Origin: Streptomyces camelliae
GTDB taxonomy: Bacteria; Actinomycetota; Actinomycetes; Streptomycetales; Streptomycetaceae
Direction of reading: 5' to 3'
Assembly (NCBI RefSeq): GCF_027625935.1
Contig: NZ_CP115300.1
Coordinates: forward strand, 9,255,599-9,319,598
DNA length: 64,000 bases
Shown here piece after piece: positions 1 to 64,000 of the stretch; position 1 is the first letter of the stretch, and each line of letters begins with the position of its first letter. Under the pieces are notes generated by a model. The model saw only the letters and a program-made list of their open reading frames with translations. It did not search any database and was not told the origin of the DNA. Made by a program: the position numbers and the translations under genes.

Positions 1-858
1 GACATGCTCGGCGGTGAACTGCTCGGCGCCTACTGCCTGTCCGAGCCGCACGCCGGCTCCGACCCGACCGCGATGCGCACCCGTGCCCGGCGGGACGGCG
101 ACGCCTACCTCCTGCGGGGCGAGAAGGCCTGGACGACCCACGGCGGCCAGGCGGACTTCTACCAGGTGATGGCCCGCACCTCCGATCACCGCACCCGCGG
201 AGTCTCCTGCTTCCTCGTCCCCGCCGAGTCGGCCGGGCTGTCGGCCGACCCGCCAGAGCGCAAGATGGGGCTCACCGGATCCGCCACGGCGACCGTCCGG
301 TTCGACGACGTCCGCGTCCCCGAAGGCCGGCGTATCGGCGAAGAGGGGCAGGGCCTGCCGATCGCCCTCGCCGGACTTGACGCGGGCCGACTCGGCATCG
401 CCGCCGTCGCCGTCGGTCTGGCCCAGGGCGCGCTCAACGACGCGCTCGCCTACGCCAAACAGCGCGAGACCTTCGGGAAACCGATCATCGGCCATCAGGG
501 AGTCGCGTTTCTGCTCGCCGACATGGAGGCCGCCGTGGACTCCGCCCGGGCCACCGTCTTGGCGGCGGCCCGGCGCAAGGACGCCGGATTGCCGTACGGC
601 CGTCAGGCCAGCATCGCCAAGCTCGTCGCAACCGAGGCGGCGATGCGGGTCACCACCGATGCCGTCCAGGTCTTCGGAGGCGCGGGCTACACCCGGGACT
701 TCCCCGTCGAGCGCTACATGCGCGAGGCCAAGGTCATGCAGATCTTCGAGGGCACCAACCAGATCCAGCGCCTCGTCATCAGCCGCCACCTGGCCGGTGC
801 CCGCACCGAACCCTCCCACCACGTTCTGCGCGCCGCGCCCAAGGAGCCCAAGGCATGA
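1..858 (+). CDS. Acyl-CoA dehydrogenase, 5' end outside window
   Basis: FAD-dependent alpha,beta-dehydrogenation of an acyl-CoA thioester. The reading frame is open from base 1, so the first ATG (base 4) is internal: about 284 of the usual ~380 residues are present. Visible family features are the middle-domain stretch GAYCLSEPHAGSD near the start, QRETFGKPIIGHQG in the C-terminal helical domain, and IFEGTNQIQRLVISR near the end; in this family the glutamate of the EGT motif is commonly the catalytic base. Its stop overlaps the next start as ATGA, so the two genes are probably co-translated. Substrate cannot be told from sequence. Confidence 0.93.
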   Translation, partial: DMLGGELLGAYCLSEPHAGSDPTAMRTRARRDGDAYLLRGEKAWTTHGGQADFYQVMARTSDHRTRGVSCFLVPAESAGLSADPPERKMGLTGSATATVRFDDVRVPEGRRIGEEGQGLPIALAGLDAGRLGIAAVAVGLAQGALNDALAYAKQRETFGKPIIGHQGVAFLLADMEAAVDSARATVLAAARRKDAGLPYGRQASIAKLVATEAAMRVTTDAVQVFGGAGYTRDFPVERYMREAKVMQIFEGTNQIQRLVISRHLAGARTEPSHHVLRAAPKEPKA

Positions 859-1625
859 AACTCACCGGATCCGCCGCCCTGGTCACCGGCGGCGCCAGCG
901 GCCTCGGTCACGCCACCGCCACCACCTTGCTGCACGCCGGCGCCCATGTAGTCATCGCCGACCTGCCGTCCTCACCCGGGGCCGCCGTCGCCAAGGAGCT
1001 CGCGGACGTCGGCCCGCGCGTCCGCTTCGTCCCCTGCGACGTCACCGACCCCGCCGCCGTTCAGGCCGCGGTGGACGCGGCGAGCAAACCGGGCCCGCTG
1101 CGCGTCGCGATCAGCTGCGCGGGCGTCGCGACGCCCGGCCGCATGCTGTCCCGCAGCGGACCACTGGACCTGGACGCCTTCGCCCGGGTCGTCGGCGTCA
1201 ACCTCATCGGCACCTTCAACGTCTTCCGGCTCGCCGCACAGCGCATCAGCGAAGCCGAGCCCGTGGACGGCGAGCGCGGCGTCCTCGTGGCCACCTCCTC
1301 GGTCGCCGCCTACGACGGCCAGATCGGCCAGGCCGCCTACGCCGCCTCCAAGGGCGGGGTGGCCGCCCTCACCCTCCCCGCAGCCCGGGAACTCGCCCAG
1401 CACCTCATCCGTGTCGTCTCGATCGCACCCGGCCTCTTCGACACCCCGCTCATGGCAGGACTGCCCCAGGAGGCCCGCGACTCCCTCGGCCGACAGGTCC
1501 CCCACCCCGCACGCCTGGGCGACCCGTCCGAGTTCGCCGCCCTGGTACGTCACATCGCCGAGAATCCCATGCTCAACGGCGAGGTCATCCGCCTCGACGG
1601 AGCCATCCGCATGGCACCGCGCTGA
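855..1625 (+). CDS. SDR dehydrogenase, 3-hydroxyacyl-CoA dehydrogenase type
   Basis: NAD-dependent short-chain dehydrogenase of 256 residues, full length for the classical SDR family. The N-terminal cofactor loop reads VTGGASGLGHATA and the catalytic Ser-Tyr-Lys set is seen in ATSSVAAYDGQIGQAAYAASK. The end IRLDGAIRMAPR is typical of SDR C-termini. The start overlaps the acyl-CoA dehydrogenase stop by 4 nt. Position behind an acyl-CoA dehydrogenase and overall similarity to human HSD17B10-like enzymes suggest oxidation of a 3-hydroxyacyl-CoA in beta-oxidation; that substrate is inferred. The expected next gene of such an operon, a thiolase, is absent. Confidence 0.9.
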   Translation: MKLTGSAALVTGGASGLGHATATTLLHAGAHVVIADLPSSPGAAVAKELADVGPRVRFVPCDVTDPAAVQAAVDAASKPGPLRVAISCAGVATPGRMLSRSGPLDLDAFARVVGVNLIGTFNVFRLAAQRISEAEPVDGERGVLVATSSVAAYDGQIGQAAYAASKGGVAALTLPAARELAQHLIRVVSIAPGLFDTPLMAGLPQEARDSLGRQVPHPARLGDPSEFAALVRHIAENPMLNGEVIRLDGAIRMAPR

Positions 1626-1662
1626 TCGTCCCCGCATTCCCACCCCACAAGGAGAACCGACT

Positions 1663-1890
1663 ATGCCCGGCCCGCTGACCGGCCTGAATGGCGATCATGG
1701 ACTCGTCTTCGGGAGCGACGGCGGCGGCAATCTCTTCGCTCTCGCGGCCAACGGCACGGTCCACAAGTCCAGGACTGCTTCCTGGAACGACGCGTTCTAT
1801 GCCGTGGCCGCCAGTCTGTGCGACTTCCTTGAGCAACTTCGCGATGTCATTGATCAGTTCGCTGCCACAGGCCACCCCGGGGCTTTCTGA
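1663..1890 (+). pseudogene. SMI1/KNR4 (SUKH) C-terminal fragment on a borrowed start
   Basis: A 75-residue frame starts at ATG 1663 behind a good AAGGAG site. After about seven residues it reads GLVFGSDGGGNLFALAANG and then ASWNDAFYAVAASLCDFLEQL, which matches the C-terminal third of SUKH immunity proteins (an F-SDGGG-LFAL strand, then a short helix ending in FLE). The N-terminal two thirds of the domain are missing. The ribosome site and first codons probably belonged to the third gene of the upstream operon, and recombination near base 1680 joined them to the SUKH tail. It may be translated but is unlikely to fold as a whole domain. Confidence 0.6.
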
Positions 1891-1928
1891 ACTTCACGCA
1901 CCGCCTGTCCACACGCGTCCTTCGTGGG

Positions 1929-1979
1929 TTCACGGAACTGCGGCCAGAGCCAATCTGGCTCTGGCCGCAGTTCCGTGAA
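1929..1979. terminator. Perfect 24-bp inverted repeat, 3-nt loop
   Basis: Arms 1929-1952 and 1956-1979 are exact reverse complements (TTCACGGAACTGCGGCCAGA... against its complement) around the loop ATC. It follows the SUKH fragment by 38 bases. It could terminate transcription from the acyl-CoA dehydrogenase operon, though the stem is unusually long and perfect for that and there is no T-run, as is usual in Streptomyces. A mobile hairpin or IS-end origin is the alternative. Confidence 0.7.
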
Positions 1980-2054
1980 GCTCAGCGCCTGGTGCGTCAG
2001 CAGAGACAGATACGCCGATCGCCCCGTCTCTCGACCGTAGGGCATGCTGTTGCG

Positions 2055-2819
2055 GTGAGTGATCCTCAACAAGCATGGCTGGGATGGCTGAACAGCCTGG
2101 ACGTGCCACGGAAGACAGCCGCGGAGTCGCTGCGTGCCCAGTTCAGCGCCCTCGGCGTGACCAATCCTGTTGACCTGATCAAGTCGGAGGTCATGGAAGA
2201 TCTTCCGCAGCTCGCGCGATTCGTACTGCTTCGGAGCCTGTGGCACGGTGTGATCAACGGCTGGACCGAGCCGGGCTCGCTCGATCAACTGCCAGCCGCG
2301 CAACGCCTTCTTGCCGCTGGCTCGGACCGGGAGGATCTTGTTCGCCTGGTCCGAGCCGTTGCCTATGAGGCGGTGTTCGCGACGCTCGACGAGCTGGACG
2401 TCGGCGGCGATGTGAACGTGTCGGGTGTGGAGGCCGGCTGGGTGGTCACACGCTTCGCCGATGCCCGGGGTCTCAAGGCGTATGCGGGCTCGTCACCGAT
2501 CACCCGGGCTTCCGGCAAGAAGTCCAGCGTCACCCGCCGACGCGTGAAGAACGACCGGCTCAACCATGCCGGCTACCTGTGGGCGTTCGCCGCACTGACC
2601 GCGTCACCCGGAGCCAAGGGCCGCTACCGCCGACGACGTGATAAGCACGGCGACTGGCACGCCTCCGCATTGCGCAATCTGTTCAATCGCATGGTCGGCC
2701 AGCTCTATCACTGCCTGCAGCACGGCGAGCACTACGACGAAGCACAGGCCTTCCCGTCCCCGCTGGAAGGGCTCGAAGCAACTGCCCGCCGCCTGAGCCC
2801 AACTCCTACTCCGGGATGA
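2055..2819 (+). pseudogene. Unknown protein N-part fused to IS110 transposase C-end
   Basis: The frame from GTG 2055 has two halves. Residues 1 to ~125 (VSDPQQAWLGWLNSLDVPRK onward) look like an intact helical soluble domain I do not recognise. From about residue 130 the sequence changes to FADARGLKAYAGSSPITRAS and continues through AGYLWAFAALTASPGAKGRY to QLYHCLQHGEHYDEAQAF, which is the C-terminal Transposase_20 domain of IS110 elements. No DEDD catalytic domain of IS110 is present, so this is a remnant that has captured or truncated a host gene. It overlaps the convergent fragment below by 14 nt. Confidence 0.6.
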
Positions 2820-3069
2820 CCAGGCCGAACTCGCGCAGGCGGGGCAAACAGGCATCCAGGCAGGCCTCCACGGACACGGCATCCGTGCGCACCAGGAGAT
2901 CTTCGTGGAACGGGTTCCCGCTCGCCACGAACGTCCACGGCTTCACGCCGTCACGCATGCGCTCGGCATCGGCCTTGAACAACACCGTGACCCCCTGCTC
3001 GGCCAACGCTTCCATCACCCGCACCACGTCCACCGAAGCCCCCTTGTGTCCGTAATCGAACAGGCAGCT
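2806..3069 (-). pseudogene. 5'-truncated gene of unknown function
   Basis: The frame reads FDYGHKGASVDVVRVMEAL and ends LREFGLVIPE; an upstream TAG lies at about 3072 and no ribosome site precedes any candidate start. A GTG at 3033 would give 75 residues. The sequence is clearly protein-like (amphipathic helix, then the strand VTVLFKAD, then KPWTFVASG) and looks like the C-terminal part of a small single-domain protein. The composition breaks just upstream, so the 5' part was probably removed by rearrangement. I do not recognise the family. Confidence 0.5.
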
Positions 3070-3183
3070 AAACTACACGGGCATCTCAGCAACCGACTTG
3101 ACGGCTTGGGGGCGTGAGGCGTCTACGCCGAGGCCAGCCCCGTCCCTGCCCGGCGTCGTGCGCAGCCGGCGGAGGGTGAGCGG

Positions 3184-3552
3184 TTGGTGGAGTTGAGGCC
3201 GGCGGAGATGGACGCGCTGCGGGTGTATGTGGGTGCCGCGGAGCGGCTGCGGGTGCCGCCGGCGGAGGGCCTTCTGGAGCGGGTGCGTACGGCGACGTTC
3301 GACGGTCCCGCCAACCGCTGGTCGCTGTGTCTCACCGAGAAGCAGATGGAGTCGGTGGCGTACGCGTTCTACCTGCGGGCGCTGTGCGGGTCGGTGGCGG
3401 AGGCCATCCGGTTCGCCCGGGAGTACGGCGTCGTCGTGCACGGGGACCGGTCGACGGGCAGCCTGCAGCCGGCCCGGCTGTACTGGCCGGATGGATTGCT
3501 GCTCAGCGAGGTGTGCGCTGGGGGCGATATCCGGCCATCTCTTGTCGGTTGA
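3184..3552 (+). pseudogene. Unknown protein fragment (EYGVVVHGDR family)
   Basis: A 122-residue frame begins at TTG 3184 (LVELRPAEMDALRVYVGAAE), is helical and acidic, and contains FAREYGVVVHGDR followed by LQPARLYWPDGLLL. After about residue 110 (AGGDIRPSLVG) it appears to run into unrelated DNA. The coding of cccggga...ggggaccgg at 3416-3450 is repeated exactly at 56441-56475, where it forms the end of another fragment. That implies two broken members of one gene family in this window. Function unknown; no convincing start or ribosome site. Confidence 0.4.
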
Positions 3553-3751
3553 TGGCTCCGCTTTTCCATCCATGTACACAGGGGCTACACAAGAGGATCG
3601 CGGGATCTCCTCTTGGGGCTGGGTTCTTCCCGCCCTCTTCGGGGGCTGGCTGGTGCGGCGACTTCGGGCCAGCATCCCCACATGTCCGGAAGTGAACATC
3701 TGTACGAGCCCACCCGTGTATGCGTAAGGCAAAGCCGCGCATGACCGGATC

Positions 3752-4444
3752 ATGACCAATCCGCGTCTGGGCGCACGCACATCACTCAGCGACCGGGGGA
3801 ACGCCGTCGCTCACGGGGAGGGGTTGCTTCGCCATGCCGTCGGGGAGCGCCCCCTGCCGCCAGAGCATCAGCTCACCCCTGACCAGCGCCGGACGCGTTA
3901 TCAGGCTCAGGTGGCCCGCACGGAGTTGCGGCGTATGCTCGCCGACGGAGAGGCTGGCGACATCGTGGTCATCGACTCCGGCCGCCGCTCCCGGGTTATC
4001 GGAGTACCCGTCGACTACACCCTCATGGTCCGGCGGAAGCAGCCCGGCGACTGGAAGGACCTGTCGGACTCGGTACCGTTTCCCCGGCTTGCACCGCGCC
4101 AGGCAGCGAGGCGTCTGGCGGACGGGATCGCTGAGGCGCCTGCAGGGCCGTGGGCGCTCGTCATCACCGAAGCACACCCGGACGACGTCATGGACCGCGA
4201 CTACTTCAACGTCGTGGGCAGCGAGCTGCGCGGCCTGGGCATGACCGGACTGGACGACGTCATCGCCGTTCCCCACCACGAGGACTTGCGTAACTGGCAG
4301 ACGCCGCTGCGCTTGCGTCCCCACCTCCCCGAGTACGGTGGCCCGGTCAACGCCTTCCGCCCCGAAGGGTTCCTCGCCGACGGCCTGGACGACCTGCTGA
4401 ACACCGTGACCCGCGCACTGCACAACCGCACTCAACCCCACTGA
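3752..4444 (+). CDS. Hypothetical protein, 230 aa
   Basis: Complete soluble frame from ATG 3752 to 4444. The N-terminal 70 residues are basic and disordered-looking; then follow TELRRMLADGEAGDIVVIDS, VIGVPVDYTLMVRRKQPGDW and a paired repeat-like layout ending in HEDLRNWQTPLRLRPHLPE. No signal peptide, membrane segment or catalytic motif was recognised. Its upstream neighbour is a gene fragment and its downstream neighbour is a transposase remnant on the other strand, so it has no operon context. Accessory protein of unknown function. Confidence 0.55.
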   Translation: MTNPRLGARTSLSDRGNAVAHGEGLLRHAVGERPLPPEHQLTPDQRRTRYQAQVARTELRRMLADGEAGDIVVIDSGRRSRVIGVPVDYTLMVRRKQPGDWKDLSDSVPFPRLAPRQAARRLADGIAEAPAGPWALVITEAHPDDVMDRDYFNVVGSELRGLGMTGLDDVIAVPHHEDLRNWQTPLRLRPHLPEYGGPVNAFRPEGFLADGLDDLLNTVTRALHNRTQPH

Positions 4445-4474
4445 CCAGCGAACTTCATTATCGGCAGATGCTGG

Positions 4475-4622
4475 TCACAGCCACTCATTGATGGCCGCTA
4501 CGAGGACGGTCGCCTCGTAGCGGACTGCCAACTTGTCGTACCGCGTCGCCACGGCCCGGTATCTTTTGAGGCGGTTTATGCCGCACTCGACGGCGCGGCG
4601 TTCCCGGTAGTCCACCGGGTCG
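4475..4622 (-). pseudogene. IS5-family transposase C-terminal fragment
   Basis: The last ~48 residues of a DDE transposase remain: [20 protein letters not shown], then [20 protein letters not shown] and AAINEWL before the stop. The E in VECGINRLK is normally the last catalytic acidic residue, and RYDK-A-RY is the usual C-terminal signature of IS5-group transposases. Everything N-terminal is missing; the frame runs directly into the truncated gene on the right. This element end appears to have cut off the 3' part of that gene. Confidence 0.75.
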
Positions 4623-4872
4623 CCTCCCCGGCCAGCTCCTCCGTCTCCAGCGTCTCCGGGTGCAGTTGTACCCGGACCCAGGCAACGCCCTCGTGTCTCT
4701 CGACAGCGCGAAGGCGTTCGGCCGGTACCGCAAGAGCAGGCCTCCCATAGCCCCACTGGTTCGGCGCAATGCATCCTTCGTTGTCGTTGCCGTCGAAGAA
4801 CTCGCCCAGGGTGAGCAACGGCATCACGCCATCGTCACCAGCACGGTTGACCACTTGCTCGACTGAGATCAC
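4576..4872 (-). pseudogene. 3'-truncated gene, immunity-like hypothetical
   Basis: GTG at 4872 follows GGAGG with an 11-nt gap. The product begins [20 protein letters not shown], continues [20 protein letters not shown] and reaches [20 protein letters not shown] before the reading enters the IS5 remnant near 4622. The compact acidic sequence is like small cytosolic immunity proteins, but no named family was recognised. The fused end ([15 protein letters not shown]) is read from transposon DNA, so the native C-terminus is lost. Confidence 0.5.
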
Positions 4873-5122
4873 GGTCGAGTACCCCTCCGATCGCCTCCAT
4901 GGGCCCCGCAGGCGCCGCAGCAACGAGGCGGAGAGAATCCCGGCCGCCGTAACAGGGATCCTCCGGGACACCCCATCGGAATCATCCTCCGTCCGGTCGG
5001 CCCGGACGACCGACCGCTCGGGACGCCACCAGGCCGGAACCCCGACTCCACGCCGTTCAAATTCCGCGGTCCGCCACCGCCACCACAACCCATCCGTTCC
5101 GGCCACACCGACAGACACAGTA

Positions 5123-5138
5123 TTGGAGCAGATTCCAA
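5123..5138. promoter_or_regulatory. Candidate TetR autoregulatory operator
   Basis: TTGGA-GCAGAT-TCCAA is a 5-bp dyad centred about 52 bp upstream of the GTG of the TetR gene at 5183. TetR proteins often bind such sites in their own promoters. Short arms make this only a candidate. Confidence 0.35.
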
Positions 5139-5182
5139 CTGTGGAAGAGATGTAAGATCTTGGGGTTCTGTAAAGTCGCCCT

Positions 5183-5803
5183 GTGGCAGCGAACGAGACT
5201 TCCCGAACGGCCCGCCGGGCCGCCGCGACGCGGCAGTCGATCATCGAAGCGGCGGAGGCGATCCTCGTCGCAGGCGGGCCCACGGCCCTGACCCTGGAGG
5301 CAGTCGCCGAACGCGCCGACGTGGCCGTGCAGACGGTCTACAACCGGGTGGGTGGGAGATCCGCTGTCCTCGTCGCGGTGGCCGAGCGGGCCTTCCGGGA
5401 GAACCGGGAGTACATGGACGCCGCGTATGCCACCCCCGGCACCCCGCGCGAGCGCATCCTGCTGGCCGCCGACGCCTACGCGCGTTTCGCCCTGGAACGC
5501 CCGCACCACTTCCGGCTGCTCGCCGAACCCCCCGCCGACGCCGGGTCACTGAAGGGCATTGCCGACCTCGTCGACGAACAGAACGCCAAACTCACCGCCG
5601 CACTGCGCGACGGCATTGCCGACGGCTCCTTCAACGCCGACCTGGACCCCAGGGCCGCGGCCTACGCCCTGTGGGCCGCCATGAACGGCATCCTCGCCCT
5701 GAGCTGGCGCGCCGACCGCCTCCATGTCGACCCGCAGGACATGGGCCCCGTACTTGACACCATCCTCACCGTGATCACCCGGGGCCTCGACGCACGGACC
5801 TGA
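5183..5803 (+). CDS. TetR/AcrR-family transcriptional regulator
   Basis: DNA-binding repressor of 206 residues, normal for the family. The N-terminal helix-turn-helix spans about residues 14-60 (AATRQSIIEAAEAILVAGGP ... VAVQTVYNRVGGRSAVLVAV). The C-terminal ligand domain contains RFALERPHHFRLLAEPP and AAAYALWAAMNGILALSW, like the WHG/TetR_C_25 group. GTG start at 5183. No obvious target gene adjoins it: the upstream gene is a broken minus-strand frame and about 280 bp of non-coding DNA follow, so it probably acts at a distance or its partner has been lost. Confidence 0.88.
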   Translation: MAANETSRTARRAAATRQSIIEAAEAILVAGGPTALTLEAVAERADVAVQTVYNRVGGRSAVLVAVAERAFRENREYMDAAYATPGTPRERILLAADAYARFALERPHHFRLLAEPPADAGSLKGIADLVDEQNAKLTAALRDGIADGSFNADLDPRAAAYALWAAMNGILALSWRADRLHVDPQDMGPVLDTILTVITRGLDART

Positions 5804-6082
5804 CCCTACGCATGCAACCATCAGGTGTTCCGGAGTGATTCCTTCGCGAAGACTCCGGCGTCGAATGCGAGGTACGGGGACGACTCCACCAGCACCTCGT
5901 CGGCCGAGGACTACCTTTGGAGGGCATCGGACGGCATCAGATGACGGTTCAGTCGTCGACCGCCGTCAAGGTCCTGGTCGTGGTGCGCTCGCCCTCGCGC
6001 TGCTCTGCAGACTTTCGTAGACGGGACAGGTCGGCAGGTTGTCGGGGGAGAAGCTGCAGGCGGAGTACGGCGACCCTCGGGT
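5804..6082. other. Intergenic, no gene seen
   Basis: About 280 bp between the convergent TetR gene and the minus-strand immunity-like operon. Short frames here have no ribosome sites and no protein-like composition. No clear terminator hairpin was found. Confidence 0.5.
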
Positions 6083-6580
6083 CTACCGCTTGGCGGCCCC
6101 GTCGTCTCGCATAGCTGCTTCGACTGCCCCAACTCGTAGGCCGCTGCTGGAGAGTTCTGGCAGTGTTCCGCACTTCGCGCTCTCCTCGCCTTGAACCGCG
6201 TCAGTCCTGGTCGGTTCGGCCCCCGCACGGCCTGTGTCGTCCGTGTCGGGCAACACATAGCCCTCGGATTCGTCCCACGGGAGGTCCACGTCGTCCAGGT
6301 GCACGTGCCATTCGCCGTCGAGGGTGCGACGCAGGTGGGTGAGGGAGCCCAGGATGTGGGTGATCACCGGAAGCAGCCGCTCGGGATCGAGTGGCAGTTT
6401 GCTGGATCCGGCGAGGATCTCGTCCGGGTCGGTTCTGTCTGCGCTGTAGAGGAACAGTTGTTCTTCGTCCGCATACGGGAACGAGGCTGCATGGGCGGCG
6501 ACGATGCGCTGGAGGGCGGCCGTCTCGACCTCGGTCAGCGGCTCCGCCCGGCTCGCGTGGTAGTAGAGGGAGATACTCAC
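6083..6580 (-). CDS. Hypothetical protein, last gene of immunity-like operon
   Basis: GTG 6580 gives 165 residues beginning VSISLYYHASRAEPLTEVET; the longer frame to 6799 would overlap the next gene, so this start is preferred. Central text is HAASFPYADEEQLFLYSADR, LPLDPERLLPVITHILGSLT and a W-H-V-H-L-D-D strand followed by DLPWDESEGYVL. The acidic, beta-rich end is typical of immunity proteins, but no family is certain. The C-terminal 35 residues are low-complexity and may be read beyond the natural end. It lies downstream of and in the same direction as the SUKH-like gene at 6693. Confidence 0.6.
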   Translation of the reverse strand: MSISLYYHASRAEPLTEVETAALQRIVAAHAASFPYADEEQLFLYSADRTDPDEILAGSSKLPLDPERLLPVITHILGSLTHLRRTLDGEWHVHLDDVDLPWDESEGYVLPDTDDTGRAGAEPTRTDAVQGEESAKCGTLPELSSSGLRVGAVEAAMRDDGAAKR

Positions 6581-6692
6581 GGCGCGAGCGTACGGTCGGG
6601 GTGTGACAGCGCGTTCTGGGGGCGAGCGGCCGGACCGGCCGCCGTCTTGTCGCCTGGCGCGCGCGTCGCGGTGGTGGCGGGTCATGGCGACG

Positions 6693-7769
6693 TCATCCGT
6701 CGAAGGACGACCAGTCGATGCCCAACTCACCGAACGGCCGCATCGCACCGCGGTGCCGTGCGCCGATCGTGATCTCGAACATGCCGTCGCCCAGGTCACT
6801 GGCGCATGCGATGAGGCCGGGGGCGACGTGGAACGTCGTCGGGTCGGCCGGCCACTGCCACGGCCGGAGCGGCACGGGGCGCAACCGGTCGGTGAGGTCC
6901 TGTACGAGCGGCTCTGGCACCGGGGTGTACCAGGCTTGGGCTTGGTACGGTGCAGCGGTCATCGCCTCGAACAACGAGAACTGCATCAGGAAGCCGCTGA
7001 GCGGCTCGCGTTCGGCTCTGTCCTCCGCCGCTGTCAGCCAGACGACGGGGTCGGTCTCGGCCCGGTCCAGCTCCCAGCGGAAGCAGAGTTGGTTCTCCTC
7101 GCCGAAGACGACCCGTCGCGGATCCACGCCCGGGCGCAGCTCGGTGGCTGGCAGGATCCGGTTCTGCCTGCCCAGCATCTCGGGCCGCTGGTGGGCGAGC
7201 CGGTAGAACTCCCGCAGGGCCTGCGGCAGGTCGGCGGGCACCGCACCGGGCGCGACGGGGGCGGACCCCGTCCGCGGGTACCAACCCGTGGCGAAGTGTC
7301 CCAGCGCCCTGACGGGATCCTCGCCGAGCTGCGTGAGCCAGTCCAGGCTCGGCGTGTGCGGTGACGGACCGGTGGGCCGCACCTCGTCCAGGACCTGGGG
7401 CGCAAGCGGGGGCTCGATCCTCAGGTCGCACTGGAGCAGTTCGCCGTCGGCACAGGACGAATAAACCGGCCGGCCCGCACCCAGATAGCGGCAGCCCCCG
7501 AAGACGCGTACGAAAAGATGTACGGGGAGTGGGCCGTCCGACTCGTCCACCAACCGTGCTCGCACCACGGCCGACGCCGGACCCATCAGCCGGTACAGCT
7601 CACCGCTCCACACCCCGCTGGCCCCCGGCTCGTCCACGGCGTCGGAAAGAATCACCGACGCGTCGGCGCCGATCACCACCCGGGCACCGCCCGCCATCGA
7701 CGAACGCGCATGGACTCCGGCGAGCGAACACGCAGCCTCCTCGCCCACTATGTCCAATTGTTCGATCAC
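6693..7769 (-). CDS. SUKH-like hypothetical protein, 358 aa
   Basis: Its ATG overlaps the stop of the frameshifted upstream frame (ATGA at 7769-7766). About residues 190-330 resemble the SMI1/KNR4-like fold: ADLPQALREFYRLAHQRPEM, ILPATELRPGV, VVFGEENQLCFRWELDR with the Asp/Pro-Val-Val-Trp strand, and SLFEAMTAAPYQAQAW. The N-terminal 180 residues carry DEPGASGVWSGELYRLMG and PVHLFVRVFGGCRYLGAG and may be a beta-sandwich. In actinomycetes such large SUKH-type proteins are found beside nuclease or Rhs toxins; none is present here. Family assignment is by pattern only. Confidence 0.6.
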   Translation of the reverse strand: MIEQLDIVGEEAACSLAGVHARSSMAGGARVVIGADASVILSDAVDEPGASGVWSGELYRLMGPASAVVRARLVDESDGPLPVHLFVRVFGGCRYLGAGRPVYSSCADGELLQCDLRIEPPLAPQVLDEVRPTGPSPHTPSLDWLTQLGEDPVRALGHFATGWYPRTGSAPVAPGAVPADLPQALREFYRLAHQRPEMLGRQNRILPATELRPGVDPRRVVFGEENQLCFRWELDRAETDPVVWLTAAEDRAEREPLSGFLMQFSLFEAMTAAPYQAQAWYTPVPEPLVQDLTDRLRPVPLRPWQWPADPTTFHVAPGLIACASDLGDGMFEITIGARHRGAMRPFGELGIDWSSFDG

Positions 7770-8219
7770 GTGTGGGTCTCCCGCTGCAACGACTCGTCCA
7801 CTACCTCAGACTCCTGCCCCGCCGGACGTAGGCCAGGCCCGCCGGCACCGCACGTCCCGTACGCCGCGCCTGGTACCTCGCGTGTGAACATGAACTTCTC
7901 CAAGACCGCCACGAGTGCGGGGCGACTCCGCGTCGTCCAGGTGCCGAGCAGTACCCCGGCACCCACCGCGCCGTCCCGGCGTCGATCCAGGCGCAGGAAG
8001 TCCACGTTGTAACACCCCTGGGGATCGCCTTCCGGCTCCCAGCGCGTGTCGAAGCACAAGTCCCGTACCCGCGTGGTCAGCGCTGATCAGCACGGACCCG
8101 TACAGCCAGTCGATGGTGTCGGGCCCCGGGTCCACTTCGTAGAGGCTGTTCCAGCTCATCGTCCAGCCGACGGGGACGCGCAACGGCTGTGTCTTCCGCC
8201 ATGCCTCGCCCACGGTCAT
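7766..8219 (-). pseudogene. Frameshifted small protein gene
   Basis: Two frames form one protein. From ATG 8219: VGEAWRKTQPLRVPVGWTMS, WNSLYEVDPGPDTIDWLYGS, VLISADH. The second half, read in the other frame from about 8085, is DLCFDTRWEPEGDPQGCYNV, DFLRLDRRRDGAVGAGVLLG, TWTTRSRPALVAVLEKFMFT. Its stop overlaps the next start, as expected of a real operon gene. The shift lies near 8070-8090 and may be a mutation or a sequencing error. Small acidic protein, probably an immunity-type gene; family not recognised. Confidence 0.65.
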
Positions 8220-8231
8220 GAGGCGAGATCA

Positions 8232-8690
8232 CTGCGCGGTACGCCAGAGCCGTCCTTGACCAGAGTTTGCCCGGTGTCCACCGCCTTCAGCCGGTCGGCG
8301 GCGAAGCGGGCCCGCCTGGTGGGCAGGGTCAGCACGAGGTCTCCTCTACGCCGCGGTGTGCTCGTATCCCCAGAGATCTGCCGGGCCTCGGCAGAGCCCG
8401 GCATGCGACGGGCGGCGATGACGGCGCGAACGGTGTCGGGGAGTTCCGGGTTGGCGAGAGCTCGTGGTCGCAGTCTCCGCGAGCGGCCCGGGCCGGCTGG
8501 ATTTCTTGCGGCAGCGCGGGGTTGGCGCCGAGGCCCTCCACATGGCTGGGGATCGGTGCCGTGTCGGCTCTGCGGGTGTAGTCGGCCAACACCTCGGGCG
8601 TGGTCGTGTGCCGAGCCACGGTGATCGCCGCTCGGCCAGCCTCCTCGGTCTCGCCGTCGAGGGGCTTCGAGCGGGAATCACCGCATGACA
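8232..8690 (-). pseudogene. Remnant of a variant leucine-rich (LRV) repeat protein
   Basis: Minus-strand text such as ARHTTTPEVLADYTRRADTA, then GLGANPALPQEIQPARAA, follows the repeat pattern of actinomycete LRV proteins (ARH--TP-EVL--LA, then NPALP-E). The frame is interrupted: further pieces (LVLTLPTRRARFAADRLKAV near 8300-8400) are in other frames. No start or ribosome site. Decayed gene; likely a helical solenoid protein in its intact form. Confidence 0.4.
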
Positions 8691-9088
8691 TCGCCTTGCT
8701 GAGCATCGAAGACAATCACACCCTCTATCTCTTCAAGGTAGACCATAAGGTCGACGACCTGGTTCGTGTACTCGCGGGCATCGTCGTCCCCGAAAACGAC
8801 CCGGACCCGTCTTGCGACAGCCGAGAGATCAAAAGGCACCGATCCTCCGATCAACCGGTGCACGAAGCGCGCATCCTCTGCCACAGTCTCGCTTTCTTCG
8901 TAAGCGACGCGCGTCAGCCATGCCCCCCATCTGAGGGCGAGCGTAGAGCCCTTGGAGAAGGGAGGCCGCTCCCACTGCAGCGTGAAGCCTGCTGCGTCTT
9001 CGAAGAGCTCGCGCAGGTCAGCGGCCAGTGATTCGTTGGATATCTCCGGGGAGTCGGGACCGAGAAAAGCATGGAGCGCAAAAGTCAT
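8678..9088 (-). CDS. Hypothetical immunity-like protein, 136 aa
   Basis: Complete frame from ATG 9088 (MTFALHAFLGPDSPEISNES) through LRELFEDAAGFTLQWERPPF and VVFGDDDAREYTNQVVDLMV to YLEEIEGVIVFDAQQGDVMR. It is acidic, single-domain and cytosolic. The two-layer alpha/beta pattern, with the strand RVRVVFGDDD and the helix EYTNQVVDLMVYLEE, is common in actinomycete immunity proteins; no exact family was recognised. It stands alone next to an LRV remnant. Confidence 0.55.
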   Translation of the reverse strand: MTFALHAFLGPDSPEISNESLAADLRELFEDAAGFTLQWERPPFSKGSTLALRWGAWLTRVAYEESETVAEDARFVHRLIGGSVPFDLSAVARRVRVVFGDDDAREYTNQVVDLMVYLEEIEGVIVFDAQQGDVMR

Positions 9089-9789
9089 TGTCGCTGTTCA
9101 GTCATCCGAGAGCAGTGGAATCAGGGTCGACATGAGTCCGATCAGGCGCCGCTCCGCTTTGCGTACTCCGGCACCAGACCTTGCGTGGCGATGGCATTGA
9201 CGAGCGGCAGCCGGCCACGCGATCGGAGGTGGCTGAATCGGCCTACGGAGGGATCCGTCGGTGCCTTCGTTGAAGCAACTTCAGCGGCGAGCGTGACCGG
9301 CGGAGCCGCTGTCCGGCCACAGAGCCCCGTGGTCGCCGTAGGGCCGACGGACAGTCCGGTCCGCTCTCGGGGGCCTCTCCAGAGGGCGCAGCCGCGGCTG
9401 CTCTGCTCGGCCAACGCCCTGCTCGCGACGGGTTCGGGTCTCTCACGAAGACGGGATCCTACTTGAGCACACCCCAATCATGGAATGCCTTCCATGATTG
9501 GGTCGAAGTTCATTACGCTGCCGTGGGTGTCGACTGTGCAGAAGGAGCTCTCACCGGCGACGTACACGGGCTGCCCGCGGAGGTGTGCTGCAACGCGCTG
9601 GTTTGCGGTAGCCGGGACGAGCTGAAGTTGTGCGTCCTTCGGGCCGAGCGGACCTGGGCCGCCGCGGTGGCAGCGGCCGGATGGACAACATCGACGTGAT
9701 CGCCACCAACACACTCGGACCCGCCCAATGTCCTCAGTGAGGAACCGGCTTGAACCGGCCGTCCGTACACGCGAATCAAAGGAACAGCC
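9089..9789. other. Mostly non-coding, decayed coding traces
   Basis: About 700 bp with no convincing gene. A plus-strand trace at roughly 9520-9699 (VDCAEGALTGDVHGLPAEVC, then LKLCVLRAERTWAAAVAAAG) has protein-like composition but no start site; it may be the tail of a lost gene. The perfect hairpin at 9473-9502 lies in this stretch. Confidence 0.4.
9473..9502. repeat. Perfect 13-bp inverted repeat, 4-nt loop
   Basis: CCCAATCATGGAA (9473-9485) and TTCCATGATTGGG (9490-9502) flank TGCC. The arms are less GC-rich than the surroundings. It could be a terminator, a dimeric repressor site or an IS end; nothing adjacent decides. Confidence 0.6.
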
Positions 9790-10233
9790 ATGCCCCTGCC
9801 CGACGACCTCTCCGCCGAGATCGACGGCTTGTGCCGTCGCGGCGACACCCTGGCCGAAGCGGGCCGACTCGACGAGGCCAAGGCGCTGTACGTCGAGGCC
9901 CTGCGACTGCTGCCGGATGATCCGAGCGACTGGGCGGCCTCGACCTGGATCTACGTGGCGATCGGTGACGTCCATTTTCGGCAGGGTGTCTTCGACAGGG
10001 CGTACCGGTGCTTCCACAACGCCGTCCGGTGCCCCGACGGACTGGGCAACCCGTTCATCCATCTCCGCCTGGGCCAGAGCGCCTTGGAGCTCGGCGACCA
10101 CGACCGCGCGGCGGACGAGTTGATGCGGGCCTACATGGGCGGCGGTCCTGACATCTTCGACGAGGACGACCCCAAGTACCTCGCCTTCCTGCGGACCCGC
10201 GCCGACCTCGGCCATGCCCAGAGTTCGGGATGA
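9790..10233 (+). CDS. Tetratricopeptide-repeat protein, 147 aa
   Basis: ATG 9790 opens a three-gene coupled operon. The protein has about three TPR-like helix pairs: LCRRGDTLAEAGRLDEAKAL and YVEALRLLPDDP; WIYVAIGDVHFRQGVFDRAY and RCFHNAVRCPDG; IHLRLGQSALELGDHDRAAD and ELMRAYMGGGP. It ends with an acidic DIFDEDDPKYLAFL tail. Short TPR proteins of this kind are known immunity proteins beside Rhs/WapA-type toxins; that role is inferred. Its stop overlaps the next ATG (ATGA at 10230-10233). Confidence 0.7.
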   Translation: MPLPDDLSAEIDGLCRRGDTLAEAGRLDEAKALYVEALRLLPDDPSDWAASTWIYVAIGDVHFRQGVFDRAYRCFHNAVRCPDGLGNPFIHLRLGQSALELGDHDRAADELMRAYMGGGPDIFDEDDPKYLAFLRTRADLGHAQSSG

Positions 10234-10826
10234 GCGCCGGGCGAACCCGTGCGTGCCATCCCGAGGAAACTCCCGCCGCACCCCAAAGCGAAACGCCGCT
10301 GACCATGCTGCTGCCTGCCGCACGATCAGCCTTCACCCGCCTCGCGGAGGGGCTCGGCGGCACGGAGTGCTGCGGATACGCGCTGTACTCCGATGCGGCG
10401 GCGATGACGGTCTGCTGCGCGGTCAACACACGGGATCATCTGGCCCGCAGCCAGGCCGCCGATCCCGACGACGCGGAGTACTACCGGTGGAGCCCGGCCG
10501 AATGGGCGCACGAGGGGGTGGGCCACGAGTACTTCACCGAGGTGAACCGGCACCTGCTCACACGCTCCATCACTCTCGGCGGCCTGGAGCTGTGCCAGTG
10601 GCGCGACAGTGTGTACGAGGCGTGCGTGGTGACCTTGGAGACACTGTTGGCGGAGGACATCCTCGAGCGGGACGACGACACCGTCGTGGTATTCGCCGTC
10701 TCCGACCACACGGACGCGGAACGGGAGGCGGGCTGGATCCGCCGTCTCAACCCGCCGCACCAGACCCGGCGTTTCACCCGCTGGTCAGCTGCGCCCCATT
10801 ACGCTCTGTCATGCTTCGGGGAATGA
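10230..10826 (+). CDS. DUF4303-family protein
   Basis: 198 residues, coupled to the TPR gene by a 4-nt overlap. After ~25 disordered residues it carries the DUF4303 layout: AFTRLAEGLGGTECCGYALY and SDAAAMTVCCAVNTRDHL (a Y-l-Y-sD strand followed by N-T near the third strand), then EYYRWSPAEWAHEGVGHEYF and later VVVFAVSDHTDAEREAGWIR and LNPPHQTRRF. DUF4303 proteins occur as presumed immunity proteins in polymorphic-toxin loci. No enzymatic motif. The stop overlaps the third gene by ATGA at 10823-10826. Confidence 0.78.
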   Translation: MSAGRTRACHPEETPAAPQSETPLTMLLPAARSAFTRLAEGLGGTECCGYALYSDAAAMTVCCAVNTRDHLARSQAADPDDAEYYRWSPAEWAHEGVGHEYFTEVNRHLLTRSITLGGLELCQWRDSVYEACVVTLETLLAEDILERDDDTVVVFAVSDHTDAEREAGWIRRLNPPHQTRRFTRWSAAPHYALSCFGE

Positions 10827-11605
10827 GGCATCAGCAGATCCTGGACAAGCTCGCGGCTCGGGGAATCGTCCAGGCGATGAATGAGGATGTGGCTCGGTGG
10901 ACCAGCGAGCAGATGTCATACCGCGGCCGGTCGCATACAGAGGTCCAGAAGACGGTGATACCGCCGCTCCTCACACGTTGGCGTTGCCTGCTCGACGCCG
11001 CTGACGCCACAGCGGCGGCCAAGGACGTCGGGTGGGTGGCGCTGGCCACCTTGCTGCACAAGTACGGATTCCACGACAGCGCCATCACCGCGAGAGCCTT
11101 GACCTCCATCGACGAACTCAACCATCACGTCGTCCTGTCCGACGCGTTCGAAAGACAGTCCCCGGCGATTAGAGCACTGCTGCGGTCGGCGCCGACACCA
11201 CTGACGCGTCGGCCGCGCAATCCCAGAACAGTCACCTTCCTACGCCCCGGCGATGTCGTCTCCATCCAACTCGCCAACCGCTTCCACGCCGCCTTCGTCC
11301 ACGGGCTGCACGGCGCGAATGAATTCCCGGTAATCGAGTTCTACGCCGGCTCCTTCACCCAGCCGCCCACCATGGCACAGCTAGCAGGCCGGCCAGCGGC
11401 CCGAGCAGGCGCTCGTGCCCGCTTCGGGGTCGTGGGCCTGACCTACCTGCCCGACCCTGCCCATCAAGTGGTGGCACTGGCCTCGCAGCACTCCAAGGCA
11501 CCGCCCGGAGGCGATCCCCAGGCAGGCGGCGGCCTGTGGAGCTTGACTGACATCATCGCCTTGCCAATGACCACGGCGGCACTCTTCGACGGCGACCGGG
11601 AGTAG
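10823..11605 (+). CDS. Hypothetical protein, third gene of coupled operon
   Basis: ATG 10823 is chosen because it overlaps the DUF4303 stop; an in-frame ATG at 10811 would add four residues. The 260-residue protein starts MRHQQILDKLAARGIVQAMN, has a helical first half (VGWVALATLLHKYGFHDSAI), and then a beta-rich half with VTFLRPGDVVSIQLANRFHA and FVHGLHGANEFPVIEFYAGS. That second half looks like a small beta-barrel of the kind found in actinomycete immunity-associated proteins. No named family. No signal peptide. Confidence 0.6.
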   Translation: MRHQQILDKLAARGIVQAMNEDVARWTSEQMSYRGRSHTEVQKTVIPPLLTRWRCLLDAADATAAAKDVGWVALATLLHKYGFHDSAITARALTSIDELNHHVVLSDAFERQSPAIRALLRSAPTPLTRRPRNPRTVTFLRPGDVVSIQLANRFHAAFVHGLHGANEFPVIEFYAGSFTQPPTMAQLAGRPAARAGARARFGVVGLTYLPDPAHQVVALASQHSKAPPGGDPQAGGGLWSLTDIIALPMTTAALFDGDRE

Positions 11606-11788
11606 TACCTCCAAATCGGCGGTCGGGTCTCATGCTGCAGGGTCGGTACGGTGAGGCGCGAGGACCTCCAGCACGGGTATCGGCATGCCCGCGACCAGCA
11701 ACGATCACCCAACCGAGACTTCCGTTCGACGAGCACGGCCCAAGATCGGAAAGACAACAACCTCTCAAGCTCACTCAGAGCAAGGCCG

Positions 11789-12661
11789 TCACCGGGTAGC
11801 CGTGAGGACGTCCAGGAATCGCGCGTGGTCGACCGAGACCGAGATCCGTGTCCGGGTGCCGGCCGCCGGGCGTGCACCCCAGGCGCCGCGCTCGCGGTAT
11901 ACCTCGACCTCGCGGAACGCGCAGATGGATTCGTCGAGCGCCACGGCCGCCGCGAGCGGGTCATGGAAGGCCTTGCCGGCGCGGCGCTTGGCCAGGTAGA
12001 CCTCCATGCCCTCCCGCACGAGCGCCATCCCGGGTGTGAGCCGCCGCGCCGACAGGGCGGCGTGCATCGCGCCGTCGTAGACAACGCCGTGGCAGACGTT
12101 CTTCGAGACGAGCACCCGCTCACCGACGTGGGGCGACTCCAGCAGCTTCAACGCCGCCTGCGGAGCGCCGTTGAAGTTGTACGTCCCGCAGGTCTCGCGT
12201 CCTTCGAACTTGGGGAGCCGGTGTTCGGGCGGGACGACGGAGTCGCCGGCGAAGCCGCCCTGCGCGACCCAGCGGGCGATGCGCACGTCCGGTTTCCGTT
12301 CCAGGAGCATGCCGGGATTCTTCAGCGGCGCCCCCGTGAGCAGCGTCGCGTCCTCGCTGGCGAAGGTGTCCCGGAGCAACTGCCAGGCCTCGGCGTCGGG
12401 TTCGCGGGGCGGAACTTTCCCAAGCCATCGGCGATGAAAGCCCGACACCGGCTTCACGTCAGCACCGGGCCGGTACGCGCCGACCGGTACGGTCACCCCA
12501 AGGCGCCCGAGGAGGTGCTTGACGATACCGACCTGCTCATCCGATCCAGGCATGACCGTCACGGCCACCAGGCGCGCCCACGGATGGGTCGCGAGGGCAC
12601 ACAGGGTGAAGACGTCGTCGGGGTCGCCGGTCTCCATGTCGAACGCGATCGGGATTGCCAT
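11789..12661 (-). CDS. Inosine/uridine-preferring nucleoside hydrolase family
   Basis: Hydrolyses the N-glycosidic bond of nucleosides. The N-terminal calcium-binding signature is present as DMETGDPDDVF (family pattern D-x-D-x-G-x-D-D, with E in place of the second D position), starting eight residues from ATG 12661; an ATG at 12697 would add 12 residues. Other family features are VAVTVMPGSDEQVGIVKHLL, LTGAPLKNPGML, GGFAGDSVVPPEH, TYNFNGAPQAA and, near the end, FHDPLAAAVALDES, whose H-D-P is the usual late metal/ribose site. Length 290 residues is normal. It stands alone on the minus strand. Confidence 0.85.
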   Translation of the reverse strand: MAIPIAFDMETGDPDDVFTLCALATHPWARLVAVTVMPGSDEQVGIVKHLLGRLGVTVPVGAYRPGADVKPVSGFHRRWLGKVPPREPDAEAWQLLRDTFASEDATLLTGAPLKNPGMLLERKPDVRIARWVAQGGFAGDSVVPPEHRLPKFEGRETCGTYNFNGAPQAALKLLESPHVGERVLVSKNVCHGVVYDGAMHAALSARRLTPGMALVREGMEVYLAKRRAGKAFHDPLAAAVALDESICAFREVEVYRERGAWGARPAAGTRTRISVSVDHARFLDVLTATR

Positions 12662-12850
12662 TCCCGCGACCATACCGATCCGACGGAACGTGTCCAACGG
12701 AATATCGGCGAGACAGGCACGCTCGGCCGGTCAGCAGCCGCCACCTCAGGCGGCGCAGTTGAGTGAGGTCATCCCTCATCAAGGTCTCCTTGGGGGAAAA
12801 TTCGCAATGCCGCGCCCGCAACACGGCGGGCGCGGCACTGGTGGTGGTGA

Positions 12851-13048
12851 TCAGGGCTGGGCGGTGTCGTCGACGACCACGAGGAACTGATCAGTGCCGA
12901 GGTCCATGACGACCTGGGCGCGCAGTCCCTGCTGTCGCCGGGCGGCGGCGTATTCGTCGGCCGGCCGGGAGCCTCGGGGGTGGCCGGCGGGGAAGCGCTC
13001 CAGCACCGTGCGCTGCTGGTGGTCAGAGGTCGGGGTCGGCGTGGTCAC
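12851..13048 (-). CDS. Small hypothetical protein, 65 aa
   Basis: ATG 13048 overlaps the stop of the upstream frame (ATGA). The product begins MTTPTPTSDHQQRTVLERFP and ends QVVMDLGTDQFLVVVDDTAQ-P, with a basic helical middle and two short strands at the end. The coupling supports a real gene pair, but the upstream partner is truncated by transposase DNA. No family recognised. Confidence 0.45.
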   Translation of the reverse strand: MTTPTPTSDHQQRTVLERFPAGHPRGSRPADEYAAARRQQGLRAQVVMDLGTDQFLVVVDDTAQP

Positions 13049-13240
13049 GGCTCTGGGTCCTCAGGGCCGGGGACGTCGCCGAACACGTCGTCCATCGCCT
13101 GTGTGACAGCGGGCCGGTTTTCGGGCCGGGCCGCGTTGGGGACCGCGTTGGTGAGGTCGATCAGGTCGACGTCCTCGAACAACTCGGTCAGGTCCGCGAT
13201 GGTCTCCGGGTCCAGGACGACGTCGTCGCTCCGCGCTGGT
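13045..13240 (-). pseudogene. C-terminal fragment of unknown gene
   Basis: The frame VVLDPETIADLTELFEDVDL then IDLTNAVPNAARPENRPAVT and AMDDVFGDVPGPEDPEP ends at 13045. Upstream of about 13240 the DNA belongs to a transposase in another frame, so the N-terminus is gone. Coupled with the 65-residue gene that follows. The acidic helical text could be a regulatory or structural protein; unknown. Confidence 0.4.
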
Positions 13241-13623
13241 TGGCGCGTCGGGGCGGAGCCAGTTGCTGACGTCGACGGCCAGGACCAGGCGCCCGTCGGC
13301 GGCCCGCGGCATCGGCAGACCGGCCAGCACCTGCCGCAACCGAGGCACATCCACGCTCCCGCGGTTCAACGCCTCGTACATCGCGCCGTGCCCACGCCGG
13401 TGCTCGGCCACCAGCGTGAGGTCCACCGGCGAGGTTACGGACCGTCCAAGCACAGCAGCGCGTCGGCCAGCTCGAACAGTTCGTCCCCGCGGGCGGTCAG
13501 GCAGTCGACGAAGTCGACCCGGAAGCGTGACGCTTCGGCGAACGCCTCCCCAGGACCGGTATCAGGCGGCAGACTCACCCTCACGGCCTTCGTCTCGATC
13601 GGTGCACCTTGGTCGGAGCACAT
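13240..13623 (-). pseudogene. Transposase fragment (NF041680-type actinomycete family)
   Basis: From ATG 13623 the first frame gives FRVDFVDCLTARGDELFELA and DALLCLDGP, then a one-base shift near 13440 moves to VTSPVDLTLVAEHRRGHGAM, LPMPRAADGRLVLAVDVSNW and LRPDAPTSAER. These are the N-terminal ~130 residues of a large transposase common in Streptomyces. The catalytic core and C-terminus are deleted. Frameshift and truncation both mark it as dead. Confidence 0.65.
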
Positions 13624-13723
13624 GATCAGGCGAAGGCCGCTTCAATGTCCGGCAAATGCCCAGGTGAGTGATCCAGTTCGAGATGTCGTTCGATGCCAGG
13701 AGCCAGGCACGGGCGCTGATGAC

Positions 13724-14506
13724 TCAGCTAGCGAGCAGGGCTTGCATCCACTGGTCTTCGCGTTGCTCGATGTATTCGGCGTCGTTTCGCCAAGCGTCGC
13801 CGTGGCCTTCAGCCCACAGCCTTGCCCAGGGCTGGGCTCCTTGGGCTGCCTGGTCGCGCAGGAAGTCGTGCATGGAACGCGTACGGCGCCCCAGCAGAGG
13901 CACCAACCGACGGCGTTCGGACTCAGCCAGACCGTAGGCGTCGGCGAAGACTCGCAGTCGGTCCGCCGCGTCCGCGCTCTGCCAGTCCGGATGCGCGGAC
14001 AGCGGGATGAACCCGTGAATGGCGTATGCGACATCCCACAGGCGCGAGCCGGGACCTGCAGCGTCCCAGTCGATGAAGGCCCACCGCGCCTCGTCTGCGA
14101 CCACGAGGTTCCAGGGGGCCAGGTCGTTATGGGCGATGATGTCACTGTCCTCAGCGGGGATCAGTGTCTGCCACCGCGCATCGGAGGGCGCCGTGAAGTC
14201 CTGCACGGCGTCGTGGAAGTCCCGGATCAGCCGTGCCACGCGAGCCAGTTGTCGAGCGGGTTCCATCAGCGAGAACCGGCCGGGCCAGACCACATCTCCC
14301 AGCATGAAGGTCAGGACCTCACGCCCCTGATCGTCAATGCCGAGCGGACGAGGCGCCGCGCCGAAGCCCACCTCGTGCAGGTGGGCAAGCAGGGCATGCA
14401 CAGCGGGAGTCCATGGTCCGGTCGGACGGCGAACGGTGTCCCCGACGCGAACGACACCATCACTGACGTTGCCACCGGACAAAGGCTGTTCATCATCGTG
14501 CCGCAT
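13724..14506 (-). CDS. Aminoglycoside phosphotransferase (APH)-family kinase
   Basis: Protein-kinase-like small-molecule phosphotransferase, 260 residues. The key motifs are the Brenner-type catalytic loop IIAHNDLAPWNLV (Asp of HND) and the metal-binding AFIDWDAAGPGSRLWDVAYA. The N-terminal lobe is short: VVRVGDTVRRPTGPWTPAV is the usual start of this group, which includes many Streptomyces homologues with no proven antibiotic substrate. C-terminal helices include RRRLVPLLGRRTRSMHDFLR. Substrate is unknown; resistance should not be assumed. Starts at ATG 14506 in a region with no divergent partner. Confidence 0.85.
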   Translation of the reverse strand: MRHDDEQPLSGGNVSDGVVRVGDTVRRPTGPWTPAVHALLAHLHEVGFGAAPRPLGIDDQGREVLTFMLGDVVWPGRFSLMEPARQLARVARLIRDFHDAVQDFTAPSDARWQTLIPAEDSDIIAHNDLAPWNLVVADEARWAFIDWDAAGPGSRLWDVAYAIHGFIPLSAHPDWQSADAADRLRVFADAYGLAESERRRLVPLLGRRTRSMHDFLRDQAAQGAQPWARLWAEGHGDAWRNDAEYIEQREDQWMQALLAS

Positions 14507-14807
14507 CGAACCAGTGTGTCGGATCAGCTCGTCGTGATCACCCCATTAAGGGGGAGCGTCAGAGTAGGGACGGAGGTTAAAAAACAAGGTTAGTGCCCGT
14601 TCCTGAACCTCAAAGCCATATGCCAGACCACGAATATCCGAAAAGAGAGGCTCGTGAAAGCGTTCGCCGAGAGGTCACGGCGACCGTTTTCGCGGGCCGC
14701 CGCACGCTCACAGTCTCCATACGGGTGAACGGCTCCGCGTTGATGGATCATGGCTGCGGTGGGGCCGGTTGACTAGTGGGTACGTCACGCCTTCCAGGAG
14801 GACCGCC

Positions 14808-15218
14808 ATGCTTGGCCGGACTGTGCTCGCCGCCACCGCACTTGCCGCTAGCGTGCTGACCACACCAGCAGTACTCACTGACGCCCACGCGGCAGCAGTC
14901 GGCCCCGTAGGCCTGACCAACGCCGACAACGGCAGGACAGTCACCGTCAAATCCGGCGGCGCGGTCAACGTGCACCTCAAAGCCGTCCCGGGTAGCGGGG
15001 TGAAGTGGGTGTGGGACGAGCCCACGGCCTCCGACGACCAGGTTCTGTCACGGTCTTCTGGCCGCACGGTTGCCAGCGGCGACGCCGAAGCCACCTTCGC
15101 CGCCGAAGCGGACGGGCACAGCACCATCACCGCGCACCGCCGCTGCGTCGTCACGGCTCCTGGGCATAGCTGCCCCTCCGTCGTATCCCTCTGGAAGACC
15201 ACCGTCGACGTCAGCTGA
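14808..15218 (+). CDS. Secreted chagasin-like (I42-type) protein
   Basis: ATG 14808 follows AGGAGG at a good distance. The first ~33 residues are a Sec signal peptide (MLGRTVLAATALAASVLTTP ... TDAHA). The mature part reads VTVKSGGAVNVHLKAVPGSG-VKWVW, then GDAEATFAAEADGHSTITAH and ends in a beta strand after a cysteine pair (HRRC ... HSC). This order resembles chagasin-type cysteine-protease inhibitors: an N-P-T-T-G-like loop before the W strand, then a G-rich strand and a final hairpin, though the canonical RPW loop is not clear. Extracellular; function by fold only. Confidence 0.55.
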   Translation: MLGRTVLAATALAASVLTTPAVLTDAHAAAVGPVGLTNADNGRTVTVKSGGAVNVHLKAVPGSGVKWVWDEPTASDDQVLSRSSGRTVASGDAEATFAAEADGHSTITAHRRCVVTAPGHSCPSVVSLWKTTVDVS

Positions 15219-15388
15219 CGGCTTGCCTCCGCCAGCCTCCAGGGTGCCGTTCGCCGAACGGCCACCGTGACCGCACCGGTGCGGCCCGGCGCCGGTCGGG
15301 CCGCGAGTGAGCAATCGTCAAGACCTGTGGATGAGCTGAAGGAAATCGGGTTGTCGTTCACGTGTAGCAGGCCGAACGATCGCGCCTT
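15219..15388. other. Intergenic, nothing recognised
   Basis: Short gap between the secreted protein and an SDR fragment. No hairpin or promoter was obvious. Confidence 0.4.
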
Positions 15389-15577
15389 GTGACGACTGCT
15401 GATGAGAAGCCGCTGTTCGATGGCGCCAGGCCGGTCGCGTTGGTGACCGGCGTCGGCCGGTCCATCGGAATCGGTGCGGGGATCGCCCGCCGACTGGCCG
15501 AAGCGGGCTGGAACGTCGCCTTCACGTACTGGACGTCGTACGACGCGCGTATGGCCCGGTGTGACGAAGAGCGATAG
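15389..15577 (+). pseudogene. SDR oxidoreductase N-terminal fragment
   Basis: Starts GTG 15389 and reads PVALVTGVGRSIGIGAGIAR then LAEAGWNVAFTYWTSYDARM, the cofactor-binding beta-alpha-beta unit of a 3-oxoacyl-reductase-like SDR. The frame ends after 62 residues where ~245 are expected; the catalytic Tyr-Lys region is not found downstream. Deletion remnant. Confidence 0.7.
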
Positions 15578-15825
15578 ATGGTCTCGCAACATTCAGTAGC
15601 CGGTGGTCAGCAGCTTGCGAAGAAGGGTTGTTGGCCCCGATGGCGGACGACAGGTGGCCCCGAAGGGCATCGGCTGGTCCTGCTATGGGGGCCGGCCACA
15701 GCCCGACCGCCGACAAGGCCATGCGGCCACGGTTACCGGTCAGAACGCTCAAGGCCGGCGCGCCCACTGATCTGCTCTGTGGCTGGCGTTCGGACGAAAC
15801 GGCGCGGAACAGGGTCGAGTCCTGA
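15578..15825. other. Non-coding gap after SDR fragment
   Basis: About 250 bp with no supported gene on either strand. It separates the SDR remnant from the 3' end of the convergent TetR gene. Confidence 0.45.
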
Positions 15826-16431
15826 CTACGGCCTGGCCGTGCCGGTGGAGTCTCCGGAGGGACAGGTGACGGCCCAGGCCGCCTCGATCATCTGAAAGAT
15901 CTCGCCCACCGTGGCCTGCGGATCGGCCGCCTCACGGGCCAGCGAATAGGCGTCGATCACGAACCTCGCGATCGCCCGGCAGGCCGTTGGGGTCCCTGAC
16001 AGGTCGGGATCGGCGGCGATGGCCGTTGCCAACGACTCCGCGTGGCGCAGCCGCATCGACTCTTCGTACTCCCGCAGGGCGGGTGATGCGTCGATCATGC
16101 GCCAGATCGGGGCGGCGCTGTCCGCTGTGCAGTGTCGCACCAGGGACTGGATCTCGCGGCGCAGCGCGGGGACGAGCGGCTCGTGCGGCGCCCGGTCGGT
16201 GACCGCCCGCGTGAGGCGCTGCTCGAAGTCTTCGTCCTGTTCGAAGACCAGGGCCTCTTTCGAGGCGAAGTGGGAGAACAGCGTGGTAACGGCCACGTCG
16301 GCCTCGGCGGCCACGTCACGGATGCCCACCGCGTCGTACCCGTGCTCCAGGAAGAGCCGCAGGGCGGTGTCAGCGATCTTCTGGCGGGTCGCGGCCTTCT
16401 TGCGCTCACGGCGTCCGGTCGGCACAGTCAT
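15826..16431 (-). CDS. TetR/AcrR-family regulator, divergent to oxidoreductase
   Basis: 201 residues. N-terminal HTH: TRQKIADTALRLFLEHGYDA, then VGIRDVAAEADVAVTTLFSH and FASKEALVFEQDED. The C-terminal domain (PALRREIQSLVRHCTADSAA ... FVIDAYSLAREAADPQATV) is typical of regulators that sense small lipophilic ligands. It is divergently transcribed from the MDR oxidoreductase at 16501 across a 69-bp gap containing palindromes, the classical layout of a repressor controlling both itself and the neighbouring enzyme gene. Confidence 0.9.
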   Translation of the reverse strand: MTVPTGRRERKKAATRQKIADTALRLFLEHGYDAVGIRDVAAEADVAVTTLFSHFASKEALVFEQDEDFEQRLTRAVTDRAPHEPLVPALRREIQSLVRHCTADSAAPIWRMIDASPALREYEESMRLRHAESLATAIAADPDLSGTPTACRAIARFVIDAYSLAREAADPQATVGEIFQMIEAAWAVTCPSGDSTGTARP

Positions 16432-16474
16432 GCCTTCACACTATCAGGTACAAATCCATAACGAATTCAAAATC

Positions 16475-16494
16475 CTAACCGTTAGTGTTACGGT
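16475..16494. promoter_or_regulatory. Candidate TetR operator between divergent genes
   Basis: CTAAC-C-GTTAG (16475-16485) is a perfect 11-bp palindrome, overlapping a wider dyad ACCGT-TAGTGTT-ACGGT (16478-16494). The site lies just upstream of the oxidoreductase ATG and inside the 69-bp divergent promoter region, which is notably AT-rich for this genome. Confidence 0.6.
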
Positions 16495-16500
16495 CGCCGC

Positions 16501-17394
16501 ATGAAGAAGGTGACTTTCGCCGAGTTCGGCGGTCCGGACGTTCTGCAACTCATAGATGCCGAGGATCCCCACGCGGGCCCCGGCCAGATCCGCATCGCCG
16601 TACGGGCGGCAGGCGTGAACCCCGTCGACTGGAGGCTCCGTGAAGGCCAGGTCCTGGGGGCCCATCCGATCGAGTTGCCCGCCGGAGTCGGGCAGGACGC
16701 CGCCGGGGTGGTGGACGAGGTCGGTGAAGGCGTCGAAGAAGTCGAGGTCGGCGACCGCGTCTTCGGCGAAGGCGCAAGCACGTATGCCGAGTTCGCCGTG
16801 CTGTCGGCCTGGGCCCGTATGCCCAAGGGCCTGACGTTCGAAGAGGCGGCCGGCTACCCCTCCGTGATGGAGACCGCGCTGCGCATCATCCGCGAGGTCG
16901 GTGTGCGCTCCGGGCAGACGCTGCTGGTCAGCGGCGCGTCCGGGGGAGTCGGATCAGCGGTGCTGCAGATCGCCCGCGACCGCGGCATCACGGTGATCGG
17001 GACCGCTGGGGCGGCCAACCAGGGCTATCTGCGCAGCCTGGGCGCCCTCGCCACGACATACGGCGAAGGGTGGGTCGAGCGGGTGCGGCAGCTCGGCCAT
17101 GTCGACACAGCCCTCGACCTGGCCGGCTCGGGCGTGATCCGCGAGCTCGTCGAACTGACCGGGGACCCGCAGAAGGTGGTCTCCATCGCCGATCTCGGTG
17201 CGCCGGAGCTCGGTGTCCGATTCTCCGGCGTCGCCGGGAGCATGCCAGAAGCGCTCGCCGAAGCCGTCGACCTCATCTCGCGGGGAAAGCTCCACATCCC
17301 GGTCGAGAAGTCGTACACGCTTGCCGAGGCCGCGGCGGCGCACATCGACAGCCAGGCCGGTCACACACGCGGGCGACGGGTCCTGGTTATCTGA
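16501..17394 (+). CDS. NADP-dependent MDR oxidoreductase (quinone oxidoreductase type)
   Basis: 297-residue medium-chain dehydrogenase without the structural zinc loop. N-terminal GroES-like domain: VTFAEFGGPDVLQLIDAEDP, then AAGVNPVDWRLREG and PAGVGQDAAGVVDEVGEGVE. The Rossmann domain has LLVSGASGGVGSAVLQIARD with the A-x-G-G-V-G loop. The C-terminal helix AAAAHIDSQAGHTRGRRVLV is the usual end of this group. Probably reduces enones or quinones. Regulation by the divergent TetR protein is inferred from the operator-like palindromes in the gap. Confidence 0.88.
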   Translation: MKKVTFAEFGGPDVLQLIDAEDPHAGPGQIRIAVRAAGVNPVDWRLREGQVLGAHPIELPAGVGQDAAGVVDEVGEGVEEVEVGDRVFGEGASTYAEFAVLSAWARMPKGLTFEEAAGYPSVMETALRIIREVGVRSGQTLLVSGASGGVGSAVLQIARDRGITVIGTAGAANQGYLRSLGALATTYGEGWVERVRQLGHVDTALDLAGSGVIRELVELTGDPQKVVSIADLGAPELGVRFSGVAGSMPEALAEAVDLISRGKLHIPVEKSYTLAEAAAAHIDSQAGHTRGRRVLVI

Positions 17395-17405
17395 AAACCA
17401 GCTGC

Positions 17406-17438
17406 GCGTCGTCCTCAAGCAGAAATTGAGGACGACGC
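17406..17438. terminator. Hairpin after the MDR oxidoreductase
   Basis: GCGTCGTCCTCAA (17406-17418) and TTGAGGACGACGC (17426-17438) form a perfect 13-bp stem with a 7-nt loop, starting 12 bases past the stop codon. A strong factor-independent terminator of Streptomyces style without a U-run. Confidence 0.8.
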
Positions 17439-17650
17439 CGGCCAGGATCCCGCTACTTGATCGGAAGACAGCGGGCCCACGTCGCAGCGGGGCCAACAAC
17501 CGATCGGAAGGGCCAACTACCGGTCGACGTCATAATTCGCACCATCCGTTCAGGGAGGGAGAGTTCTCCGTCCTCTGTCCACAGGCCAGTCCGCCGACCA
17601 TGCGGGAACGACGCCGCGAGTCGCGCGGCGTCCTTCGAGCGGAGAACTTG

Positions 17651-17845
17651 ATGCCGTACCTGATCCCGTCCCGTACACCGCTGACGCCCGAACAGGTGGA
17701 GCGGGCTTCGACTACCTCCTGGCACTGCAGATGGGTGGCGGTGCCGCTGTCGCCGGGCGGGCGGAAGCGGACCCGGAGCTGGCGTTCATCCTGCTACGGC
17801 TGGCCGAGGACATCGTCCGGCCCGTCACGGCCGTGGACGATGCCG
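17651..17845 (+). pseudogene. Small conserved gene cut by IS5
   Basis: ATG 17651 with AGCGGAGAAC upstream begins MPYLIPSRTPLTPEQVERA; after a one-base shift near 17708 the text continues DYLLALQMGG and AEADPELAFILLRLAEDIVR up to PVTAVDD, where the IS5 sequence begins at about 17845. The 3' end is therefore missing. Frameshift plus insertion mark a dead gene; family not recognised. Confidence 0.5.
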
Positions 17846-18458
17846 CGCCGTCGCAGCCAGGTGCGGATGGCTTTGGAGCTGTAGCCCTTGTCACCCAGTA
17901 CATGGGCGGGCCGCACACGGGGTCGTCCCGGGCCGATGCGGGGCACCCGTATCGCTTCCATCACGGCGGTGAACTGGGTGCAGTCGTTGGTGTTGCCGCC
18001 CGTCACGGTGAACGCGAGCGGGCGGCCGAAGGCGTCGCAGGCGAGATGAATTTTGCTGGTCAGGCCGCCTCGGGAGCGTCCGAGACCGGGGCTGCGAAGC
18101 CCCCTTTTCGGGCCCCGGCGGCGTGCTGGTGGGCGCGGACGATGGTGGAGTCGACCGACACCAGCCAGTCGACATCCCCCACTGCGTCCGCCTGCGCCTG
18201 GGCGGCCTTGAGCATCCGCTCGAAGGTGCCGTCCGCCGCCCACCGGCGGAAGTGGGTATGCAGCGTGGCCCACGGCCCGTACCGCTCGGGCACATCCCGC
18301 CAGGCCGTCCCGGTGCGGAACTTCCACACGATCCCGTTGAGGACCCTTCGGTCGTCCAACCTCTTGCGTCCCCGCAAGGACGCGGGCAGCAGCGGCCGAA
18401 CGAACTCCCACTCGGCATCGGACAGTTCATGGCGACGTATCACCCAACCATGATCCAC
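17794..18458 (-). mobile_element. IS5-family transposase, two frames, C-end truncated
   Basis: Frame 1 from ATG 18458: HELSDAEWEFVRPLLPAS, then WKFRTGTAWRDVPERYGPWA and VDWLVSVDSTIVRAHQHAAG, containing the first catalytic Asp. Frame 2, entered at a run of A and G around 18095-18110 (ccgaaaaggggg on the coding strand), continues GGLTSKIHLACDAFGRPLAF, TVTGGNTNDCTQF and HVLGDKGYSSKAIRTWLRRR with the second Asp. The A/G run is a plausible programmed frameshift site as in related IS5/IS427-type elements. The C-terminal domain with the third acidic residue is missing, so the copy is inactive. Confidence 0.85.
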
Positions 18459-18484
18459 TACTCAAGATCATTTGAAGACACGAC

Positions 18485-19923
18485 CTAGGACTCTGCCTTC
18501 TTTTGCTGGCGAGTAGTTCGCTGGAGCCGCAGACAGCGCTCAGTGTGGGCAAGCGCCGCGAGGGTCAGTGCGGTGGCTTCGCCGCCGTCCTCGTCGATAT
18601 CGCGGTAGACGACCGCGGCGGCGCTGTGGACGGTGATGGCGTCGTCGAATCGACGCGCCGCCCACAAGGCGCCGCCGAGCATGTTCAATGCGTGGGCTTC
18701 GCGGTGTTGGTCGCCGATCTTGCGGTAGATGGCGGCGGCCTGGGTATGGGTTTCGATCGCCTCAGTGAACTGCTGCACCGCCTGCTGGGCGAGGGCGAGG
18801 TTGTGCAGCGCTACGCCTTCGCCGTGCCGGTCACCGATCTCACGGCAGATGGCCAAGGACTGAGTGTGGGCGTCGATCGCCTTAGCGAACCGGCGCTCGT
18901 CATGGAGGGCACTGCCGAGGTTACTCAAAGCATGGGCTTCGTTCGGCCGGTCGCCGGTCTCGCGCATGATCGTCAGGGCTGTAGCGGTGACATTGATCAA
19001 GTCGGTAAATGCGCGGCGCTGGCTGAGGTACTGGGCAAGAGTGAAAGCCAGTTTCGCGCTGGTGATGGGATGCCCGAGGCTGTGGGCTGTCGTGGCGGTG
19101 GCGATGAGATTGTCGCGTTCGGCGTCCAACCAAACCAGTGCGTCCGCCCGGCCCGTGAAGCGCGGTGTGCCCGTCCCGGGCCCGGTGGACAGATGGGTGT
19201 TGGCGGCCTGGGCGGTTTCTTCGTAGTGACCGAAGAGGCGGGCTTGGGCGTGGTCGCGCCAGTCTTTGTCCCCGCAAGCGTGCCCTTGGTCGTCGGCGTA
19301 GAGGCGGACCAGGTCGTGCAGCCGCCATCTTCCCCAGATCTGTCCGGGTTCGACGAGGTGGGCGCGGGCCAAGTCCTGCAGCACCACTTCCACGTTGGTT
19401 TCGTCCGCGTTGGTGCCGGTGAGGTGAGTGGCGGCTTCGGTGGAGATGTCGGGGCGGGTTGAGCGGCAGGAGCCGGAACAGGCGGGCGTGGGCGTCGGCA
19501 AGGTGCTGGTAGGACAGGTCGAAGACCTTGCGGACCGCGTCTTCTTCGCGGCGTAGCCGATCCACCCTTGAATGCTGGTCCTGGAGGGCCTTGGCGAGGG
19601 AGGCGAGGGGGCGGGTGGGGGTGTCGGCGAGGAGGGCGGAGGCGATCTGCAGCGCCAGCGGCAGCCCCGCGCACAGCTGAGCGATCTCCCGGGCCGCGTC
19701 CGGCTGCTCGTCCACCCGGACGTCGGCGCTGCCGCGGGCGTACCGGAGCGCCCGGCGGAGCAGATCGACCGAAGCTGTCTCGTCGAGGACGTTCAAGTCG
19801 TGCAGGCGGGCGCCCAGGGCGAGGTTGTGGCGCGAGGTAATCAGCGCCGCGGTGGCACCGTCGGTCGGCAGCAGAGGGCGCGCCTGTTCAGCAGTGGAGG
19901 CGTTGTCGATGACGACCAGGATG
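18485..19923 (-). pseudogene. NB-ARC/TPR (NLR-like) protein, C-terminal part
   Basis: Reading from the IS21 left end: RRHILVVIDNASTAEQARPL is the Walker B region, followed by ATAALITSRHNLALG, AREIAQLCAGLPLALQIASA (GLPLA motif) and VFDLSYQHLADAHARLFRLL. A shift near 19460 moves to DISTEAATHLTGTNADETNV and the winged-helix RLHDLVRLYADDQ, then at least four TPR units such as NEAHALSNLGSALHDERRFA, GEGVALHNLALAQQAVQQFT and EAHALNMLGGALWAARRFDD. The P-loop half is absent; the N-terminal 40 residues lie beyond the IS21 at 27630-27754. A STAND NTPase with TPR sensor in its intact state. Confidence 0.85.
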
Positions 19924-20210
19924 TGTCGACGGTCAAACAATTCCCCACGATCTGCATGATCGGCGTCAGCCAATTCCCCACCCCTGTGGTCACGACTCCC
20001 CATGGGGACGCTGACCGTCGATGGTGCCGCTGAACACGCTCGAACTAGCCTGATGTTCCCTGTTTCGGGTGGTTTGCGAAACTTCTAGATCTTCCTTGCG
20101 AATCGGTCGGGTTCCCCATGGGCATGCCGGTGCCCGGGTTGAGGGTCCTGGCCTCTCGGAGCCGCCGCGGTCCCTCGATCTGCGAGCCGAGAGGCCGACG
20201 GACGCACCGG

Positions 20211-21824
20211 ATGGCAAGGAGAACATTCACCGTGGTCGACATCGTCGAGATCTACGTGCACTGGTACGCGGGCCGGTCCAAGAGCCAGGTGTCCGCCTCG
20301 CTGGGAGTGGACCGCAAGACGATCAGGAAGTACCTGGCGCCGGCGGAGGCGGCCGGGATCACTCCGGGAGGGCCGCCGATGAGCGAGGCGGACTGGGCCA
20401 AACTGCTCAAGAGCTGGTTCCCGGAGCTGGCCAGCCGGAGGCTGAACCAGGTGCGGTGGGCAGAGATCGAGCCGCACCGGGACTACGTCAAGAGGCTGCT
20501 GGAGACCACGACGGTCACCACGATCCACCAACGGCTCCGGGACGAGGGCAAGTTGAAGGTGTCGCTGTCGACTTTCCGCCGCTGGGTGCACGAGAACCTG
20601 CCCGAGGAGGCCGCCCGCTCGAAGGTCACGGTGCTGCGGGAGAACGTCGAGCCGGGCTCGGAGGCCCAGATCGACTACGGGTTCCTGGGGCAGTGGATCA
20701 ACCCGGCGACCGGGAAGCGGCACCGGATCTGGGCGTTCGTGATGGTGCTGCCTGCCTCGCGTCACATGTTCGTCCGCCCGGTGGCCCACATGGACCAGCA
20801 CGCCTGGACCGAAGCGCACGCGGAAGCCTTCCGCTTCTTCGGCGGCATCCCGCGGCGTCTGGTGCCGGACAACCTCAAGACCGGGGTGGACAAGCCGGAC
20901 CTCTACGACCCGCAGATCAACAAGTCGTACGCCGAACTCGCCTCCTACTACGGCACGTTGGTGGATCCGGCTCGCGCCGCGAAGCCGAAGGACAAGCCCA
21001 GAGTGGAGCGGCCCATGCCCTATGTCCGCGACTCGTTCTGGAGCGGGCGGACGTTCACCTCACTGGAGCACATGCAGGCCGAGGCCCTGCGCTGGGCGAG
21101 AAACGTCGCCGGTCAGCGGCAGTGCCGGCCGCTGGACGGTGCGAAGCCGCTGTGCGTGTTCGAGGCGGTGGAGGCCGAGGCCCTGCTGCCGCTGCCGGAG
21201 GAGCCGTTCGTGCTGGCCAGATGGTCGAAGGCGACGGTCGGCCCGGACATCCACATCAAGGTCGGCCGCACCCTCTACTCGGTGCCCTGGAAACTGATCG
21301 GACGCCGCGTCGATGTCCGCTCCACCGCTGCCACGGTGCAGGTCTTCCACGAGGGCGAGCTGGTCAAGACCCATGCCGCCCTGGAGCAGGGCAAACGCAC
21401 TGACAAGAACGACTACCCGCCCGAGAAGATCGCTTTCCAGATGCGGACGCCGATCTGGTGCCGCGGCCAGGCATCCCAGGTCGGGGACGCCTGCCGGGAG
21501 GTGATCGACCAGCTCCTGGAGGTCAACGCCCTCTACCGGCTCCGCGCAGCCCAAGGGGTCCTGGGCTTGCGCAAGAAGTACGGCGACGTCCGGCTGGAGG
21601 CCGCCTGCCGCAAGGCGATCGCGGTCGGCGACCCGTCTTACCGCACCGTCAAGGGCATCCTGGTCGCCGGCACCGAGACCGATCCGGAACCCGAGACCGG
21701 CGACGCCGGAGCCGCGGCCTTCCTGCACGGGCCCGAGGGGCTGTTCGCCGCCACCGTCCCCACCCAGACGCCCGGCAGCGTCCACGACGACCAGGGCCAC
21801 GGTGGACGCCGCGGAGGCCGCCCG
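20211..21824 (+). CDS. istA: IstA transposase of IS21 family
   Basis: ATG 20211 starts MARRTFTVVDIVEIYVHWYA. An N-terminal HTH follows (GRSKSQVSASLGVDRKTIRK-YL). The DDE core is visible as EAQIDYGFLGQWI (first D), RRLVPDNLKTGV (second D) and PKDKPRVERPMPYVRDSFW (E). A C-terminal beta domain has VGRTLYSVPWKLIGRRVDVR. Integrates and excises the element with IstB. There is no stop between this gene and istB: both lie in one frame, so a fused product would be made, unlike the usual separate or overlapping arrangement. Confidence 0.92.
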
Positions 21825-22149
21825 ATGAGCGTGATGACCACCGCCCTGCGCGATTCCCTCAAGGCCCTGCGGCTGTCCGGCATGCTCGAAACCCTCGACG
21901 CCCGCCTCACCCAGGCCCAGAAAGGCGAACTCGGACACCTCGACTTCCTTCAGGTCCTCTGTCACGACGAGATCACCCGACGCGAGAGCGTCGCGCTCGA
22001 ACGCCGCCTGCGCAAAGCCAAGTTCGAGCAGCAGGCCACCCTGGAGGGCTTCGACTTCAACGCCTCCCCGAAACTGCCCGCCGCCCAGATCCGCGACCTC
22101 GCGGCCCTGCGCTGGCTCCACTCTGGCGAGTCCGTCATTCTGTTCGGGC
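21825..22149 (+). pseudogene. istB: IstB ATPase, 5' part (interrupted)
   Basis: Internal ATG 21825 begins MSVMTTALRDSLKALRLSGM, then LETLDARLTQAQKGELGHLD, EITRRESVALERRLRKAKFE and LRWLHSGESVILFGP. The break falls exactly in the Walker A codons: the missing VGVGKTH resumes at 26648. Beyond the junction the frame runs 16 residues into the transposon and stops at 22208. IstB is the AAA+ helper of IS21 transposition, so this element is now immobile on its own. Confidence 0.93.
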
Positions 22150-22275
22150 CTGTCGTTATCAACGGGGCCTCATCCGCTCTCTTCTATGTCAATGACGAGC
22201 GTGACTGAGCTGTCGTTGCCTCGTTGTTGAAGTGCTATCAGCGGGAGTTCTACAACGAGATGTGACGGCAGCATA

Positions 22276-23463
22276 GTGGCGTACAGCTTGGCGGTCCGGC
22301 CATCGAGCGGGCAGCGGACGTGGACCGTGGTCGACGAGAAGTACCGGACGGTGGCACCGGTCGAGGACTGGCTGGAGGCCCACCGGCAGCTGTGGTCACC
22401 GAACACCGTCCGTGGGTATTCCACCTCGCTGGCCCAGTGGTGGACGTTCCTGGAACAGCGCGGTGAGAGCGCGAAGTGGGCCGATCTCGGAGTCCCAGCC
22501 GTGGCCGGGTTCCTGTCCTGGCTGCGCAACGGCCGCTCCGTCGAGCAGGCCCTGGTCGAACCTGTCGAGGCTCCGGCAGCGGAGACGTTGGAGGCCAGGC
22601 TCGCCGCGCTGATCTCTTTCTACCGCTGGCAGGAGGCAGTCTTCTCCGTGCCGGTCGCGGGCCGGCTGATGCGCGGGGCGCCACGCCGGGCTCCGGCCCG
22701 GGGACTGCTTGCGCACCTGGATACCCGGAACGCGCCCGGCCCGTCCTCGCTGGTCCGCGTCCGCCGACACCGACACCGTGGGCGGCCGCCCCTGCTGCTG
22801 CCGACCGAGATTCAGGCGATCCTGGACGGCTGCGCGAGGCCGGATGCCTCGGTCGGCGAGTGGGCGGGGAACCTGCGGGACCGACTGCTGTTCGCGCTCC
22901 TCGCGGAGACCGGGATGCGCCTGGGCGAGGCCCTCGGATTGCGGATCAGTGACTTTGTCATGGGCCGCGGTGGCACTCCCTACGTCGAGATCGTCCCGCG
23001 CGAGGACAACCCGAACGGGGCGAGGGTGAAGATGATGCGCCCTCGCCGGGTCCATGTCGGCAACGATCTGGAGCGACTGTTCGCCGACTACCTGACCCAT
23101 CTGGCCTGCCGAGCTGCCGAGTTGGGCATGGAGATCAGTACGGATTCACCGTTACTGGTGAATCTGACCCGGCCGCCATTGCTGGCCTCGCTGCGGGAGG
23201 GGACGGTGCGGGACAAGACCGCCGCGCTGCGCAAGAAGCGTCTGGGACCGGCCGGGTGGACGCCGCACTGGTTCCGGCACAGCCACGCGACTGCGCTGCT
23301 GCTGGCTGGAACCCCTGAGTGGGTGGTCTCCCGCCGTCTGGGTCACACACACGTGCAGACCACGCTTGACCTCTATGGCTGGGTCCGTGAGGACGAGGCC
23401 CTGCGGGCAGCAGCGAACTGGAAGTCGTATGCCGCCGGATGGCAGGTGACCGATGGCCGGTGA
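22276..23463 (+). CDS. tnpA: Tyrosine recombinase TnpA of Tn554 type
   Basis: GTG 22276, 395 residues. N-terminal SAM-like core-binding domain: DWLEAHRQLWSPNTVRGYST, then SLAQWWTFLEQRGESAKWAD. Catalytic domain: arginine in ETGMRLGEALGLRISDF, the H-x-x-R box in WTPHWFRHSHATALLLAG, and the late His and Tyr in GHTHVQTTLDLYGWVRED. All five to six active-site residues are present, so the protein may be active. Its 3' end overlaps tnpB by 11 nt. Confidence 0.93.
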   Translation: MAYSLAVRPSSGQRTWTVVDEKYRTVAPVEDWLEAHRQLWSPNTVRGYSTSLAQWWTFLEQRGESAKWADLGVPAVAGFLSWLRNGRSVEQALVEPVEAPAAETLEARLAALISFYRWQEAVFSVPVAGRLMRGAPRRAPARGLLAHLDTRNAPGPSSLVRVRRHRHRGRPPLLLPTEIQAILDGCARPDASVGEWAGNLRDRLLFALLAETGMRLGEALGLRISDFVMGRGGTPYVEIVPREDNPNGARVKMMRPRRVHVGNDLERLFADYLTHLACRAAELGMEISTDSPLLVNLTRPPLLASLREGTVRDKTAALRKKRLGPAGWTPHWFRHSHATALLLAGTPEWVVSRRLGHTHVQTTLDLYGWVREDEALRAAANWKSYAAGWQVTDGR

Positions 23464-25609
23464 CCGCCACCTCCGCCCCGCCCAGGAAGCTGATCCCGTC
23501 TGGCGGCTCTGGCAGGGGCTGCCGCCCGAGTGGCGTGGGCCGGTGATTGGCCCGGGCATCGCGGACTGGGACAAGTACACGGAGAACGACGACCGCCGCG
23601 TGAACCTGGTCGGTCTGCCGGAGGTGATGATCGCCGAGCTGGCGTGGATGGCCCACTGGCAGGCGATGGACGGCACTCGCTCCTCTGTGCTTGCGACGAA
23701 CCAGCTGGCCAACATCGTGCGCCGGGCGATGCGGGAGAACCGCCCCTTCCCTTCCTCCATCCGTCAGATGGACTGGCAGACCGCGTTCGCCCTGCAGGGC
23801 TGGTTCTATGCCACCCGGTGGGGGCGGCTCGCCCCGCCGGACGCCCGAGCCCGGCTGAGGGTCATCTTCCGCTTCGCCCGCCTCGCGCTGATCGCCCGCT
23901 GCCACGACGGCCCCTGCTGGGAACTGGACGACTGGAACCCTCGGTGCGATCCCAGGATCCCGCTCACGGACAGGGAACCGCTGGGGAATTACGGATGCTC
24001 ACCCGGGCATATCACCACCGAGTGGCTGCGGCCCGCGGTCAAGTGGTGCCTGGGAACCCAGCTGGAGGCCGGCACTCTGCGGTGGACCACCGTGAGCCAG
24101 CAACGCCTGAAGTGCCTGCGGCGCTTCGACAACTGGCTGACCGCCGCCTTCACCGACCCCGCCGAGGCTCTTGGCGACCCTGCGGCCGCCGCCGGGCAGG
24201 CAGCCGCCTTCCGCCGGTGGGTCAGCGACCCCCGCAACCGGATGACCCGCGAGTCAGACAGCCGTCACTTCGACAAGCGCATCCATCCCCGCCAGCTCAA
24301 CGACGACCTACGGGCCGTGGCCGAGCTGTTCGCGTTCGCTGCCGCCGATCCCGCCCAGACCCAGGCCGTGCTGGGCCCCGGCCCCTGGGACCGCGTCACC
24401 GACACCCACGCTGCCGCCTGGCTGCGACAGGTCACCCGGATCCCGCACCAGCGCGAGCTCAATGACGAGCACTACGTCGATGACCACGCCCTTACCCAGA
24501 TCCCGGCCGCGCTGCCCCTGCTTGCTCTGCCTCGCGACCAGCAGATGCCCATCACCCGGGGCGACAGGAGCGAGGTTTTGGCCCACGGTTTCGACGACCC
24601 GCAGGCTATGCGCATGATCCTGCTGCAGGTCCTCACCGGCCGACGGTCCAGCGAGATCCGCACCTGTCGATTCGACTGCCTCTCCGCGGTCCCCGGCGCA
24701 ACAGTCGACGCCGCCGAGAACGAGCAGATCGCCCGCTTCCACTACGCCCAAAGCAAGATCGACATCGCGCCGGACAACATCCTCGTCGACCGGGAAGTCG
24801 TCGCTGTGATCGAAGAACAGCAACAGTGGGTCCGGGAGTCCTTCCCCGGCATCACTCCGTCCCACCTGTTCCTGCAGCGAACCGGAAACCGCCAGGGCGA
24901 CAAGCCCTACCCATCGGGGACCTACACCTTCATGCTCCGCGAGTTCAGCAAGGTCGTGCAGATCACCGACAGCAAGGGCAGGCCCGTCAGCCTCAGCCAC
25001 ACCCACCGCTTCCGCCACACGAAACTGACCCGGCTTGCCGAACTCGGCCTGCCTGTCCACGTGTTGATGCGCTATGCCGGACATGCCACCCCGTCCATGA
25101 CGATGCACTACATCGCCGCCCGGCAGGAGCATGCCGAGCAGGCGTTCTTGGCCACCACCAAGCTCAAGGCCGACGGCACCCGCATCGTCTTCTCCCACGA
25201 CGACCACGACAGCCTCCACCTGTTCAACCGCGCCGACCGGTTCCTGCCCCACGGCTGGTGCCTGCTGCCGCCCCTGCAGACCTGCGACAAGGGAAACGCC
25301 TGCCTGACCTGCTCGGTCTTCGTCACCGACGCCTCCCACCAACCCGCCCTAGAACGTCAACTCAGCGAGACGCAAGCACTAATCGACCGCGCTGACGCCA
25401 CCTTCCAGGAGCGTCACGGTCACCCGATGCCCGAGGACAACGTCTGGCTCCTCCAGCGCCGGGCCGAGCACCATGCGTTGACCCGGCTGCTGGACACCAT
25501 CCGGGCCAAGCCCGGCCGCGCGGTCCAGGGCGCCGGCTGCGGCACCACCCTCACCGGCCCCGTCCCCGTCGCCCTCGATCTCGACCACCACCGAAGGATC
25601 CGGCCGTGA
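23453..25609 (+). CDS. tnpB: Large tyrosine recombinase TnpB of Tn554 type
   Basis: 718 residues, close to the ~630-700 of TnpB proteins. The long N-terminal region includes DLRAVAELFAFAAADPAQ. Catalytic residues: Arg in LLQVLTGRRSSEIRTCRFDC, H-x-x-R in HTHRFRHTKLTRLAELGLPV, His and Tyr in MRYAGHATPSMTMHYIAARQ. The C-terminal cysteine cluster CDKGNACLTCSVF is a hallmark of TnpB-type integrases and probably binds zinc. Acts together with TnpA; overlaps tnpC by 4 nt (GTGA). Confidence 0.93.
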   Translation: MAGDRHLRPAQEADPVWRLWQGLPPEWRGPVIGPGIADWDKYTENDDRRVNLVGLPEVMIAELAWMAHWQAMDGTRSSVLATNQLANIVRRAMRENRPFPSSIRQMDWQTAFALQGWFYATRWGRLAPPDARARLRVIFRFARLALIARCHDGPCWELDDWNPRCDPRIPLTDREPLGNYGCSPGHITTEWLRPAVKWCLGTQLEAGTLRWTTVSQQRLKCLRRFDNWLTAAFTDPAEALGDPAAAAGQAAAFRRWVSDPRNRMTRESDSRHFDKRIHPRQLNDDLRAVAELFAFAAADPAQTQAVLGPGPWDRVTDTHAAAWLRQVTRIPHQRELNDEHYVDDHALTQIPAALPLLALPRDQQMPITRGDRSEVLAHGFDDPQAMRMILLQVLTGRRSSEIRTCRFDCLSAVPGATVDAAENEQIARFHYAQSKIDIAPDNILVDREVVAVIEEQQQWVRESFPGITPSHLFLQRTGNRQGDKPYPSGTYTFMLREFSKVVQITDSKGRPVSLSHTHRFRHTKLTRLAELGLPVHVLMRYAGHATPSMTMHYIAARQEHAEQAFLATTKLKADGTRIVFSHDDHDSLHLFNRADRFLPHGWCLLPPLQTCDKGNACLTCSVFVTDASHQPALERQLSETQALIDRADATFQERHGHPMPEDNVWLLQRRAEHHALTRLLDTIRAKPGRAVQGAGCGTTLTGPVPVALDLDHHRRIRP

Positions 25610-26034
25610 CCGATGCCCACATCAAGCGCACCCAAGCACTCACCGCCGCGGCGAAGGCAAAGTCGCAGGCCAAGACTCAAGCCGCCGAACAGGCCATCCG
25701 GCGGCTGATCAAGCGCGGCGAGGCGATCACTTTCCAGGCCGTCCAGCGCGAGGCCGGCGTGTCCCACGCCTTCCTTTACAACCACCCTGACCTGCGCGGA
25801 CGCATCGAACGTCTGCGGGCCCAGTCCCGGCCGATCCCCGCACCAACCAGGCCGGCAGACGCAGAGAACACGCTCGTTCTGGCACTGACCAGCCAGATCA
25901 CCCGGCTGAAGCAGCAACACCGCCAGGAGGTCCAGGCTCTGCGGGATGCGCTGGAGCAGGCCCACGGCGAGAACCTCGATCTCCGCCGCGAGCTCGACCG
26001 CCGCGGCTTGCCTGGACAGGTCCAGGCAAACTGA
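25606..26034 (+). CDS. tnpC: TnpC, DUF6262-family accessory protein
   Basis: 142-residue basic, helical protein starting at GTG 25606 in the tnpB stop. N-terminal HTH-like part: AIRRLIKRGEAITFQAVQRE then AGVSHAFLYNHPDLRGRIER. The C-terminal half is a coiled coil (ALTSQITRLKQQHRQEVQAL and LEQAHGENLDLRRELDRRGL). This matches TnpC of Tn554 (125 residues), which influences orientation and frequency of transposition. Confidence 0.9.
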   Translation: MTDAHIKRTQALTAAAKAKSQAKTQAAEQAIRRLIKRGEAITFQAVQREAGVSHAFLYNHPDLRGRIERLRAQSRPIPAPTRPADAENTLVLALTSQITRLKQQHRQEVQALRDALEQAHGENLDLRRELDRRGLPGQVQAN

Positions 26035-26110
26035 AATGCTCTTGAATACCCCGTGTCAGCAGGGCTAGCGTTCTTGCACCTGCCAACACCGGCACCTTCA
26101 GGAAGTCCAC

Positions 26111-26521
26111 ATGCCTCGCCGGACACCGGGCGAGATCAGGTCCCAGCTGCCGCTGCGGGACACCAGGCACTTCAGGCGAACCGTCATCAGAGGACTGTCG
26201 GCTTCCACGAACCGGCAAATCGCCCAGTTCGAGCGCGAGCGACGCCTACCCAGAGGCGATATCGCGCTTGCCTTCCGCCGCTGGGCTCAGCGAGCCGGGC
26301 GCCGTCGCAACGCAGAAGAGTGGCACTACGGATACTCCGACGTCGCCACCGGACACATCCGCACGCTACTCGAAGTTGCCAGTTGCAACCTCCGTCCCCG
26401 CGCTCGAAGGGAACTACAGGCGGCGTTGGCGCCGATCGACGCACGCGTTCTGAAGCGCACCGTCAACGATCCATTCGCTCCACAGCACCTGCCCTGGTGG
26501 CAACGGCGCATCGAGGTCTGA
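26111..26521 (+). CDS. Cargo gene of transposon 1, unknown
   Basis: 136-residue basic protein from ATG 26111: MPRRTPGEIRSQLPLRDTRH, then SASTNRQIAQFERERRLPRG and WHYGYSDVATGHIRTLLEVA. It is helical and arginine-rich; no motif is recognised. It lies between tnpC and the right end of the transposon, the place where Tn554 relatives carry passenger genes. DNA binding is plausible from composition only. Confidence 0.5.
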   Translation: MPRRTPGEIRSQLPLRDTRHFRRTVIRGLSASTNRQIAQFERERRLPRGDIALAFRRWAQRAGRRRNAEEWHYGYSDVATGHIRTLLEVASCNLRPRARRELQAALAPIDARVLKRTVNDPFAPQHLPWWQRRIEV

Positions 26522-26647
26522 CCCGGGCCCGACACCAGGGTGGGGCCAGAGATCGCTCGTGCAGCCACCTGTCCTTGCTTCTATGTCTTCGTCGTCGCTA
26601 CAAGGGCGATCGCCCGAACCGAGAACTTCATCCCCAGATAACTGTCG

Positions 26648-27090
26648 GCGTCGGGAAGACGCACGTCGCCCAGGCCCTCGGCCACCAGGCCGTCCGCCAG
26701 GGCGCGAACGTCCGCTTCGCCAAGACCAGCCGCATCCTCGCCGAGCTCGCCGGCGGCCACGCGGACCGCACCTGGGACAGGCGCATGCGCGAACTCATCC
26801 GCCCCGACCTGCTCATCCTCGACGACTTCGCCATGCGCCAGCTGTCCGCCGCCCAGGCCGACGACCTCTACGAACTCGTCTCCGAGCGGCAGGGCCGGTC
26901 CCTGATCATCACCAGCAACAGGGCGCCCAGCGACTGGTATCCCCTCTTCCCCAACCCGGTCGTCGCCGAGTCGCTGCTGGACCGGCTGATCAACTCCAGC
27001 CACCAGGTCATCATGAACGGCCCCAGCTACCGGCCCAACAAGCGGCCCAAGGGCCCCACCGAGAAGCCGGGCACACCCGCAAACGGCTGA
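26648..27090 (+). pseudogene. istB: IstB ATPase, 3' part (interrupted)
   Basis: Resumes istB directly after the transposon core: VGVGKTHVAQALGHQAVRQG, then RFAKTSRILAELAGGHADRT and IRPDLLILDDFAMRQLSAAQ (Walker B D-D), SLIITSNRAPSDWYPLF (sensor 1) and the terminal RLINSSHQVIMNGPSYRP. Sequence quality is intact apart from the split, so the insertion is probably recent relative to the IS21 arrival. Confidence 0.93.
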
Positions 27091-27158
27091 TGCGATCCCG
27101 ATCCGCCACTGTCACAGGTCCTCGCTACTCTCACCGCGTCGAGATCAAGGAGGAGCAG

Positions 27159-27527
27159 GTGCTTGAAGGCGTGCTGATCGCGGAAAGTCTGCGGCTGGGA
27201 ACGGAGTTGGCCGGAGTCCCGCTGCACATCACCAAGATCGCCAGAGTGGAGGTGAACAACGCGGCAGCCGAGCAGCCGCAGCAATGGACTCTCCTGGACT
27301 TCGCCGCCGAAGAGGCCGACGCAGAGCGTCTGGCCGAGCAGCTGGCCGCCTGCCTGGCCCCGACCGGGGGCTGGTATGTCAACTACAACACCACGGCGGA
27401 GGCGTTCGTGGTCTTCGCGGACAAGATCTTCCGCTATCCGCGCAAGGAGGCAGAAGGCCGTCGGCAGGCGCAGGACTACGCGCGCTCCATCGGTATCCCC
27501 GAGCCACAGCTGGACTGGCAGGACTGA
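27159..27527 (+). CDS. IS21 passenger gene, hypothetical 122 aa
   Basis: GTG 27159 is chosen because AAGGAGG precedes it by five bases; an ATG at 27090, overlapping the istB stop, would add 23 residues. Text: VLEGVLIAESLRLGTELAGV, PLHITKIARVEVNNAAAEQP, WTLLDFAAEEADAERLAEQL, TGGWYVNYNTTAEAFVVFAD and KIFRYPRKEAEGRRQAQDYA. The G-W-Y-V-n-Y strand and F-V-F-a-D-K-I-F-r-Y motif recur in small actinomycete proteins of unknown role. It lies inside the IS21 boundaries and is followed by a terminator. Confidence 0.65.
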   Translation: MLEGVLIAESLRLGTELAGVPLHITKIARVEVNNAAAEQPQQWTLLDFAAEEADAERLAEQLAACLAPTGGWYVNYNTTAEAFVVFADKIFRYPRKEAEGRRQAQDYARSIGIPEPQLDWQD

Positions 27528-27530
27528 CCT

Positions 27531-27561
27531 GTCGGGCCCCGCCTCACCAGTGGGGCCCGAC
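27531..27561. terminator. Terminator of the IS21 passenger gene
   Basis: GTCGGGCCCC (27531-27540) pairs with GGGGCCCGAC (27552-27561) around an 11-nt loop, four bases after the stop codon. Very GC-rich stem. Confidence 0.8.
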
Positions 27562-27629
27562 CGCTGCTACGGCCACCATCTGGGGAATTACGTGAACACG
27601 GGGGGTGGGGAATCGACTGACCGTCGACA

Positions 27630-27754
27630 GGCAACCGCACCGTGATATCCCGGCCCTGGACCACCGCATGGAAGAAGACACCCCCGTCGATTCGGCTCGA
27701 CGTACCCGCACCCGGCTCGTGCTTGGGGGTCTCGGTCCTGGTCACGCGGCTCAC
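27630..27754 (-). pseudogene. NB-ARC (NLR-like) gene, N-terminal 40 codons
   Basis: GTG 27754 overlaps the stop of the upstream gene (GTGA). The product begins SRVTRTETPKHEPG and carries SSRIDGGVFFHAVVQGRDIT before the IS21 end. The C-terminal body of this protein resumes at 19923 on the same strand after the IS21, with the Walker A part lost. The short GG...VVQGRD segment mirrors the C-terminal segment of its upstream partner; see the findings for the amyloid-signalling idea. Confidence 0.7.
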
Positions 27755-28209
27755 TCCTGCCTCGGCGGCGTGTCGCCGTCCTCAGAAACCGCCGACGCAA
27801 CGGGCGGAGGCGAGGTGGTGAAAGTGAAGCCGGAGAAGTCGCGGCCCTGCAGCACCGGCCCGTACTGGGTGCCCCCGCTGACCGTGTTCCGCGTGTCACC
27901 CTCCTCTGCTTGCGTCAGCATCGCCTGCTCGTGCCACCGCTCCAGGCCGCCCCGGAACTCCCCGTCGATCGCCGCCCGCACCGCCAGCGCCGTACTTAAC
28001 GCCTGCGCCCGCCCCTCATCAGCCGGGGCCTGCTGCAATGCCACCAGCTCCGGCGCGCCGGAACTCACGACCGGCACCTGACCCGTGTCCGCACCGCACC
28101 GGAACGGCCGCTGCACCAAGGCACTCAGCCCCGACCACGCCTGCCGCCCCAACTCACCGCCGGCGCCGCCCGCCACCGCCACCAGCAACCCAACCGACAC
28201 TGGATCCAT
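27751..28209 (-). CDS. NLR-partner protein with C-terminal VLQGRD motif
   Basis: ATG 28209 gives 152 residues: MDPVSVGLLVAVAGGAGGEL, GRQAWSGLSALVQRPF, a helical middle (AQALSTALAVRAAIDGEFRG, GLERWHEQAMLTQAEEG) and then NTVSGGTQYGPVLQGRDFSG near residues 110-130. The first 30 residues form a glycine-rich hydrophobic helix like membrane-acting or effector-type N-termini found upstream of actinomycete NB-ARC genes. It is translationally coupled to the NB-ARC gene. Proposed role: effector or adaptor signalled by the NLR; here the partner is destroyed. Confidence 0.7.
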   Translation of the reverse strand: MDPVSVGLLVAVAGGAGGELGRQAWSGLSALVQRPFRCGADTGQVPVVSSGAPELVALQQAPADEGRAQALSTALAVRAAIDGEFRGGLERWHEQAMLTQAEEGDTRNTVSGGTQYGPVLQGRDFSGFTFTTSPPPVASAVSEDGDTPPRQE

Positions 28210-28463
28210 CAGGATCACCCCCGTACACACGCGTTCACTGGAGGGGACACGTTACGAGAAGCCGCGGTTCCCACAAGGTCAATCAGGCCACGGCCCAGAC
28301 TCTCTCCTGCTTCCAGTGCAGGGCACGGTGTGTGGGTCGACGGCGTATGGGGTGGGAGCTGGGGGGAGAGCGGTGGGTTGAGGTGGTACGACGGCGCGGG
28401 AGCACAACGTTCGCATGCGTCGCCATCGCGCTGCCAGTCACTGTGGACGGCTACAGGAGGACT

Positions 28464-28949
28464 TCACTCTTCGTGGTCCGAGAGCGTAGCGGTGGGTCTT
28501 TCGCCTCTCTGAGCTTGCTGGATGCGCGCTGCCTCCATGCGTGCCAGGGAGAACAGCATGTGCGGATCGGCCTTGTCCTTGTGGGTGTAAACCACTTCAG
28601 CGGCCACGGTGCCGACGCGCATCACAACGGCAGTGAACGGATCTCCGGTCCACTTGTTGAACCCGGTACGCGCGACGCTGGTATCGCCGACCGTGGGCAT
28701 CGAGATCTGGCGGTAACTCGTGTCATTGCTAGAGACGCTTCTGCTCTGATACCCAGCCCGAGCGATCTCCGTGTTCTCGTACGCGGTGATTTCCAAGTAG
28801 ACGTTGCCCGTGTTGTCCGCATTGTTGTACTGCACGTCCGCACGGCTCGTCACTCCCGCACAGGTCGACCCTGGGGGCTTACGGCACGGTGCGTTCTTGG
28901 GCACGTCGCGGCCGTTGAGGGTTTGCACGCCAGGCTTCCAGCCGATGGG
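28464..28949 (-). pseudogene. Lipoprotein gene, C-terminal part (split by IS3)
   Basis: From the IS3 edge the frame reads IGWKPGVQTLNGRDVPKNAP, CRKPPGSTCAGVTSRADVQY, VYLEITAYENTEIARAGYQS, VGDTSVARTGFNKWTGDPFT, VVMRVGTVAAEVVYTHKD and ends SLARMEAARIQQAQRGE. The pattern (paired cysteines, then R-G and a strand-rich end with a C-terminal helix) is like Streptomyces DUF3558-type or related extracytoplasmic lipoproteins. The lipobox-bearing N-terminus is at 30216-30301 beyond the IS3. Together they would give about 185-195 residues. Confidence 0.7.
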
Positions 28950-28982
28950 CGGGTCTGATGCAGGTTTGGGTGACAGGTTCGG

Positions 28983-29850
28983 TTACGCAGCCTGGAGGGC
29001 CGGTGTGGTCATGACGGTTTCGTATTCGACAGGTGTCAGCCAGCCGAGCGAGGCCTGTCGGCGGCGTCGGTGGTAGGTCCTCTCGATCCAGGTCACGATC
29101 GCGATCCGCAACTCCTCGCGGGTGGTCCAGCTCCGGCGGTCGAGGACGTTCTTCTGCAGCAGACTGAAGAAGGACTCCATGGCCGCGTTGTCGCCGGCCG
29201 CCCCGACTCTCCCTATCGATCCGACCATCCGGTGGCGATCGAGGGCCCGGACGAACTTCCGGGACCGGAACTGCGAGCCGCGATCGCTGTGCAGGATGCA
29301 CCCGTCGACGTGTTCCCGTCGGGCCACGGCGTTGTCCAGGGCGGTCACGGCCAGGCGGGACTTCATCCGCGCGTCGATGGAGTAGCCCACGATCCTGTTG
29401 CTGAAGACATCCTTGATCGCGCAGAGGTACAACTTGCCTTCGGCGGTGGCGTGTTCGGTGATGTCGGCGAGCCACAGCCGGTTCGGGCCGGTCGCGGTGA
29501 AGCTGCGGCTCACGAGATCGTCGTGCACCGGCGGGCCGGCCTTCCTGCCCCGGCCACGCTTCTTGCCGAACACGCTCCACCAGTTGTTGTCCCGGCAGAT
29601 CCGCCACGCGGTCCGGTCCGCCATCCGAGCCCCGGCACTACGCGCTTCATCGGCCAGGAAGCGGTAGCCGAATTCCGGGTCCTCGCGGTGAGCGTCGAAC
29701 AGTGCGTTCGCGCGGTACGCCTCCTCCAGTACGGCGTCGGCCATCGGCTTGTCGAGCCAGCGGTAGTAGGGCTGTCTGGCGAGCTTCAGCACCCGGCACG
29801 TCACCGTGACGGGCACCCCGTCCACGGCCAGCTCTTTTACGAGCGGGTAG
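28983..29850 (-). CDS. IS3 OrfB, DDE transposase
   Basis: Main catalytic subunit. It is reached by -1 frameshifting from orfA at GGAAAAGG near 29850 (LPGKRIYPLVKELAVDGVPV in the shifted frame). Content: ADAVLEEAYRANALFDAHRE with FGYRFLADEARSAG (HTH_21), then the rve core: NRLWLADITEHATAEGKLYL (first D), ILHSDRGSQFRSRKFV (second D), GDNAAMESFFSLLQKNVLDR (E), and TYHRRRRQASLGWLTPVEYE at the end. All three acidic residues are present; probably functional. Confidence 0.93.
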
Positions 29851-30145
29851 ATCCTTTTCCCGGCAGATGCGCCTGCGAGAGATATGCCGCGGCCCGGCGC
29901 AGGACCTCGTTCTCCTGCTCCAGCAGCTTGATCCGCCGACGCGCTTCCCGCAGTTCCGCGCTCTCGTGGCTGGTCACCCCGGGCTTGGGCCCGTCATCGA
30001 TGTCCGCCCGGCGCATCCACTTCCACAACGTCATCGGGTGGACCCCGAAATCGGTGGCCACCTGCTCGACCGTGACACCCGGGCCGCGGTTCCTCGCGAC
30101 TCGCACGACGTCTTGGCGGAACTCTTCCGGATAGGGCTTGGGCAC
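29837..30145 (-). CDS. IS3 OrfA, HTH protein
   Basis: GTG 30145 follows GGAAGG; product starts VPKPYPEEFRQDVVRVARNR. Contains an HTH_Tnp_1 motif (VTVEQVATDFGVHPMTLWKW) and a leucine-zipper coiled coil (ELREARRRIKLLEQENEVLR). The frame ends shortly after AAAAG, a typical slippery signal for the OrfAB fusion. Binds element ends and forms the transposase with OrfB. Confidence 0.92.
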   Translation of the reverse strand: MPKPYPEEFRQDVVRVARNRGPGVTVEQVATDFGVHPMTLWKWMRRADIDDGPKPGVTSHESAELREARRRIKLLEQENEVLRRAAAYLSQAHLPGKGSTRS

Positions 30146-30215
30146 AGCGACATCCTTCCCACCCGCCCTGCAGGGCAAGCCAGTTCAGATGTCACCCGAT
30201 CGTGCATCAGACCCG

Positions 30216-30301
30216 ACCGGTGCCGTGCCACTGCCGCTACAGCCAACCATCGACAGTCCCACAGCGACCAGCATCACCGACGCCCGCACACCTGTCATCA
30301 T
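30216..30301 (-). pseudogene. Lipoprotein gene, N-terminal part (split by IS3)
   Basis: MMTGVRASVMLVAVGLSMVG-C is a classical lipoprotein signal peptide with the lipobox LSMVGC, followed by SGSGTAPV, where the IS3 begins. Start ATG 30301 or 30298. The remainder continues at 28949 on the same strand. Confidence 0.75.
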
Positions 30302-30421
30302 TAGCTTGCGGTGCACCCGCTGGCCCTCCCCGTACGCCGTTTCCTCCAGAGCATAGATGTCGATCACAGGAGTCCGGGAGGGATCACTCAGCCAACGAAA
30401 GCGGTCTGCCCCTCCAGGGTG

Positions 30422-31489
30422 TCAAACCGTCGGAGGCCGGCTGGTGCGTGCAATGAACGCGGCACGTCCTTCACCCGGCGCACTGCCCCCTGTCTGCGCA
30501 CTTGCCGCGGAGACCCAGCAGCGCAGTGACAGGTCGGCCAAGCTCTCGATGAAGTACCGGTCCGCAAGTACGGAGCCCGGAGGATGCACCTCCCGGGCGC
30601 TCATCCATTCCACCAGCAGCCCGGCAGCGCCCTGCGCCTGGCGGGGCTCGTTCATGGGAGCCCGGGTTTGCCGGCAGCGCGTTGCCCGGGTCCACATTTG
30701 ATCGATGTGATTGAGGACTTCGTCGCGAAGGGCGGTCAGTTCCTCGAAGCTGATGCGAACGAGCTTGTCGAGCCGTTCCTCGGGGGAGGTTTCCTGGTAG
30801 CGGGCCATCTGCGAGGCGTGGCAGACGGCCGCGTAATCCCATACGGCCAGGCAGTCCTCTCCGCCGTCGCAGTCGAGGTCCAGGGCGGCGGCCAGGTCGG
30901 CCATGAGCGCATGGTCGTCTTCTGGAAGTGCCAGCCTTTCCAGGCCGATCAGGACCGCCAATAGGCGGGCGTTCACCTCTGCGCGCGGCGCGTCCGCGAG
31001 GTCCGGCAGACGCCGGAGGTTGATTCGCATCTGGCGCACTGCCCTGCCGTTCTCGGACAGCGTGATTTTGGCCCTCGCCTCGGCGTTCTCGTACTCGGCG
31101 TCCATCTCAGCAGCCCATTGCGGTGGCACTGCGGCGGCCTCTCGCGCCATGCGATCCTCATGTGTGAAGCGGCGGTCGAAGTACGTGCGCGCGAGAGCGA
31201 CTTTCAGTGCGCTTTCCGGGATGTCCGCGCCACTGAAGAAGGCAAGCAGAGCCAGGTCGTCGTACGAGCGCCCGGGACTGGTGTGCCGGGCCAAGGCACA
31301 GACCAGGTCGCCGGTGCCGGGCGGGTAGACCGCCTCGGTTCCCGCGCCCCCCACGCGCTGGATGTCGGGTCGCGGGATCAGGCCGTGGCGGCGCCAGCGT
31401 TCTAGCTGGTACGCGCTCACCGGGTGGCCGGACGACGCGGCCAGAGACATCAGCTTGAGATCGGCACGACTGGGTGCACTTCGTGACAT
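30422..31489 (-). CDS. MerR-like HTH protein, 355 aa
   Basis: N-terminal ~70 residues: VSAYQLERWRRHGLIPRPD followed by GTEAVYPPGTGDLVCALARH, a MerR-type winged helix (helix-turn-helix then Y-P wing). The rest is helical: YDDLALLAFFSGADIPESAL, VKVALARTYFDRRF-like segment, ARLLAVLIGLERLALPEDDH, and AAALDLDCDGGEDCLAVWDY. No ligand domain is recognised. Similar N-HTH plus long helical domain proteins occur on actinomycete mobile DNA. It lies upstream of nothing on its own strand other than the IS3-split lipoprotein and may be co-regulated with the ParA-like gene behind it (94-bp gap). Confidence 0.6.
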   Translation of the reverse strand: MSRSAPSRADLKLMSLAASSGHPVSAYQLERWRRHGLIPRPDIQRVGGAGTEAVYPPGTGDLVCALARHTSPGRSYDDLALLAFFSGADIPESALKVALARTYFDRRFTHEDRMAREAAAVPPQWAAEMDAEYENAEARAKITLSENGRAVRQMRINLRRLPDLADAPRAEVNARLLAVLIGLERLALPEDDHALMADLAAALDLDCDGGEDCLAVWDYAAVCHASQMARYQETSPEERLDKLVRISFEELTALRDEVLNHIDQMWTRATRCRQTRAPMNEPRQAQGAAGLLVEWMSAREVHPPGSVLADRYFIESLADLSLRCWVSAASAQTGGSAPGEGRAAFIARTSRPPTV

Positions 31490-31583
31490 GAGGAAACGCT
31501 AGCCAGCAGGGCGTTGAAGCTCTCGGGCTCGGCGTGCGGGGGTCAGGGTGTACGAGGAGGACGGAGCCTTGGCTGGTACCTGG

Positions 31584-32516
31584 CTAGCACCAGCGGTCAG
31601 TGATGGCCTTCGCGGCCTGTTCGACGCCGGGATCCAGTGGGGAATTGGCTAGGGCTTCGGTGTCGTGTGTGCGGTGGTGATGCGTGGCGAGGTCGTAGTC
31701 GCCGACGCGGATGTGTCCCAGGAGAGGGATGCCGGCGGCGGCCATGTCGACCTCGACGAGGCGACTAAAACCTGACACGGGTTCCGCAGCGGGTTGCTTC
31801 CGGCTGCCGGTGATCATCCCGAGGAATGCGGTCGGACGGTGGTAGAGGAACTTCAGGTGCCGCTCGCGCAGGAGCGCCGCGCTCTGCTCCGGCGTGAGGG
31901 GGCGGTCGATGCGTTCCTCCGGTACGGCGCCGTGGCCAAGGGTTTCGGCGACGGGAACGCCGTTGCTCGCGGCGAGCACCACGAAGTGGTCCACAAGATC
32001 GCGTCGCGGCCAAGTCGGTTGGCCCATCAGTACGAGGGCGTCGAAATGGCGGCGTCCCAGCTGCAGGGCGTCCTGCAGTGGGCCTTCGTCAAGGGAGGGA
32101 CGACGAGGATCGGTCGGCGGGTGTGACCACGGCGTGTGCTGCTCCACCAGCAGACCGCCCCGCCCGCGGTCCCTGATGTCGGCCCGCAGCAGGGTGCTGC
32201 GGTGCCCAGGCCACGCCCGCTGCCGCTCTTCGGCTGCCTTGCGTTCCCTGGCCTTGCGCGAGTACAGCCGCAGGTCGGATCCATACGGCTTGTACTTGTG
32301 CACGAGAAGAACCCGCAGGCCCTGCTGCGCCCATGCGGACGCGATCTGCACCGTGAGCGTGCCCAGTTCGCATTGCTCATCGAAAAGGAACTGCACCACC
32401 CGGCCGTGCCGCGAAGCCGGCACCATGCGGCGACGGACCTGCGTGTAGCGCACACCAGCGGCGTCCTGAGTCTTGCGGGCACGCGCCTTCGGACCGCTTG
32501 CACCGGATTTGGTCAT
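31584..32516 (-). CDS. ParA/MinD-like P-loop protein with degenerate Walker A
   Basis: ATG 32516 gives 310 residues. The opening GRVVQFLFDEQCELGTLTVQ-IASAWAQQGLRVLLVH parallels the start of ParA/MinD proteins (strand, P-loop, helix, then the strand of Walker A-prime), but the K-G-G-x-G-K-[ST] lysines are not visible: the loop reads FDEQCELGTLTVQ. Later text includes DALVLMGQPTWPRRDLVDHF and VVLAASNGVPVAETLG, where partition ATPases have their third strand, and a C-terminal HTHDTEALANSPLDPGVEQA. A partition-related or chaperone role is possible; ATP use is doubtful. Confidence 0.5.
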   Translation of the reverse strand: MTKSGASGPKARARKTQDAAGVRYTQVRRRMVPASRHGRVVQFLFDEQCELGTLTVQIASAWAQQGLRVLLVHKYKPYGSDLRLYSRKARERKAAEERQRAWPGHRSTLLRADIRDRGRGGLLVEQHTPWSHPPTDPRRPSLDEGPLQDALQLGRRHFDALVLMGQPTWPRRDLVDHFVVLAASNGVPVAETLGHGAVPEERIDRPLTPEQSAALLRERHLKFLYHRPTAFLGMITGSRKQPAAEPVSGFSRLVEVDMAAAGIPLLGHIRVGDYDLATHHHRTHDTEALANSPLDPGVEQAAKAITDRWC

Positions 32517-32597
32517 GATGATCGATCTCCGCACCAGGGCCCCCGCTGCCCCGCAGAGTCGATAACGCGCGGGCATGAAAGAAAGGTGCGGGACCAT

Positions 32598-33025
32598 CCC
32601 TGAACCCCACGGGCCCGGTGTCCTTCGCCTGCTGCACGCCGACGCGGGGCACCGGACACAGGCTCACGGCGTGCGCAACCTGCCGCGACCACAACGATAG
32701 TGCTGCCGCATCCCAGCCGGCCTGCGCAACGCCGTACGCCCTGCACGGGGCAGGGGTAGATGGTGTGGTGTCCCGCATCGCTCGGGGCGCTGAGTGGGCG
32801 GCTCGGCCGGGCCCGTACTCTCATCCGGCGGACGTCCTTCGGGGCGATGTCGTGTGAGCTGGGGACGGGGTAGAGGGATGTGCGTGATGGATGCGGCGGC
32901 CAAGGAGGCTGCGGTCGCTCGGTTCCTCCGCGAGTACCCGCAGGTAGAGCAAGCTGAATGCGACCACCCCGCACTGATGGGCTGCGCCGATGTCGCCTGG
33001 TCGCAGATTCCTTGCCGGAGGAGTA
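32598..33025 (+). other. Region upstream of CRISPR array; possible leader
   Basis: About 430 bp. A frame from ATG 32887 (MDAAAKEAAVARFLREYPQV, then EQAECDHPALMGCADVAWSQ) is protein-like but runs straight into repeat 1 and stops at 33096, so it is probably the start of a gene truncated when the array arose or moved. The array reads left to right if the ATCGCAAC repeat end is the 5' handle, which would place a leader here; it is not AT-rich. Confidence 0.4.
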
Positions 33026-33777
33026 GTGGCGGTCGCCCTCCGGGGCGACCGAGGATCGCAACGTCCCGGCCGGGTGGATCAAGACATCCGCGATGATGTG
33101 GCGGTCGCCCTCCGGAGCGACCGAGGATCGCAACGACCGCAAGGGAGCCTGATCAGTGCAGCAGGTGCCCTGTGGCGGTCGCCATTCGGGACGACCGAGG
33201 ATCACAGCGCCTCGACCACGCGGCCGTTGGGCGGCTTCGACCCCGTGGCGGTCGCTCTCCGGAGCGGCCGAGGATCGCAACTCGGGGGAGCAGATGGCGG
33301 CGACCGACGCGAACGTTTGTGGCGGTCGACCTCCGGGGCGACCGAGGATCGCAACGACGATCAGGAACTCGCTGACCTCATCAAGGCCAAGCTGTGGCGG
33401 TCGCTCTTCGGTGCGGCCGAGGATCGCAACACGACCGAGAGCAGGACCATGCGCACAGGGGAGTGGTGGCGTTCGCCCTCCGGGCGACCGAGGATCGAAA
33501 CGCGCTGTACCCGGTCCGTCCCGCCCGCCCGCAGGTAGTGGCGGTCACCCTCCGGGGCGACCGAGGATCGCAACTACTTCGAGAACGCGCCGGGCCACGG
33601 CTTCAAGGCCGGGTGGCGGTCGCCCTCTGGGGCGACCGAGGATCGCAACGTCCGGGACTACGCCGCGCAGTGGACACACCCCCTGGAGTGGCGGTCGCCC
33701 TCCGGGGCGACCGAGGATCGCAACCGGGGCGTGGAGTAGCGCAGGGACGCCGAGGACAACGTGGCGGTCGCCCTCCC
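33026..33777 (+). CRISPR. CRISPR array, 10 full 37-bp repeats plus one partial
   Basis: Repeats begin at 33026, 33098, 33172, 33245, 33319, 33394, 33466, 33538, 33613 and 33688, with a broken 17-bp copy at 33761. The consensus starts GTGGCGGTCGCCCTCCGGGG and ends CGACCGAGGATCGCAAC; GGTCGCCC-TCCG-GGGCGACC forms an 8-bp stem. Spacers are 35, 37, 36, 37, 38, 35, 36, 38, 38 and 36 bp, all different. Repeats 3, 4, 6 and 7 vary (repeat 7 is 36 bp), and the last is degenerate, so decay is towards the right, consistent with left-end growth. No cas gene is found in the window. The ATCGCAAC end resembles 8-nt handles of type III or some type I systems. Confidence 0.95.
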
Positions 33778-34153
33778 GGGAGGGAGGAGAGGGGCGGAAC
33801 GGCAGCCCTGCCCTCACGTGGTCGAGGGACGCGCACGCCCCCAGGAGGACACCCGCGCACCGCGCCCCTAGCATGAAATTGCTGTAGGTTCGCATTCGGA
33901 GTGTCCCGTTCCGTTGCAACGACCTGGGTGTTGTCGGGTTGTCTCAGTAATGGGCCACGCCGTCGCGTCTCACAGTCCTGGCCCACCGCATGGTTACAGC
34001 CACTGCCAGCGGCGGCGCCTGGGTGGGACCGAATCGACGGTGGCGGCGCACGGGTGGTCGCGCACGGCGGAGGAGGCACTCAGCGTCGCCCGAGAACGCT
34101 TCGCCGTTCGCGTACGAGTTCTTCAAACAGCAATGCCCTGAGGTTCGGCGGTG
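33778..34153. other. Gap between array and RNAP-like gene
   Basis: About 375 bp, no supported gene. A minus-strand frame that looks like a short signal sequence near 33880-33919 runs into the repeats and is not credible. No cas remnant was recognised. Confidence 0.5.
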
Positions 34154-37100
34154 TCACCTTCGCCCTGGCTCATCCAGCCGGTGTTCGCCAGTGCGCTCGG
34201 CGAGCCATGTGGGGTCGCACAGGAGCAAGCCGTCGTCTGGCTTGAGGGGCAACGAGCCGGTGGTCAGTGCCGCGTCGGCGATGTGGTTGCCGAGATCCCC
34301 GCAGGGCAGATCGAAGAAGGAGTTCGGCGTCGTGGGTTGGCGTGGGGAAGTTGCCCTGCGCAGAGTGTCGACCGTCAGCAGGCCGGTCGCCTCCCTGATC
34401 GCCTCGGTGGTCAGGACGCTGAAGATACGTACCGTCTCGCCCAGATTCTTCCAACCGACAAGGTCAAGTAGCCCGGGCTGCACCTGCAGGGCTGGAACCT
34501 CGGCCGCCTGAACACGGAGGGCCACCATTGGCCAGGGCCCGTGGGGCAAGGCGACCAGGATCAGGGCCTGGTTGCACACCGCGTCGAGCAGCCGCATGGC
34601 TTCCTCGGCATGTTCCTTGATCATCGCCCGCGCTTCCCACCCTTGCCGGGCCGTAGCGGTGGAGATGAGCGCGTGTACGAGCAACGGCTCGACGAGATGA
34701 AGAGCCAGGTCTCGGGCCAGGAAGACGGTGTCCGGGTCGGGAACGGAATCTTTGTCGCCGGAGTTCGCCAGCTTGGCGATCACCAGTCGGGCGCGGGCGC
34801 TGTAGTCCACGGGCCGACGCAGGAAGCCGTCACGCAGTGTGCCGGTGGAGCTCGGGCGGGCCATGAGCGAGTCCGCGAGGCTGACGAGCTTTCTCCCGTT
34901 GTCGTCCCGTGTCGGTTCCGGCCGGCGGCCGTTGTCCAGCAGCGCGCTGACCTTGTGTTGGAGTAGGCGGCGTGCGCCCATCAGCACGTCCAAGGGGGCG
35001 CCGAGGTCGTCCAGGCGGCGGAGTTGGGCGGACTTGGAGAGCACCGCGCTGTAGAGGCTGTTGAGGTCGCTCCCGAGCGTCCGATGATCCTCGATGACGT
35101 GTGGTCGTAGATCCGGAGGCAGGACCGGCAGCAGCCGAAAGGTGACGGTGTCCGGGGACAGGCCGGCCGGGATAGCACCGGTGGCTTGACGTAGAAGGAT
35201 CTTCACCGCCTGTCCGCCCGTCACGGCTGTGGCTTGGGCTCGACCGGAGGTGTCGCCCCACTCCTTGACACTCAGCAACTGCCCCGTGGTCAGCGCCGTG
35301 GGGCCTGGTTCGGTGACCAGGACCAGCTCGCAGTCGGCGATCTGTTGGAGCTCCTGCTCGGTCAGCTGCAGCGAGCGTGCGAGCCGGGCGCCGGCCGGGC
35401 CGCTGAGGCACCAGCTGTGGACCACCGGCACGGGGAGTTCGATGTGGCCGAACCGACGGCCGCGCTCGTGAGGCATGGTCAGCGTGCGTCCGCAAGCGCC
35501 GCATGTCGCGCCGGCGTCCCAGGTGCGGCGGCGCTCCCCGCAGACGCACTCGTCCTCGCGGTCCGGGCCGAAGATCTGCTGGCAGAAGAGCCCGCCCGGC
35601 CACGGGCGTCTGGTCCGAACGTTGTAGAAGACTTCGCTCACCACTTCGCCGTGCGAGAGGCGCGCCACGTCGGCTTCGGCCATCGGACGCAGGCCGATCC
35701 GATCGGCTTCGAGCCGCGGCATGATGCGGGCAGCGCGCAGTGTCAGGTCGAGCCGACGGACGGCGTGGGCCGGCGAGTCGAGCAGAGCGATGGACCGGTC
35801 GCGGGGTGGGCCGAGACCTCTGCCGCCCTTCTCCAGTGAGGTGCGCAGGTCGTTGCGCCAGTGCGGACAGTCCCCACGCGGTCCGTAGATCTCCATCGCC
35901 AGGTGTCGGGCTCCGTGCGTGACGAGCCATTGGAACTCCTTGGGCTCGATCATCTGGGCGCTGTCGCTGGCTCCGCTTGCCAGCGGCTGGTGGAGGACCA
36001 AGGAGTAGCCGCCTGTGGACCAGGCGCCGGTATCGGGCCCGGCTAGGCCGTGGGCGGCGAGGCGGATCCGGATGGTGTGGCTGGCTTCGCCCGGTGGCGG
36101 GGCCCAGGGGTGGTCGGGCGCCACGACCAGGTCCGGTTCGTCGAGACTGCCCGCGAGGCGCCTGAGCGAGGGTCCGCCCGCGAGACCGCATACGACTGCG
36201 AAGGCGCCGGACTCGTCGTCCAGCGTGTCGCCGTGCTGCACTGGCTGGTCGACAGCGACGGTGACGGTGATGCGCGTCCCGGACCCGCCACCCCGCAGGT
36301 GTCGACCGGGTGTTGCCGGGATCGCGTCGGTCGCCAGGGCGCCGCTGATCCGCTGCGCCAGGACGTGGCCGGGCAGCCGTCCGGGCATCATTAGGGACCT
36401 GTTCCGCAGCGCCCTCCACAGCGCCGCGTCACCGAAGAGGGCGTACAGCAGGCGCTCCTCGGGGGTGCGTCGCGTTTCCTCATCCGCTACGGGCGAGGCA
36501 GCCCCCACCAGGAGCTGTCCGGGTCGCACTGGCCTACCCGGGGTGATCAGGCCGTACTTGTCAAGGCTCGATGCCTGCTCGGCGGACACGGTCGGCGGTC
36601 TTGAGGTGAGGACGGCGCCGTCGGGCAGCGTCGTGCTCAGCTGGACCAGTGTGGGGATCGACAGCGCATCCGGGTCTGCCAGCCGCTCGTTGACCAGCGC
36701 CGCTCTGCCCTGCAGGCTCGGTGAGGCGACGACGGTGCACTGCGCGGACACCGCACCGCGGCTCACCAGATCGCCGAGTGCGAGATCCCGCACGGTCACG
36801 CGTTGCAGCCGGCTCCAGAACCCGCGCGTGTACTCGGAACTGCTCCGATACTCGGAGCCGGTCAAAGGCCGCCGTCTGAGGGGATGAGTCTGCCCGGAGG
36901 GCCCTGCGATCATGTCCTGCCGCAGTTCATCGGTGAACCGGGCGTACCCGTTGCGGTACCCCAGCAGGGTGCGGCGCAGCAGGGCTTCGAGGATGGGCCG
37001 GAGCTGGGTCCGGCCGTCGTAGCGAAGTGTGTCCTTTAGGCCGAGGAAACGGTCCCTCTGGGACCACCGGTGCCGCGGCTCCGCGTTCGCACTCGTCCAG

Positions 37101-37969
37101 AAGACGGTGGGGGTGTCGAAGACGATCTCTCCGTTCCGTTCCCGCAGGCCGATGGGGAGCGGCAGATGCATCAGCAGGTGGCGCGCCCGCTTGATCGGCC
37201 CCTGCTCGTCCTCGAGGACGAGGTCCAGGGTGAGCGGTACCAGGAAGTCGTCGGGGCCGACTGCGCCTCGTCGCACCTGCCAGAGGTTCGCCAGGGTCAC
37301 CCTGGTCCGGCAGGTGGGGCAGACGACGTAGTCGACGGACCCGGTGCAGGTGGGGTCCGGGCAGGTGGGTGTCGTTTCGGTGATCCTGCCGTGCCCCGAG
37401 ACGGCCGTGCAGGGGCAGGTGTGGTCGTAGCGTCTGGCGAGGCCGGTCGTCCGGCCGCAGGAGCAGCTCCATTCACCGAGCTCGTACCCGGCCAGTCGCA
37501 GTCCGGTGGCGGAGGTGTCGGTGAAGAATCGCCCCAGAACCTTGTGCAGGCCGGTGTCGAGCCGCTCGTGCGGGAGCCGGTCGACCTGGAGGAACTCGGC
37601 GAACTCGTGGCAGTGCTGCTGCTGGACATGCATGTTCTCGGGGGTGCCGAAGGGGCGCTGCTCCAGGAGGAGTACCTGCACATACCTGATCAGATCGGGT
37701 CGGCGCATCAGGGAGTACGTGCGCGCGATGTGCAGATCGGCCCGCAGCGCGTTGACACCGAACATGCGCTGTCGCAGATGCCGAAACCTCTCGTCGAGGA
37801 TCGTGTCGTGGAGGTCGTCGCCGCGTCCCTCGTCCGCCGCCAGCCGGATGGCGTTCTCAATGGTGTAAGGCGTGGGGCACTGACGCCAGTTCCGCACATG
37901 GTCCGAGAGATCGGCACGGGTGCGCCCGCTGGACACCAGCGCACTGACCTCGTCGCGAATGGACCGCAT
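34154..37969 (-). CDS. Catalytically dead RNA polymerase beta/beta-prime fusion protein
   Basis: 1271 residues. Residues ~165-225 hold paired cysteines (CSCG, CPC, CPDPTC, CPTC), likely zinc ribbons. About 410-720 match the beta C-half: AALVNERLADPDAL, LDKYGLITPGRPVRPGQLLV, TPEERLLYALFGD, ITVTVAVDQPVQHGDTLDDE, STGGYSLVLHQPL. About 755-1195 match the beta-prime N-half: LSHGEVVSEVFYNVRTRRPW, GGLFCQQIFGP, a CxC-x12-CxxC finger (CVCG...CGAC), GHIELPVPVVHSW, LPPDLRP, the clamp helices (LNSLYSAVLSKSAQLRRLDD, LGAPLDVLMGARRLLQ), DNGRR and VDYSARARLVI. The active loop NADFDGD is replaced by GWKNLGE, and the beta lysines (KRK, GDK, HGNKG) by DQP, GDT and SGAFA. It starts 3 nt after the STAND gene. It cannot polymerise RNA by the standard mechanism; binding to sigma or DNA is inferred. 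Confidence 0.85.
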   Translation of the reverse strand: MRSIRDEVSALVSSGRTRADLSDHVRNWRQCPTPYTIENAIRLAADEGRGDDLHDTILDERFRHLRQRMFGVNALRADLHIARTYSLMRRPDLIRYVQVLLLEQRPFGTPENMHVQQQHCHEFAEFLQVDRLPHERLDTGLHKVLGRFFTDTSATGLRLAGYELGEWSCSCGRTTGLARRYDHTCPCTAVSGHGRITETTPTCPDPTCTGSVDYVVCPTCRTRVTLANLWQVRRGAVGPDDFLVPLTLDLVLEDEQGPIKRARHLLMHLPLPIGLRERNGEIVFDTPTVFWTSANAEPRHRWSQRDRFLGLKDTLRYDGRTQLRPILEALLRRTLLGYRNGYARFTDELRQDMIAGPSGQTHPLRRRPLTGSEYRSSSEYTRGFWSRLQRVTVRDLALGDLVSRGAVSAQCTVVASPSLQGRAALVNERLADPDALSIPTLVQLSTTLPDGAVLTSRPPTVSAEQASSLDKYGLITPGRPVRPGQLLVGAASPVADEETRRTPEERLLYALFGDAALWRALRNRSLMMPGRLPGHVLAQRISGALATDAIPATPGRHLRGGGSGTRITVTVAVDQPVQHGDTLDDESGAFAVVCGLAGGPSLRRLAGSLDEPDLVVAPDHPWAPPPGEASHTIRIRLAAHGLAGPDTGAWSTGGYSLVLHQPLASGASDSAQMIEPKEFQWLVTHGARHLAMEIYGPRGDCPHWRNDLRTSLEKGGRGLGPPRDRSIALLDSPAHAVRRLDLTLRAARIMPRLEADRIGLRPMAEADVARLSHGEVVSEVFYNVRTRRPWPGGLFCQQIFGPDREDECVCGERRRTWDAGATCGACGRTLTMPHERGRRFGHIELPVPVVHSWCLSGPAGARLARSLQLTEQELQQIADCELVLVTEPGPTALTTGQLLSVKEWGDTSGRAQATAVTGGQAVKILLRQATGAIPAGLSPDTVTFRLLPVLPPDLRPHVIEDHRTLGSDLNSLYSAVLSKSAQLRRLDDLGAPLDVLMGARRLLQHKVSALLDNGRRPEPTRDDNGRKLVSLADSLMARPSSTGTLRDGFLRRPVDYSARARLVIAKLANSGDKDSVPDPDTVFLARDLALHLVEPLLVHALISTATARQGWEARAMIKEHAEEAMRLLDAVCNQALILVALPHGPWPMVALRVQAAEVPALQVQPGLLDLVGWKNLGETVRIFSVLTTEAIREATGLLTVDTLRRATSPRQPTTPNSFFDLPCGDLGNHIADAALTTGSLPLKPDDGLLLCDPTWLAERTGEHRLDEPGRR

Positions 37970-37972
37970 CCG

Positions 37973-39343
37973 CTATCCGATCCCGGCGCGGCCCCGGAAG
38001 TACTGCCGGAACCGGTCGTGGCAGAAGCTGTACTCCTCGCTGCCCCTGTGCCCCTGCACGCCTGGCACGGCCCGCCGGTGAACAAGTAGGAAGCGGTGGA
38101 TCTCCCGCAGGATGGTGTCGAAGTTCAGCCAGGTCAGCCCTTCGACCAGGTTGTACAGGTCGAACGCGGAGAGCGTGCCGGCTTCCAGGAGGAACCCCAG
38201 GATCTCGACGTGCTCGGTACGGTGGGCGCTGCGGTTGAGCTGCTCCAACTGCTGGTCCAGGTAGCTTTCGAGGCCGGTGGGGGTGCGGTCGACGTTGTCG
38301 CGGGTGAGCATGCCGACGGCCGCGTCCTCCACCAGGAAGCGCACATAAAAAGGGTCGCCCGCGGAGACACGGTGCATCTCGGCGACGAAGTCGGCATCCT
38401 TTGCCAGTCCCGCCGCCGCACCGCCCGCCATCCGGAGCAGGTCCACGAGCGCGGCCTCGTCCAGGCCCTCCAACCGCAGGTGCAGGCCCAGGTCCGCAGG
38501 GGACAGCGCGATGTCGCTGAGACAGGACCGATCGCCCTGGGCGCGGCCCGAGAGTACGAGCACCAAGCCGTGCGGCAGCTGCCCCGGCAGCAGGGTACGG
38601 AGCTGGTCCGGTGGATCCAGTTCGTCGACGGCGTCCAGTACGACGACCGTCGGCTTCTGCGGCGGACGGGTCATGAGGCCGCGGAACTGCCGCTCCAGGT
38701 TCTTCAGCCCTCCGCCGCGCACATGGGCAGGGTCCAACTGCTCGCAGAGGCACTCCAGTACGTCCTCGGGGCTGGTGGGGTCGAAACCGCCGCCCCTGCG
38801 CCGGTACGCCTGGCTGATGAAGTGGTAGCGGAACTCGGGGTTCTGCCTGACCAGATCCGCGAGGAGGGAGGTCTTGCCGTATCCCGAGAGCGCCTCCACG
38901 AAGACGTAGCCGGAGGCGCGATCCCGTATGAACTCCTTGATCCGTGTCCTCTCGGCCTGCCGCCCCGCGAACAACTGCGTGTGTTTCTCGATGAGATCAC
39001 GGAAGAAGTCCCGTGTCGGGGGCTCCTGCCACGTACCTTGGCGGCCGGCTTCCACCGCCTGGTCCCACAGGTGCAGCAGCGGATCCGGATCCATTTTCAG
39101 GGCATTCGCCAGCGCGATCACGGTTGCCCTGGTCGGAATGTTCGGTCCGTTGAGTGCCTTGCTGACGGTGGTGTGCCCCAGGCCCGTCAGCCTTTCCAGG
39201 GCGAGCATCTTGACGCCGCGCGCATCCCGCCGATCCCGTAAGCGCTGTTGGAGCTGAGCCAACACGGCATCGCCGTCGGGTTTGCCCTCCAGGGATCGCA
39301 CCGGACCTCCTTGACGGTCAGTCATATCGATGAGCGATCCCAT
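37973..39343 (-). CDS. XRE-HTH STAND NTPase
   Basis: 456 residues from ATG 39343 (an ATG at 39325 would remove six). About 28-100: XRE helix-turn-helix, LAQLQQRLRDRRDARGVKML, LERLTGLGHTTVSKALNG, TRATVIALANALKMDPDPLL. From ~125: LIEKHTQLFAGRQAERTRIK, Walker A VEALSGYGKTSLLADLV (~150-158), Walker B KPTVVVLDAVDELDPP (~236-243), LVLVLSGRAQGDRS (sensor), LEGLDEAALVDLLRMAGG and ISAGDPFYVRFLVEDAAVG-type GxP helix (MHRVSAGDPFYVRFLVEDAA). The C-terminal ~100 residues are winged-helix-like (EILGFLLEAGTLSAFDLYNL). No WD or TPR sensor is attached. First gene of the operon with the RNAP-like protein; senses or relays a signal as a nucleotide switch. Confidence 0.85.
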   Translation of the reverse strand: MGSLIDMTDRQGGPVRSLEGKPDGDAVLAQLQQRLRDRRDARGVKMLALERLTGLGHTTVSKALNGPNIPTRATVIALANALKMDPDPLLHLWDQAVEAGRQGTWQEPPTRDFFRDLIEKHTQLFAGRQAERTRIKEFIRDRASGYVFVEALSGYGKTSLLADLVRQNPEFRYHFISQAYRRRGGGFDPTSPEDVLECLCEQLDPAHVRGGGLKNLERQFRGLMTRPPQKPTVVVLDAVDELDPPDQLRTLLPGQLPHGLVLVLSGRAQGDRSCLSDIALSPADLGLHLRLEGLDEAALVDLLRMAGGAAAGLAKDADFVAEMHRVSAGDPFYVRFLVEDAAVGMLTRDNVDRTPTGLESYLDQQLEQLNRSAHRTEHVEILGFLLEAGTLSAFDLYNLVEGLTWLNFDTILREIHRFLLVHRRAVPGVQGHRGSEEYSFCHDRFRQYFRGRAGIG

Positions 39344-39431
39344 ACAGATTCGTTCGCCCGTACGCCAGCGTACGGGGACCTCGGCATCTTCGTTCCCGGA
39401 CAATAGCCCTTCAGGGAACGGAGAAAGACCC

Positions 39432-39656
39432 ATGTTCGTCTCACTGGCCTCGCCGCCCGTGCGCGCCCTCACTGTCATTGCCGCGGTCCTCACTGCGGCC
39501 CTTCTCGCACTCCTGGCCGCGATCTCCGCAGGGTTCCTCGCCCGTTGGGACGGAGCGTCCCTCCCCGGCGCCCTCCTTCATGCAGGCACAGTTTTCGGCG
39601 CCACCCTCACCCTGCTCTGCAGCCTCATCGCACTCGGGGTCGCCACGCTGACCTGA
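39432..39656 (+). CDS. Small two-helix membrane protein, 74 aa
   Basis: ATG 39432 with GGAGAAAGACCC upstream. Helix 1 about 10-33 (ALTVIAAVLTAALLALLAAI), helix 2 about 48-72 (AGTVFGATLTLLCSLIALGV), linked by FLARWDGASLPGALLH. No signal-peptidase site. It is divergent to the STAND/RNAP-like operon with an 88-bp gap, so a shared regulatory region is possible. Holin-like or accessory effector roles are open; function unknown. Confidence 0.65.
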   Translation: MFVSLASPPVRALTVIAAVLTAALLALLAAISAGFLARWDGASLPGALLHAGTVFGATLTLLCSLIALGVATLT

Positions 39657-40403
39657 CGTCACACCCTCATGGTGAGTCCGAAGGGTCAAGGACGGACTCG
39701 GTCCGCTACCGGCTGAGTTGACCCCACGGTCACACTCGAGAGGCTCCCGCCGAGATCGGACAGGACCTTGCCTCGTTGCTGGCGTGCTCGTCGAGGCGGC
39801 TGGCGTGGCTCACGGGGCGATTTCGATACCTGTCAGTGGCGGGTGCCACATCGGGGCGAATCTTGGTAGGCGGTCGGAGCGCGTCCAACTGTGGCTTGCG
39901 TATCGCACCATCGAGGTCATCATCCTCGACACGATGGGCCCTGCCAATGGGCGTCGGCGTGCTCATCGGCGGCGTCGGTGGCTGTGCTTCAGGCGTTTAC
40001 CGCGCCCTGAACATCCCGTCCGACATGATGCGAGCCGCGAGCCCGAAAAGCACCCTGCACACCGATCGCGCCGCCACCCTCGCGCGCAGCGCGATCGCCG
40101 CCGTCCTCGCGGGCGGAGTCTGCCTAGTGCTGGCCTCCTTGCTGGGCGCGCGCGGCTACTGCGGACGCCGGCGGCATCGGGGCGCGCCGCGAGCCGTCCT
40201 CCGTTCCGTGAGCCGTCGCAGCACTTCGATGCCCAAGTGCAAGCCGCCGGAACTCATAGGCATCGACCCCCAGCGGAAGCCGGGCGTCCGGGGTCCCGAG
40301 AGACGAGCGGTGCTGGGTTCCACCATCAAAGCCACATGCATTGAGATTTGTTCACGGGATCTGAGATCCCACAATTGCAGGTCACGAGGGGGAGGGCAGG
40401 AGT
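39657..40403 (+). other. Decayed stretch with a membrane-protein fragment
   Basis: About 39947-40155 plus strand reads MGVGVLIGGVGGCASGVYRA, LNIPSDMMRAASPKSTLHTD and ATLARSAIAAVLAGGVCLVL, like a transmembrane tail of a NACHT- or transporter-type protein, with no start, no ribosome site and no continuation. The remainder holds nothing recognised. Confidence 0.4.
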
Positions 40404-40453
40404 ATGCCCGGTCCCGTCATCTGGAGCGGTCACATCGTGTTCGGCATGGTCAC
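40404..40453 (+). pseudogene. ku: ku gene, N-terminal 17 codons (split)
   Basis: ATG 40404 follows GGAGGGCAGG. MPGPVIWSGHIVFGMVT is the conserved start of bacterial Ku (x-x-x-IWSG-I-FG-V-x-VP). Past the transposon boundary the frame runs SLNYFVFRPR to a stop at 40487. The VPVSLVSAVKRGG continuation is at 47386. Ku binds DNA ends for non-homologous end joining. Confidence 0.85.
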
Positions 40454-40628
40454 TTCTCTGAACTACTTCGTCTTCAGGCCCCGATGACTCTGACGACTTC
40501 GGTCTGCCCGAAGACCATGTAAGCGGGGGCCCTCTGCGGACGCGGGGGATGAGCTGCCCGCTTCGTTGGACTGTGCCCCACCCGCTCCGTCCTGTGCTCG
40601 GCCGTTGTGGGCGAGCTGACTTTCCCGG

Positions 40629-41285
40629 TCAGTTGCTGCTGGGCGGGTCCGTGTGGGTTGCGGGCTCGGGCAGGGGTTCGGTGTTGTGACTCCTGAGCCC
40701 GTCGAGGGAGATGCGTAGGAGGCGGCGCCACTGGCCCGGTTGGCTGTCGACGGTCGCCAGGACGGTCTGGCTCAGGGTGGTGCTGAGCAGGACCAGATCA
40801 GCGGTCGTGAGCCCGTGCCGCAGGAGGCCGGCGTTCACACAGCGGGTGCGCAGCTCGTCCATGACGGCGTAGCAGTGCTGGGCACATGACTCCGTGGGGC
40901 CGCCAGCGGCGGTGTAGCTCTCGACGAGGGCGCGGTTGCGGCCCTGCTTGGCGAGCATCTGCTCGAAGAAGCCGGTCAGCGCCTGCCAGGGGTCTTCGAC
41001 GGCGGTGGCCTGCTGGTGGGCGTCGGTGAGCCAGGAGGAGAACTCCTGTCCCAGGACGGTGGCGAGCAGGTCGTCCTTGGTGGGGAAGTGGCGGTAGAGG
41101 GTGCCCATGCCGACGCCGCTGCGCCGGGCGATCTCGCGGACGTCGACGGTGCCGCCCTGCTCGGCGAAGACGACGCCGGCCGCCTCGATGATCGCGGCAC
41201 GGTTGCGCTCGGCGTCGGCGCGGCGGCCGCGCTGGGCGGCCTGACCGGGTGCGGGTGTGGCGGCGGTCTGGTCGGCGAGGGTCAT
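40629..41285 (-). CDS. TetR regulator, cargo of transposon 2
   Basis: ATG 41285 (the open frame upstream crosses the operator sites, so this start is preferred), 218 residues. HTH: RNRAAIIEAAGVVFAEQGGT, VDVREIARRSGVGMGTLYRH, FPTKDDLLATVLGQEF. C-terminal domain: ALTGFFEQMLAKQGRNRALV and LVLLSTTLSQTVLATVDSQP, an SbtR/TetR_C_47-like body. Divergent from the reductase gene at 41476, with two operator-like palindromes in the 190-bp gap. Likely represses the two downstream plus-strand enzymes and itself. Confidence 0.9.
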   Translation of the reverse strand: MTLADQTAATPAPGQAAQRGRRADAERNRAAIIEAAGVVFAEQGGTVDVREIARRSGVGMGTLYRHFPTKDDLLATVLGQEFSSWLTDAHQQATAVEDPWQALTGFFEQMLAKQGRNRALVESYTAAGGPTESCAQHCYAVMDELRTRCVNAGLLRHGLTTADLVLLSTTLSQTVLATVDSQPGQWRRLLRISLDGLRSHNTEPLPEPATHTDPPSSN

Positions 41286-41317
41286 GGCATTCAGGGTACA
41301 GCGAACTCCACCTTTGC

Positions 41318-41364
41318 GGAGCACTTGCTCCGCTTGTGCTACTTTCAAGGGGAGCACTTGCTCC
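41318..41364. promoter_or_regulatory. Two 14-bp operators for the cargo TetR
   Basis: GGAGCA-CT-TGCTCC occurs at 41318-41331 and again at 41351-41364, identical, start to start 33 bp (about three helical turns). Both lie between the divergent TetR and reductase genes. Confidence 0.8.
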
Positions 41365-41475
41365 GGTTGTGGCGGGAAGGGTCTTTTGGCCTTCGCCTGC
41401 CTGTACCCGCCTGAGCCCGGCTCGCCTGCAGAACTTCGGCGGACGGCACGGTCCGCGAGACAAGGAGATCCCCCC

Positions 41476-42246
41476 ATGGCAACACTTGGCTTCATAGGCA
41501 GCGGCAATATCGGCACGGCTGTGGCCCGGCTCGCGGTCGCGGCGGGCATCGACGTCGTCCTGTCCAACTCCCGCGGTCCTGAGACCCTGGCGGAGACGGT
41601 GGCACAGCTCGGCGATCGGGCCCGCGCCGCGACGCCCGAGGAGGCGGCCCGGGCGGGTGATTGGGTGGTGGTGAGCGTCCCGCTGTCCGCCTACCGGCAG
41701 CTGCCCGCCGCCGCGCTGGCGGGCAAGGTCGTGCTCGACACGAGCAACTACTACCCGATGCGCGACGGGCACATCGAGGTCCTCGACTCGGGCAAGACCA
41801 CCACCAGCGAACTCGTCCAGGAGCACCTGGCCGGCGCGAAGCTGGTCAAGGCGTTCAACAGCATCATGGACTTTCACATCCCGGCACTCGCCCGTCCTCA
41901 AGGCGCCGCCGACCGCAGCGCTCTGCCCATCGCCGGTGACGACCCGCAGGCCAAGGCCAGTGCCGCCGACCTGATCAGCCGGCTGGGTTTCGACACCGTC
42001 GACGCCGGTCCCCTGGCTGAGGGCTGGCGTTTCGAGCCCGAGACCGACCCCTACACGGCGCCGTACTTCACCGACCCCGACGCCGTGCGCGCCGGCTGGG
42101 CCCAGCTCGCCGAAGCCATCCGCTCCGGCGCCCCGGCGCAGATGCCGCCCTCCGACGACCCGGGCGTCCCGCTGCCCGCGGCGCGGCTGCGCGCCCTGCT
42201 CGCCGAAACCCCCCGCAAGCTCACCGCCGACCGCGCACTCGCCTGA
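41476..42246 (+). CDS. NADPH-dependent F420 reductase-like oxidoreductase
   Basis: ATG 41476 with AAGGAG upstream, 256 residues. N-terminal Rossmann fold: LGFIGSGNIGTAVARLAVAA and VVLSNSRGPETLAETVAQLG, typical of NADP-binding F420-oxidoreductase (NADP_oxidored/ProC-like) proteins; then WVVVSVPLSAYRQLPAAALA, VVLDTSNYYPMRDGHIEVLD, KLVKAFNSIMDFHIPALARP and LPIAGDDPQAKASAADLISR. The C-terminal part is longer than in the archaeal enzyme. Cofactor and substrate cannot be assigned beyond NADP(H). First of two probable TetR-controlled cargo enzymes. Confidence 0.82.
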   Translation: MATLGFIGSGNIGTAVARLAVAAGIDVVLSNSRGPETLAETVAQLGDRARAATPEEAARAGDWVVVSVPLSAYRQLPAAALAGKVVLDTSNYYPMRDGHIEVLDSGKTTTSELVQEHLAGAKLVKAFNSIMDFHIPALARPQGAADRSALPIAGDDPQAKASAADLISRLGFDTVDAGPLAEGWRFEPETDPYTAPYFTDPDAVRAGWAQLAEAIRSGAPAQMPPSDDPGVPLPAARLRALLAETPRKLTADRALA

Positions 42247-42260
42247 CGCCCTGAGGGCGT
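42246..42260. terminator. Short hairpin after the reductase
   Basis: ACGCCC-TGA-GGGCGT directly overlaps the stop region. A 6-bp stem; weak, and the downstream enzyme may have its own promoter or be read through. Confidence 0.45.
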
Positions 42261-42377
42261 TCCGGCCGGGCGCGGCCGCCCTTTCACCGGGCCGGAATCT
42301 CAAGGCGGCAGGCAGCGACCGTCGCTACCGACGGCAGACATCCGAATGCAAGTCCACTTTCACGTAGGGAAAAGCTC

Positions 42378-43307
42378 ATGCGAGCAGCTGTACACCGTTC
42401 CGTAGGAAGCCCGGAGTCCGTCGAGGTCCTCGACGTCGACAAGCCGGAGCCGGGTTACTCCCAGATCCGCATCAAGGTGCAGGCGGCCACCCTCAACCCG
42501 GTCGACATGGGCAACTGGCTCGGCGTCTTCCCGGCTCCGCCGGAGGGCAACACCCACGGTCTCGGCTGGGACATCGCCGGCGTCGTGGACGCAGTGGGCG
42601 ACGCTGTGGTGTGGGAGCCCGGCCAGCCGGTGATCGCCCTCAGCCGCGCCTTCACGGGCATGAATAGGGCGCAGGCCGAATACGTCGTCGTCCCCAGTGA
42701 AGCGATCGCCCACGCACCCGCGGGCATCGACCCTGTGCACGCGGCGACCATCCCCCTGAACGGCCTGACCGCCGCCCAGTCCGTCGAGCTCTTGGGCCTT
42801 CAGACGGGTCAGACGGTTCTCATCACCGGCGCGGAAGGAGCGGTCGGCGGCTACGCCGTGCAACTCGCCAAGCGCCGGGGACTCGTGGTCATCGCCAGCG
42901 ACCTGTCCGCCGAAGGCGAGTTCGCCACCAAGGTGGCCGGCGCCGACGCCTACGTACCCGGCGGCGGGGACCTGGTCGGGGCCGTCCGTGCACTGCATCC
43001 CGAAGGTGTGGACGCCGTTCTGGACACGGCCACGCTCGGGCAGGCCGTCATCGGGGCGATCTCGGACGGCGGCACCTTCGTGACCACACGGCCCGACGCC
43101 ATGCCCGAGGCCGAGCGCGGTATCCGCTTGCGGGTGACGCAGGTCGGCGCGGACGGCGCCACGCTGACGACCCTGTCCGACCTGGCCGCCGCCGGAGAGC
43201 TGGCACTGCGTGTGGCCGAGACCTACCCGCTGGAGGAGGCCGCGAAGGCGCACGCACGCCTGGCGGCCGGTGGGCTCCGCGGCCGCATTGTCCTCACCAT
43301 GGAATGA
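42378..43307 (+). CDS. MDR-family NADP oxidoreductase, cargo of transposon 2
   Basis: 309 residues, quinone-oxidoreductase-like, zinc-free. GroES-like part: VEVLDVDKPEPGYSQIRIKV, AATLNPVDMGNWLG, HGLGWDIAGVVDAVGDAVVW. Cofactor loop: VLITGAEGAVGGYAVQLAKR. Then VDAVLDTATLGQAVIGAISD, and the last strand GGLRGRIVLTM. GGAAAAGC precedes ATG 42378. Like the enzyme encoded at 16501 it is paired with a TetR gene and may reduce a reactive carbonyl or quinone; substrate unknown. Confidence 0.88.
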   Translation: MRAAVHRSVGSPESVEVLDVDKPEPGYSQIRIKVQAATLNPVDMGNWLGVFPAPPEGNTHGLGWDIAGVVDAVGDAVVWEPGQPVIALSRAFTGMNRAQAEYVVVPSEAIAHAPAGIDPVHAATIPLNGLTAAQSVELLGLQTGQTVLITGAEGAVGGYAVQLAKRRGLVVIASDLSAEGEFATKVAGADAYVPGGGDLVGAVRALHPEGVDAVLDTATLGQAVIGAISDGGTFVTTRPDAMPEAERGIRLRVTQVGADGATLTTLSDLAAAGELALRVAETYPLEEAAKAHARLAAGGLRGRIVLTME

Positions 43308-43580
43308 CAACGCGCATCCTCGCCTTGTCGCGCTGATGACCTGCCCGTCTTCCCGGTCCCGAACCGGGCGGCACCATCGTCAGCACCTGCCACCCGGCCT
43401 GATGGACACCGTTCTTGCCGCCGGCCGGGTGGTCAAACGCGACACGGCGGCCTGATGGACGTCGACCTGCTGGCAGCGAGGACCCGACTGCTCGCATCAC
43501 ACGACCGGATTGCGGTGGCCCTGGCACTCCCGTCGACGGTACATGCCGCCCACAACCGGAAATGGAGCAAAAGCACGCTT
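43308..43580. other. Gap between convergent cargo and tnpB
   Basis: About 270 bp. No gene with start site was found and no TnpC-like coding sequence is present here, which is where tnpC would follow tnpB. Confidence 0.5.
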
Positions 43581-46040
43581 CTACCCGGGCCGTAGGGGCG
43601 AGGCGCTGTGACGGCCAGCGACATTCCGAAAGGTCGGGATGCCGAGGTCCACAGCGGCGCTGCGGCGGGTCTGTTCCGCATCCAACTGGGCGAGCTTGTC
43701 CTGGGCTCCGGCGAGGCTGACCTCAAGTCCTTCCAACTCGCCGAGCCAGCCTTCGCGTTCGGCCTCGGTGATGCGGGCGAGGAGGTTGTCGCGGATCTCG
43801 ACCAGGCGGCCGCGCTGGTCGGGGTCGGGGCGGAGCATCGAGCAGCGGACGCAGGCGTGTTCGTGGATGCACGCGGTGCCGAACGCGCGGGCGCAGATGC
43901 CGATGGAAAGCTTGCGGCGCTCGAAGTGGCCAAGGAAGGCATCCCACTCCTCCGCGGTGGGCGTCCGGTACTCCTCACTGGGGCGTAGAGAGCGTCGGCG
44001 GGCGATGAACGCGCGGTGGGCCTCGATGGCTTCGGCCGGGTAGATGGCGTTGTAGCCCATGGTGGTGTTGATGTCGGCGTGTCCGGCGATGACCTGGGCG
44101 ATGTGGGGTGGCAGGCCGCTGCGGATGGCGTCGGTGATGAAGATCCGCCTGAAGTCGTGCGGGTCGAAATCCAAGGGGAGGCCGCTGGCGTCGGTCAGGC
44201 CGGTCGCGTCCAGGACGTCGTTGAGGCATGCGCGCAGGAACTCGCCGGTCATGTGGGAGGGCTCGCCGCTGCGGTCGTACTGGAACAGCAGCGGCATCGG
44301 CGGATTCCATACGCGCTCGTTGTAGTCGTAGGCGACGACGCGGGGGACGGCTCCGGTCCGCGGGTCGCGGATGCGGGTGATGATGGTGCTCAGCACGTCG
44401 GCAAGTTCGGGGCTGACCAGCAGGACACGCTCCTGATCGGTCTTGGAGGGTGCGATCTGCAGCAGCGGCACCACCTCCCCGGTCGTAGGCAGCCGGTACT
44501 GGATCAGACTATGGTGGCTGGCCTCCAGCATTTCCTCGATCCGGGCTCCGGTGTGCTGGAGGAACTCGATCGTCGCCCACCCCCAAAACGCCCGGTGCTC
44601 GCGTTTGGCCATGTCCCGGCGGCCCCCGGCGTGGTCGTAGGCCCAGGTGGATCCGGGCCTCTTCGCGCGGGTGAAGGTCTCGCCGAGCACCTCGAACCGG
44701 GCGCCAGCCGGCGCCTCGCGGACTGCGTCCAGGCGAAGGCGGGCCTGGTCCAAAAGTTCCTTGGCCGTGCGGACGACCGTGGGCAGGGCGGGCAGTCGCT
44801 CCCGGGTGCGCTGGTCCATGCGGGCCTTGACCCGCTGGCTGGTCTTCTTCAGGTTGAGATCGGCCTCGCTGATGGGGCAGGGGGCCACCCATGGGCCCCA
44901 TCGGGCCGGCTCCTCGCTGGCCCACTGGGCCAGGTCCAGATACAGGGCGCGCACCGCGATCATCAAGGTGGCCGAGTCCAGGCGGGGGGTGACGACGTCG
45001 TACATGGTGCCGTCGCTGCGGCGGCGCCGCTCGGTCTTCGTCCTGGCGCGTTGCTTCCACTGGGTGGCAACGTCCGGTGGCAGGCGCAGAGAGTCGATCC
45101 CGGGATGATGGGCCTCCAGGTCGGCCCAGAAGGAGCGGGCCAGGAACCGGGAGATGTTGTCCAGCGTCGCGTAGTCCAGGCCGGGCTGGCGCTCTTTGAG
45201 ATAGTCCACCAGCAGATCTCGCACCGGCTGGCACTGCAGGTGGTAGCGGTCGACGAGTTGCTCCACACTCACCTGGCCGGTGGCTCTCGACAGGTTGCGC
45301 AGGGTCGCCGGAGCGTCGTCCGGCAGGGTGCCCAGCGCGCGGAGCCAGGCGTAGAAGAGGGTGTGGCCTGCTGATTGGCTGTGGTGGGCGCGCAGCGCGT
45401 CCAGGTATTCCAGCGCGTCGCCGACCGCGATGTCGGCGAGCGTTCCGCCCTTCGCGACCATAATCCTGATCAGGGCGTTCAGGGCCTGGCGCCCTGTGAG
45501 CGAGGCCCATCGCTCAGGTCCGGCCAACGCCTCCAGCCGGGCGAAGCCGTCGGGATCGCGCATCGCGGGCAACCGGTCCTGCAGGTTCATCGCCCGCCGC
45601 GTCAACTGCCATTCCAGAGACGGCCGCACCACGTCGGCCAGCACCAACGCGACCAGGCCCGAGCTGACGATCGGGCCGGTGACCGGCCCTGTGGCACCCA
45701 CCCACTCGGTTGCCCGGCGACACCACTCCTGGCCCGAGGCCGCCGCCGGGCTGGCGTTCCACCGCTGCTGCCAGGTCTCACCGGGGAACGTCTGCAGCCA
45801 GCCGAGGATCTGCCGGGCACCGGTGACGCGGCACCACTGGGTATGTGGCACCCGCTCCCGCAACGGCGCAGCCCGCAGACGAGCAACGATGCCGTCGGCG
45901 CCGTCCTGCGTGGCCGGCCACGTCTCGATCGCGGGCCGCGGCACAAACCGTTCCCTGATCACCTTCAGTGCCTCGCCCGACAGCCGCACCGTCTTCGAGC
46001 CATGCACCGCCACACCAGCGGTCGCGGACACGACGCTCAC
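43581..46040 (-). CDS. Large tyrosine recombinase (TnpB-like), 819 aa
   Basis: Second gene of the recombinase pair; ATG 46040 overlaps the tnpA stop (ATGA). The long N-terminal part includes PGETWQQRWNASPAAASGQE and LNALIRIMVAKGGTLADIAV. Catalytic residues: Arg in LQHTGARIEEMLEASHHSLI, H-x-x-R in FDPHDFRRIFITDAIRSGLP, His and Tyr in QVIAGHADINTTMGYNAIYP. A C-terminal zinc-like cluster C-x-H-x-H-x-C-x-x-C (ACIHEHACVRC) precedes a coiled-coil end (VEIRDNLLARITEAEREGWL). Distinct from but built like TnpB of transposon 1. Confidence 0.9.
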   Translation of the reverse strand: MSVVSATAGVAVHGSKTVRLSGEALKVIRERFVPRPAIETWPATQDGADGIVARLRAAPLRERVPHTQWCRVTGARQILGWLQTFPGETWQQRWNASPAAASGQEWCRRATEWVGATGPVTGPIVSSGLVALVLADVVRPSLEWQLTRRAMNLQDRLPAMRDPDGFARLEALAGPERWASLTGRQALNALIRIMVAKGGTLADIAVGDALEYLDALRAHHSQSAGHTLFYAWLRALGTLPDDAPATLRNLSRATGQVSVEQLVDRYHLQCQPVRDLLVDYLKERQPGLDYATLDNISRFLARSFWADLEAHHPGIDSLRLPPDVATQWKQRARTKTERRRRSDGTMYDVVTPRLDSATLMIAVRALYLDLAQWASEEPARWGPWVAPCPISEADLNLKKTSQRVKARMDQRTRERLPALPTVVRTAKELLDQARLRLDAVREAPAGARFEVLGETFTRAKRPGSTWAYDHAGGRRDMAKREHRAFWGWATIEFLQHTGARIEEMLEASHHSLIQYRLPTTGEVVPLLQIAPSKTDQERVLLVSPELADVLSTIITRIRDPRTGAVPRVVAYDYNERVWNPPMPLLFQYDRSGEPSHMTGEFLRACLNDVLDATGLTDASGLPLDFDPHDFRRIFITDAIRSGLPPHIAQVIAGHADINTTMGYNAIYPAEAIEAHRAFIARRRSLRPSEEYRTPTAEEWDAFLGHFERRKLSIGICARAFGTACIHEHACVRCSMLRPDPDQRGRLVEIRDNLLARITEAEREGWLGELEGLEVSLAGAQDKLAQLDAEQTRRSAAVDLGIPTFRNVAGRHSASPLRPG

Positions 46041-47323
46041 TTGACCTTCCCGAAGAGTGTGCGCAGGCTCTCGGGGCTGTAGCCCGGCGCGGGCACCACC
46101 GGTCGCTGTGCGGCATCGGACTGACGAGCGTGATGGGCCCGGACTGTCTCGATCACCTCATCGGCGCCCGCCTCCAGGTATGTCTGCGTGGTGGACAGAT
46201 GCGCGTGAGCGAGCACCCACTGCACGTCCGTCAGCGACACCTTCGGGTCCCGCGCCATCCTGTAGGCCGCGGTATGACGCAGGTCGTGCAGCGTCCAGTT
46301 CGCACCAAGCAGGTCGTTGGCCCGTACGAACATCGCTCGGGCCGCGTGATAGGTCAGGGGGCGCCACGGACGGCGCAGCGTCCACCACAGCGCCTCGTCG
46401 GCGCCCTGCGGAACACCTGCGCATCGGCTTTCCTCCTGATACAGCCGCAGCCACACGAACGCGTCCGTCGAGCACGGCAGTTGCTGATAGGCCCGGCTCC
46501 CCTTGCGCACCACACCGAGCAACTGCTGACCTGGTAGGGCATCCCGCCCGCAGCTGGTCAGCAGCTCTTCCGCCCGTGCCCCGTTGAACACCCAGAACGC
46601 GACCAGCGCCCGATCCCGGTGATACCTCAGCGCGGCGAACAGCGCGTTGAACATCTCGTCCGGGATCCGCCGCGGCGCCCTGCCCGGGACACTCGGCCGG
46701 TAACGGCCCTGCCGCTCCAGCCGAAACGGCTGACCCGGGCGGTGACCGGCATGCGCTCGGCTCGAACGGCGCGCACGCTCCAGAGGGAACGGATTGACGA
46801 CCGGTCCGCTGCCTTCCTCCAGGTGGAAGTCGTAGAACGCGCGGAGCGTGGTCTCGCAGTGCAGCCGCGTACGCACCGCGTACTTCGGTCCCACAGTCGG
46901 CTTCCCCGTCACCGGATTCGGTGCTCCCGGCGGCAGCTTGCCCTTCCGCTGCGGAGTCGGCGCTGTCTCCGCCGTCAGGCCCGCCCGCTGGTGTCGCCAG
47001 TGCACCCGCACCGGCTTGTCCGCGATCGCCATCCAGCGCATGAAGTCCCGGGCATCCGCCCGCTCCGCGCGATCCCACACGATCTCCCAGACTGCCAGGA
47101 ACCGCCACCACCTCAACAGATCCATCCCGTAGGACCGGATCGTCGATGCCGGCCTCGCCTGAGCCTGCAACTCAGCAAAGAAGGCGTCTACCGGTTCAAC
47201 CACCGAGCCGCTGCCGTCGACCAACTGGTACGGCATCCACGGGTCGGCGGTCTCCACCAACCGACCGACCTCTGGCAGCACAAACCCCGTCAGATCTCTC
47301 TCCGAACCACCATGTCCGAGCAC
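46037..47323 (-). CDS. Tyrosine recombinase (TnpA-like), 428 aa
   Basis: First gene at the right end of transposon 2. SAM-like domain: FFAELQAQARPASTIRSYGM and DLLRWWRFLAVWEIVWDRAE. Catalytic residues: Arg in VFNGARAEELLTSCGRDALP, H-x-L-R in NWTLHDLRHTAAYRMARDPK, His and Tyr in VLAHAHLSTTQTYLEAGADE. Promoter region lies in the ~60 bp to the transposon end, as in Tn554. Works with the 819-residue partner. Confidence 0.92.
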   Translation of the reverse strand: MLGHGGSERDLTGFVLPEVGRLVETADPWMPYQLVDGSGSVVEPVDAFFAELQAQARPASTIRSYGMDLLRWWRFLAVWEIVWDRAERADARDFMRWMAIADKPVRVHWRHQRAGLTAETAPTPQRKGKLPPGAPNPVTGKPTVGPKYAVRTRLHCETTLRAFYDFHLEEGSGPVVNPFPLERARRSSRAHAGHRPGQPFRLERQGRYRPSVPGRAPRRIPDEMFNALFAALRYHRDRALVAFWVFNGARAEELLTSCGRDALPGQQLLGVVRKGSRAYQQLPCSTDAFVWLRLYQEESRCAGVPQGADEALWWTLRRPWRPLTYHAARAMFVRANDLLGANWTLHDLRHTAAYRMARDPKVSLTDVQWVLAHAHLSTTQTYLEAGADEVIETVRAHHARQSDAAQRPVVPAPGYSPESLRTLFGKVK

Positions 47324-47385
47324 GGCCCGGAAGGTAACAGAGTTAGGCCCTGACCTGCAGGTTTACGGTCACTAGTTCAGTCAAC

Positions 47386-48100
47386 GTGACGGTGCCTGTA
47401 AGCCTGGTCAGCGCCGTCAAGCGCGGCGGAACGCCGCTGCATCTGGTCCACGTCGCCGGCGGGTGCTACGGCAGGATTCGTTATCGCAAGGTGTGCGAGA
47501 TCGAGGACCGCGAGGTCGCCGACCAGGACATCGGCCGTGGCTACGAGACGCCCGCCGCCATCGTGCCGGTCACCGACGCCGACCTCGACCATCTGCCACT
47601 GGTCACCGCCCACGCGATCGAGCTGCTCGGCACGCTCCCCACCGAGGCGATCGACCCGCTCCGGGTCGGCGCCGCCTCGTACTACCTCGCCGCGTCCACC
47701 GCGTCGGCCGCCACCGTGCGGCCGTACGTACTGCTCGTGCAGGCACTCGCCCGCCGTTCTCAGGTCGCGATCGTCAAGTACGCGGTGCGGGGCGACCGCG
47801 AGCGGCTCCATGCTCCGCCCCCTGAACGGCACTTTGACACTCAACGCTCTGCGCTGGAGCGACGAGGTCCGCCCCGCGGCCGGCGTCGCCCCCTCCCGCA
47901 CCGCCGTGGTCGACGAGGAGGAACTGGCCGCCGCTCTCGACCTCATTGAGGTCCGCAGTGTCGACGCGCTCGCCGAGATCCCCGGCCTTACCGACCGCTA
48001 CGCCCAGGCCCTTGCAGCCTTGGTCGACGCCAAGCTCCACACTCGTCAGCTCGCCGGTCCGGCCGAGCCGGGGTCCGGCGTTCGCAGCTGGTCGACTTGA
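47386..48100 (+). pseudogene. ku: ku gene, main part, frameshifted
   Basis: Continues Ku from codon 18: VPVSLVSAVKRGGTPLHLVH, then RIRYRKVCEIEDREVADQDI, GYETPAAIVPVTDADLDHLP, IELLGTLPTEAIDPLRVGAA and QALARRSQVAIVKYAVRGDR. Near 47810 the frame shifts; the other frame gives LRPLNGTLTLNALRWSDEVR and, at the C-end, ALDLIEVRSVDALAEIPGLT with ALAALVDAKLHTRQL. Transposon insertion and frameshift both inactivate it. Ku normally partners LigD in end joining; ligD is not in the window. Confidence 0.85.
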
Positions 48101-48652
48101 TGGACGCACTCCGGAAGTCCGTACGCGAGGCCCGTGCCGAGCGCGGCGAGGCCGGGGGAACACCGTCGCCGGCCCGGGGTACGGCCCGAACGGCGGCGAG
48201 GCCCTGGCGTCCGCGCCCGGGCCCTGATCCGGGCGCACGCTGAGATCGCCGCAGGACGACGGAAGGAGAGTTGCTGCGGACCGCCGTTCCTCGCCGACAG
48301 CGTGGTGAGGATCTAAGCCGTCGATGCCCAGGTCGTTGTCCGGCCGGCAGTGGGGGCAGGCCGTGACGCCGTCTGCGAGCAGGCGGCGGGCCTCGGTGGG
48401 GTCAACGGTCCGTTGCCGCTTGCCGACCATCCCGCAGGAGCCGGCGTGGACCCGCACGGCCGGACGGCCGACACCGATGCCGAGTTCGACGATCCACTCC
48501 GGCGGCCGGGGCCGCGCCCGCCGACCGCGCTCCGCTTCCGCCTGCCGCTGCGCCACCGCGCTGATCTTCGCGTCAATGCGCCACAGCCAGAGCGCATGCC
48601 ATACACGGAGAGTGCGCAGCCGCTCCAGATCCGGCGGCAAGTCATCGAACAT
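47774..48652 (-). CDS. DUF6233-family protein, read through into ku antisense
   Basis: ATG 48652 starts MFDDLPPDLERLRTLRVWHA, then LWLWRIDAKISAVAQRQAEA, RPPEWIVELGIGVGRPAVRV, MVGKRQRTVDPTEARRLLAD and VTACPHCRPDNDLGI. These ~113 residues are a complete DUF6233 protein of Streptomyces, normally ending just after the C-x-x-C-R-P-D stretch. The natural stop is lost near 48310 and the frame runs another ~180 residues antisense to the ku remnant. The extension is unlikely to be selected. Function of DUF6233 is unknown. Confidence 0.7.
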   Translation of the reverse strand: MFDDLPPDLERLRTLRVWHALWLWRIDAKISAVAQRQAEAERGRRARPRPPEWIVELGIGVGRPAVRVHAGSCGMVGKRQRTVDPTEARRLLADGVTACPHCRPDNDLGIDGLDPHHAVGEERRSAATLLPSSCGDLSVRPDQGPGADARASPPFGPYPGPATVFPRPRRARHGPRVRTSGVRPSSRPAANAGPRLGRTGELTSVELGVDQGCKGLGVAVGKAGDLGERVDTADLNEVESGGQFLLVDHGGAGGGDAGRGADLVAPAQSVECQSAVQGAEHGAARGRPAPRT

Positions 48653-48740
48653 ATTTGTGATTCTAGCCCGCGACAACTCGCGTGTTCGATTATCTGTTCG
48701 ATAGCGTGTCGGGTGGGAGGTGAACAGGGTTGTCCTGTGC

Positions 48741-48806
48741 CATCGAAGTTTGATCTTTGCCGTCGGAGGTTGATCATCAGTAAGTTCGTGTCATCGAAGT
48801 TTGATC
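48741..48806 (+). repeat. Three TnsB-site-like repeats (Tn7-like end)
   Basis: CATCGAAGTTTGATC at 48741-48755 and 48792-48806, with a diverged copy CGTCGGAGGTTGATC at 48761-48775. The copies stand immediately upstream of a TnsA fragment, the arrangement of transposase-binding sites at the left end of Tn7-like elements. Confidence 0.6.
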
Positions 48807-48830
48807 GGTACGGAGTGCGGCTGGTCAGGG

Positions 48831-49143
48831 GTGGAGGCGGGGCAGCTCGCGGAGGCGTACGCGGATCCGGATCTTGGTGTCTTTGAGCTGGGATTTTTGG
48901 AGGACGGCGTACAGGTTCGGCGGTCGCTTGCGGCCTGCTGGGGCGTGCGCTTCGAGCGGGTGGTACCGGTGCGTCCGTTCCGGTGGCCCAAGGGCGGGGA
49001 GAGCTTCGCGGGCTGGTACTTCTGCGCGACGACCGGCGGGCACATCGGCTACGAGTCGTGGCTGGAGCGGGACCGGCTGATCCTGCTGGACGCCGATCCG
49101 CAGGTGGCGGGGATCGCGTCGCAGCCGTTTCTGGCTGCACTGG
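48831..49143 (+). pseudogene. tnsA: TnsA-like endonuclease, N-terminal fragment
   Basis: From GTG 48831: VEAGQLAEAYADPDLGVFEL, then VVPVRPFRWPKGGESFAGWY, FCATTGGHIGYESWLERDRL and ILLDADPQVAGIASQPFL. This is the first half of actinomycete TnsA-type (PDDEXK) heteromeric transposase subunits, with the E of YESWLERD and the D of LLDADP in place. The remaining half and tnsB/tnsC are absent; unrelated DNA begins near 49143. Remnant of a Tn7-like transposon. Confidence 0.75.
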
Positions 49144-49154
49144 CGGTCGGTCGT

Positions 49155-49880
49155 TCAGGAGATGGTGGTGTAGTCGGTGTTGCGGAGGTCGGTGAGCAGA
49201 TCTGGGCCTGTGGGGTTCCAGTCCAGTCGCTGCTGGGTTTGGGTGCCGGAGGCAGGTAGGTCCAGTTGGGCGAGTTGGAGTAGCGGTCCGAAGTACGCCG
49301 GTGCCTGGCGGGGGGTGAGGGACTGGATGGGCAGTCCCATGTGGGTGCCGAGTACCTCGGCGATCGCGCGCAGGGTCACTCCTTGCTGGGTCACGGCGTG
49401 GTACCGGGCGCCCCATTGGCCGTTTTCCAGCGCCAGCCGGTAGAGCCGGGCGACGTCGGTGACGTGGGCGGCGCGGGGGAATACCGACGATGGGGCGTGG
49501 GGGTCGGTCTCGGTTACCGGGCCACCGGTGGCGGACTGCACCAGGCCGGTGCCGGAGGTGATGATGAGCGGCGCGTTCTTGGGTAGCGCCGCGCCGAGGG
49601 TCGCGATGACCCTTCGGTCGTTCTCGCTTTGCTGCCGTACGTCGGCTGAGGCGTCGTGGTTGAACGCCGTGTGGATGATGGCCTCGGCGCCGGAGGCGGC
49701 CTTGCGCAGCCGTTGCAGGTCGGTGACGTCGCCGCGGGCGACCGTGGCTCCGGCGCGGGTGAGGGTCTCGGCGCCGGCGTCGGACCGGCTGAGCCCGGTC
49801 ACCTGGTGTCCCGCGCTGATCAGCTCCGCTACGGTGGCTGATCCGACGAACCCGGTGGCTCCGGTCACGAATACGCGCAT
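49155..49880 (-). CDS. Atypical SDR (NAD-dependent epimerase-like), internal deletion
   Basis: ATG 49880: MRVFVTGATGFVGSATVAEL with the G-x-x-G-x-x-G loop, then GAEAIIHTAFNHDASADVRQ and LIITSGTGLVQSATGGPVTE. After PSSVFPRAA the text jumps straight to HVTDVARLYRLALENGQWGA, whereas relatives have roughly 50 residues between, covering the YxxxK-type/substrate part. The reading frame is kept, so a shortened protein (241 residues rather than ~290) could be made but is probably inactive. Third gene of the MarR-linked minus-strand operon. Confidence 0.75.
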   Translation of the reverse strand: MRVFVTGATGFVGSATVAELISAGHQVTGLSRSDAGAETLTRAGATVARGDVTDLQRLRKAASGAEAIIHTAFNHDASADVRQQSENDRRVIATLGAALPKNAPLIITSGTGLVQSATGGPVTETDPHAPSSVFPRAAHVTDVARLYRLALENGQWGARYHAVTQQGVTLRAIAEVLGTHMGLPIQSLTPRQAPAYFGPLLQLAQLDLPASGTQTQQRLDWNPTGPDLLTDLRNTDYTTIS

Positions 49881-49897
49881 GTGTGAGCCCTTGTCTG

Positions 49898-50569
49898 TTA
49901 TTTCTCGGGTGTGTACCGGAAGCGGGCGACGAATTCCGTCGCGCCGTCCGGGCGCTGGAGGCGGAACTCCTCGGCGTGGGAGAGCCGCGGGTCGACGGTC
50001 TTGTAGCCGTCGATGAATCCGTCGAAGTACGCCTGGGTGGTCGGTGACTGCTTGCCGACGGATCCGAAGGAGTCCTCGGTGCGGGTCACCTCGACCACCT
50101 CGTGGTCGTAGCGGGCGAACAGCGCGCTGGTGTGCCGCGCGCCGGCCGAGGCGTGCGCGGTGTCCTGCCACCGGGCCATCGACTCAGGGCCGCCGGGCAG
50201 TGCCTGTGCGCGCAGGAACGTGCTCAGGCGTCGTGTCCCGTGCGCGAGTCCGGCGGCGTAGGCGACCTGGCGGGCGCTGTCCTCGTCGAGGGAGTTCTCC
50301 AGGCTCGCGATGAAGGTGCGCAACAGGTGCGCGAGCTCGTTTTCGATCGCACGGACCTTCAGGTGTGGATTGCACAACATCTCCATAGGGGTCGTCTGAT
50401 ACGCGTCGACCCGCGCGAGGTCCTCGGCGCCCGGCTGCTGCTGGCGATAGCGAGCCAGCGCCGTGCCGGCCGCATCCGCCCACGGCAGTGCGGTCAGCGT
50501 TCGTTCGGAGGAATCGGGTGGGTCGCCGGTGATGAGCCCGAGCCGGTGCACAGACATCCCGTTGTCCAT
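49898..50569 (-). CDS. Hypothetical protein in SDR operon, 223 aa
   Basis: ATG 50569. Text: TALPWADAAGTALARYRQQQ, VRAIENELAHLLRTFIASLE, SARQVAYAAGLAHGTRRLST, YDHEVVEVTRTEDSFGSVGK and FVARFRYTPEK. The helical centre and a beta C-terminus are reminiscent of small enzymes acting on hydrophobic ligands, but no family was recognised. It sits between two SDR genes with short gaps and likely shares their MarR control. Confidence 0.6.
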   Translation of the reverse strand: MDNGMSVHRLGLITGDPPDSSERTLTALPWADAAGTALARYRQQQPGAEDLARVDAYQTTPMEMLCNPHLKVRAIENELAHLLRTFIASLENSLDEDSARQVAYAAGLAHGTRRLSTFLRAQALPGGPESMARWQDTAHASAGARHTSALFARYDHEVVEVTRTEDSFGSVGKQSPTTQAYFDGFIDGYKTVDPRLSHAEEFRLQRPDGATEFVARFRYTPEK

Positions 50570-50617
50570 CGTGGTGTCTCCTTTCCGGCGTCACTCCCGT
50601 GTGCCAGGTGAGACGGT

Positions 50618-51340
50618 TCAGGTGAGGCGGATCCCGCCGTCGACGGGCAGCACCACACCGGTGATGAACGGGTTGTCGATCAGCGCGAGGATCGCCGAGG
50701 CGACATCCTCCGGGCGGCCGTTGCGGCCCAGGGGCGTGCGCTGGGCGAAGGTTCCGAGTGCCGCGTCACGGTGCTCGCCCAGCGAGTCCCACCATTCGGT
50801 CGCGATCACCCCGGGCGAGACGGCGTTGACGCGACGCGGGGCGAGTTCCCGCGCCAGCGGCGCGACCGCGGCCTCCACGGCACCGTTGACGGCGGCGGGT
50901 TCGGCCGTGCCGGCGAAGCCGGCCTGCGCGGTGACACCGCCCGCCAGGGTGATCGAGCCGTCCTCAGACAGCGCGTCGAGCGACTCGCCGACCGCGCGCA
51001 ACGTGGCGATCGCCTTGCCGGCGAAGGAGCCGGCGAGGTCGGCCAGGCCCAGGTGATCCGCGTCGCGCGACGATCGGTGGCCGCGGCGTGTCAGGGTGAT
51101 GACGAGATCGTCGATCGGCCCGGCCGCGCGGAAGAATTCGGCCAGCGAGGACACGTCCTGCGCGTCGACCGGGATGGCCATCGCGCCGGTCTGGGCCGCC
51201 GCGGCGTTCAGGCGCGTCTGGTCGCGGCCCCCGAGCGTGATCCGTGCCCCGCGCTCGGCCGCCAGCCGGGAGGTCGCCAGGCCGATCCCGGAACTGCCGC
51301 CCAGGATCGCGATGTGTCGGTCCAGCTTCAGAGTCATCAT
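50618..51340 (-). CDS. SDR-family oxidoreductase, first gene of operon
   Basis: 240 residues from ATG 51340. Cofactor loop: HIAILGGSSGIGLATSRLAA. NAD/NADP side: GARITLGGRDQTRLNAAAAQ. Middle: DDLVITLTRRGHRSSRDADH. The catalytic region is altered: SITLAGGVTAQAGFAGTAEPAAVNGAVEAA has a Ser but no Y-x-x-x-K, the Tyr/Lys positions being occupied by other residues. The C-terminal VNAVSPGVIATEWWD and VLPVDGGIRL are typical. This type of divergent SDR is widespread beside MarR/TetR genes; activity is uncertain. Confidence 0.8.
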   Translation of the reverse strand: MMTLKLDRHIAILGGSSGIGLATSRLAAERGARITLGGRDQTRLNAAAAQTGAMAIPVDAQDVSSLAEFFRAAGPIDDLVITLTRRGHRSSRDADHLGLADLAGSFAGKAIATLRAVGESLDALSEDGSITLAGGVTAQAGFAGTAEPAAVNGAVEAAVAPLARELAPRRVNAVSPGVIATEWWDSLGEHRDAALGTFAQRTPLGRNGRPEDVASAILALIDNPFITGVVLPVDGGIRLT

Positions 51341-51410
51341 GCACGTCCAATCCGTTGCAGGCCCTCGGGACGGTGCAGATCTCGGCAGGAGACCAGGACG
51401 CCCACAGTAA

Positions 51411-51432
51411 CACAAGGTCTTGTGCACACAAG
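51411..51432. promoter_or_regulatory. Overlapping MarR operator palindromes
   Basis: CACAAG-gt-CTTGTG-ca-CACAAG: two perfect 6-bp-arm dyads share the central CTTGTG. Located between the divergent SDR operon and marR gene, 36 bp before the latter's GTG. Confidence 0.8.
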
Positions 51433-51467
51433 CTCCTGTCTACAAAAGGGCGGGTAGACTGAGGGAC

Positions 51468-51926
51468 GTGACTGCGACACCGACCGAAGACACGCCGACG
51501 GGTCCCGCTCTCGCGGGGCTACTGCGCGGCCGCCTCCGGGAAGTCAGCGTGCTCATCGAGCAGCGCGGAGAAGCCGCTCTCGCCGGCACGCCGCTCTCGC
51601 TGCCACTGAGTCACCTGCTCGACGCGGTCGTGGCCGAACCCGGAGTGACCGTGACCGAGATCGCCCACCGGCTGGGCAAGAGCCAGCAGGCCATCAGCCA
51701 GGCCGCTAACCGGCTGGAAAAACTCCGCTACATCGAGCGGCGGGTCGGATCAGGCCGCGCGGTCGCACTGCATGCCACCCGTGCCGGTCGCGAAGCCTCA
51801 GCTGAGGCCGTCACCCGTGAACTCGCCGCCGAGGACCGGGTTCGCGAGCTGCTCGGACCCCAGCAGTTCGACACCCTCATGGCCCTCCTTGCCACGACAC
51901 GGGACACCCTGCGCCACGAGGCATGA
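51468..51926 (+). CDS. MarR-family transcriptional regulator
   Basis: GTG 51468, after GAGGGAC, gives 152 residues (the frame to 51420 would cross the operator). Winged helix: LDAVVAEPGVTVTEIAHRLG, KSQQAISQAANRLEKLRYIE, RRVGSGRAVALHATRAGREA (wing). Flanking dimer helices: GRLREVSVLIEQRGEAALAG and ELLGPQQFDTLMALLATTRD. Divergent from the SDR operon with a palindromic operator in between, so probably a ligand-relieved repressor of both. Confidence 0.9.
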   Translation: MTATPTEDTPTGPALAGLLRGRLREVSVLIEQRGEAALAGTPLSLPLSHLLDAVVAEPGVTVTEIAHRLGKSQQAISQAANRLEKLRYIERRVGSGRAVALHATRAGREASAEAVTRELAAEDRVRELLGPQQFDTLMALLATTRDTLRHEA

Positions 51927-52503
51927 GCCCGCTCGCAATCCTCCCGCCCAGCCACAGCTTCACCGCCCGGCCCGTCGTCGGCCCTCCGCCACATCGCGTC
52001 CGTCGGCTCTCGCAGCCAACGCAGGATCTCCGCTCCTGCGGGTGGCGGAGCCCGGAGCAAACCCCGCAGTCCGCCTGAGGCAAGATCACCGGACTCCATG
52101 AAACTCGGGGCAGCTCACCCGCACAGGTCTGTCTCCCAGACGCTGGGGTCTGGGAGACAGCGGAGCGTGAGGCCGGAGCGGACCGTGCGAATGCTGCGCT
52201 ACGACCGGACGCGAGCGAGGAACATGAGCTGAAGCTCAGGAGTTGTCACCGGCGAAGCTGGCTGAACGGGCGGACAGGGCCGGTCGAGGCAGCCTGGTTG
52301 TCGCCAATGAGGCATTCGGCTCGTCACAAGTGCTCCTCATGCAGCCCTTCTGTCACCAGTACCGAAGATCCGGCGTTCCCGGAGGCTGAGGGCGATTCCA
52401 TACCGCCGGGAGCGCCGTCGATCTCGGGCAATCCGCTGGTGCGGACCCGGATCGCTCCCCGCCGCTCTTCTGCAGGCGGGCGACGAACCTGGCCGACGGG
52501 CCG
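51927..52503. other. Non-coding stretch with repeat and hairpin
   Basis: About 575 bp. Contains the hairpin at 52129 and a coding trace at 52229-52293 (AEAQELSPAKLAERADRAGR in one plus frame) that is matched by a diverged copy at 53432-53500. No complete gene. Confidence 0.5.
52129..52160. terminator. Perfect 13-bp hairpin, 6-nt loop
   Basis: CTGTCTCCCAGAC (52129-52141) and GTCTGGGAGACAG (52148-52160) around GCTGGG. 200 bp past the marR stop; a terminator or other folded element. Confidence 0.55.
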
Positions 52504-53211
52504 TCAGAAGTCGTACGGCTTCTTGGTGCTCCAGTTCAGCACGTCGGCCTCGCTCCAGCTGAACTGCGGCTTCTGTCCCTTCATGACGACGGAGTAGAAG
52601 GGGCCGTGGTGACCGTTCGCGCCGCGCAGCGCGATGGCGAGCGACTGCGCCGTGTGGTGCTTCGAGCCGTAGTCGAAGAGGTTCACCGCGCTGTATGCCT
52701 TGCCTCCGGGCTGGAGCGTGATGTGCTTGTCGCCGCCCGGGTTGTCCTTCTTCGAGTGCGGCAGTGCGACGTTGTGGACGTTCCAGTCGAGCACCACGGC
52801 CGGGTACGAGGTGACCCAGCAGGGCTTGGTGCCCTCGTTCACCGCGGTCACCAGCAGGTGGTCGCCCTGCTGCCCGGCGAACCGGTGCACCGCGGTGACC
52901 AGCATCTCGTCACCGACGCATGGCCGGACGCCGGCCGTCGCGCCGTTGCTTGCGGTCTTGTCGGTCACGCCCGAGACTGTCGCCGGGCGCGCCCCCTGCT
53001 TGGTGTCACCAGCGCTGTTGGCCTGCTCGGCGCTGCCCTTGCCGTCCCCGTTGGCCGCGGTCAGGTTCTGCGCGGTGCCGGCGGCGTGGTCGCCGCCCGC
53101 CGCCTTCGAGCCGTCAGCGCCGCCGCAGGCGGTCAGGCCCAACGCCAGCCCGGCGGTGACGGCGGCCAGGGCGGCGGAACGGGCGGTGCGACGGGCACGG
53201 TGTGTGGTCAT
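52504..53211 (-). CDS. DUF4232-domain lipoprotein
   Basis: ATG 53211 preceded by GGGGGAG. Signal peptide with lipobox: ALAAVTAGLALGLTACGG. A low-complexity linker (residues ~25-85) leads to the DUF4232 domain: VRPCVGDEMLVTAVHRFAGQ, HLLVTAVNEGTKPCWVTSYP (the paired cysteines), VVLDWNVHNVALPHSKK, ITLQPGGKAYSAVNLFDYGS and SLAIALRGANGHHGPFYSVV. Extracytoplasmic, membrane-anchored; function of DUF4232 is unknown. 235 residues, complete. Confidence 0.88.
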   Translation of the reverse strand: MTTHRARRTARSAALAAVTAGLALGLTACGGADGSKAAGGDHAAGTAQNLTAANGDGKGSAEQANSAGDTKQGARPATVSGVTDKTASNGATAGVRPCVGDEMLVTAVHRFAGQQGDHLLVTAVNEGTKPCWVTSYPAVVLDWNVHNVALPHSKKDNPGGDKHITLQPGGKAYSAVNLFDYGSKHHTAQSLAIALRGANGHHGPFYSVVMKGQKPQFSWSEADVLNWSTKKPYDF

Positions 53212-53636
53212 GATGAAAACTCCCCCATGGTCTGTCAGAAACGCGGCACTCCCTCTGCTCCGCAGAGCGGCCGGCCGCATCGGCTGTTTCGCTACACCCC
53301 ATGAGATGACGCCCGAGCGGACGTCGTTCACCCGGATCTGTCCGCATTCGGTAACAAGCCCACCGGGCGCTGTCGACGAGGGCCAGAGCCCGGCCGGCGA
53401 CTACAAGTCTCGCGCTTCGGCACACGAACTGAGCCGAAGCCCAGGACTTGTCACCGCTGAAGCCAGATGAGCTGGCCGACAGGCCGGGTCGAGGCCGTTT
53501 CCGCACGTGGGAAGACGTCGTCAGGTTCCTCGACCCCGACAAAACCAAGATCAAACCGACATGTTGATTCCCGGCAAGCCCTAAGAACCCCTATCGGAAT
53601 GCGGTTCGGCCGAGGGTCCTGCTGCCAGAGGTAGGT
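53212..53636. other. Gap with C-terminal coding trace
   Basis: Plus-strand text at about 53432-53566, AEAQDLSPLKPDELADRPGR then FRTWEDVVRFLDPDKTKIKP, ends in a stop and parallels the trace at 52229. It looks like the tail of a lost gene; no start is present. Confidence 0.4.
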
Positions 53637-54113
53637 GTGGAGTTGCCATGGCAGGATCCGGCTGTGACGTGTGATGTGTGTGGACACGAGATGCGGCAGG
53701 CGTCGGCAGCGGAACCGCGAGCGGCGTGGGACTTGCCGGTGAAGGAGCGGTGGTTCTGCTCCTGGTGCTACGCGTGGACCGAGCTGGGACATGATCCCCA
53801 TGAGGTTTCACGGCCGCAGTACCAGCCCATGTACGGGCGCTGGGAGCGGGCGGAATCACCGAGCCTCCCTGAGAACGTGGCCCATGCCTATGACACGGCC
53901 TACGCCTACACAGGTTCCGGCGCGACCCTGTGCGGCATAGAACACGAGGATCTCTCGGTCTCTCCGTACTGGTGGATGCCGGATCGGAGCAACGCGTGTG
54001 GCGCCTGCAAGGAGGCCGCGGCCGTCATTGACCAGCGCTGGCCATTGGAAATGCGTCGCGGGAATCGTGTTAATCCCGCGCCTCCCCCCGGTTCCTGCTG
54101 GCCCCCCTTCTAG
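53637..54113 (+). CDS. Hypothetical zinc-finger-like protein, tail in IS5 DNA
   Basis: GTG 53637: VELPWQDPAVTCDVCGHEMR, then VKERWFCSWCYAWTELGHDP. The two C-x-x-C pairs suggest a zinc site. Later: YDTAYAYTGSGATLCGIEHE, then a third C-x-x-C (NACGACKEAAAV). The last ~20 residues (RVNPAPPPGSCWPPF) appear to run to the IS5 boundary, so the native C-terminus may be altered. No family recognised; soluble. Confidence 0.5.
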   Translation: MELPWQDPAVTCDVCGHEMRQASAAEPRAAWDLPVKERWFCSWCYAWTELGHDPHEVSRPQYQPMYGRWERAESPSLPENVAHAYDTAYAYTGSGATLCGIEHEDLSVSPYWWMPDRSNACGACKEAAAVIDQRWPLEMRRGNRVNPAPPPGSCWPPF

Positions 54114-54690
54114 GGTTGCCCACGCAACGACCTGAGCCGCCTCCAGCAGATCAACGCGCACGCGAGTCTGAGGAAGGCTTCGTGGATGTCGTCGCGTATC
54201 TCCCAGCGGATGCGTAGACGGCGGAACCAGTGCAGGTGGGCGAACGTGCGCTCTACGACCCAGCGCTGAGTGCCCAGGCCGGAGCCGTGCTCGGTACCAC
54301 GGCGAGCGATCACTGGCTTCACCCCGAGGTCCCAGACCAGGCGGCGGTACTTGTCGTGGTCGTAACCCCGATCACCCAGCACCACGTCCGGGCGGCGCCG
54401 GGGCCGGCCGCGTTTGCCCCGCACCGGCGGCACGGCCTGCAGCAGCGGGATGAGCTGGGTGACGTCGTTGCGATTGCCGCCGGTCAGGGTGGCGGCGAGC
54501 GGGATGCCGGTGGCATCGGTGATCAGGTGGTGCTTGCTGCCCGTTCTGCCCCGGTCGACAGGGCTTCGTCCGGTCTTGGCTCCCCCTTTAACGCGCGGAT
54601 GTGGGAGCCGTCGACGGCCGCCCGGGAGAAGTCCAGGACGCCGCTGACCGCGGCTGCCTGTACCCGACCATCAGCAACCGCGCACCTGTG
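54113..54690 (-). pseudogene. IS5-family transposase remnant, N-end missing
   Basis: In order and in more than one frame: AAVSGVLDFSRAAVDGSHIR (first catalytic D), HHLITDATGIPLAATLTGGN, RNDVTQLIPLLQAVPPVRGK, RPDVVLGDRGYDHDKYRRLV (second D), GLGTQRWVVERTFAHLHWFR (E) and EAFLRLACALICWRRL. The N-terminal domain is absent and at least one frame change separates the halves. Inactive IS5/IS427-type element. Confidence 0.8.
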
Positions 54691-54752
54691 ATGGCGGCCG
54701 CCCGCCGCGAGCAGCTGTACGACAACCTCGACGCGGCTGTGGGGGAGCAGTG

Positions 54753-55004
54753 GTGACGTCGGCTCAGGATGCCGCGGAGCGGGTTGTCGCACTCCTGGGC
54801 TGGGTCGGCGATGTTCGTATCGTGCCGGAGGGATCCGAGGTTCGCATCGTGCGCGGCGCGCAGGCCTGGTGGCTCGCCATCGCGGTGGACCAGGCCGCGG
54901 GTGCCGCCCTGGCGTCTACCGGGGGGAGCTGGCTTGCGGTTGCCGTTCGACGGCCGGTCCCCGGAAGTCACCCGTCGGCGTCTCGTGGAACGCGCCGACG
55001 CTGA
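54753..55004 (+). CDS. Small hypothetical protein, coupled to a lost gene
   Basis: GTG 54753 overlaps a TGA that ends another frame (NRAPVMAAARREQLYDNLDA-AVGEQW), whose upstream part is replaced by IS5 DNA. Product: VTSAQDAAERVVALLGWVGD, VRIVPEGSEVRIVRGAQAWW, AIAVDQAAGAALASTGGSWL. Small alpha/beta protein of ~83 residues, likely complete. Function unknown. Confidence 0.5.
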   Translation: MTSAQDAAERVVALLGWVGDVRIVPEGSEVRIVRGAQAWWLAIAVDQAAGAALASTGGSWLAVAVRRPVPGSHPSASRGTRRR

Positions 55005-55077
55005 CGAGCCGTGGAACGACAGTGACGGCCCGTCAGTGCGGGCGTCACCGCCTCCTGGCTCGGTCGCCTACGGCTGA

Positions 55078-55551
55078 TCAGCAGGAGTACGGTGCCGGAC
55101 CACCCCAGTTCGCGCCGTTCGCGTACGCATGCCAGGTGCCCCACGCGGCGGCGCAGCTGACCTGCGCGTAGGCGATGAACGTGTCCGGGTTGGCATCGTG
55201 GATGTACATCCCCGGCGAGTCGACGTCTTTGACGGCCGTCGAGACGGGGCCAGTCACCTGGCCGCCGTTGCTCCACGAATTGATGCTCACGAACACGGTG
55301 TCGCTCCGGTAGGGCCCCTGCTGGTAGGCCGTGGCCCACTGGAAGTGCGCCCAGGTGTAGCCGTTGCAGGTGTTGTACACCTGCTCGACCTGGCCGGCGT
55401 ACATCCCGTGCAGGTTGACGTTGCCCGGCGAGCCGATGTTGATGTAGCCGCAACTGGCCGTAGCCGCTTGCGCGGTGCCGACGGCCCCGAGGCCGACACC
55501 GGCCGCGGCAAGCGCTGCCGCGGTGAGAGTGCGGGCGGTGCGTGTGAACAT
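55078..55551 (-). CDS. Secreted protein with four-cysteine domain
   Basis: ATG 55551, 157 residues. Sec signal: RTLTAAALAAAGVGLGAVGT-AQA. Mature part starts ATASCGYINIGSPGNVNLHG, then QVEQVYNTCNGYTWAHFQWA, YRSDTVFVSINSWSNGGQVT and FIAYAQVSCAAAWGTWHAYA with a final C. Four cysteines (after SC, NTC, VSC, YSC) suggest two disulfides. Extracellular beta-rich domain found in Streptomyces; role unknown. Confidence 0.75.
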   Translation of the reverse strand: MFTRTARTLTAAALAAAGVGLGAVGTAQAATASCGYINIGSPGNVNLHGMYAGQVEQVYNTCNGYTWAHFQWATAYQQGPYRSDTVFVSINSWSNGGQVTGPVSTAVKDVDSPGMYIHDANPDTFIAYAQVSCAAAWGTWHAYANGANWGGPAPYSC

Positions 55552-55815
55552 GGTTCCCCCTGAAGTGTGCCCGAGCTTCGAGCATGGTCCCCGAATCGCT
55601 TCATGTGAAGAGCACCTCGGCCGGCAAGGAGGTCAGCCTGCCGGGCGGCCGAGTGGGAGGAGGTGCTGGAGGGGTTGGTCGCCTCCCGGTTCGATGCTCG
55701 ACTATCCAGTGAGCCTTTGCCAACCTCACGTTGAGGGTGCGTGATGGAGAAGACTGCAGTGCTTCCTCGCATATGGTTGCCCGACTGCGTCGTGGCGTCG
55801 GCGCGGTACCAGTGA
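55552..55815. other. Intergenic, nothing recognised
   Basis: About 260 bp upstream of the secreted-protein gene and downstream of the HIT gene, both on the minus strand. Probably holds the promoter of the secreted protein; no clear motif. Confidence 0.4.
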
Positions 55816-56301
55816 TCAGCTGCGGTGTTTGGCGCTGCTGTCAGTGATCGCTCGGAACAGCTCGCGAGCCCGCTCGCAGAACTGCTCGACCTCCGTGATG
55901 TCTGGCTCGTCACCGTCCGCCAGCATCCGGGCCTGGAGCTGCTCGGAGCGCAGCCCGCCGTAGCGGGCCCGCACCTCAGCGGTCACCGGCTGGATCGCGA
56001 TGTGCAGGTGCTTGCGCGCGTCGCGGCCGTGTGACCACATGCAGACGTAGGTCTGCTCGGGTCGGCACAACGTCTCCACGACGCGAGCGGTATCGCGCAG
56101 CAGGGGGCCGAGTTCCGCCGCCGTGTCGTCGAGTTCGGCGATGGCCACGACGTGCTCTCGCGGACCGACGATCAAGGTGCCGAGATTCATCGGGCCGACG
56201 ACGTGGTTCACGACCCAAGCAGAGGTTTCGCGCAGGACACCCCCGGGCAACTCCCGGCGTCCGGTCAGAAGGTCACACCCAAGACAGCCCGTCACATCCA
56301 C
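55816..56301 (-). CDS. HIT-domain protein (histidine triad), variant
   Basis: 161 residues: CLGCDLLTGRRELPGGVLRE, TSAWVVNHVVGPMNLGTLIV, GPREHVVAIAELDDTAAELG, YVCMWSHGRDARKHLHIAIQ. This follows the HIT fold with an N-terminal C-x-x-C. The signature H-x-H-x-H is reduced to HLHIA: the third His is Ala. HIT proteins hydrolyse nucleotide phosphoramidates or act as nucleotidyl transferases using the middle His, which is kept. Catalytic capacity is uncertain. C-terminal helix EVEQFCERARELFRAITD. Confidence 0.8.
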   Translation of the reverse strand: MDVTGCLGCDLLTGRRELPGGVLRETSAWVVNHVVGPMNLGTLIVGPREHVVAIAELDDTAAELGPLLRDTARVVETLCRPEQTYVCMWSHGRDARKHLHIAIQPVTAEVRARYGGLRSEQLQARMLADGDEPDITEVEQFCERARELFRAITDSSAKHRS

Positions 56302-56329
56302 GCGCCCCAGCCTATACAGAGCCCGCAGC

Positions 56330-56516
56330 GATGATGTCGACGGCCAACTTGGTTGATGGATCCGCCGGTTGGCCTGCGTACGCGACGAGGCTCCTGGTAG
56401 ACGGGTTCACGACCAAGATCGCCCGTGCCGCCAGGAGCTTCCCGGGAGTACGGCGTCGTCGTGCACGGGGACCGGCCCGCAACGCGCTCAAGCGCAGCCC
56501 ATAGGGCGAGGTACTG
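56330..56516 (+). pseudogene. Fragment sharing 35 bp with the gene at 3184
   Basis: 56441-56475 is identical to 3416-3450 and encodes EYGVVVHGDR, after which this copy reads PATRSSAAHRARYCTEL and stops. Upstream, the text in another frame (VDGFTTKIARAARSF) is unrelated to the 3184 copy. Junk junction of two gene pieces. Confidence 0.4.
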
Positions 56517-56608
56517 CACAGAGTTGTAAGGCACGATCAGGCCCTGTCCGGGGTCCGTGGACTGGGTGCGTAGGATTCGCGGCTGATGGATCACTGGGAG
56601 GGGACAGC

Positions 56609-57193
56609 ATGAGAACACGTATACGTGCCGCCGCGGTTGCAGCCGCCGTGGCACTGGGGTCGGTGCCGCTGAGCGCGGGCATAGCGTCCGCGGCCCCGGC
56701 TGGCAAGCAGGTGTCCGCGCCTCACCAGATCGGGACGTTGCAGGAGTGGGCGAGCGGCATCCCGAAGTCATTGCACCGGGGCGCCACGATCCGCCTCACC
56801 ATGTCCTACACGCAGAGGTCCCGGGACGTCCTGGCCCCGGCTGGCTTCGCGTTGTCCTTGTGGAACTTCGCCGCCCCGGGCTTCAAGCAGATGCGGGGGA
56901 TCTCCGCCATGTGGTGGAATCCGGTGCACCACCGCTGGGAGAAGGCCAGCTACTACGAATCGAACGGGCTGATCGGTCTCAATCTTCCCGGCTACTCGCC
57001 CACGGTGAAGGTCGCCTCCGGCAAGGTCGGCCACGTCTACCTGCAAGTCACCTTCAGCAAGACCGCCTATACGGGCACGTGGCACTTCGAGCCGATGGTG
57101 GATTCCTACTGGCTGCTCACCCCGATGGGCACCTACGACGACAACTACCTCGGCGACAGCAGGAGCCAGTACACCTCCACCCTGCGCGCATGA
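56609..57193 (+). CDS. Secreted protein, 194 aa
   Basis: ATG 56609 follows GGGAGGGG. Signal peptide: TRIRAAAVAAAVALGSVPLS-AGIASA. Mature part: GTLQEWASGIPKSLHRGATI, RLTMSYTQRSRDVLAPAGFA, LWNFAAPGFKQMRGISAMWW, VGHVYLQVTFSKTAYTGTWH and a tyrosine-rich end (MVDSYWLLTPMGTYDDNYLG). The beta-sandwich-like pattern is shared by Streptomyces secreted proteins with a signal peptide and no catalytic motif. Function unknown; complete. Confidence 0.75.
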   Translation: MRTRIRAAAVAAAVALGSVPLSAGIASAAPAGKQVSAPHQIGTLQEWASGIPKSLHRGATIRLTMSYTQRSRDVLAPAGFALSLWNFAAPGFKQMRGISAMWWNPVHHRWEKASYYESNGLIGLNLPGYSPTVKVASGKVGHVYLQVTFSKTAYTGTWHFEPMVDSYWLLTPMGTYDDNYLGDSRSQYTSTLRA

Positions 57194-57375
57194 GTGGATC
57201 GCGCTGGCTGGCCGTCGTGCTCCGTAGGCAGGTTCTGTGATTTCCGGTCTTGCTGCTGGGGTAGTGTGCCGAGCGTGTTCGTGGCGTTCCCGTCGCGCCG
57301 CCTGCGGCGGTGCGCCACGCATACGGCCGGCCGCCGCCGTTACAAGGCGGAGCCGGTGGTGCTCGGCCTCGTAAC

Positions 57376-57849
57376 GTGAGGCTGCGGGGCGGCGGAGGGC
57401 TCCTCGTTCTCGGGATCTCCACGCGACTGGAGCACGGCGAGGAGGTGCTCGACCGGATCTCCTCCGTCGACCGGTCGGTGGTCGACCTTGACCAGGTGCG
57501 CAAGCTGATCCGCGAGCGTGTCACCCCGGCGCCGCGCGGCATGAACGTCGGCTGGTCCGACGACGAACAGTCCCGTGTGGTCTTCATCGACATCCCGCGG
57601 CAGGCGCCGGGCACAGTCTTCGTCGTCGCCGCCCCGGCCGGCAAGCAGGGCCAGATCCCAGCCCATACCGTCGCCGTCCCGGTCCGTGACGCAGACGGAA
57701 CCTACTCGTTGCCCCGCACGGAGATCCAGCGCCTGCTGTCCATGGGGATCGCGGAGCTGGGTCCGTCAGCACCGTCGTGCCGCTCAACACATCTCCCAAG
57801 TCCGTGGTTGCACCGGAGAGACATAATCACCCCGGCAGATTCCACGTAA
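57376..57849 (+). pseudogene. AlbA_2/ATPase-like DNA-binding domain fragment
   Basis: The frame reads GGLLVLGISTRLEHGEEVLD, RISSVDRSVVDLDQVRKLIR, ERVTPAPRGMNVGWSDDEQS, RVVFIDIPRQAPGTVFVVAA and TYSLPRTEIQRLLSMGIAEL. This is the second half of an AlbA_2 (Schlafen-like) domain common in Streptomyces ATP-binding proteins. No N-terminal part and no credible start; downstream the frame runs into transposase DNA. Fragment only. Confidence 0.65.
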
Positions 57850-57850
57850 C

Positions 57851-58326
57851 TTTTAGGTTGACGTGGCCCTCGACGATGCCCGAGCTCCACGGCAAGGTGA
57901 GGCCGGCGGTGACGGCTTGCAAGTCGAGGCACAGGCACTGTGCGAAGGATCGGAGGAGGCCGGTGCGTTGCGCTCGGCCTCGCGGATCCACTCCAACAAC
58001 TGGTGACCGCGTCGGTGTTGGAGCAGGTCATGGAAGTTGCGGGCGAGATCGCAGGCCCGGGCGATATCGGGACATGCGAGCCGAGCGGCCAGGAGCTGCT
58101 CTTCTTCTGGGGGCCGCAGGGTGCCGCGGGGCAGCATGATCCACGTGGTGATCTTGCGCGGGCTGGGGATGGCGCCGCGGGCGGGTTCCACGGTGCCGGT
58201 GCGCAGGCCGGCGACGTACCGGCAGCCTGACAGTCTTCCGCCGTCCTCGGGCAGTGGCCCGCCCCCGCAGAACCCGTCACGCTCCAGAGCCTGTGCCGCC
58301 GCGACAGCCGGCACTCTCAACAACAC
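57851..58326 (-). pseudogene. ISL3-family transposase C-terminal fragment
   Basis: Minus-strand text: PSPRKITTWIMLPRGTLRPP, LLAARLACPDIARACDLARN, HDLLQHRRGHQLLEWIREAE, then after a frame change LRSFAQCLCLDLQAVTAGLT and LPWSSGIVEGHVN. This is the end of the ISL3 DDE transposase (the W-S-[ST]-G-x-x-E-G-x-x-N box contains the last acidic residue), broken off before K-M-I-K. The N-terminal zinc-finger and HTH domains are missing. Confidence 0.75.
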
Positions 58327-58339
58327 GGGGGCAAATTGA

Positions 58340-59059
58340 CTACGCGTTGAGCCAGTCCCCCGGGAGCAGGGCCCGGACGGCGTCCAGTGCTTCCTCGGTC
58401 CGAGCCCTCACAGGCACGCAGCCTTCCTCATCCCGCAACAGCACGTCCGCGCCGAGGAACCAGCGGGTGCCCTCGAAACCCGCGGCCGGATAGGACGGAA
58501 ACGGCAGCAGCTCGCAGCACTCTTCGAGGACCCGCGTGTATTCGTGGTCGGGCTCGTACAGGAAGTCGCTCAGGTGCTGCGGTGCGTGCAAAGACTCCGC
58601 CAGCACCATCTCGACGGCCATCCACGACAGGCGTTCCATCCACGGCTCCCACCGCTGGGCCTGCCGGTCGGCCAGGTCCGACAGCACATGAACTCCCGGA
58701 TCAGCCCGGTCGAGATCTTTGAGCAGTACGCCCCAGGAGCAGGCGCCCTGGTTCTCCTCCCGGAAGACCAGAGCTTCGCTGCGAGCGTCGATGTAGAGCT
58801 GGTCCGGGTGCAGCAGCCGATCGTGGTTGCTCGTCAGATCCCGGCGCCGCCCGAGCAGCCGGTACATCTCGCCGAGGGCGCTCGGCAGGCTTACGCCGAG
58901 ACGTTCCGCCGCTGCTGCGAGGTCCTCCTCGGTGAAGCCGTCGCCTTCGGTGAGCGGCTCCACCCATGCGTGCGCGAAGTCGCGGACGAAACGCCACGCG
59001 GCCTCGCGGTCCGCGCGTGCATGCTCCAGGCCTTGGCGAACATCGAACATCTGTGTCAT
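58340..59059 (-). CDS. SMI1/KNR4 (SUKH)-family protein
   Basis: ATG 59059 gives 239 residues (the frame to 59140 is less protein-like). The SUKH pattern: FTEEDLAAAAERLGVSLPSA, LGEMYRLLGRRRDLTSNHDR, LLHPDQLYIDARSEALVFRE, ENQGACSWGVLLKDLDRADP, then RWEPWMERLSWMAVEMVLAE. The early I-x-x-A-E-x-x-L-g-x-x-L-P-x-x-[LY] helix and the E-N-Q strand are family hallmarks. Cytosolic; SUKH proteins commonly neutralise nuclease toxins, and no toxin is present nearby. Confidence 0.85.
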   Translation of the reverse strand: MTQMFDVRQGLEHARADREAAWRFVRDFAHAWVEPLTEGDGFTEEDLAAAAERLGVSLPSALGEMYRLLGRRRDLTSNHDRLLHPDQLYIDARSEALVFREENQGACSWGVLLKDLDRADPGVHVLSDLADRQAQRWEPWMERLSWMAVEMVLAESLHAPQHLSDFLYEPDHEYTRVLEECCELLPFPSYPAAGFEGTRWFLGADVLLRDEEGCVPVRARTEEALDAVRALLPGDWLNA

Positions 59060-59378
59060 GGCGCAGACCCTAACCGCCGCCCCCGACACCCCATCGCAAA
59101 GCACCCCCGCGGCGGCCCGGCCAGCGCGGACCTGACCCATTCACGCTCCCCGACAATCACAGACCGCCGTGGTTCTGCCGGCCCCCAGACGCCCGAAATC
59201 ACCAGTTCAACTTCAGTAGCGTGCGTGGATCCTGCACCCGTACGCCGTTGTCCTGCCTGTCTGTGGCATCGGTCTCAATTGAGCCACCTCGCCCTCAAGT
59301 TGCTCGTATCAGCATCTGGGGTGACGATATTTGTAGGGGTGACTCATCGAGGGGCAATTATCAGGAAAGGCGAGAGAG

Positions 59379-59651
59379 ATGGACTATTTCTCCGCTAGGG
59401 CTTATGGCAGGAACCATCGTCTCTTCAACGATTCCTTCACGGTTGATGGCGTCAACTCGGCGACTCAAGTGATTGCGAGCCTGACAGAGGTGGATGCGCA
59501 ACGGAACCCAATCAACGGTGGGGCAACGCTGCACCTGTACGACGTGACTCCTCACGACAATGGCACAGTTGAGGTCCGCGCCGAGATCGACTGGGACGAG
59601 GACCTGGACATCAGGTTTGACTTCCTCTGCGCCAACGGGCTGGGCAAGTAG
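59379..59651 (+). CDS. Small hypothetical protein, 90 aa
   Basis: ATG 59379 with GGAAAGGCGAGAG upstream. Text: MDYFSARAYGRNHRLFNDSF, SATQVIASLTEVDAQRNPIN, GGATLHLYDVTPHDNGTVEV and RAEIDWDEDLDIRFDFLCAN. It looks like a compact beta-sandwich of seven strands; the tail -DLDIRFDF- is acidic. GC content is visibly lower than the flanks, hinting at acquisition. No family recognised. Confidence 0.65.
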   Translation: MDYFSARAYGRNHRLFNDSFTVDGVNSATQVIASLTEVDAQRNPINGGATLHLYDVTPHDNGTVEVRAEIDWDEDLDIRFDFLCANGLGK

Positions 59652-59674
59652 TTGCGCAGACCAAGTAGATGCTG

Positions 59675-59715
59675 GCTGACGTCAGAGGGTGGGAACCGCA
59701 CCCCTCGGCGTCAGC
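59675..59715. terminator. Two-step hairpin after the 90-aa gene
   Basis: GCTGACG (59675-59681) pairs with CGTCAGC (59709-59715); an inner GGGTG/CACCC pair stabilises the loop. It begins 24 bases after the stop. Confidence 0.65.
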
Positions 59716-60142
59716 ACGTGTGAGATCGCGTGCGTGGTGACCTCACGCGCGCACGGACCCGGAGTACGACGAGACCTTTTTCGCGCGTGAGGTTGCCACG
59801 CGTGGGCGGGGTCCAGGGGCGCGCTGTAGCGCCTCTGGTACCACCGGCCGGAACCCGTTCGTCACGGCGCTGTGCGCCACGGTGGGCAGCGTTGGCGCCC
59901 TCGGTGAACTTACCCGGTGCATTGAGTGGTGTGCATCGTGAAGTAGCGACCTGGTGTGCGTCGGCTCCGGGGTACTCATGCTGGTGACGGGCGGGTGACT
60001 TCGGTGGAGATCGTCGGTCAGCGGGCGACTTCCCCGTTTGTGAGGACGAGCAGGCGTGGGCGCCCTCCCTCATCGTCGCCCACTGCCGTGGCGCCGCCTA
60101 AATCCGCTGGCGGCCAACGCCTCGTCCTGCGACAGTGCGGGA
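59716..60142. other. Non-coding stretch, first direct repeat
   Basis: About 430 bp before the acetyltransferase gene. Holds the repeat at 60004-60054; otherwise nothing supported. Confidence 0.5.
60004..60054 (-). repeat. Direct repeat copy A flanking GNAT gene
   Basis: About 51 bp, starting GTGGAGATCGTCGGTCAGCG, nearly identical to 61119-61169 (differences at a handful of positions). On the minus strand both encode a tail ending LVLTN-EVAR followed by a stop. Confidence 0.8.
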
Positions 60143-61045
60143 ATGGAGTGGAGAGCCGTTTCCGTGGCGGACGTCGACGCCCTCGCCGAACTGCTCGGCC
60201 GGGACGAGGAGGCGACGGTCGGTCGCCGCGAGTCCGGCCCCGCCGAGGCGCGCAGCATGCTGGCCGCCCCCGGCCTGGACCTGCCCTCCCGCACGTGGAC
60301 CGCGTCTGGCCCCGACGGCGGCCTGCTCGGCTTCGCCGCCCTCCACCCCGCGCCTCAGCCGGGCGAGCTGCGTGCCCAGTTGGTCGTCGCCCCGTCCCCG
60401 GATGCACCTGCCGTCACCGCGACGCTCCTGGACCGCCTCGACGTCTGGGCCGCCCACGACCTGCCGACCCCTGACACGCCGGTGACGCTGTATCAGCTTC
60501 CTGGCTGCTTCCCCCACGACCAACTCCTCAGCCGCGGCTGGACCGTCGCGGACAGCAGCAGCCGCCTCACCGTCGACCTGGACGCCATCCGCCTCCCCGA
60601 GCACCCCGCGCCCGCGGTGCGCGCGGCCCGGAACGAGACCGACCTCCGCACCGTCCACTCGGTGCTGAACGAGGCCTTCACCGACGACCCGGAGCACCCC
60701 CACCCGGACTTCGACGCCTTCCACCACGCCCAGCGCCGACGCGAGGGCTACAACCCCGACTTGTGGCTCCTCGCCGAACTCGACAGCGTCCCTGCCGGCG
60801 CCCTCATCGCCCGCGACCCCGTCGACCGCGCCTGGATCGCCTGGTTCGGCGTCCACCCAGCCCGCCGCCGCCACGGCCTCGGCGCCCAACTCCTCACCAC
60901 CGCATTCAGCCTCCTCCGCGCCCGCGGCCACCGCACGGTCGGCGTCGACGTGGACACCCACAACACCGGCGCCATGCAGGCCTACACCTCCGCCGGCATG
61001 ACCCTTCTCGGCGCGGCCGACCAGTGGCGCAGGACCTACGTCTGA
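60143..61045 (+). CDS. GNAT-family N-acetyltransferase
   Basis: ATG 60143, 300 residues, two tandem GNAT-like halves. N-terminal half: MEWRAVSVADVDALAELLGR, GGLLGFAALHPAPQPGELRA. C-terminal half: AARNETDLRTVHSVLNEAFT, DLWLLAELDSVPAGALIARD, AWIAWFGVHPARRRHGLGAQ (the acetyl-CoA loop R-R-x-G-x-G/A), LLRARGHRTVGVDVDTHNTG and MQAYTSAGMTLLGAADQWRR. MshD-like double-domain layout; mycothiol synthase itself is not claimed because key context is missing. Flanked by direct repeats. Confidence 0.85.
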   Translation: MEWRAVSVADVDALAELLGRDEEATVGRRESGPAEARSMLAAPGLDLPSRTWTASGPDGGLLGFAALHPAPQPGELRAQLVVAPSPDAPAVTATLLDRLDVWAAHDLPTPDTPVTLYQLPGCFPHDQLLSRGWTVADSSSRLTVDLDAIRLPEHPAPAVRAARNETDLRTVHSVLNEAFTDDPEHPHPDFDAFHHAQRRREGYNPDLWLLAELDSVPAGALIARDPVDRAWIAWFGVHPARRRHGLGAQLLTTAFSLLRARGHRTVGVDVDTHNTGAMQAYTSAGMTLLGAADQWRRTYV

Positions 61046-61118
61046 ACCCGGCGCCCGCCCTGCGTCAGGCAAGGGCGACGTCGCCGGTGGTAGGCCGAGG
61101 CGAGAGCCAGAACGATCG

Positions 61119-61169
61119 GTGGAGATCGCCGGTCAGCGGGCGACTTCCCGGTTCGTCAGGACGAGCAGG
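61119..61169 (-). repeat. Direct repeat copy B flanking GNAT gene
   Basis: Nearly identical to 60004-60054. Copy B is the end of a longer minus-strand fragment (see 61119-61320). Confidence 0.8.
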
Positions 61170-61320
61170 GCCCGCACCAGTGCGGTCGCCCACCTCGGGT
61201 CGGTGCGGACCTTGCCGAGCACGCGCCAGACACCTCACGTTGCCAACGCTGTCCTTGCCGAAAACCTCATCCGCCCAGGTGGTGAGGCGGTGGGCGGCCT
61301 TCACGGAGCTTCGACGATGG
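61119..61320 (-). pseudogene. C-terminal gene fragment ending LVLTNREVAR
   Basis: Minus-strand text with one frame change: AAHRLTTWADEVFGKDSVGN, then WRVLGKVRTDPRWATALVRA-type residues in the shifted frame and LLVLTNREVAR before the stop. The last part recurs in copy A at 60004. Protein family uncertain; possibly a mobile-element gene because it is duplicated and truncated. Confidence 0.45.
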
Positions 61321-61373
61321 ATGCTCACGCCGCGGTTGCGCTGAAGCCGATCAGCACTGCAACGTGATCGTCC

Positions 61374-61943
61374 GTGCTGCTGCGACTGGCCTACATCGGC
61401 GTGAGCAACGCGCTCGCGCTGCTGCGCCTACTGCCGCTGAGTGACCGGGACAAGGACATTGAGATCCTGGCCCTGCGGCATCAGATCACGGTGCTGGAGC
61501 GGCGACTGGGCACGCGCAGACCGCGGTTCAACGCGGCCGACCGGGCGTTCCTGGCAGCGCTGCTGCACGGGTTGCCGATGGATACGCTGCGCCGGGTGAG
61601 GCTGCTTGTGCGCCCGGAGACGGTGCTGCGGTGGCACCGCGACCTGCTCGCACGCCGGCATGCCGCCCAGTCCCGGCCCAAGCGTCCAGGCCGGCCGCGG
61701 ACCGTGCACTCCATACGCGCCCTCGTACTTCGCCTCGCGCGCGAGAATCCCCGCTGGGGCTACAGGCGCGTGCATGGCGAACTGCTCGTCCTGGGCATCA
61801 AGGTCGCCGCCTCCACGGTCTGGGAGATCTTGAGGGAGGCCGGAGTCGATCCAGCGCCCGAACGCGGCGCCAGCACGTGGGGCGGCTTACCAGGCCAGAA
61901 CCGCGTTGCCTGGACTCCATCGGGGTTGTCACGTTCCGCATGA
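61374..61943 (+). pseudogene. Integrase-core transposase, N-terminal half
   Basis: GTG 61374. Text: LAYIGVSNALALLRLLPLSD, IEILALRHQITVLERRLGTR, AADRAFLAALLHGLPMDTLR, LLVRPETVLRWHRDLLARRH and NPRWGYRRVHGELLVLGIKV with STVWEILREAGVDPAPER. This is the DUF/HTH_21 half of an IS3-like integrase found widely in Streptomyces. The rve domain (first D-x-F) is absent; the frame runs out after GGLPGQNRVAWTPSG, which is unrelated or rearranged. Dead element. Confidence 0.8.
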
Positions 61944-62303
61944 GAGAGATGCTGCCGGGGAGGGCGCCCTCTGCACCCCGGGAACGGCGGTGCACTCCCG
62001 ACCGGTCAGATATCTCCGGTCGGCGCCTGCCGGTTTACAACGGCCAGTTCCAATCTCCCGCTGAAACAACCCATCGGCGAGAGTGCTCATGACGAGGCAT
62101 CATCAAGGGTTCATTCGCATTCACCCGTCCGGCATTTCCCAGCATGTAACCCCCGGATGGAACGGGGGTCCTTGGGCACTTCCTCAGGCTTCGCACCCCG
62201 CGATTACTCGCGACGCACGCTGAGGCGGGAACGAGCCCTGCGCACTGGCTCGGGTCCTACACCTTCGACATCAGTCGAACCTCCTTGGCGATTCCCACTC
62301 TTC
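61944..62303. other. Non-coding stretch between two IS remnants
   Basis: About 360 bp. No gene; low-complexity frames only. It may include the end of the integrase element and the right end of the IS630 copy, but terminal repeats were not found. Confidence 0.45.
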
Positions 62304-63295
62304 TCAAGCGACTTCGTGTCGCACGATCCGGTTCAGCCAGGAACTGTTGGTCGGTGTGTAGGCGAACTCGACATTGTTGACCGCGGCCCACTCGCCGACC
62401 CGGGTGTCCTTCTTCGTGGTCAGGTGCGGGGAGAAGTTGTCGAGCACGATCGCGATGCGGGTCTGGGGCGGGTAGAGGCTGCGTAGGTATCGGCAGAACT
62501 CCAGGAACCTTGTCCGGTTCTTCTTCGGTTTGATGTGGCCGTAGAGCTTGTCTTTGCCCAGGTCGTAGGCGGCGAACAGGTGCCTGACGCCGTGCGGGCG
62601 AGTGTAGGTCGCCCGTCGGCGGGGCCTGGGTTCCCGGTCGGGGTCCTTGTGCCGTCCGCCGTGTTCGGCCCATTGCCGGCCGGGGTGGGGCTGGAGGTTG
62701 AGTGGGCCGAACTCGTCGAGACATAAGACGACTTCGGGTTCGCTGTCCTCGGGTATGACCTCGCCGTCGGCGATCGCGTAGAGGTGCTCAACGCGGGCCT
62801 TCTTGGCGGAGTAGTCGGGGTCGCGGGAGGTCTTCCAGGTCTTTATGCGTCGAAAGGAGACGCCCTCCTCGCGGAGCAGGATCCGAAGGCCCTCGTGGCT
62901 GATGTCGTCGACCACCCCCTTGGCGACCAGGAAGTCGGGCAGTTGGCCAGGCTCCAGATTGAGAACGGCAGGCCGTGCTCGACCGGCCTGGACTTGGCGA
63001 TCTTCTTGATCTTCCGACGCTCCGGGAGGTTGAAGGTTCTCGGCCTCCCGCCCTTGTACTTGGGGTAGAGGGAGTCGAAGCCGTCGGTGTTGAAGTTGTG
63101 CAGTACGTCCCGGACCCGGTCCGGACTGGTGAATGTCACCTCGGCGATCTTCGCCACGGTCATGCCCTGCGCCGACAGCAGCACCATCTGGGCACGGCGC
63201 CAGGTCACCACCGACCCTGTGCCGCGGCGGATAGTCCGCAGCAACCGCCGGCCCTCGTCGTCATCGATCTCACGGACGCGTACTCGTTCAGCCAC
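62304..63295 (-). mobile_element. IS630-family transposase, frameshifted and truncated
   Basis: Frame 1 from about 63295: VREIDDDEGRRLLRTIRRGT, VVTWRRAQMVLLSAQGMTVA, KIAEVTFTSPDRVRDVLHNF, FDSLYPKYKGGRPRTFNLPE. Near 62910-62950 it shifts to VVDDISHEGLRILLREEGVS, FRRIKTWKTSRDPDYSAKKA, EVVLCLDEFGPLNLQPHPGR (first D-E), LYGHIKPKKNRTRFLEFCRY, TRIAIVLDNFSPHLTTKKDT (second D) and VEFAYTPTNSSWLNRI (catalytic E position altered downstream). The last ~40 residues are missing. Shift could be native, as in some IS630 elements, but the truncation makes it inactive. Confidence 0.85.
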
Positions 63296-63344
63296 CCGCA
63301 CAGCCTGACGGCCACGTGCCACCCAGGACAGGACCGGCGGCGCG

Positions 63345-63746
63345 TCAATCACTCCTGTAGACCTGCCACCGCCGGTCTGTCAGTGCTCGGGTTAGTTCGG
63401 CGTCGTACTGATCGGCGTCAAAAGAAAACGCTGGGGGCCTCACTTTGTCTCTGGGTACCTGCCAGTCGGACCACTCCACAATCCCGTCGTGCCGCTGCAC
63501 GAACACGGACAGGTAGCCACAGCATCCGCCCGTGCACTCAGGCTCGCCCAGCACTACACCTCGCCCCTCGCCAGTAGCCCATAGGGCACTGTGACCGTCG
63601 GCGGGCAGCGCCTCCTCCGCAAACGGGCCGCGGCCTCCCTCTCCAACCGCCTCTGCCACCACATCCTCGCCGTCGATCCGGAACTGCAACTGAGCAGCCC
63701 ATCGAGGGCCCGGTGGCAACGCACTGACCTCAAGCCGATTGAACAC
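63345..63746 (-). CDS. Hypothetical protein, 133 aa
   Basis: ATG 63746. Text: MFNRLEVSALPPGPRWAAQL, QFRIDGEDVVAEAVGEGGRG, VVLGEPECTGGCCGYLSVFV, QRHDGIVEWSDWQVPRDKVR and FDADQYDAELTRALTDRRWQ. A compact alpha/beta protein with a C-x-x-x-C-C cluster; the layout (strand, E-P-E-C-x-G-G-C-C-G-x-[LF]) recurs in actinomycete immunity-like proteins. Ends beside the IS630 remnant; no operon. Confidence 0.6.
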   Translation of the reverse strand: MFNRLEVSALPPGPRWAAQLQFRIDGEDVVAEAVGEGGRGPFAEEALPADGHSALWATGEGRGVVLGEPECTGGCCGYLSVFVQRHDGIVEWSDWQVPRDKVRPPAFSFDADQYDAELTRALTDRRWQVYRSD

Positions 63747-64000
63747 CCGAGCACTCTACGTGGGACCTGGCCGGCACAGTCATTTCCTACGACCGGGTGT
63801 GGACGTCTGGCCCACTACCAGTCGACGTCCCAAGAGGCGAACGTTGCTTGATGCGGTACTAGCCACCGCCGCGTGCTGAGGACGGTGGCCCATCCCGGCA
63901 ACCCCGCTTCCGGCCGCGTTCTGGTGAAGGGTTCATCCCGGTCGGCGTCCTCGGCCTGGCCGACGGATCCGGTGGCGCCGTCGGATGCCTGGCATATGAG
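63747..64000. other. Window end, no gene assigned
   Basis: 250 bp with no supported frame. A gene may begin or end beyond the edge. Confidence 0.4.

Follow-up and report, generated by a model that had tools for sequence, protein, structure and literature searches.

Why a bacterium should keep an RNA polymerase-like protein stripped of its catalytic residues is the question raised by this locus, which we analysed within a window of 64,000 nucleotides (the whole stretch of DNA under study). A sequence-only reading had described a single chain joining beta to beta-prime, with a zinc finger (CxC-x12-CxxC), clamp helices and a beta-prime part stopping after the active-site region. All of this was confirmed. 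The RpoB/RpoC profile search and the fold comparison matched both RNA polymerase (RNAP) subunits, identifying the chain as a homologue of the beta/beta-prime superfamily with the following parts:

34154..37969, minus strand: RNAP-like gene, a single chain of trimmed beta and beta-prime N-half, 1271 aa
37640..37969, minus strand: N-terminal helical domain by secondary structure, residues 1-110
36779..37642, minus strand: beta1-like part, residues ~110-397
37310..37465, minus strand: Cys-rich insertion with near-invariant Cys, residues 169-220
36431..36466, minus strand: retained beta flap-tip helix TPEERLLYALFG, residues 502-513
36182..36241, minus strand: double-psi barrel stretch of beta, without the GDK/HGNKG lysines, residues 577-596
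35807..36052, minus strand: beta C-terminal region, STGGYSLVLHQPL, residues 640-721
34373..35704, minus strand: equivalent of beta-prime 18-485, residues 756-1199
35492..35548, minus strand: zinc ribbon CVC-x12-CGAC, residues 808-826
34931..35074, minus strand: clamp helices, residues 966-1013
34436..34456, minus strand: GWKNLGE replacing the catalytic NADFDGD, residues 1172-1178

Beta-prime similarity ends at about RpoC residue 485 and is followed by 72 more residues; the bridge helix, the trigger loop and the beta-prime C-half are absent from the chain. The claim that a Cys-rich region replaces the beta N-half held only in part. The insertion exists, and its Cys 169, 171, 185, 187, 203, 208, 217 and 220 are nearly invariant in the family comparison, but a beta1-like part is retained. 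Flap domains solved with phage proteins, 3tbi (T4 gp33) and 3woe (P23-45 gp39), accounted for two of the top five structural matches to the beta half.

The NADFDGD catalytic triad was intact in none of the 31 readable RNAP-like rows, and the D462 column was Leu in all 31, in agreement with the GWKNLGE loop noted earlier in the window. Of the beta lysines reported as gone (KRK, GDK, HGNKG), we verified the GDK and HGNKG losses (the first in 32/32 rows and the second in 31/32). None of the attributes of a functional multisubunit RNAP (Asp triad, beta lysines, bridge helix/trigger loop/beta-prime C-half) was found. The chain is not the housekeeping polymerase either, as had been stated, since a separate RpoC with intact NADFDGD lies at 3.80 Mb in the same genome (267.5 bits).

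Retention of conserved RNAP positions was scored against 41 RpoC and 41 RpoB rows, which, E. coli aside, were search matches with words in common with the family; this sample is uneven, and its RpoB set may favour rows similar at the flap tip. Retention was 1/16 in the active-site loop, 1/12 in the RAPTLHR stretch, 3/10 in the beta lysine loop and 1/18 in beta 1081-1130; it reached 12/18 in the flap, 7/10 in the zinc ribbon, 5/6 in the rudder, 5/8 in the lid and 21/34 in the clamp/zipper. At the flap tip, E898, L901 and an I/L/V at 905 were each present in 31/32 rows, and F906 in 26/32. The alignments showed that catalytic residues were lost while several of the surfaces on which factors dock in RNAP (the flap-tip helix, the zinc ribbon, the rudder/lid and some of the clamp) were kept, although flap and zinc ribbon retention may be partly structural.

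The family comprises 32 protein clusters with identities down to 32%. In the tree, 31 RNAP-like rows were separated from 30 RpoC rows by a branch with SH-aLRT 100; long branches meet in this tree, several rows are of unlike make-up and actinobacterial RpoC was not included. Four RNAP-like pairs gave dN/dS of 0.37, 0.37, 0.43 and 0.47 (NG86; rough values, from GC-rich genes). A recent pseudogene, which homologues keeping NADFDGD would have indicated, was rejected because the catalytic loss is conserved and dN/dS is below 1. These comparisons support an old family kept under selection.

The family is rare and patchy. Matches were obtained in 3/392 Streptomyces genomes, 5/375 genomes of the taxonomic family, and 2/199 and 2/376 genomes of other draws; a further draw matched 11/293 genomes, eight of them at E about 1e-13, from one other genus and putatively housekeeping RpoB. 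These draws overlap and differ in their E limits. The gene lies near contig ends in the four long contigs, and its surroundings in the window include IS21, IS3 and a tyrosine recombinase. Among 50,697 phage records 33 matched, none over more than 80% of the query, and the 20 listed align mainly to the beta-prime half. The viral_contigs set yielded no relative of the chain or of the NTPase described below. Plasmids gave 64 matching records and, among the 20 listed, one family member, carried by a Streptomyces plasmid as a copy truncated beyond residue ~448. A phage or plasmid origin was rejected on these results. The chain was unmatched in PADLOC, and the matches listed from open-licence PubMed Central literature (a scope outside which subscription papers and preprints fall) contained no description of the family.

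Directly upstream lies a STAND (NLR-like) NTPase gene, absent from the sequence-only reading and, in our view, key to function:

37973..39301, minus strand: HTH-STAND NTPase, 442 aa from GTG 39301, the start inferred from 442-aa relatives
39357..39376, no strand: 9+9 inverted repeat CCCGTACGC-CA-GCGTACGGG between the divergent genes
39432..39656, plus strand: small divergent ORF of 74 aa with two hydrophobic helices

The listed ORF of the NTPase reaches 39493, and 3 bp separate the end of the gene from the start of the RNAP-like one. A STAND NTPase occupied this position in 7/7 loci (the window, L001, L006, L007, L009, L036 and L037, the L037 contig holding only the STAND 3' end), and relatives of the small ORF (71-74 aa) occupy the corresponding position in L001, L006 and L036. 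Neighbouring genes 30422-31489 and 31584-32597 had no tblastn match in 11 loci and therefore were not counted as parts.

Eleven of the 32 RNAP-like clusters had a longest contig equal in size to that of a STAND match, compared to 0/72 lengths for the housekeeping matches. One of these pairs, P0018 and P0115, carries neighbouring tags (ACFV0O_28700/28705). The frame of P0145, a SIR2-STAND, continues into sequence like residues 1-104 of the window chain (39% identical, E 1e-20), and its longest contig is the same size as that of RNAP-like P0027. P0127, a STAND with a helical N-terminus, pairs with RNAP-like P0167 by the same measure. A STAND search matched 2/209 genomes, both with the RNAP-like gene; tblastn of the fetched stretches of L038 and L039 (Arthrobacter and Nostoc plasmids; STAND 24-28% identical) detected no RNAP-like gene. 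The helical domain at residues 1-110, for which no RpoB match was reported, is a candidate NTPase-coupling domain.

We scanned the N-termini of 48 STAND members (47 of 65 matches, plus the window). Walker A G-K-T-S was present in 48/48 and the Walker B D and DE in 47/48; the NTPase is conserved to F499 of 506, with nothing long beyond the conserved module. The N-terminal domain was exchangeable, with seven kinds: HTH_31 (14 members, the type in the window), TIR_2 (6), SIR2_2 (3), Trypsin_2 (2), and SEFIR, Metallophos (phosphoesterase) and PNP_UDP_1 (nucleoside phosphorylase) once each. Such swapping is a mark of anti-phage conflict systems. An RNAP-like partner is so far shown only for the HTH, the SIR2 and one unnamed helical type. 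PADLOC matched the NTPase weakly (best 2.3e-5), and the Avs (AVAST) models stayed below cut-off (Avs1b: 12.6 bits vs 1500 in NCBIfam, 12 bits in PADLOC).

The dead enzyme and its STAND partner are well supported. The pair is very probably a defence-type STAND system. Within it, the RNAP-like chain may be a decoy RNA polymerase that provides the sensing in a STAND (NLR-like) conflict system of two genes, a proposal for which we consider the balance even. Somewhat more tentatively, bacteria may have turned a copy of their own RNA polymerase into a bait that has shed catalysis but keeps the flap tip, the zinc ribbon and some of the clamp surface; attached as a detachable sensor to an NLR-like receptor with interchangeable killing domains, and directed at phage takeover of transcription, it would be a bacterial equivalent of the plant 'decoy' model. 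Phage proteins able to take over or block the RNAP of the host would bind the decoy through its flap-tip, zinc ribbon, rudder/lid and clamp surfaces; the NTPase would then switch to an active oligomer and its N-terminal domain would act, causing NAD loss in the SIR2 version or, in the HTH version found in the window, controlling the two-helix membrane peptide encoded divergently, and infection would stop. According to PMC6624301, phage P7 makes contact with beta'ZBD, beta'dock and betaCTR. The clamp helices (14/33) and beta C-term (11/38) are poorly kept, unlike a perfect mimic.

The chain could instead be the weapon, a dominant-negative pseudo-core that, once the NTPase is triggered, titrates sigma or elongation factors and halts transcription. 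The well-kept flap-tip helix, the sigma region 4 site, is consistent with this. For inactive enzyme copies in conflict systems, a dominant-negative mode of interaction has been proposed (PMC7159879). As the N-terminal slot of the relatives' NTPase already holds effectors (SIR2, TIR etc.), a second weapon would be redundant, and the clamp-helix positions, R275 and E295 included, are mostly lost. We consider this explanation unlikely.

A regulatory role is possible because the N-terminus of the window NTPase is an HTH and not a toxic enzyme, a feature that also counts against the decoy. As an ordinary regulator of host physiology, the HTH-STAND would bind the divergent promoter, the RNAP-like chain would assist it as co-regulator, and phages would play no part. 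STAND transcription factors exist (MalT and AfsR), and in the window the HTH faces a conserved small membrane gene across the inverted repeat, weakly a possible HTH operator. However, shuffles matched this repeat in 1/300 cases in the window and in 240, 138 and 299 of 300 in L001, L006 and L036 respectively; it is unusual in the window only, and a conserved operator was rejected. SIR2 and other effector-type N-termini within the same NTPase family, the rarity in Streptomyces and the terminal, mobile-element-rich site also argue against core physiology, making this role decidedly improbable.

A nucleic-acid sensor, in which clamp, lid, rudder and switch 2 would grip an invader RNA-DNA hybrid or melted DNA and signal to the NTPase, is very unlikely: conservation is poorest in the barrel stretches that surround the active site, and the flap tip, at a distance from the hybrid, belongs to the best-kept elements.

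One more element adjoins the gene:

33020..33780, plus strand: CRISPR-like array in decay, with 10-11 copies of a 37-nt repeat

Although about 370 bp lie between this array and the 3' end of the RNAP-like gene, it is hardly credible that the gene is its component or relic, as such arrays were absent from the fetched flanks of the six other loci (0/6), the same repeats recur at 9.157-9.159 Mb beside a Cas3 fragment and the genome gave no Cas1 match; the adjacency is probably coincidental. A CRISPR-Cas accessory gene was rejected, since the link to arrays or cas genes is not conserved. Tandem repeats occur in L036 but lack spacers, and in L009 a 142-nt family recurs every 150 nt; neither resembles an array.

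If the decoy reading is true, NLR-like immunity in bacteria has a general means of detecting, all at once, many unrelated phage proteins that hijack transcription, and bacteria become a place to test the decoy model. Should the sensing idea be wrong, a single-chain RNAP core that is catalytically dead and yet under selection would still be unexpected; RNAP is normally considered too constrained for copying and dismantling. The family reveals which RNAP pieces persist without catalysis.

Among known systems, the chain shares with housekeeping RpoB/RpoC the beta1-like part, flap, beta barrel and beta C-term, and the N-half of beta-prime, which includes the zinc ribbon, clamp helices, rudder and switch 2. 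It differs in being one chain, in that most of beta before residue 813 has no counterpart in the alignment, in lacking the triad and lysines, and in its beta-prime similarity ending at ~485. Natural beta-beta' fusions (NCBIfam PRK09603 and PRK14844, of Helicobacter and Wolbachia) also place beta before beta-prime in one chain but are full-length enzymes, against which the RNAP-like chain scores 167.1 and 122.9 (cut-offs 5372 and 4632). Avs/STAND and bNACHT anti-phage proteins share the STAND/NACHT-type NTPase and the exchangeable N-terminal effector. Avs proteins sense with their own C-terminal region, whereas the NTPase here ends just past the conserved module and a separate RNAP-like gene follows. 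Conflict systems built of STAND, TIR, SIR2 and trypsin modules (PMC7159879, PMC8195603) share these modules and inactive enzyme copies with the present system, and Kaur et al. 2020 proposed dead copies of cellular enzymes as decoys in counter-invader systems (PMC7159879). The main text of PMC7159879 contains 'RNA polymerase' 0 times, PMC8195603 contains it four times, with the passages shown dealing with RNAP-associating GreA/B-C systems, and an inactive beta/beta-prime was seen in neither. The closing parallel is bNACHT25-DnaJ, where an NLR-like protein is proposed to guard a host process (PMC12169576); bNACHT25 guards a working chaperone, whereas the proposal here is a dedicated dead copy.

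The catalytic loss noticed in the single-chain RNA polymerase (RNAP)-like protein of the window is shared by its relatives. Homologous clusters numbered 32 (28 plus four from a further search; Streptomyces, Kitasatospora and metagenomes), with 32-87% identity to the window chain. Alignments comprised 32 rows including the window, the 754-aa fragment P0019 being omitted. The catalytic triad was intact in 0 of the 31 rows with a readable catalytic loop: the D462 column was leucine in all 31, the D464 column was aspartate in none, and aspartate was kept at D460 in three clusters (P0024, P0166 and P0167). The first active-site beta lysine was absent from 32/32 rows and the second from 31/32. Host RpoC, read separately, keeps NADFDGD and canonical clamp helices, in support of the sequence-only reading that the chain is not the housekeeping polymerase.

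In a beta-prime tree, which omits P0169 (frame), the host RpoC and any actinobacterial RpoC and for which the program warned of long branches, 31 dead rows and 30 RpoC rows fell on opposite sides of a branch of length 0.86 (SH-aLRT 100). Rough dN/dS values for the RNAP-like gene were 0.37 (window-L001 and L007-L009; L numbers are other loci compared), 0.43 (L009-L037) and 0.47 (window-L036), and two STAND NTPase pairs gave 0.24 and 0.38; both genes look to be under purifying selection. Judged from these results, the chains are a family dead by descent. The dead enzyme is real, old and rare, and no published description of the family was found in the open-licence PubMed Central literature searched.

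The gene has a constant neighbour, and a CRISPR-like array lies nearby:

34154-37969, minus strand: RNAP-like gene
37973-39301, minus strand: HTH-STAND NTPase, its stop 3 bases 5' of the RNAP-like start codon
33020-33780: CRISPR-like array in decay, its 37-nt repeats spaced 72-75 apart

The listed STAND ORF reaches 39493; 39301 was taken as the start since close relatives are 442 aa. The order STAND then RNAP-like gene was found in 7/7 loci (window, L001, L006, L007, L009, L036 and L037), the L037 contig holding just the NTPase end and the gene on the L006 plasmid being cut after about residue 448. The exact size of the longest contig was common to a STAND match for 11/32 RNAP-like clusters vs. 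0/72 housekeeping entries. Only two of 209 Streptomyces genomes had STAND matches, both with the RNAP-like gene, but this is not independent support because the two genome samples overlap. Both the dead enzyme and its NTPase partner are firmly established. Separately, the best PADLOC match of ORF 37973-39493 (minus strand) was STAND_TPR (weak, 2.3e-5), a model that PADLOC links to cas1-less I-E systems of Streptomyces.

Walker A was intact in 48/48 and Walker B in 47/48 STAND members scanned (47 of 65 matches plus the window). The conserved part of the window protein extends to residue 499 of 506 and leaves no space for sensor repeats. N-terminal domains found by Pfam among the 48 were HTH_31 (14), TIR_2 (6), SIR2_2 (3), Trypsin_2 (2) and SEFIR, Metallophos and PNP_UDP_1 (one each). 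An RNAP-like partner beside a non-HTH STAND is evidenced for SIR2 and one helical N-terminus: the frame of P0145 (SIR2-STAND) continues into a match to window RNAP-like residues 1-104 (39%, E 1e-20) and its longest contig equals that of RNAP-like P0027 in size, while P0127 (helical N-terminus) pairs with RNAP-like P0167 by equally sized longest contigs. No RNAP-like gene was found in the stretches fetched around two distant plasmid STAND relatives.

Retention was scored at positions at least 95% conserved in RpoC or RpoB rows, a position being kept if the commonest family residue matched in at least half of 32 rows; the comparison rows are search hits and may favour likeness at shared words, and regions follow E. 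coli boundaries.

Retention of conserved positions by region
Catalytic beta-prime: 452-470, 1/16; 425-440, 1/12
Catalytic beta: 813-835, 0/4; 1063-1080, 3/10; 1081-1130, 1/18
Other named regions: flap 12/18; lid 5/8; zinc ribbon 7/10; clamp helices 14/33; rudder 5/6; first barrel 8/24; N-terminal clamp 13/29; clamp/zipper 21/34; switch 2 12/28
Other beta-prime: 471-485, 6/9
Other beta: 836-890, 9/20; 1049-1062, 1/2; 1220-1250, 3/11; C-terminus 11/38

The flap-tip helix is nearly canonical (E898 31/32, L901 31/32, I/L/V at 905 31/32, F906 26/32). This helix has no known role in catalysis; sigma region 4 docks on it, as do several phage proteins. Structures matched in the search included flap domains determined together with a phage protein, T4 gp33 or P23-45 gp39.

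The divergent 74-aa ORF of the window encodes two hydrophobic helices; relatives of 71-74 aa, again with two such helices each, occupy the corresponding position in L001, L006 and L036. None was found in L007 or L009, where its place upstream of STAND is taken by a different small ORF (9201-9392 and 6032-6223, respectively, both minus strand), whose 64-aa product is conserved and, by eye, does not resemble a membrane protein. The space between the divergent genes of the window contains a 9+9 inverted repeat (1/300 shuffles equally good); no significant palindrome occurs in that stretch in L001, L006 or L036, although it is alignable between loci.

The window gene lies 26 kb from the end of a 9.32-Mb contig, and genome G253 has two identical copies, each about 8 kb from one end; its gene pair (L004, L005, L009) looks to be within a terminal inverted repeat of a linear chromosome. 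The distance is 75 kb in G013 and 241 kb in G701. Transposases of IS21 and IS3, together with a tyrosine recombinase, are encoded no more than 15 kb from the window gene. No CRISPR-like array was seen in the fetched flanks of 6/6 other loci; copies of the window array's repeats flank a Cas3 fragment 130 kb away, and the host genome gave no Cas1 match. A 337-aa protein (31584-32597, minus strand) has a ParA/MinD-like start with, by eye, an altered P-loop, and no match in Pfam, NCBIfam or PADLOC; PMC7159879 describes conflict systems with inactive modules of the MinD/ParA type. The 355-aa protein between this gene and the IS3 transposase (30422-31489, minus strand) had no convincing family match in the same databases.

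A role of the RNAP-like/STAND system in defence is likely. Because of the STAND partner, effector swapping and selective surface retention taken together, we put forward a decoy sensor as a testable proposal. The dead polymerase would present surfaces on which transcription-takeover proteins of phages could dock, binding of such a protein would release the NTPase, and the joint between the two is probably helical domain 1-110. In the window, the HTH would then act on the divergent promoter of the two-helix protein. A constant core with exchanged effectors is recognised as indicative of conflict systems (PMC7159879). According to PMC6624301, phage P7 makes contact with beta'ZBD, beta'dock and betaCTR.
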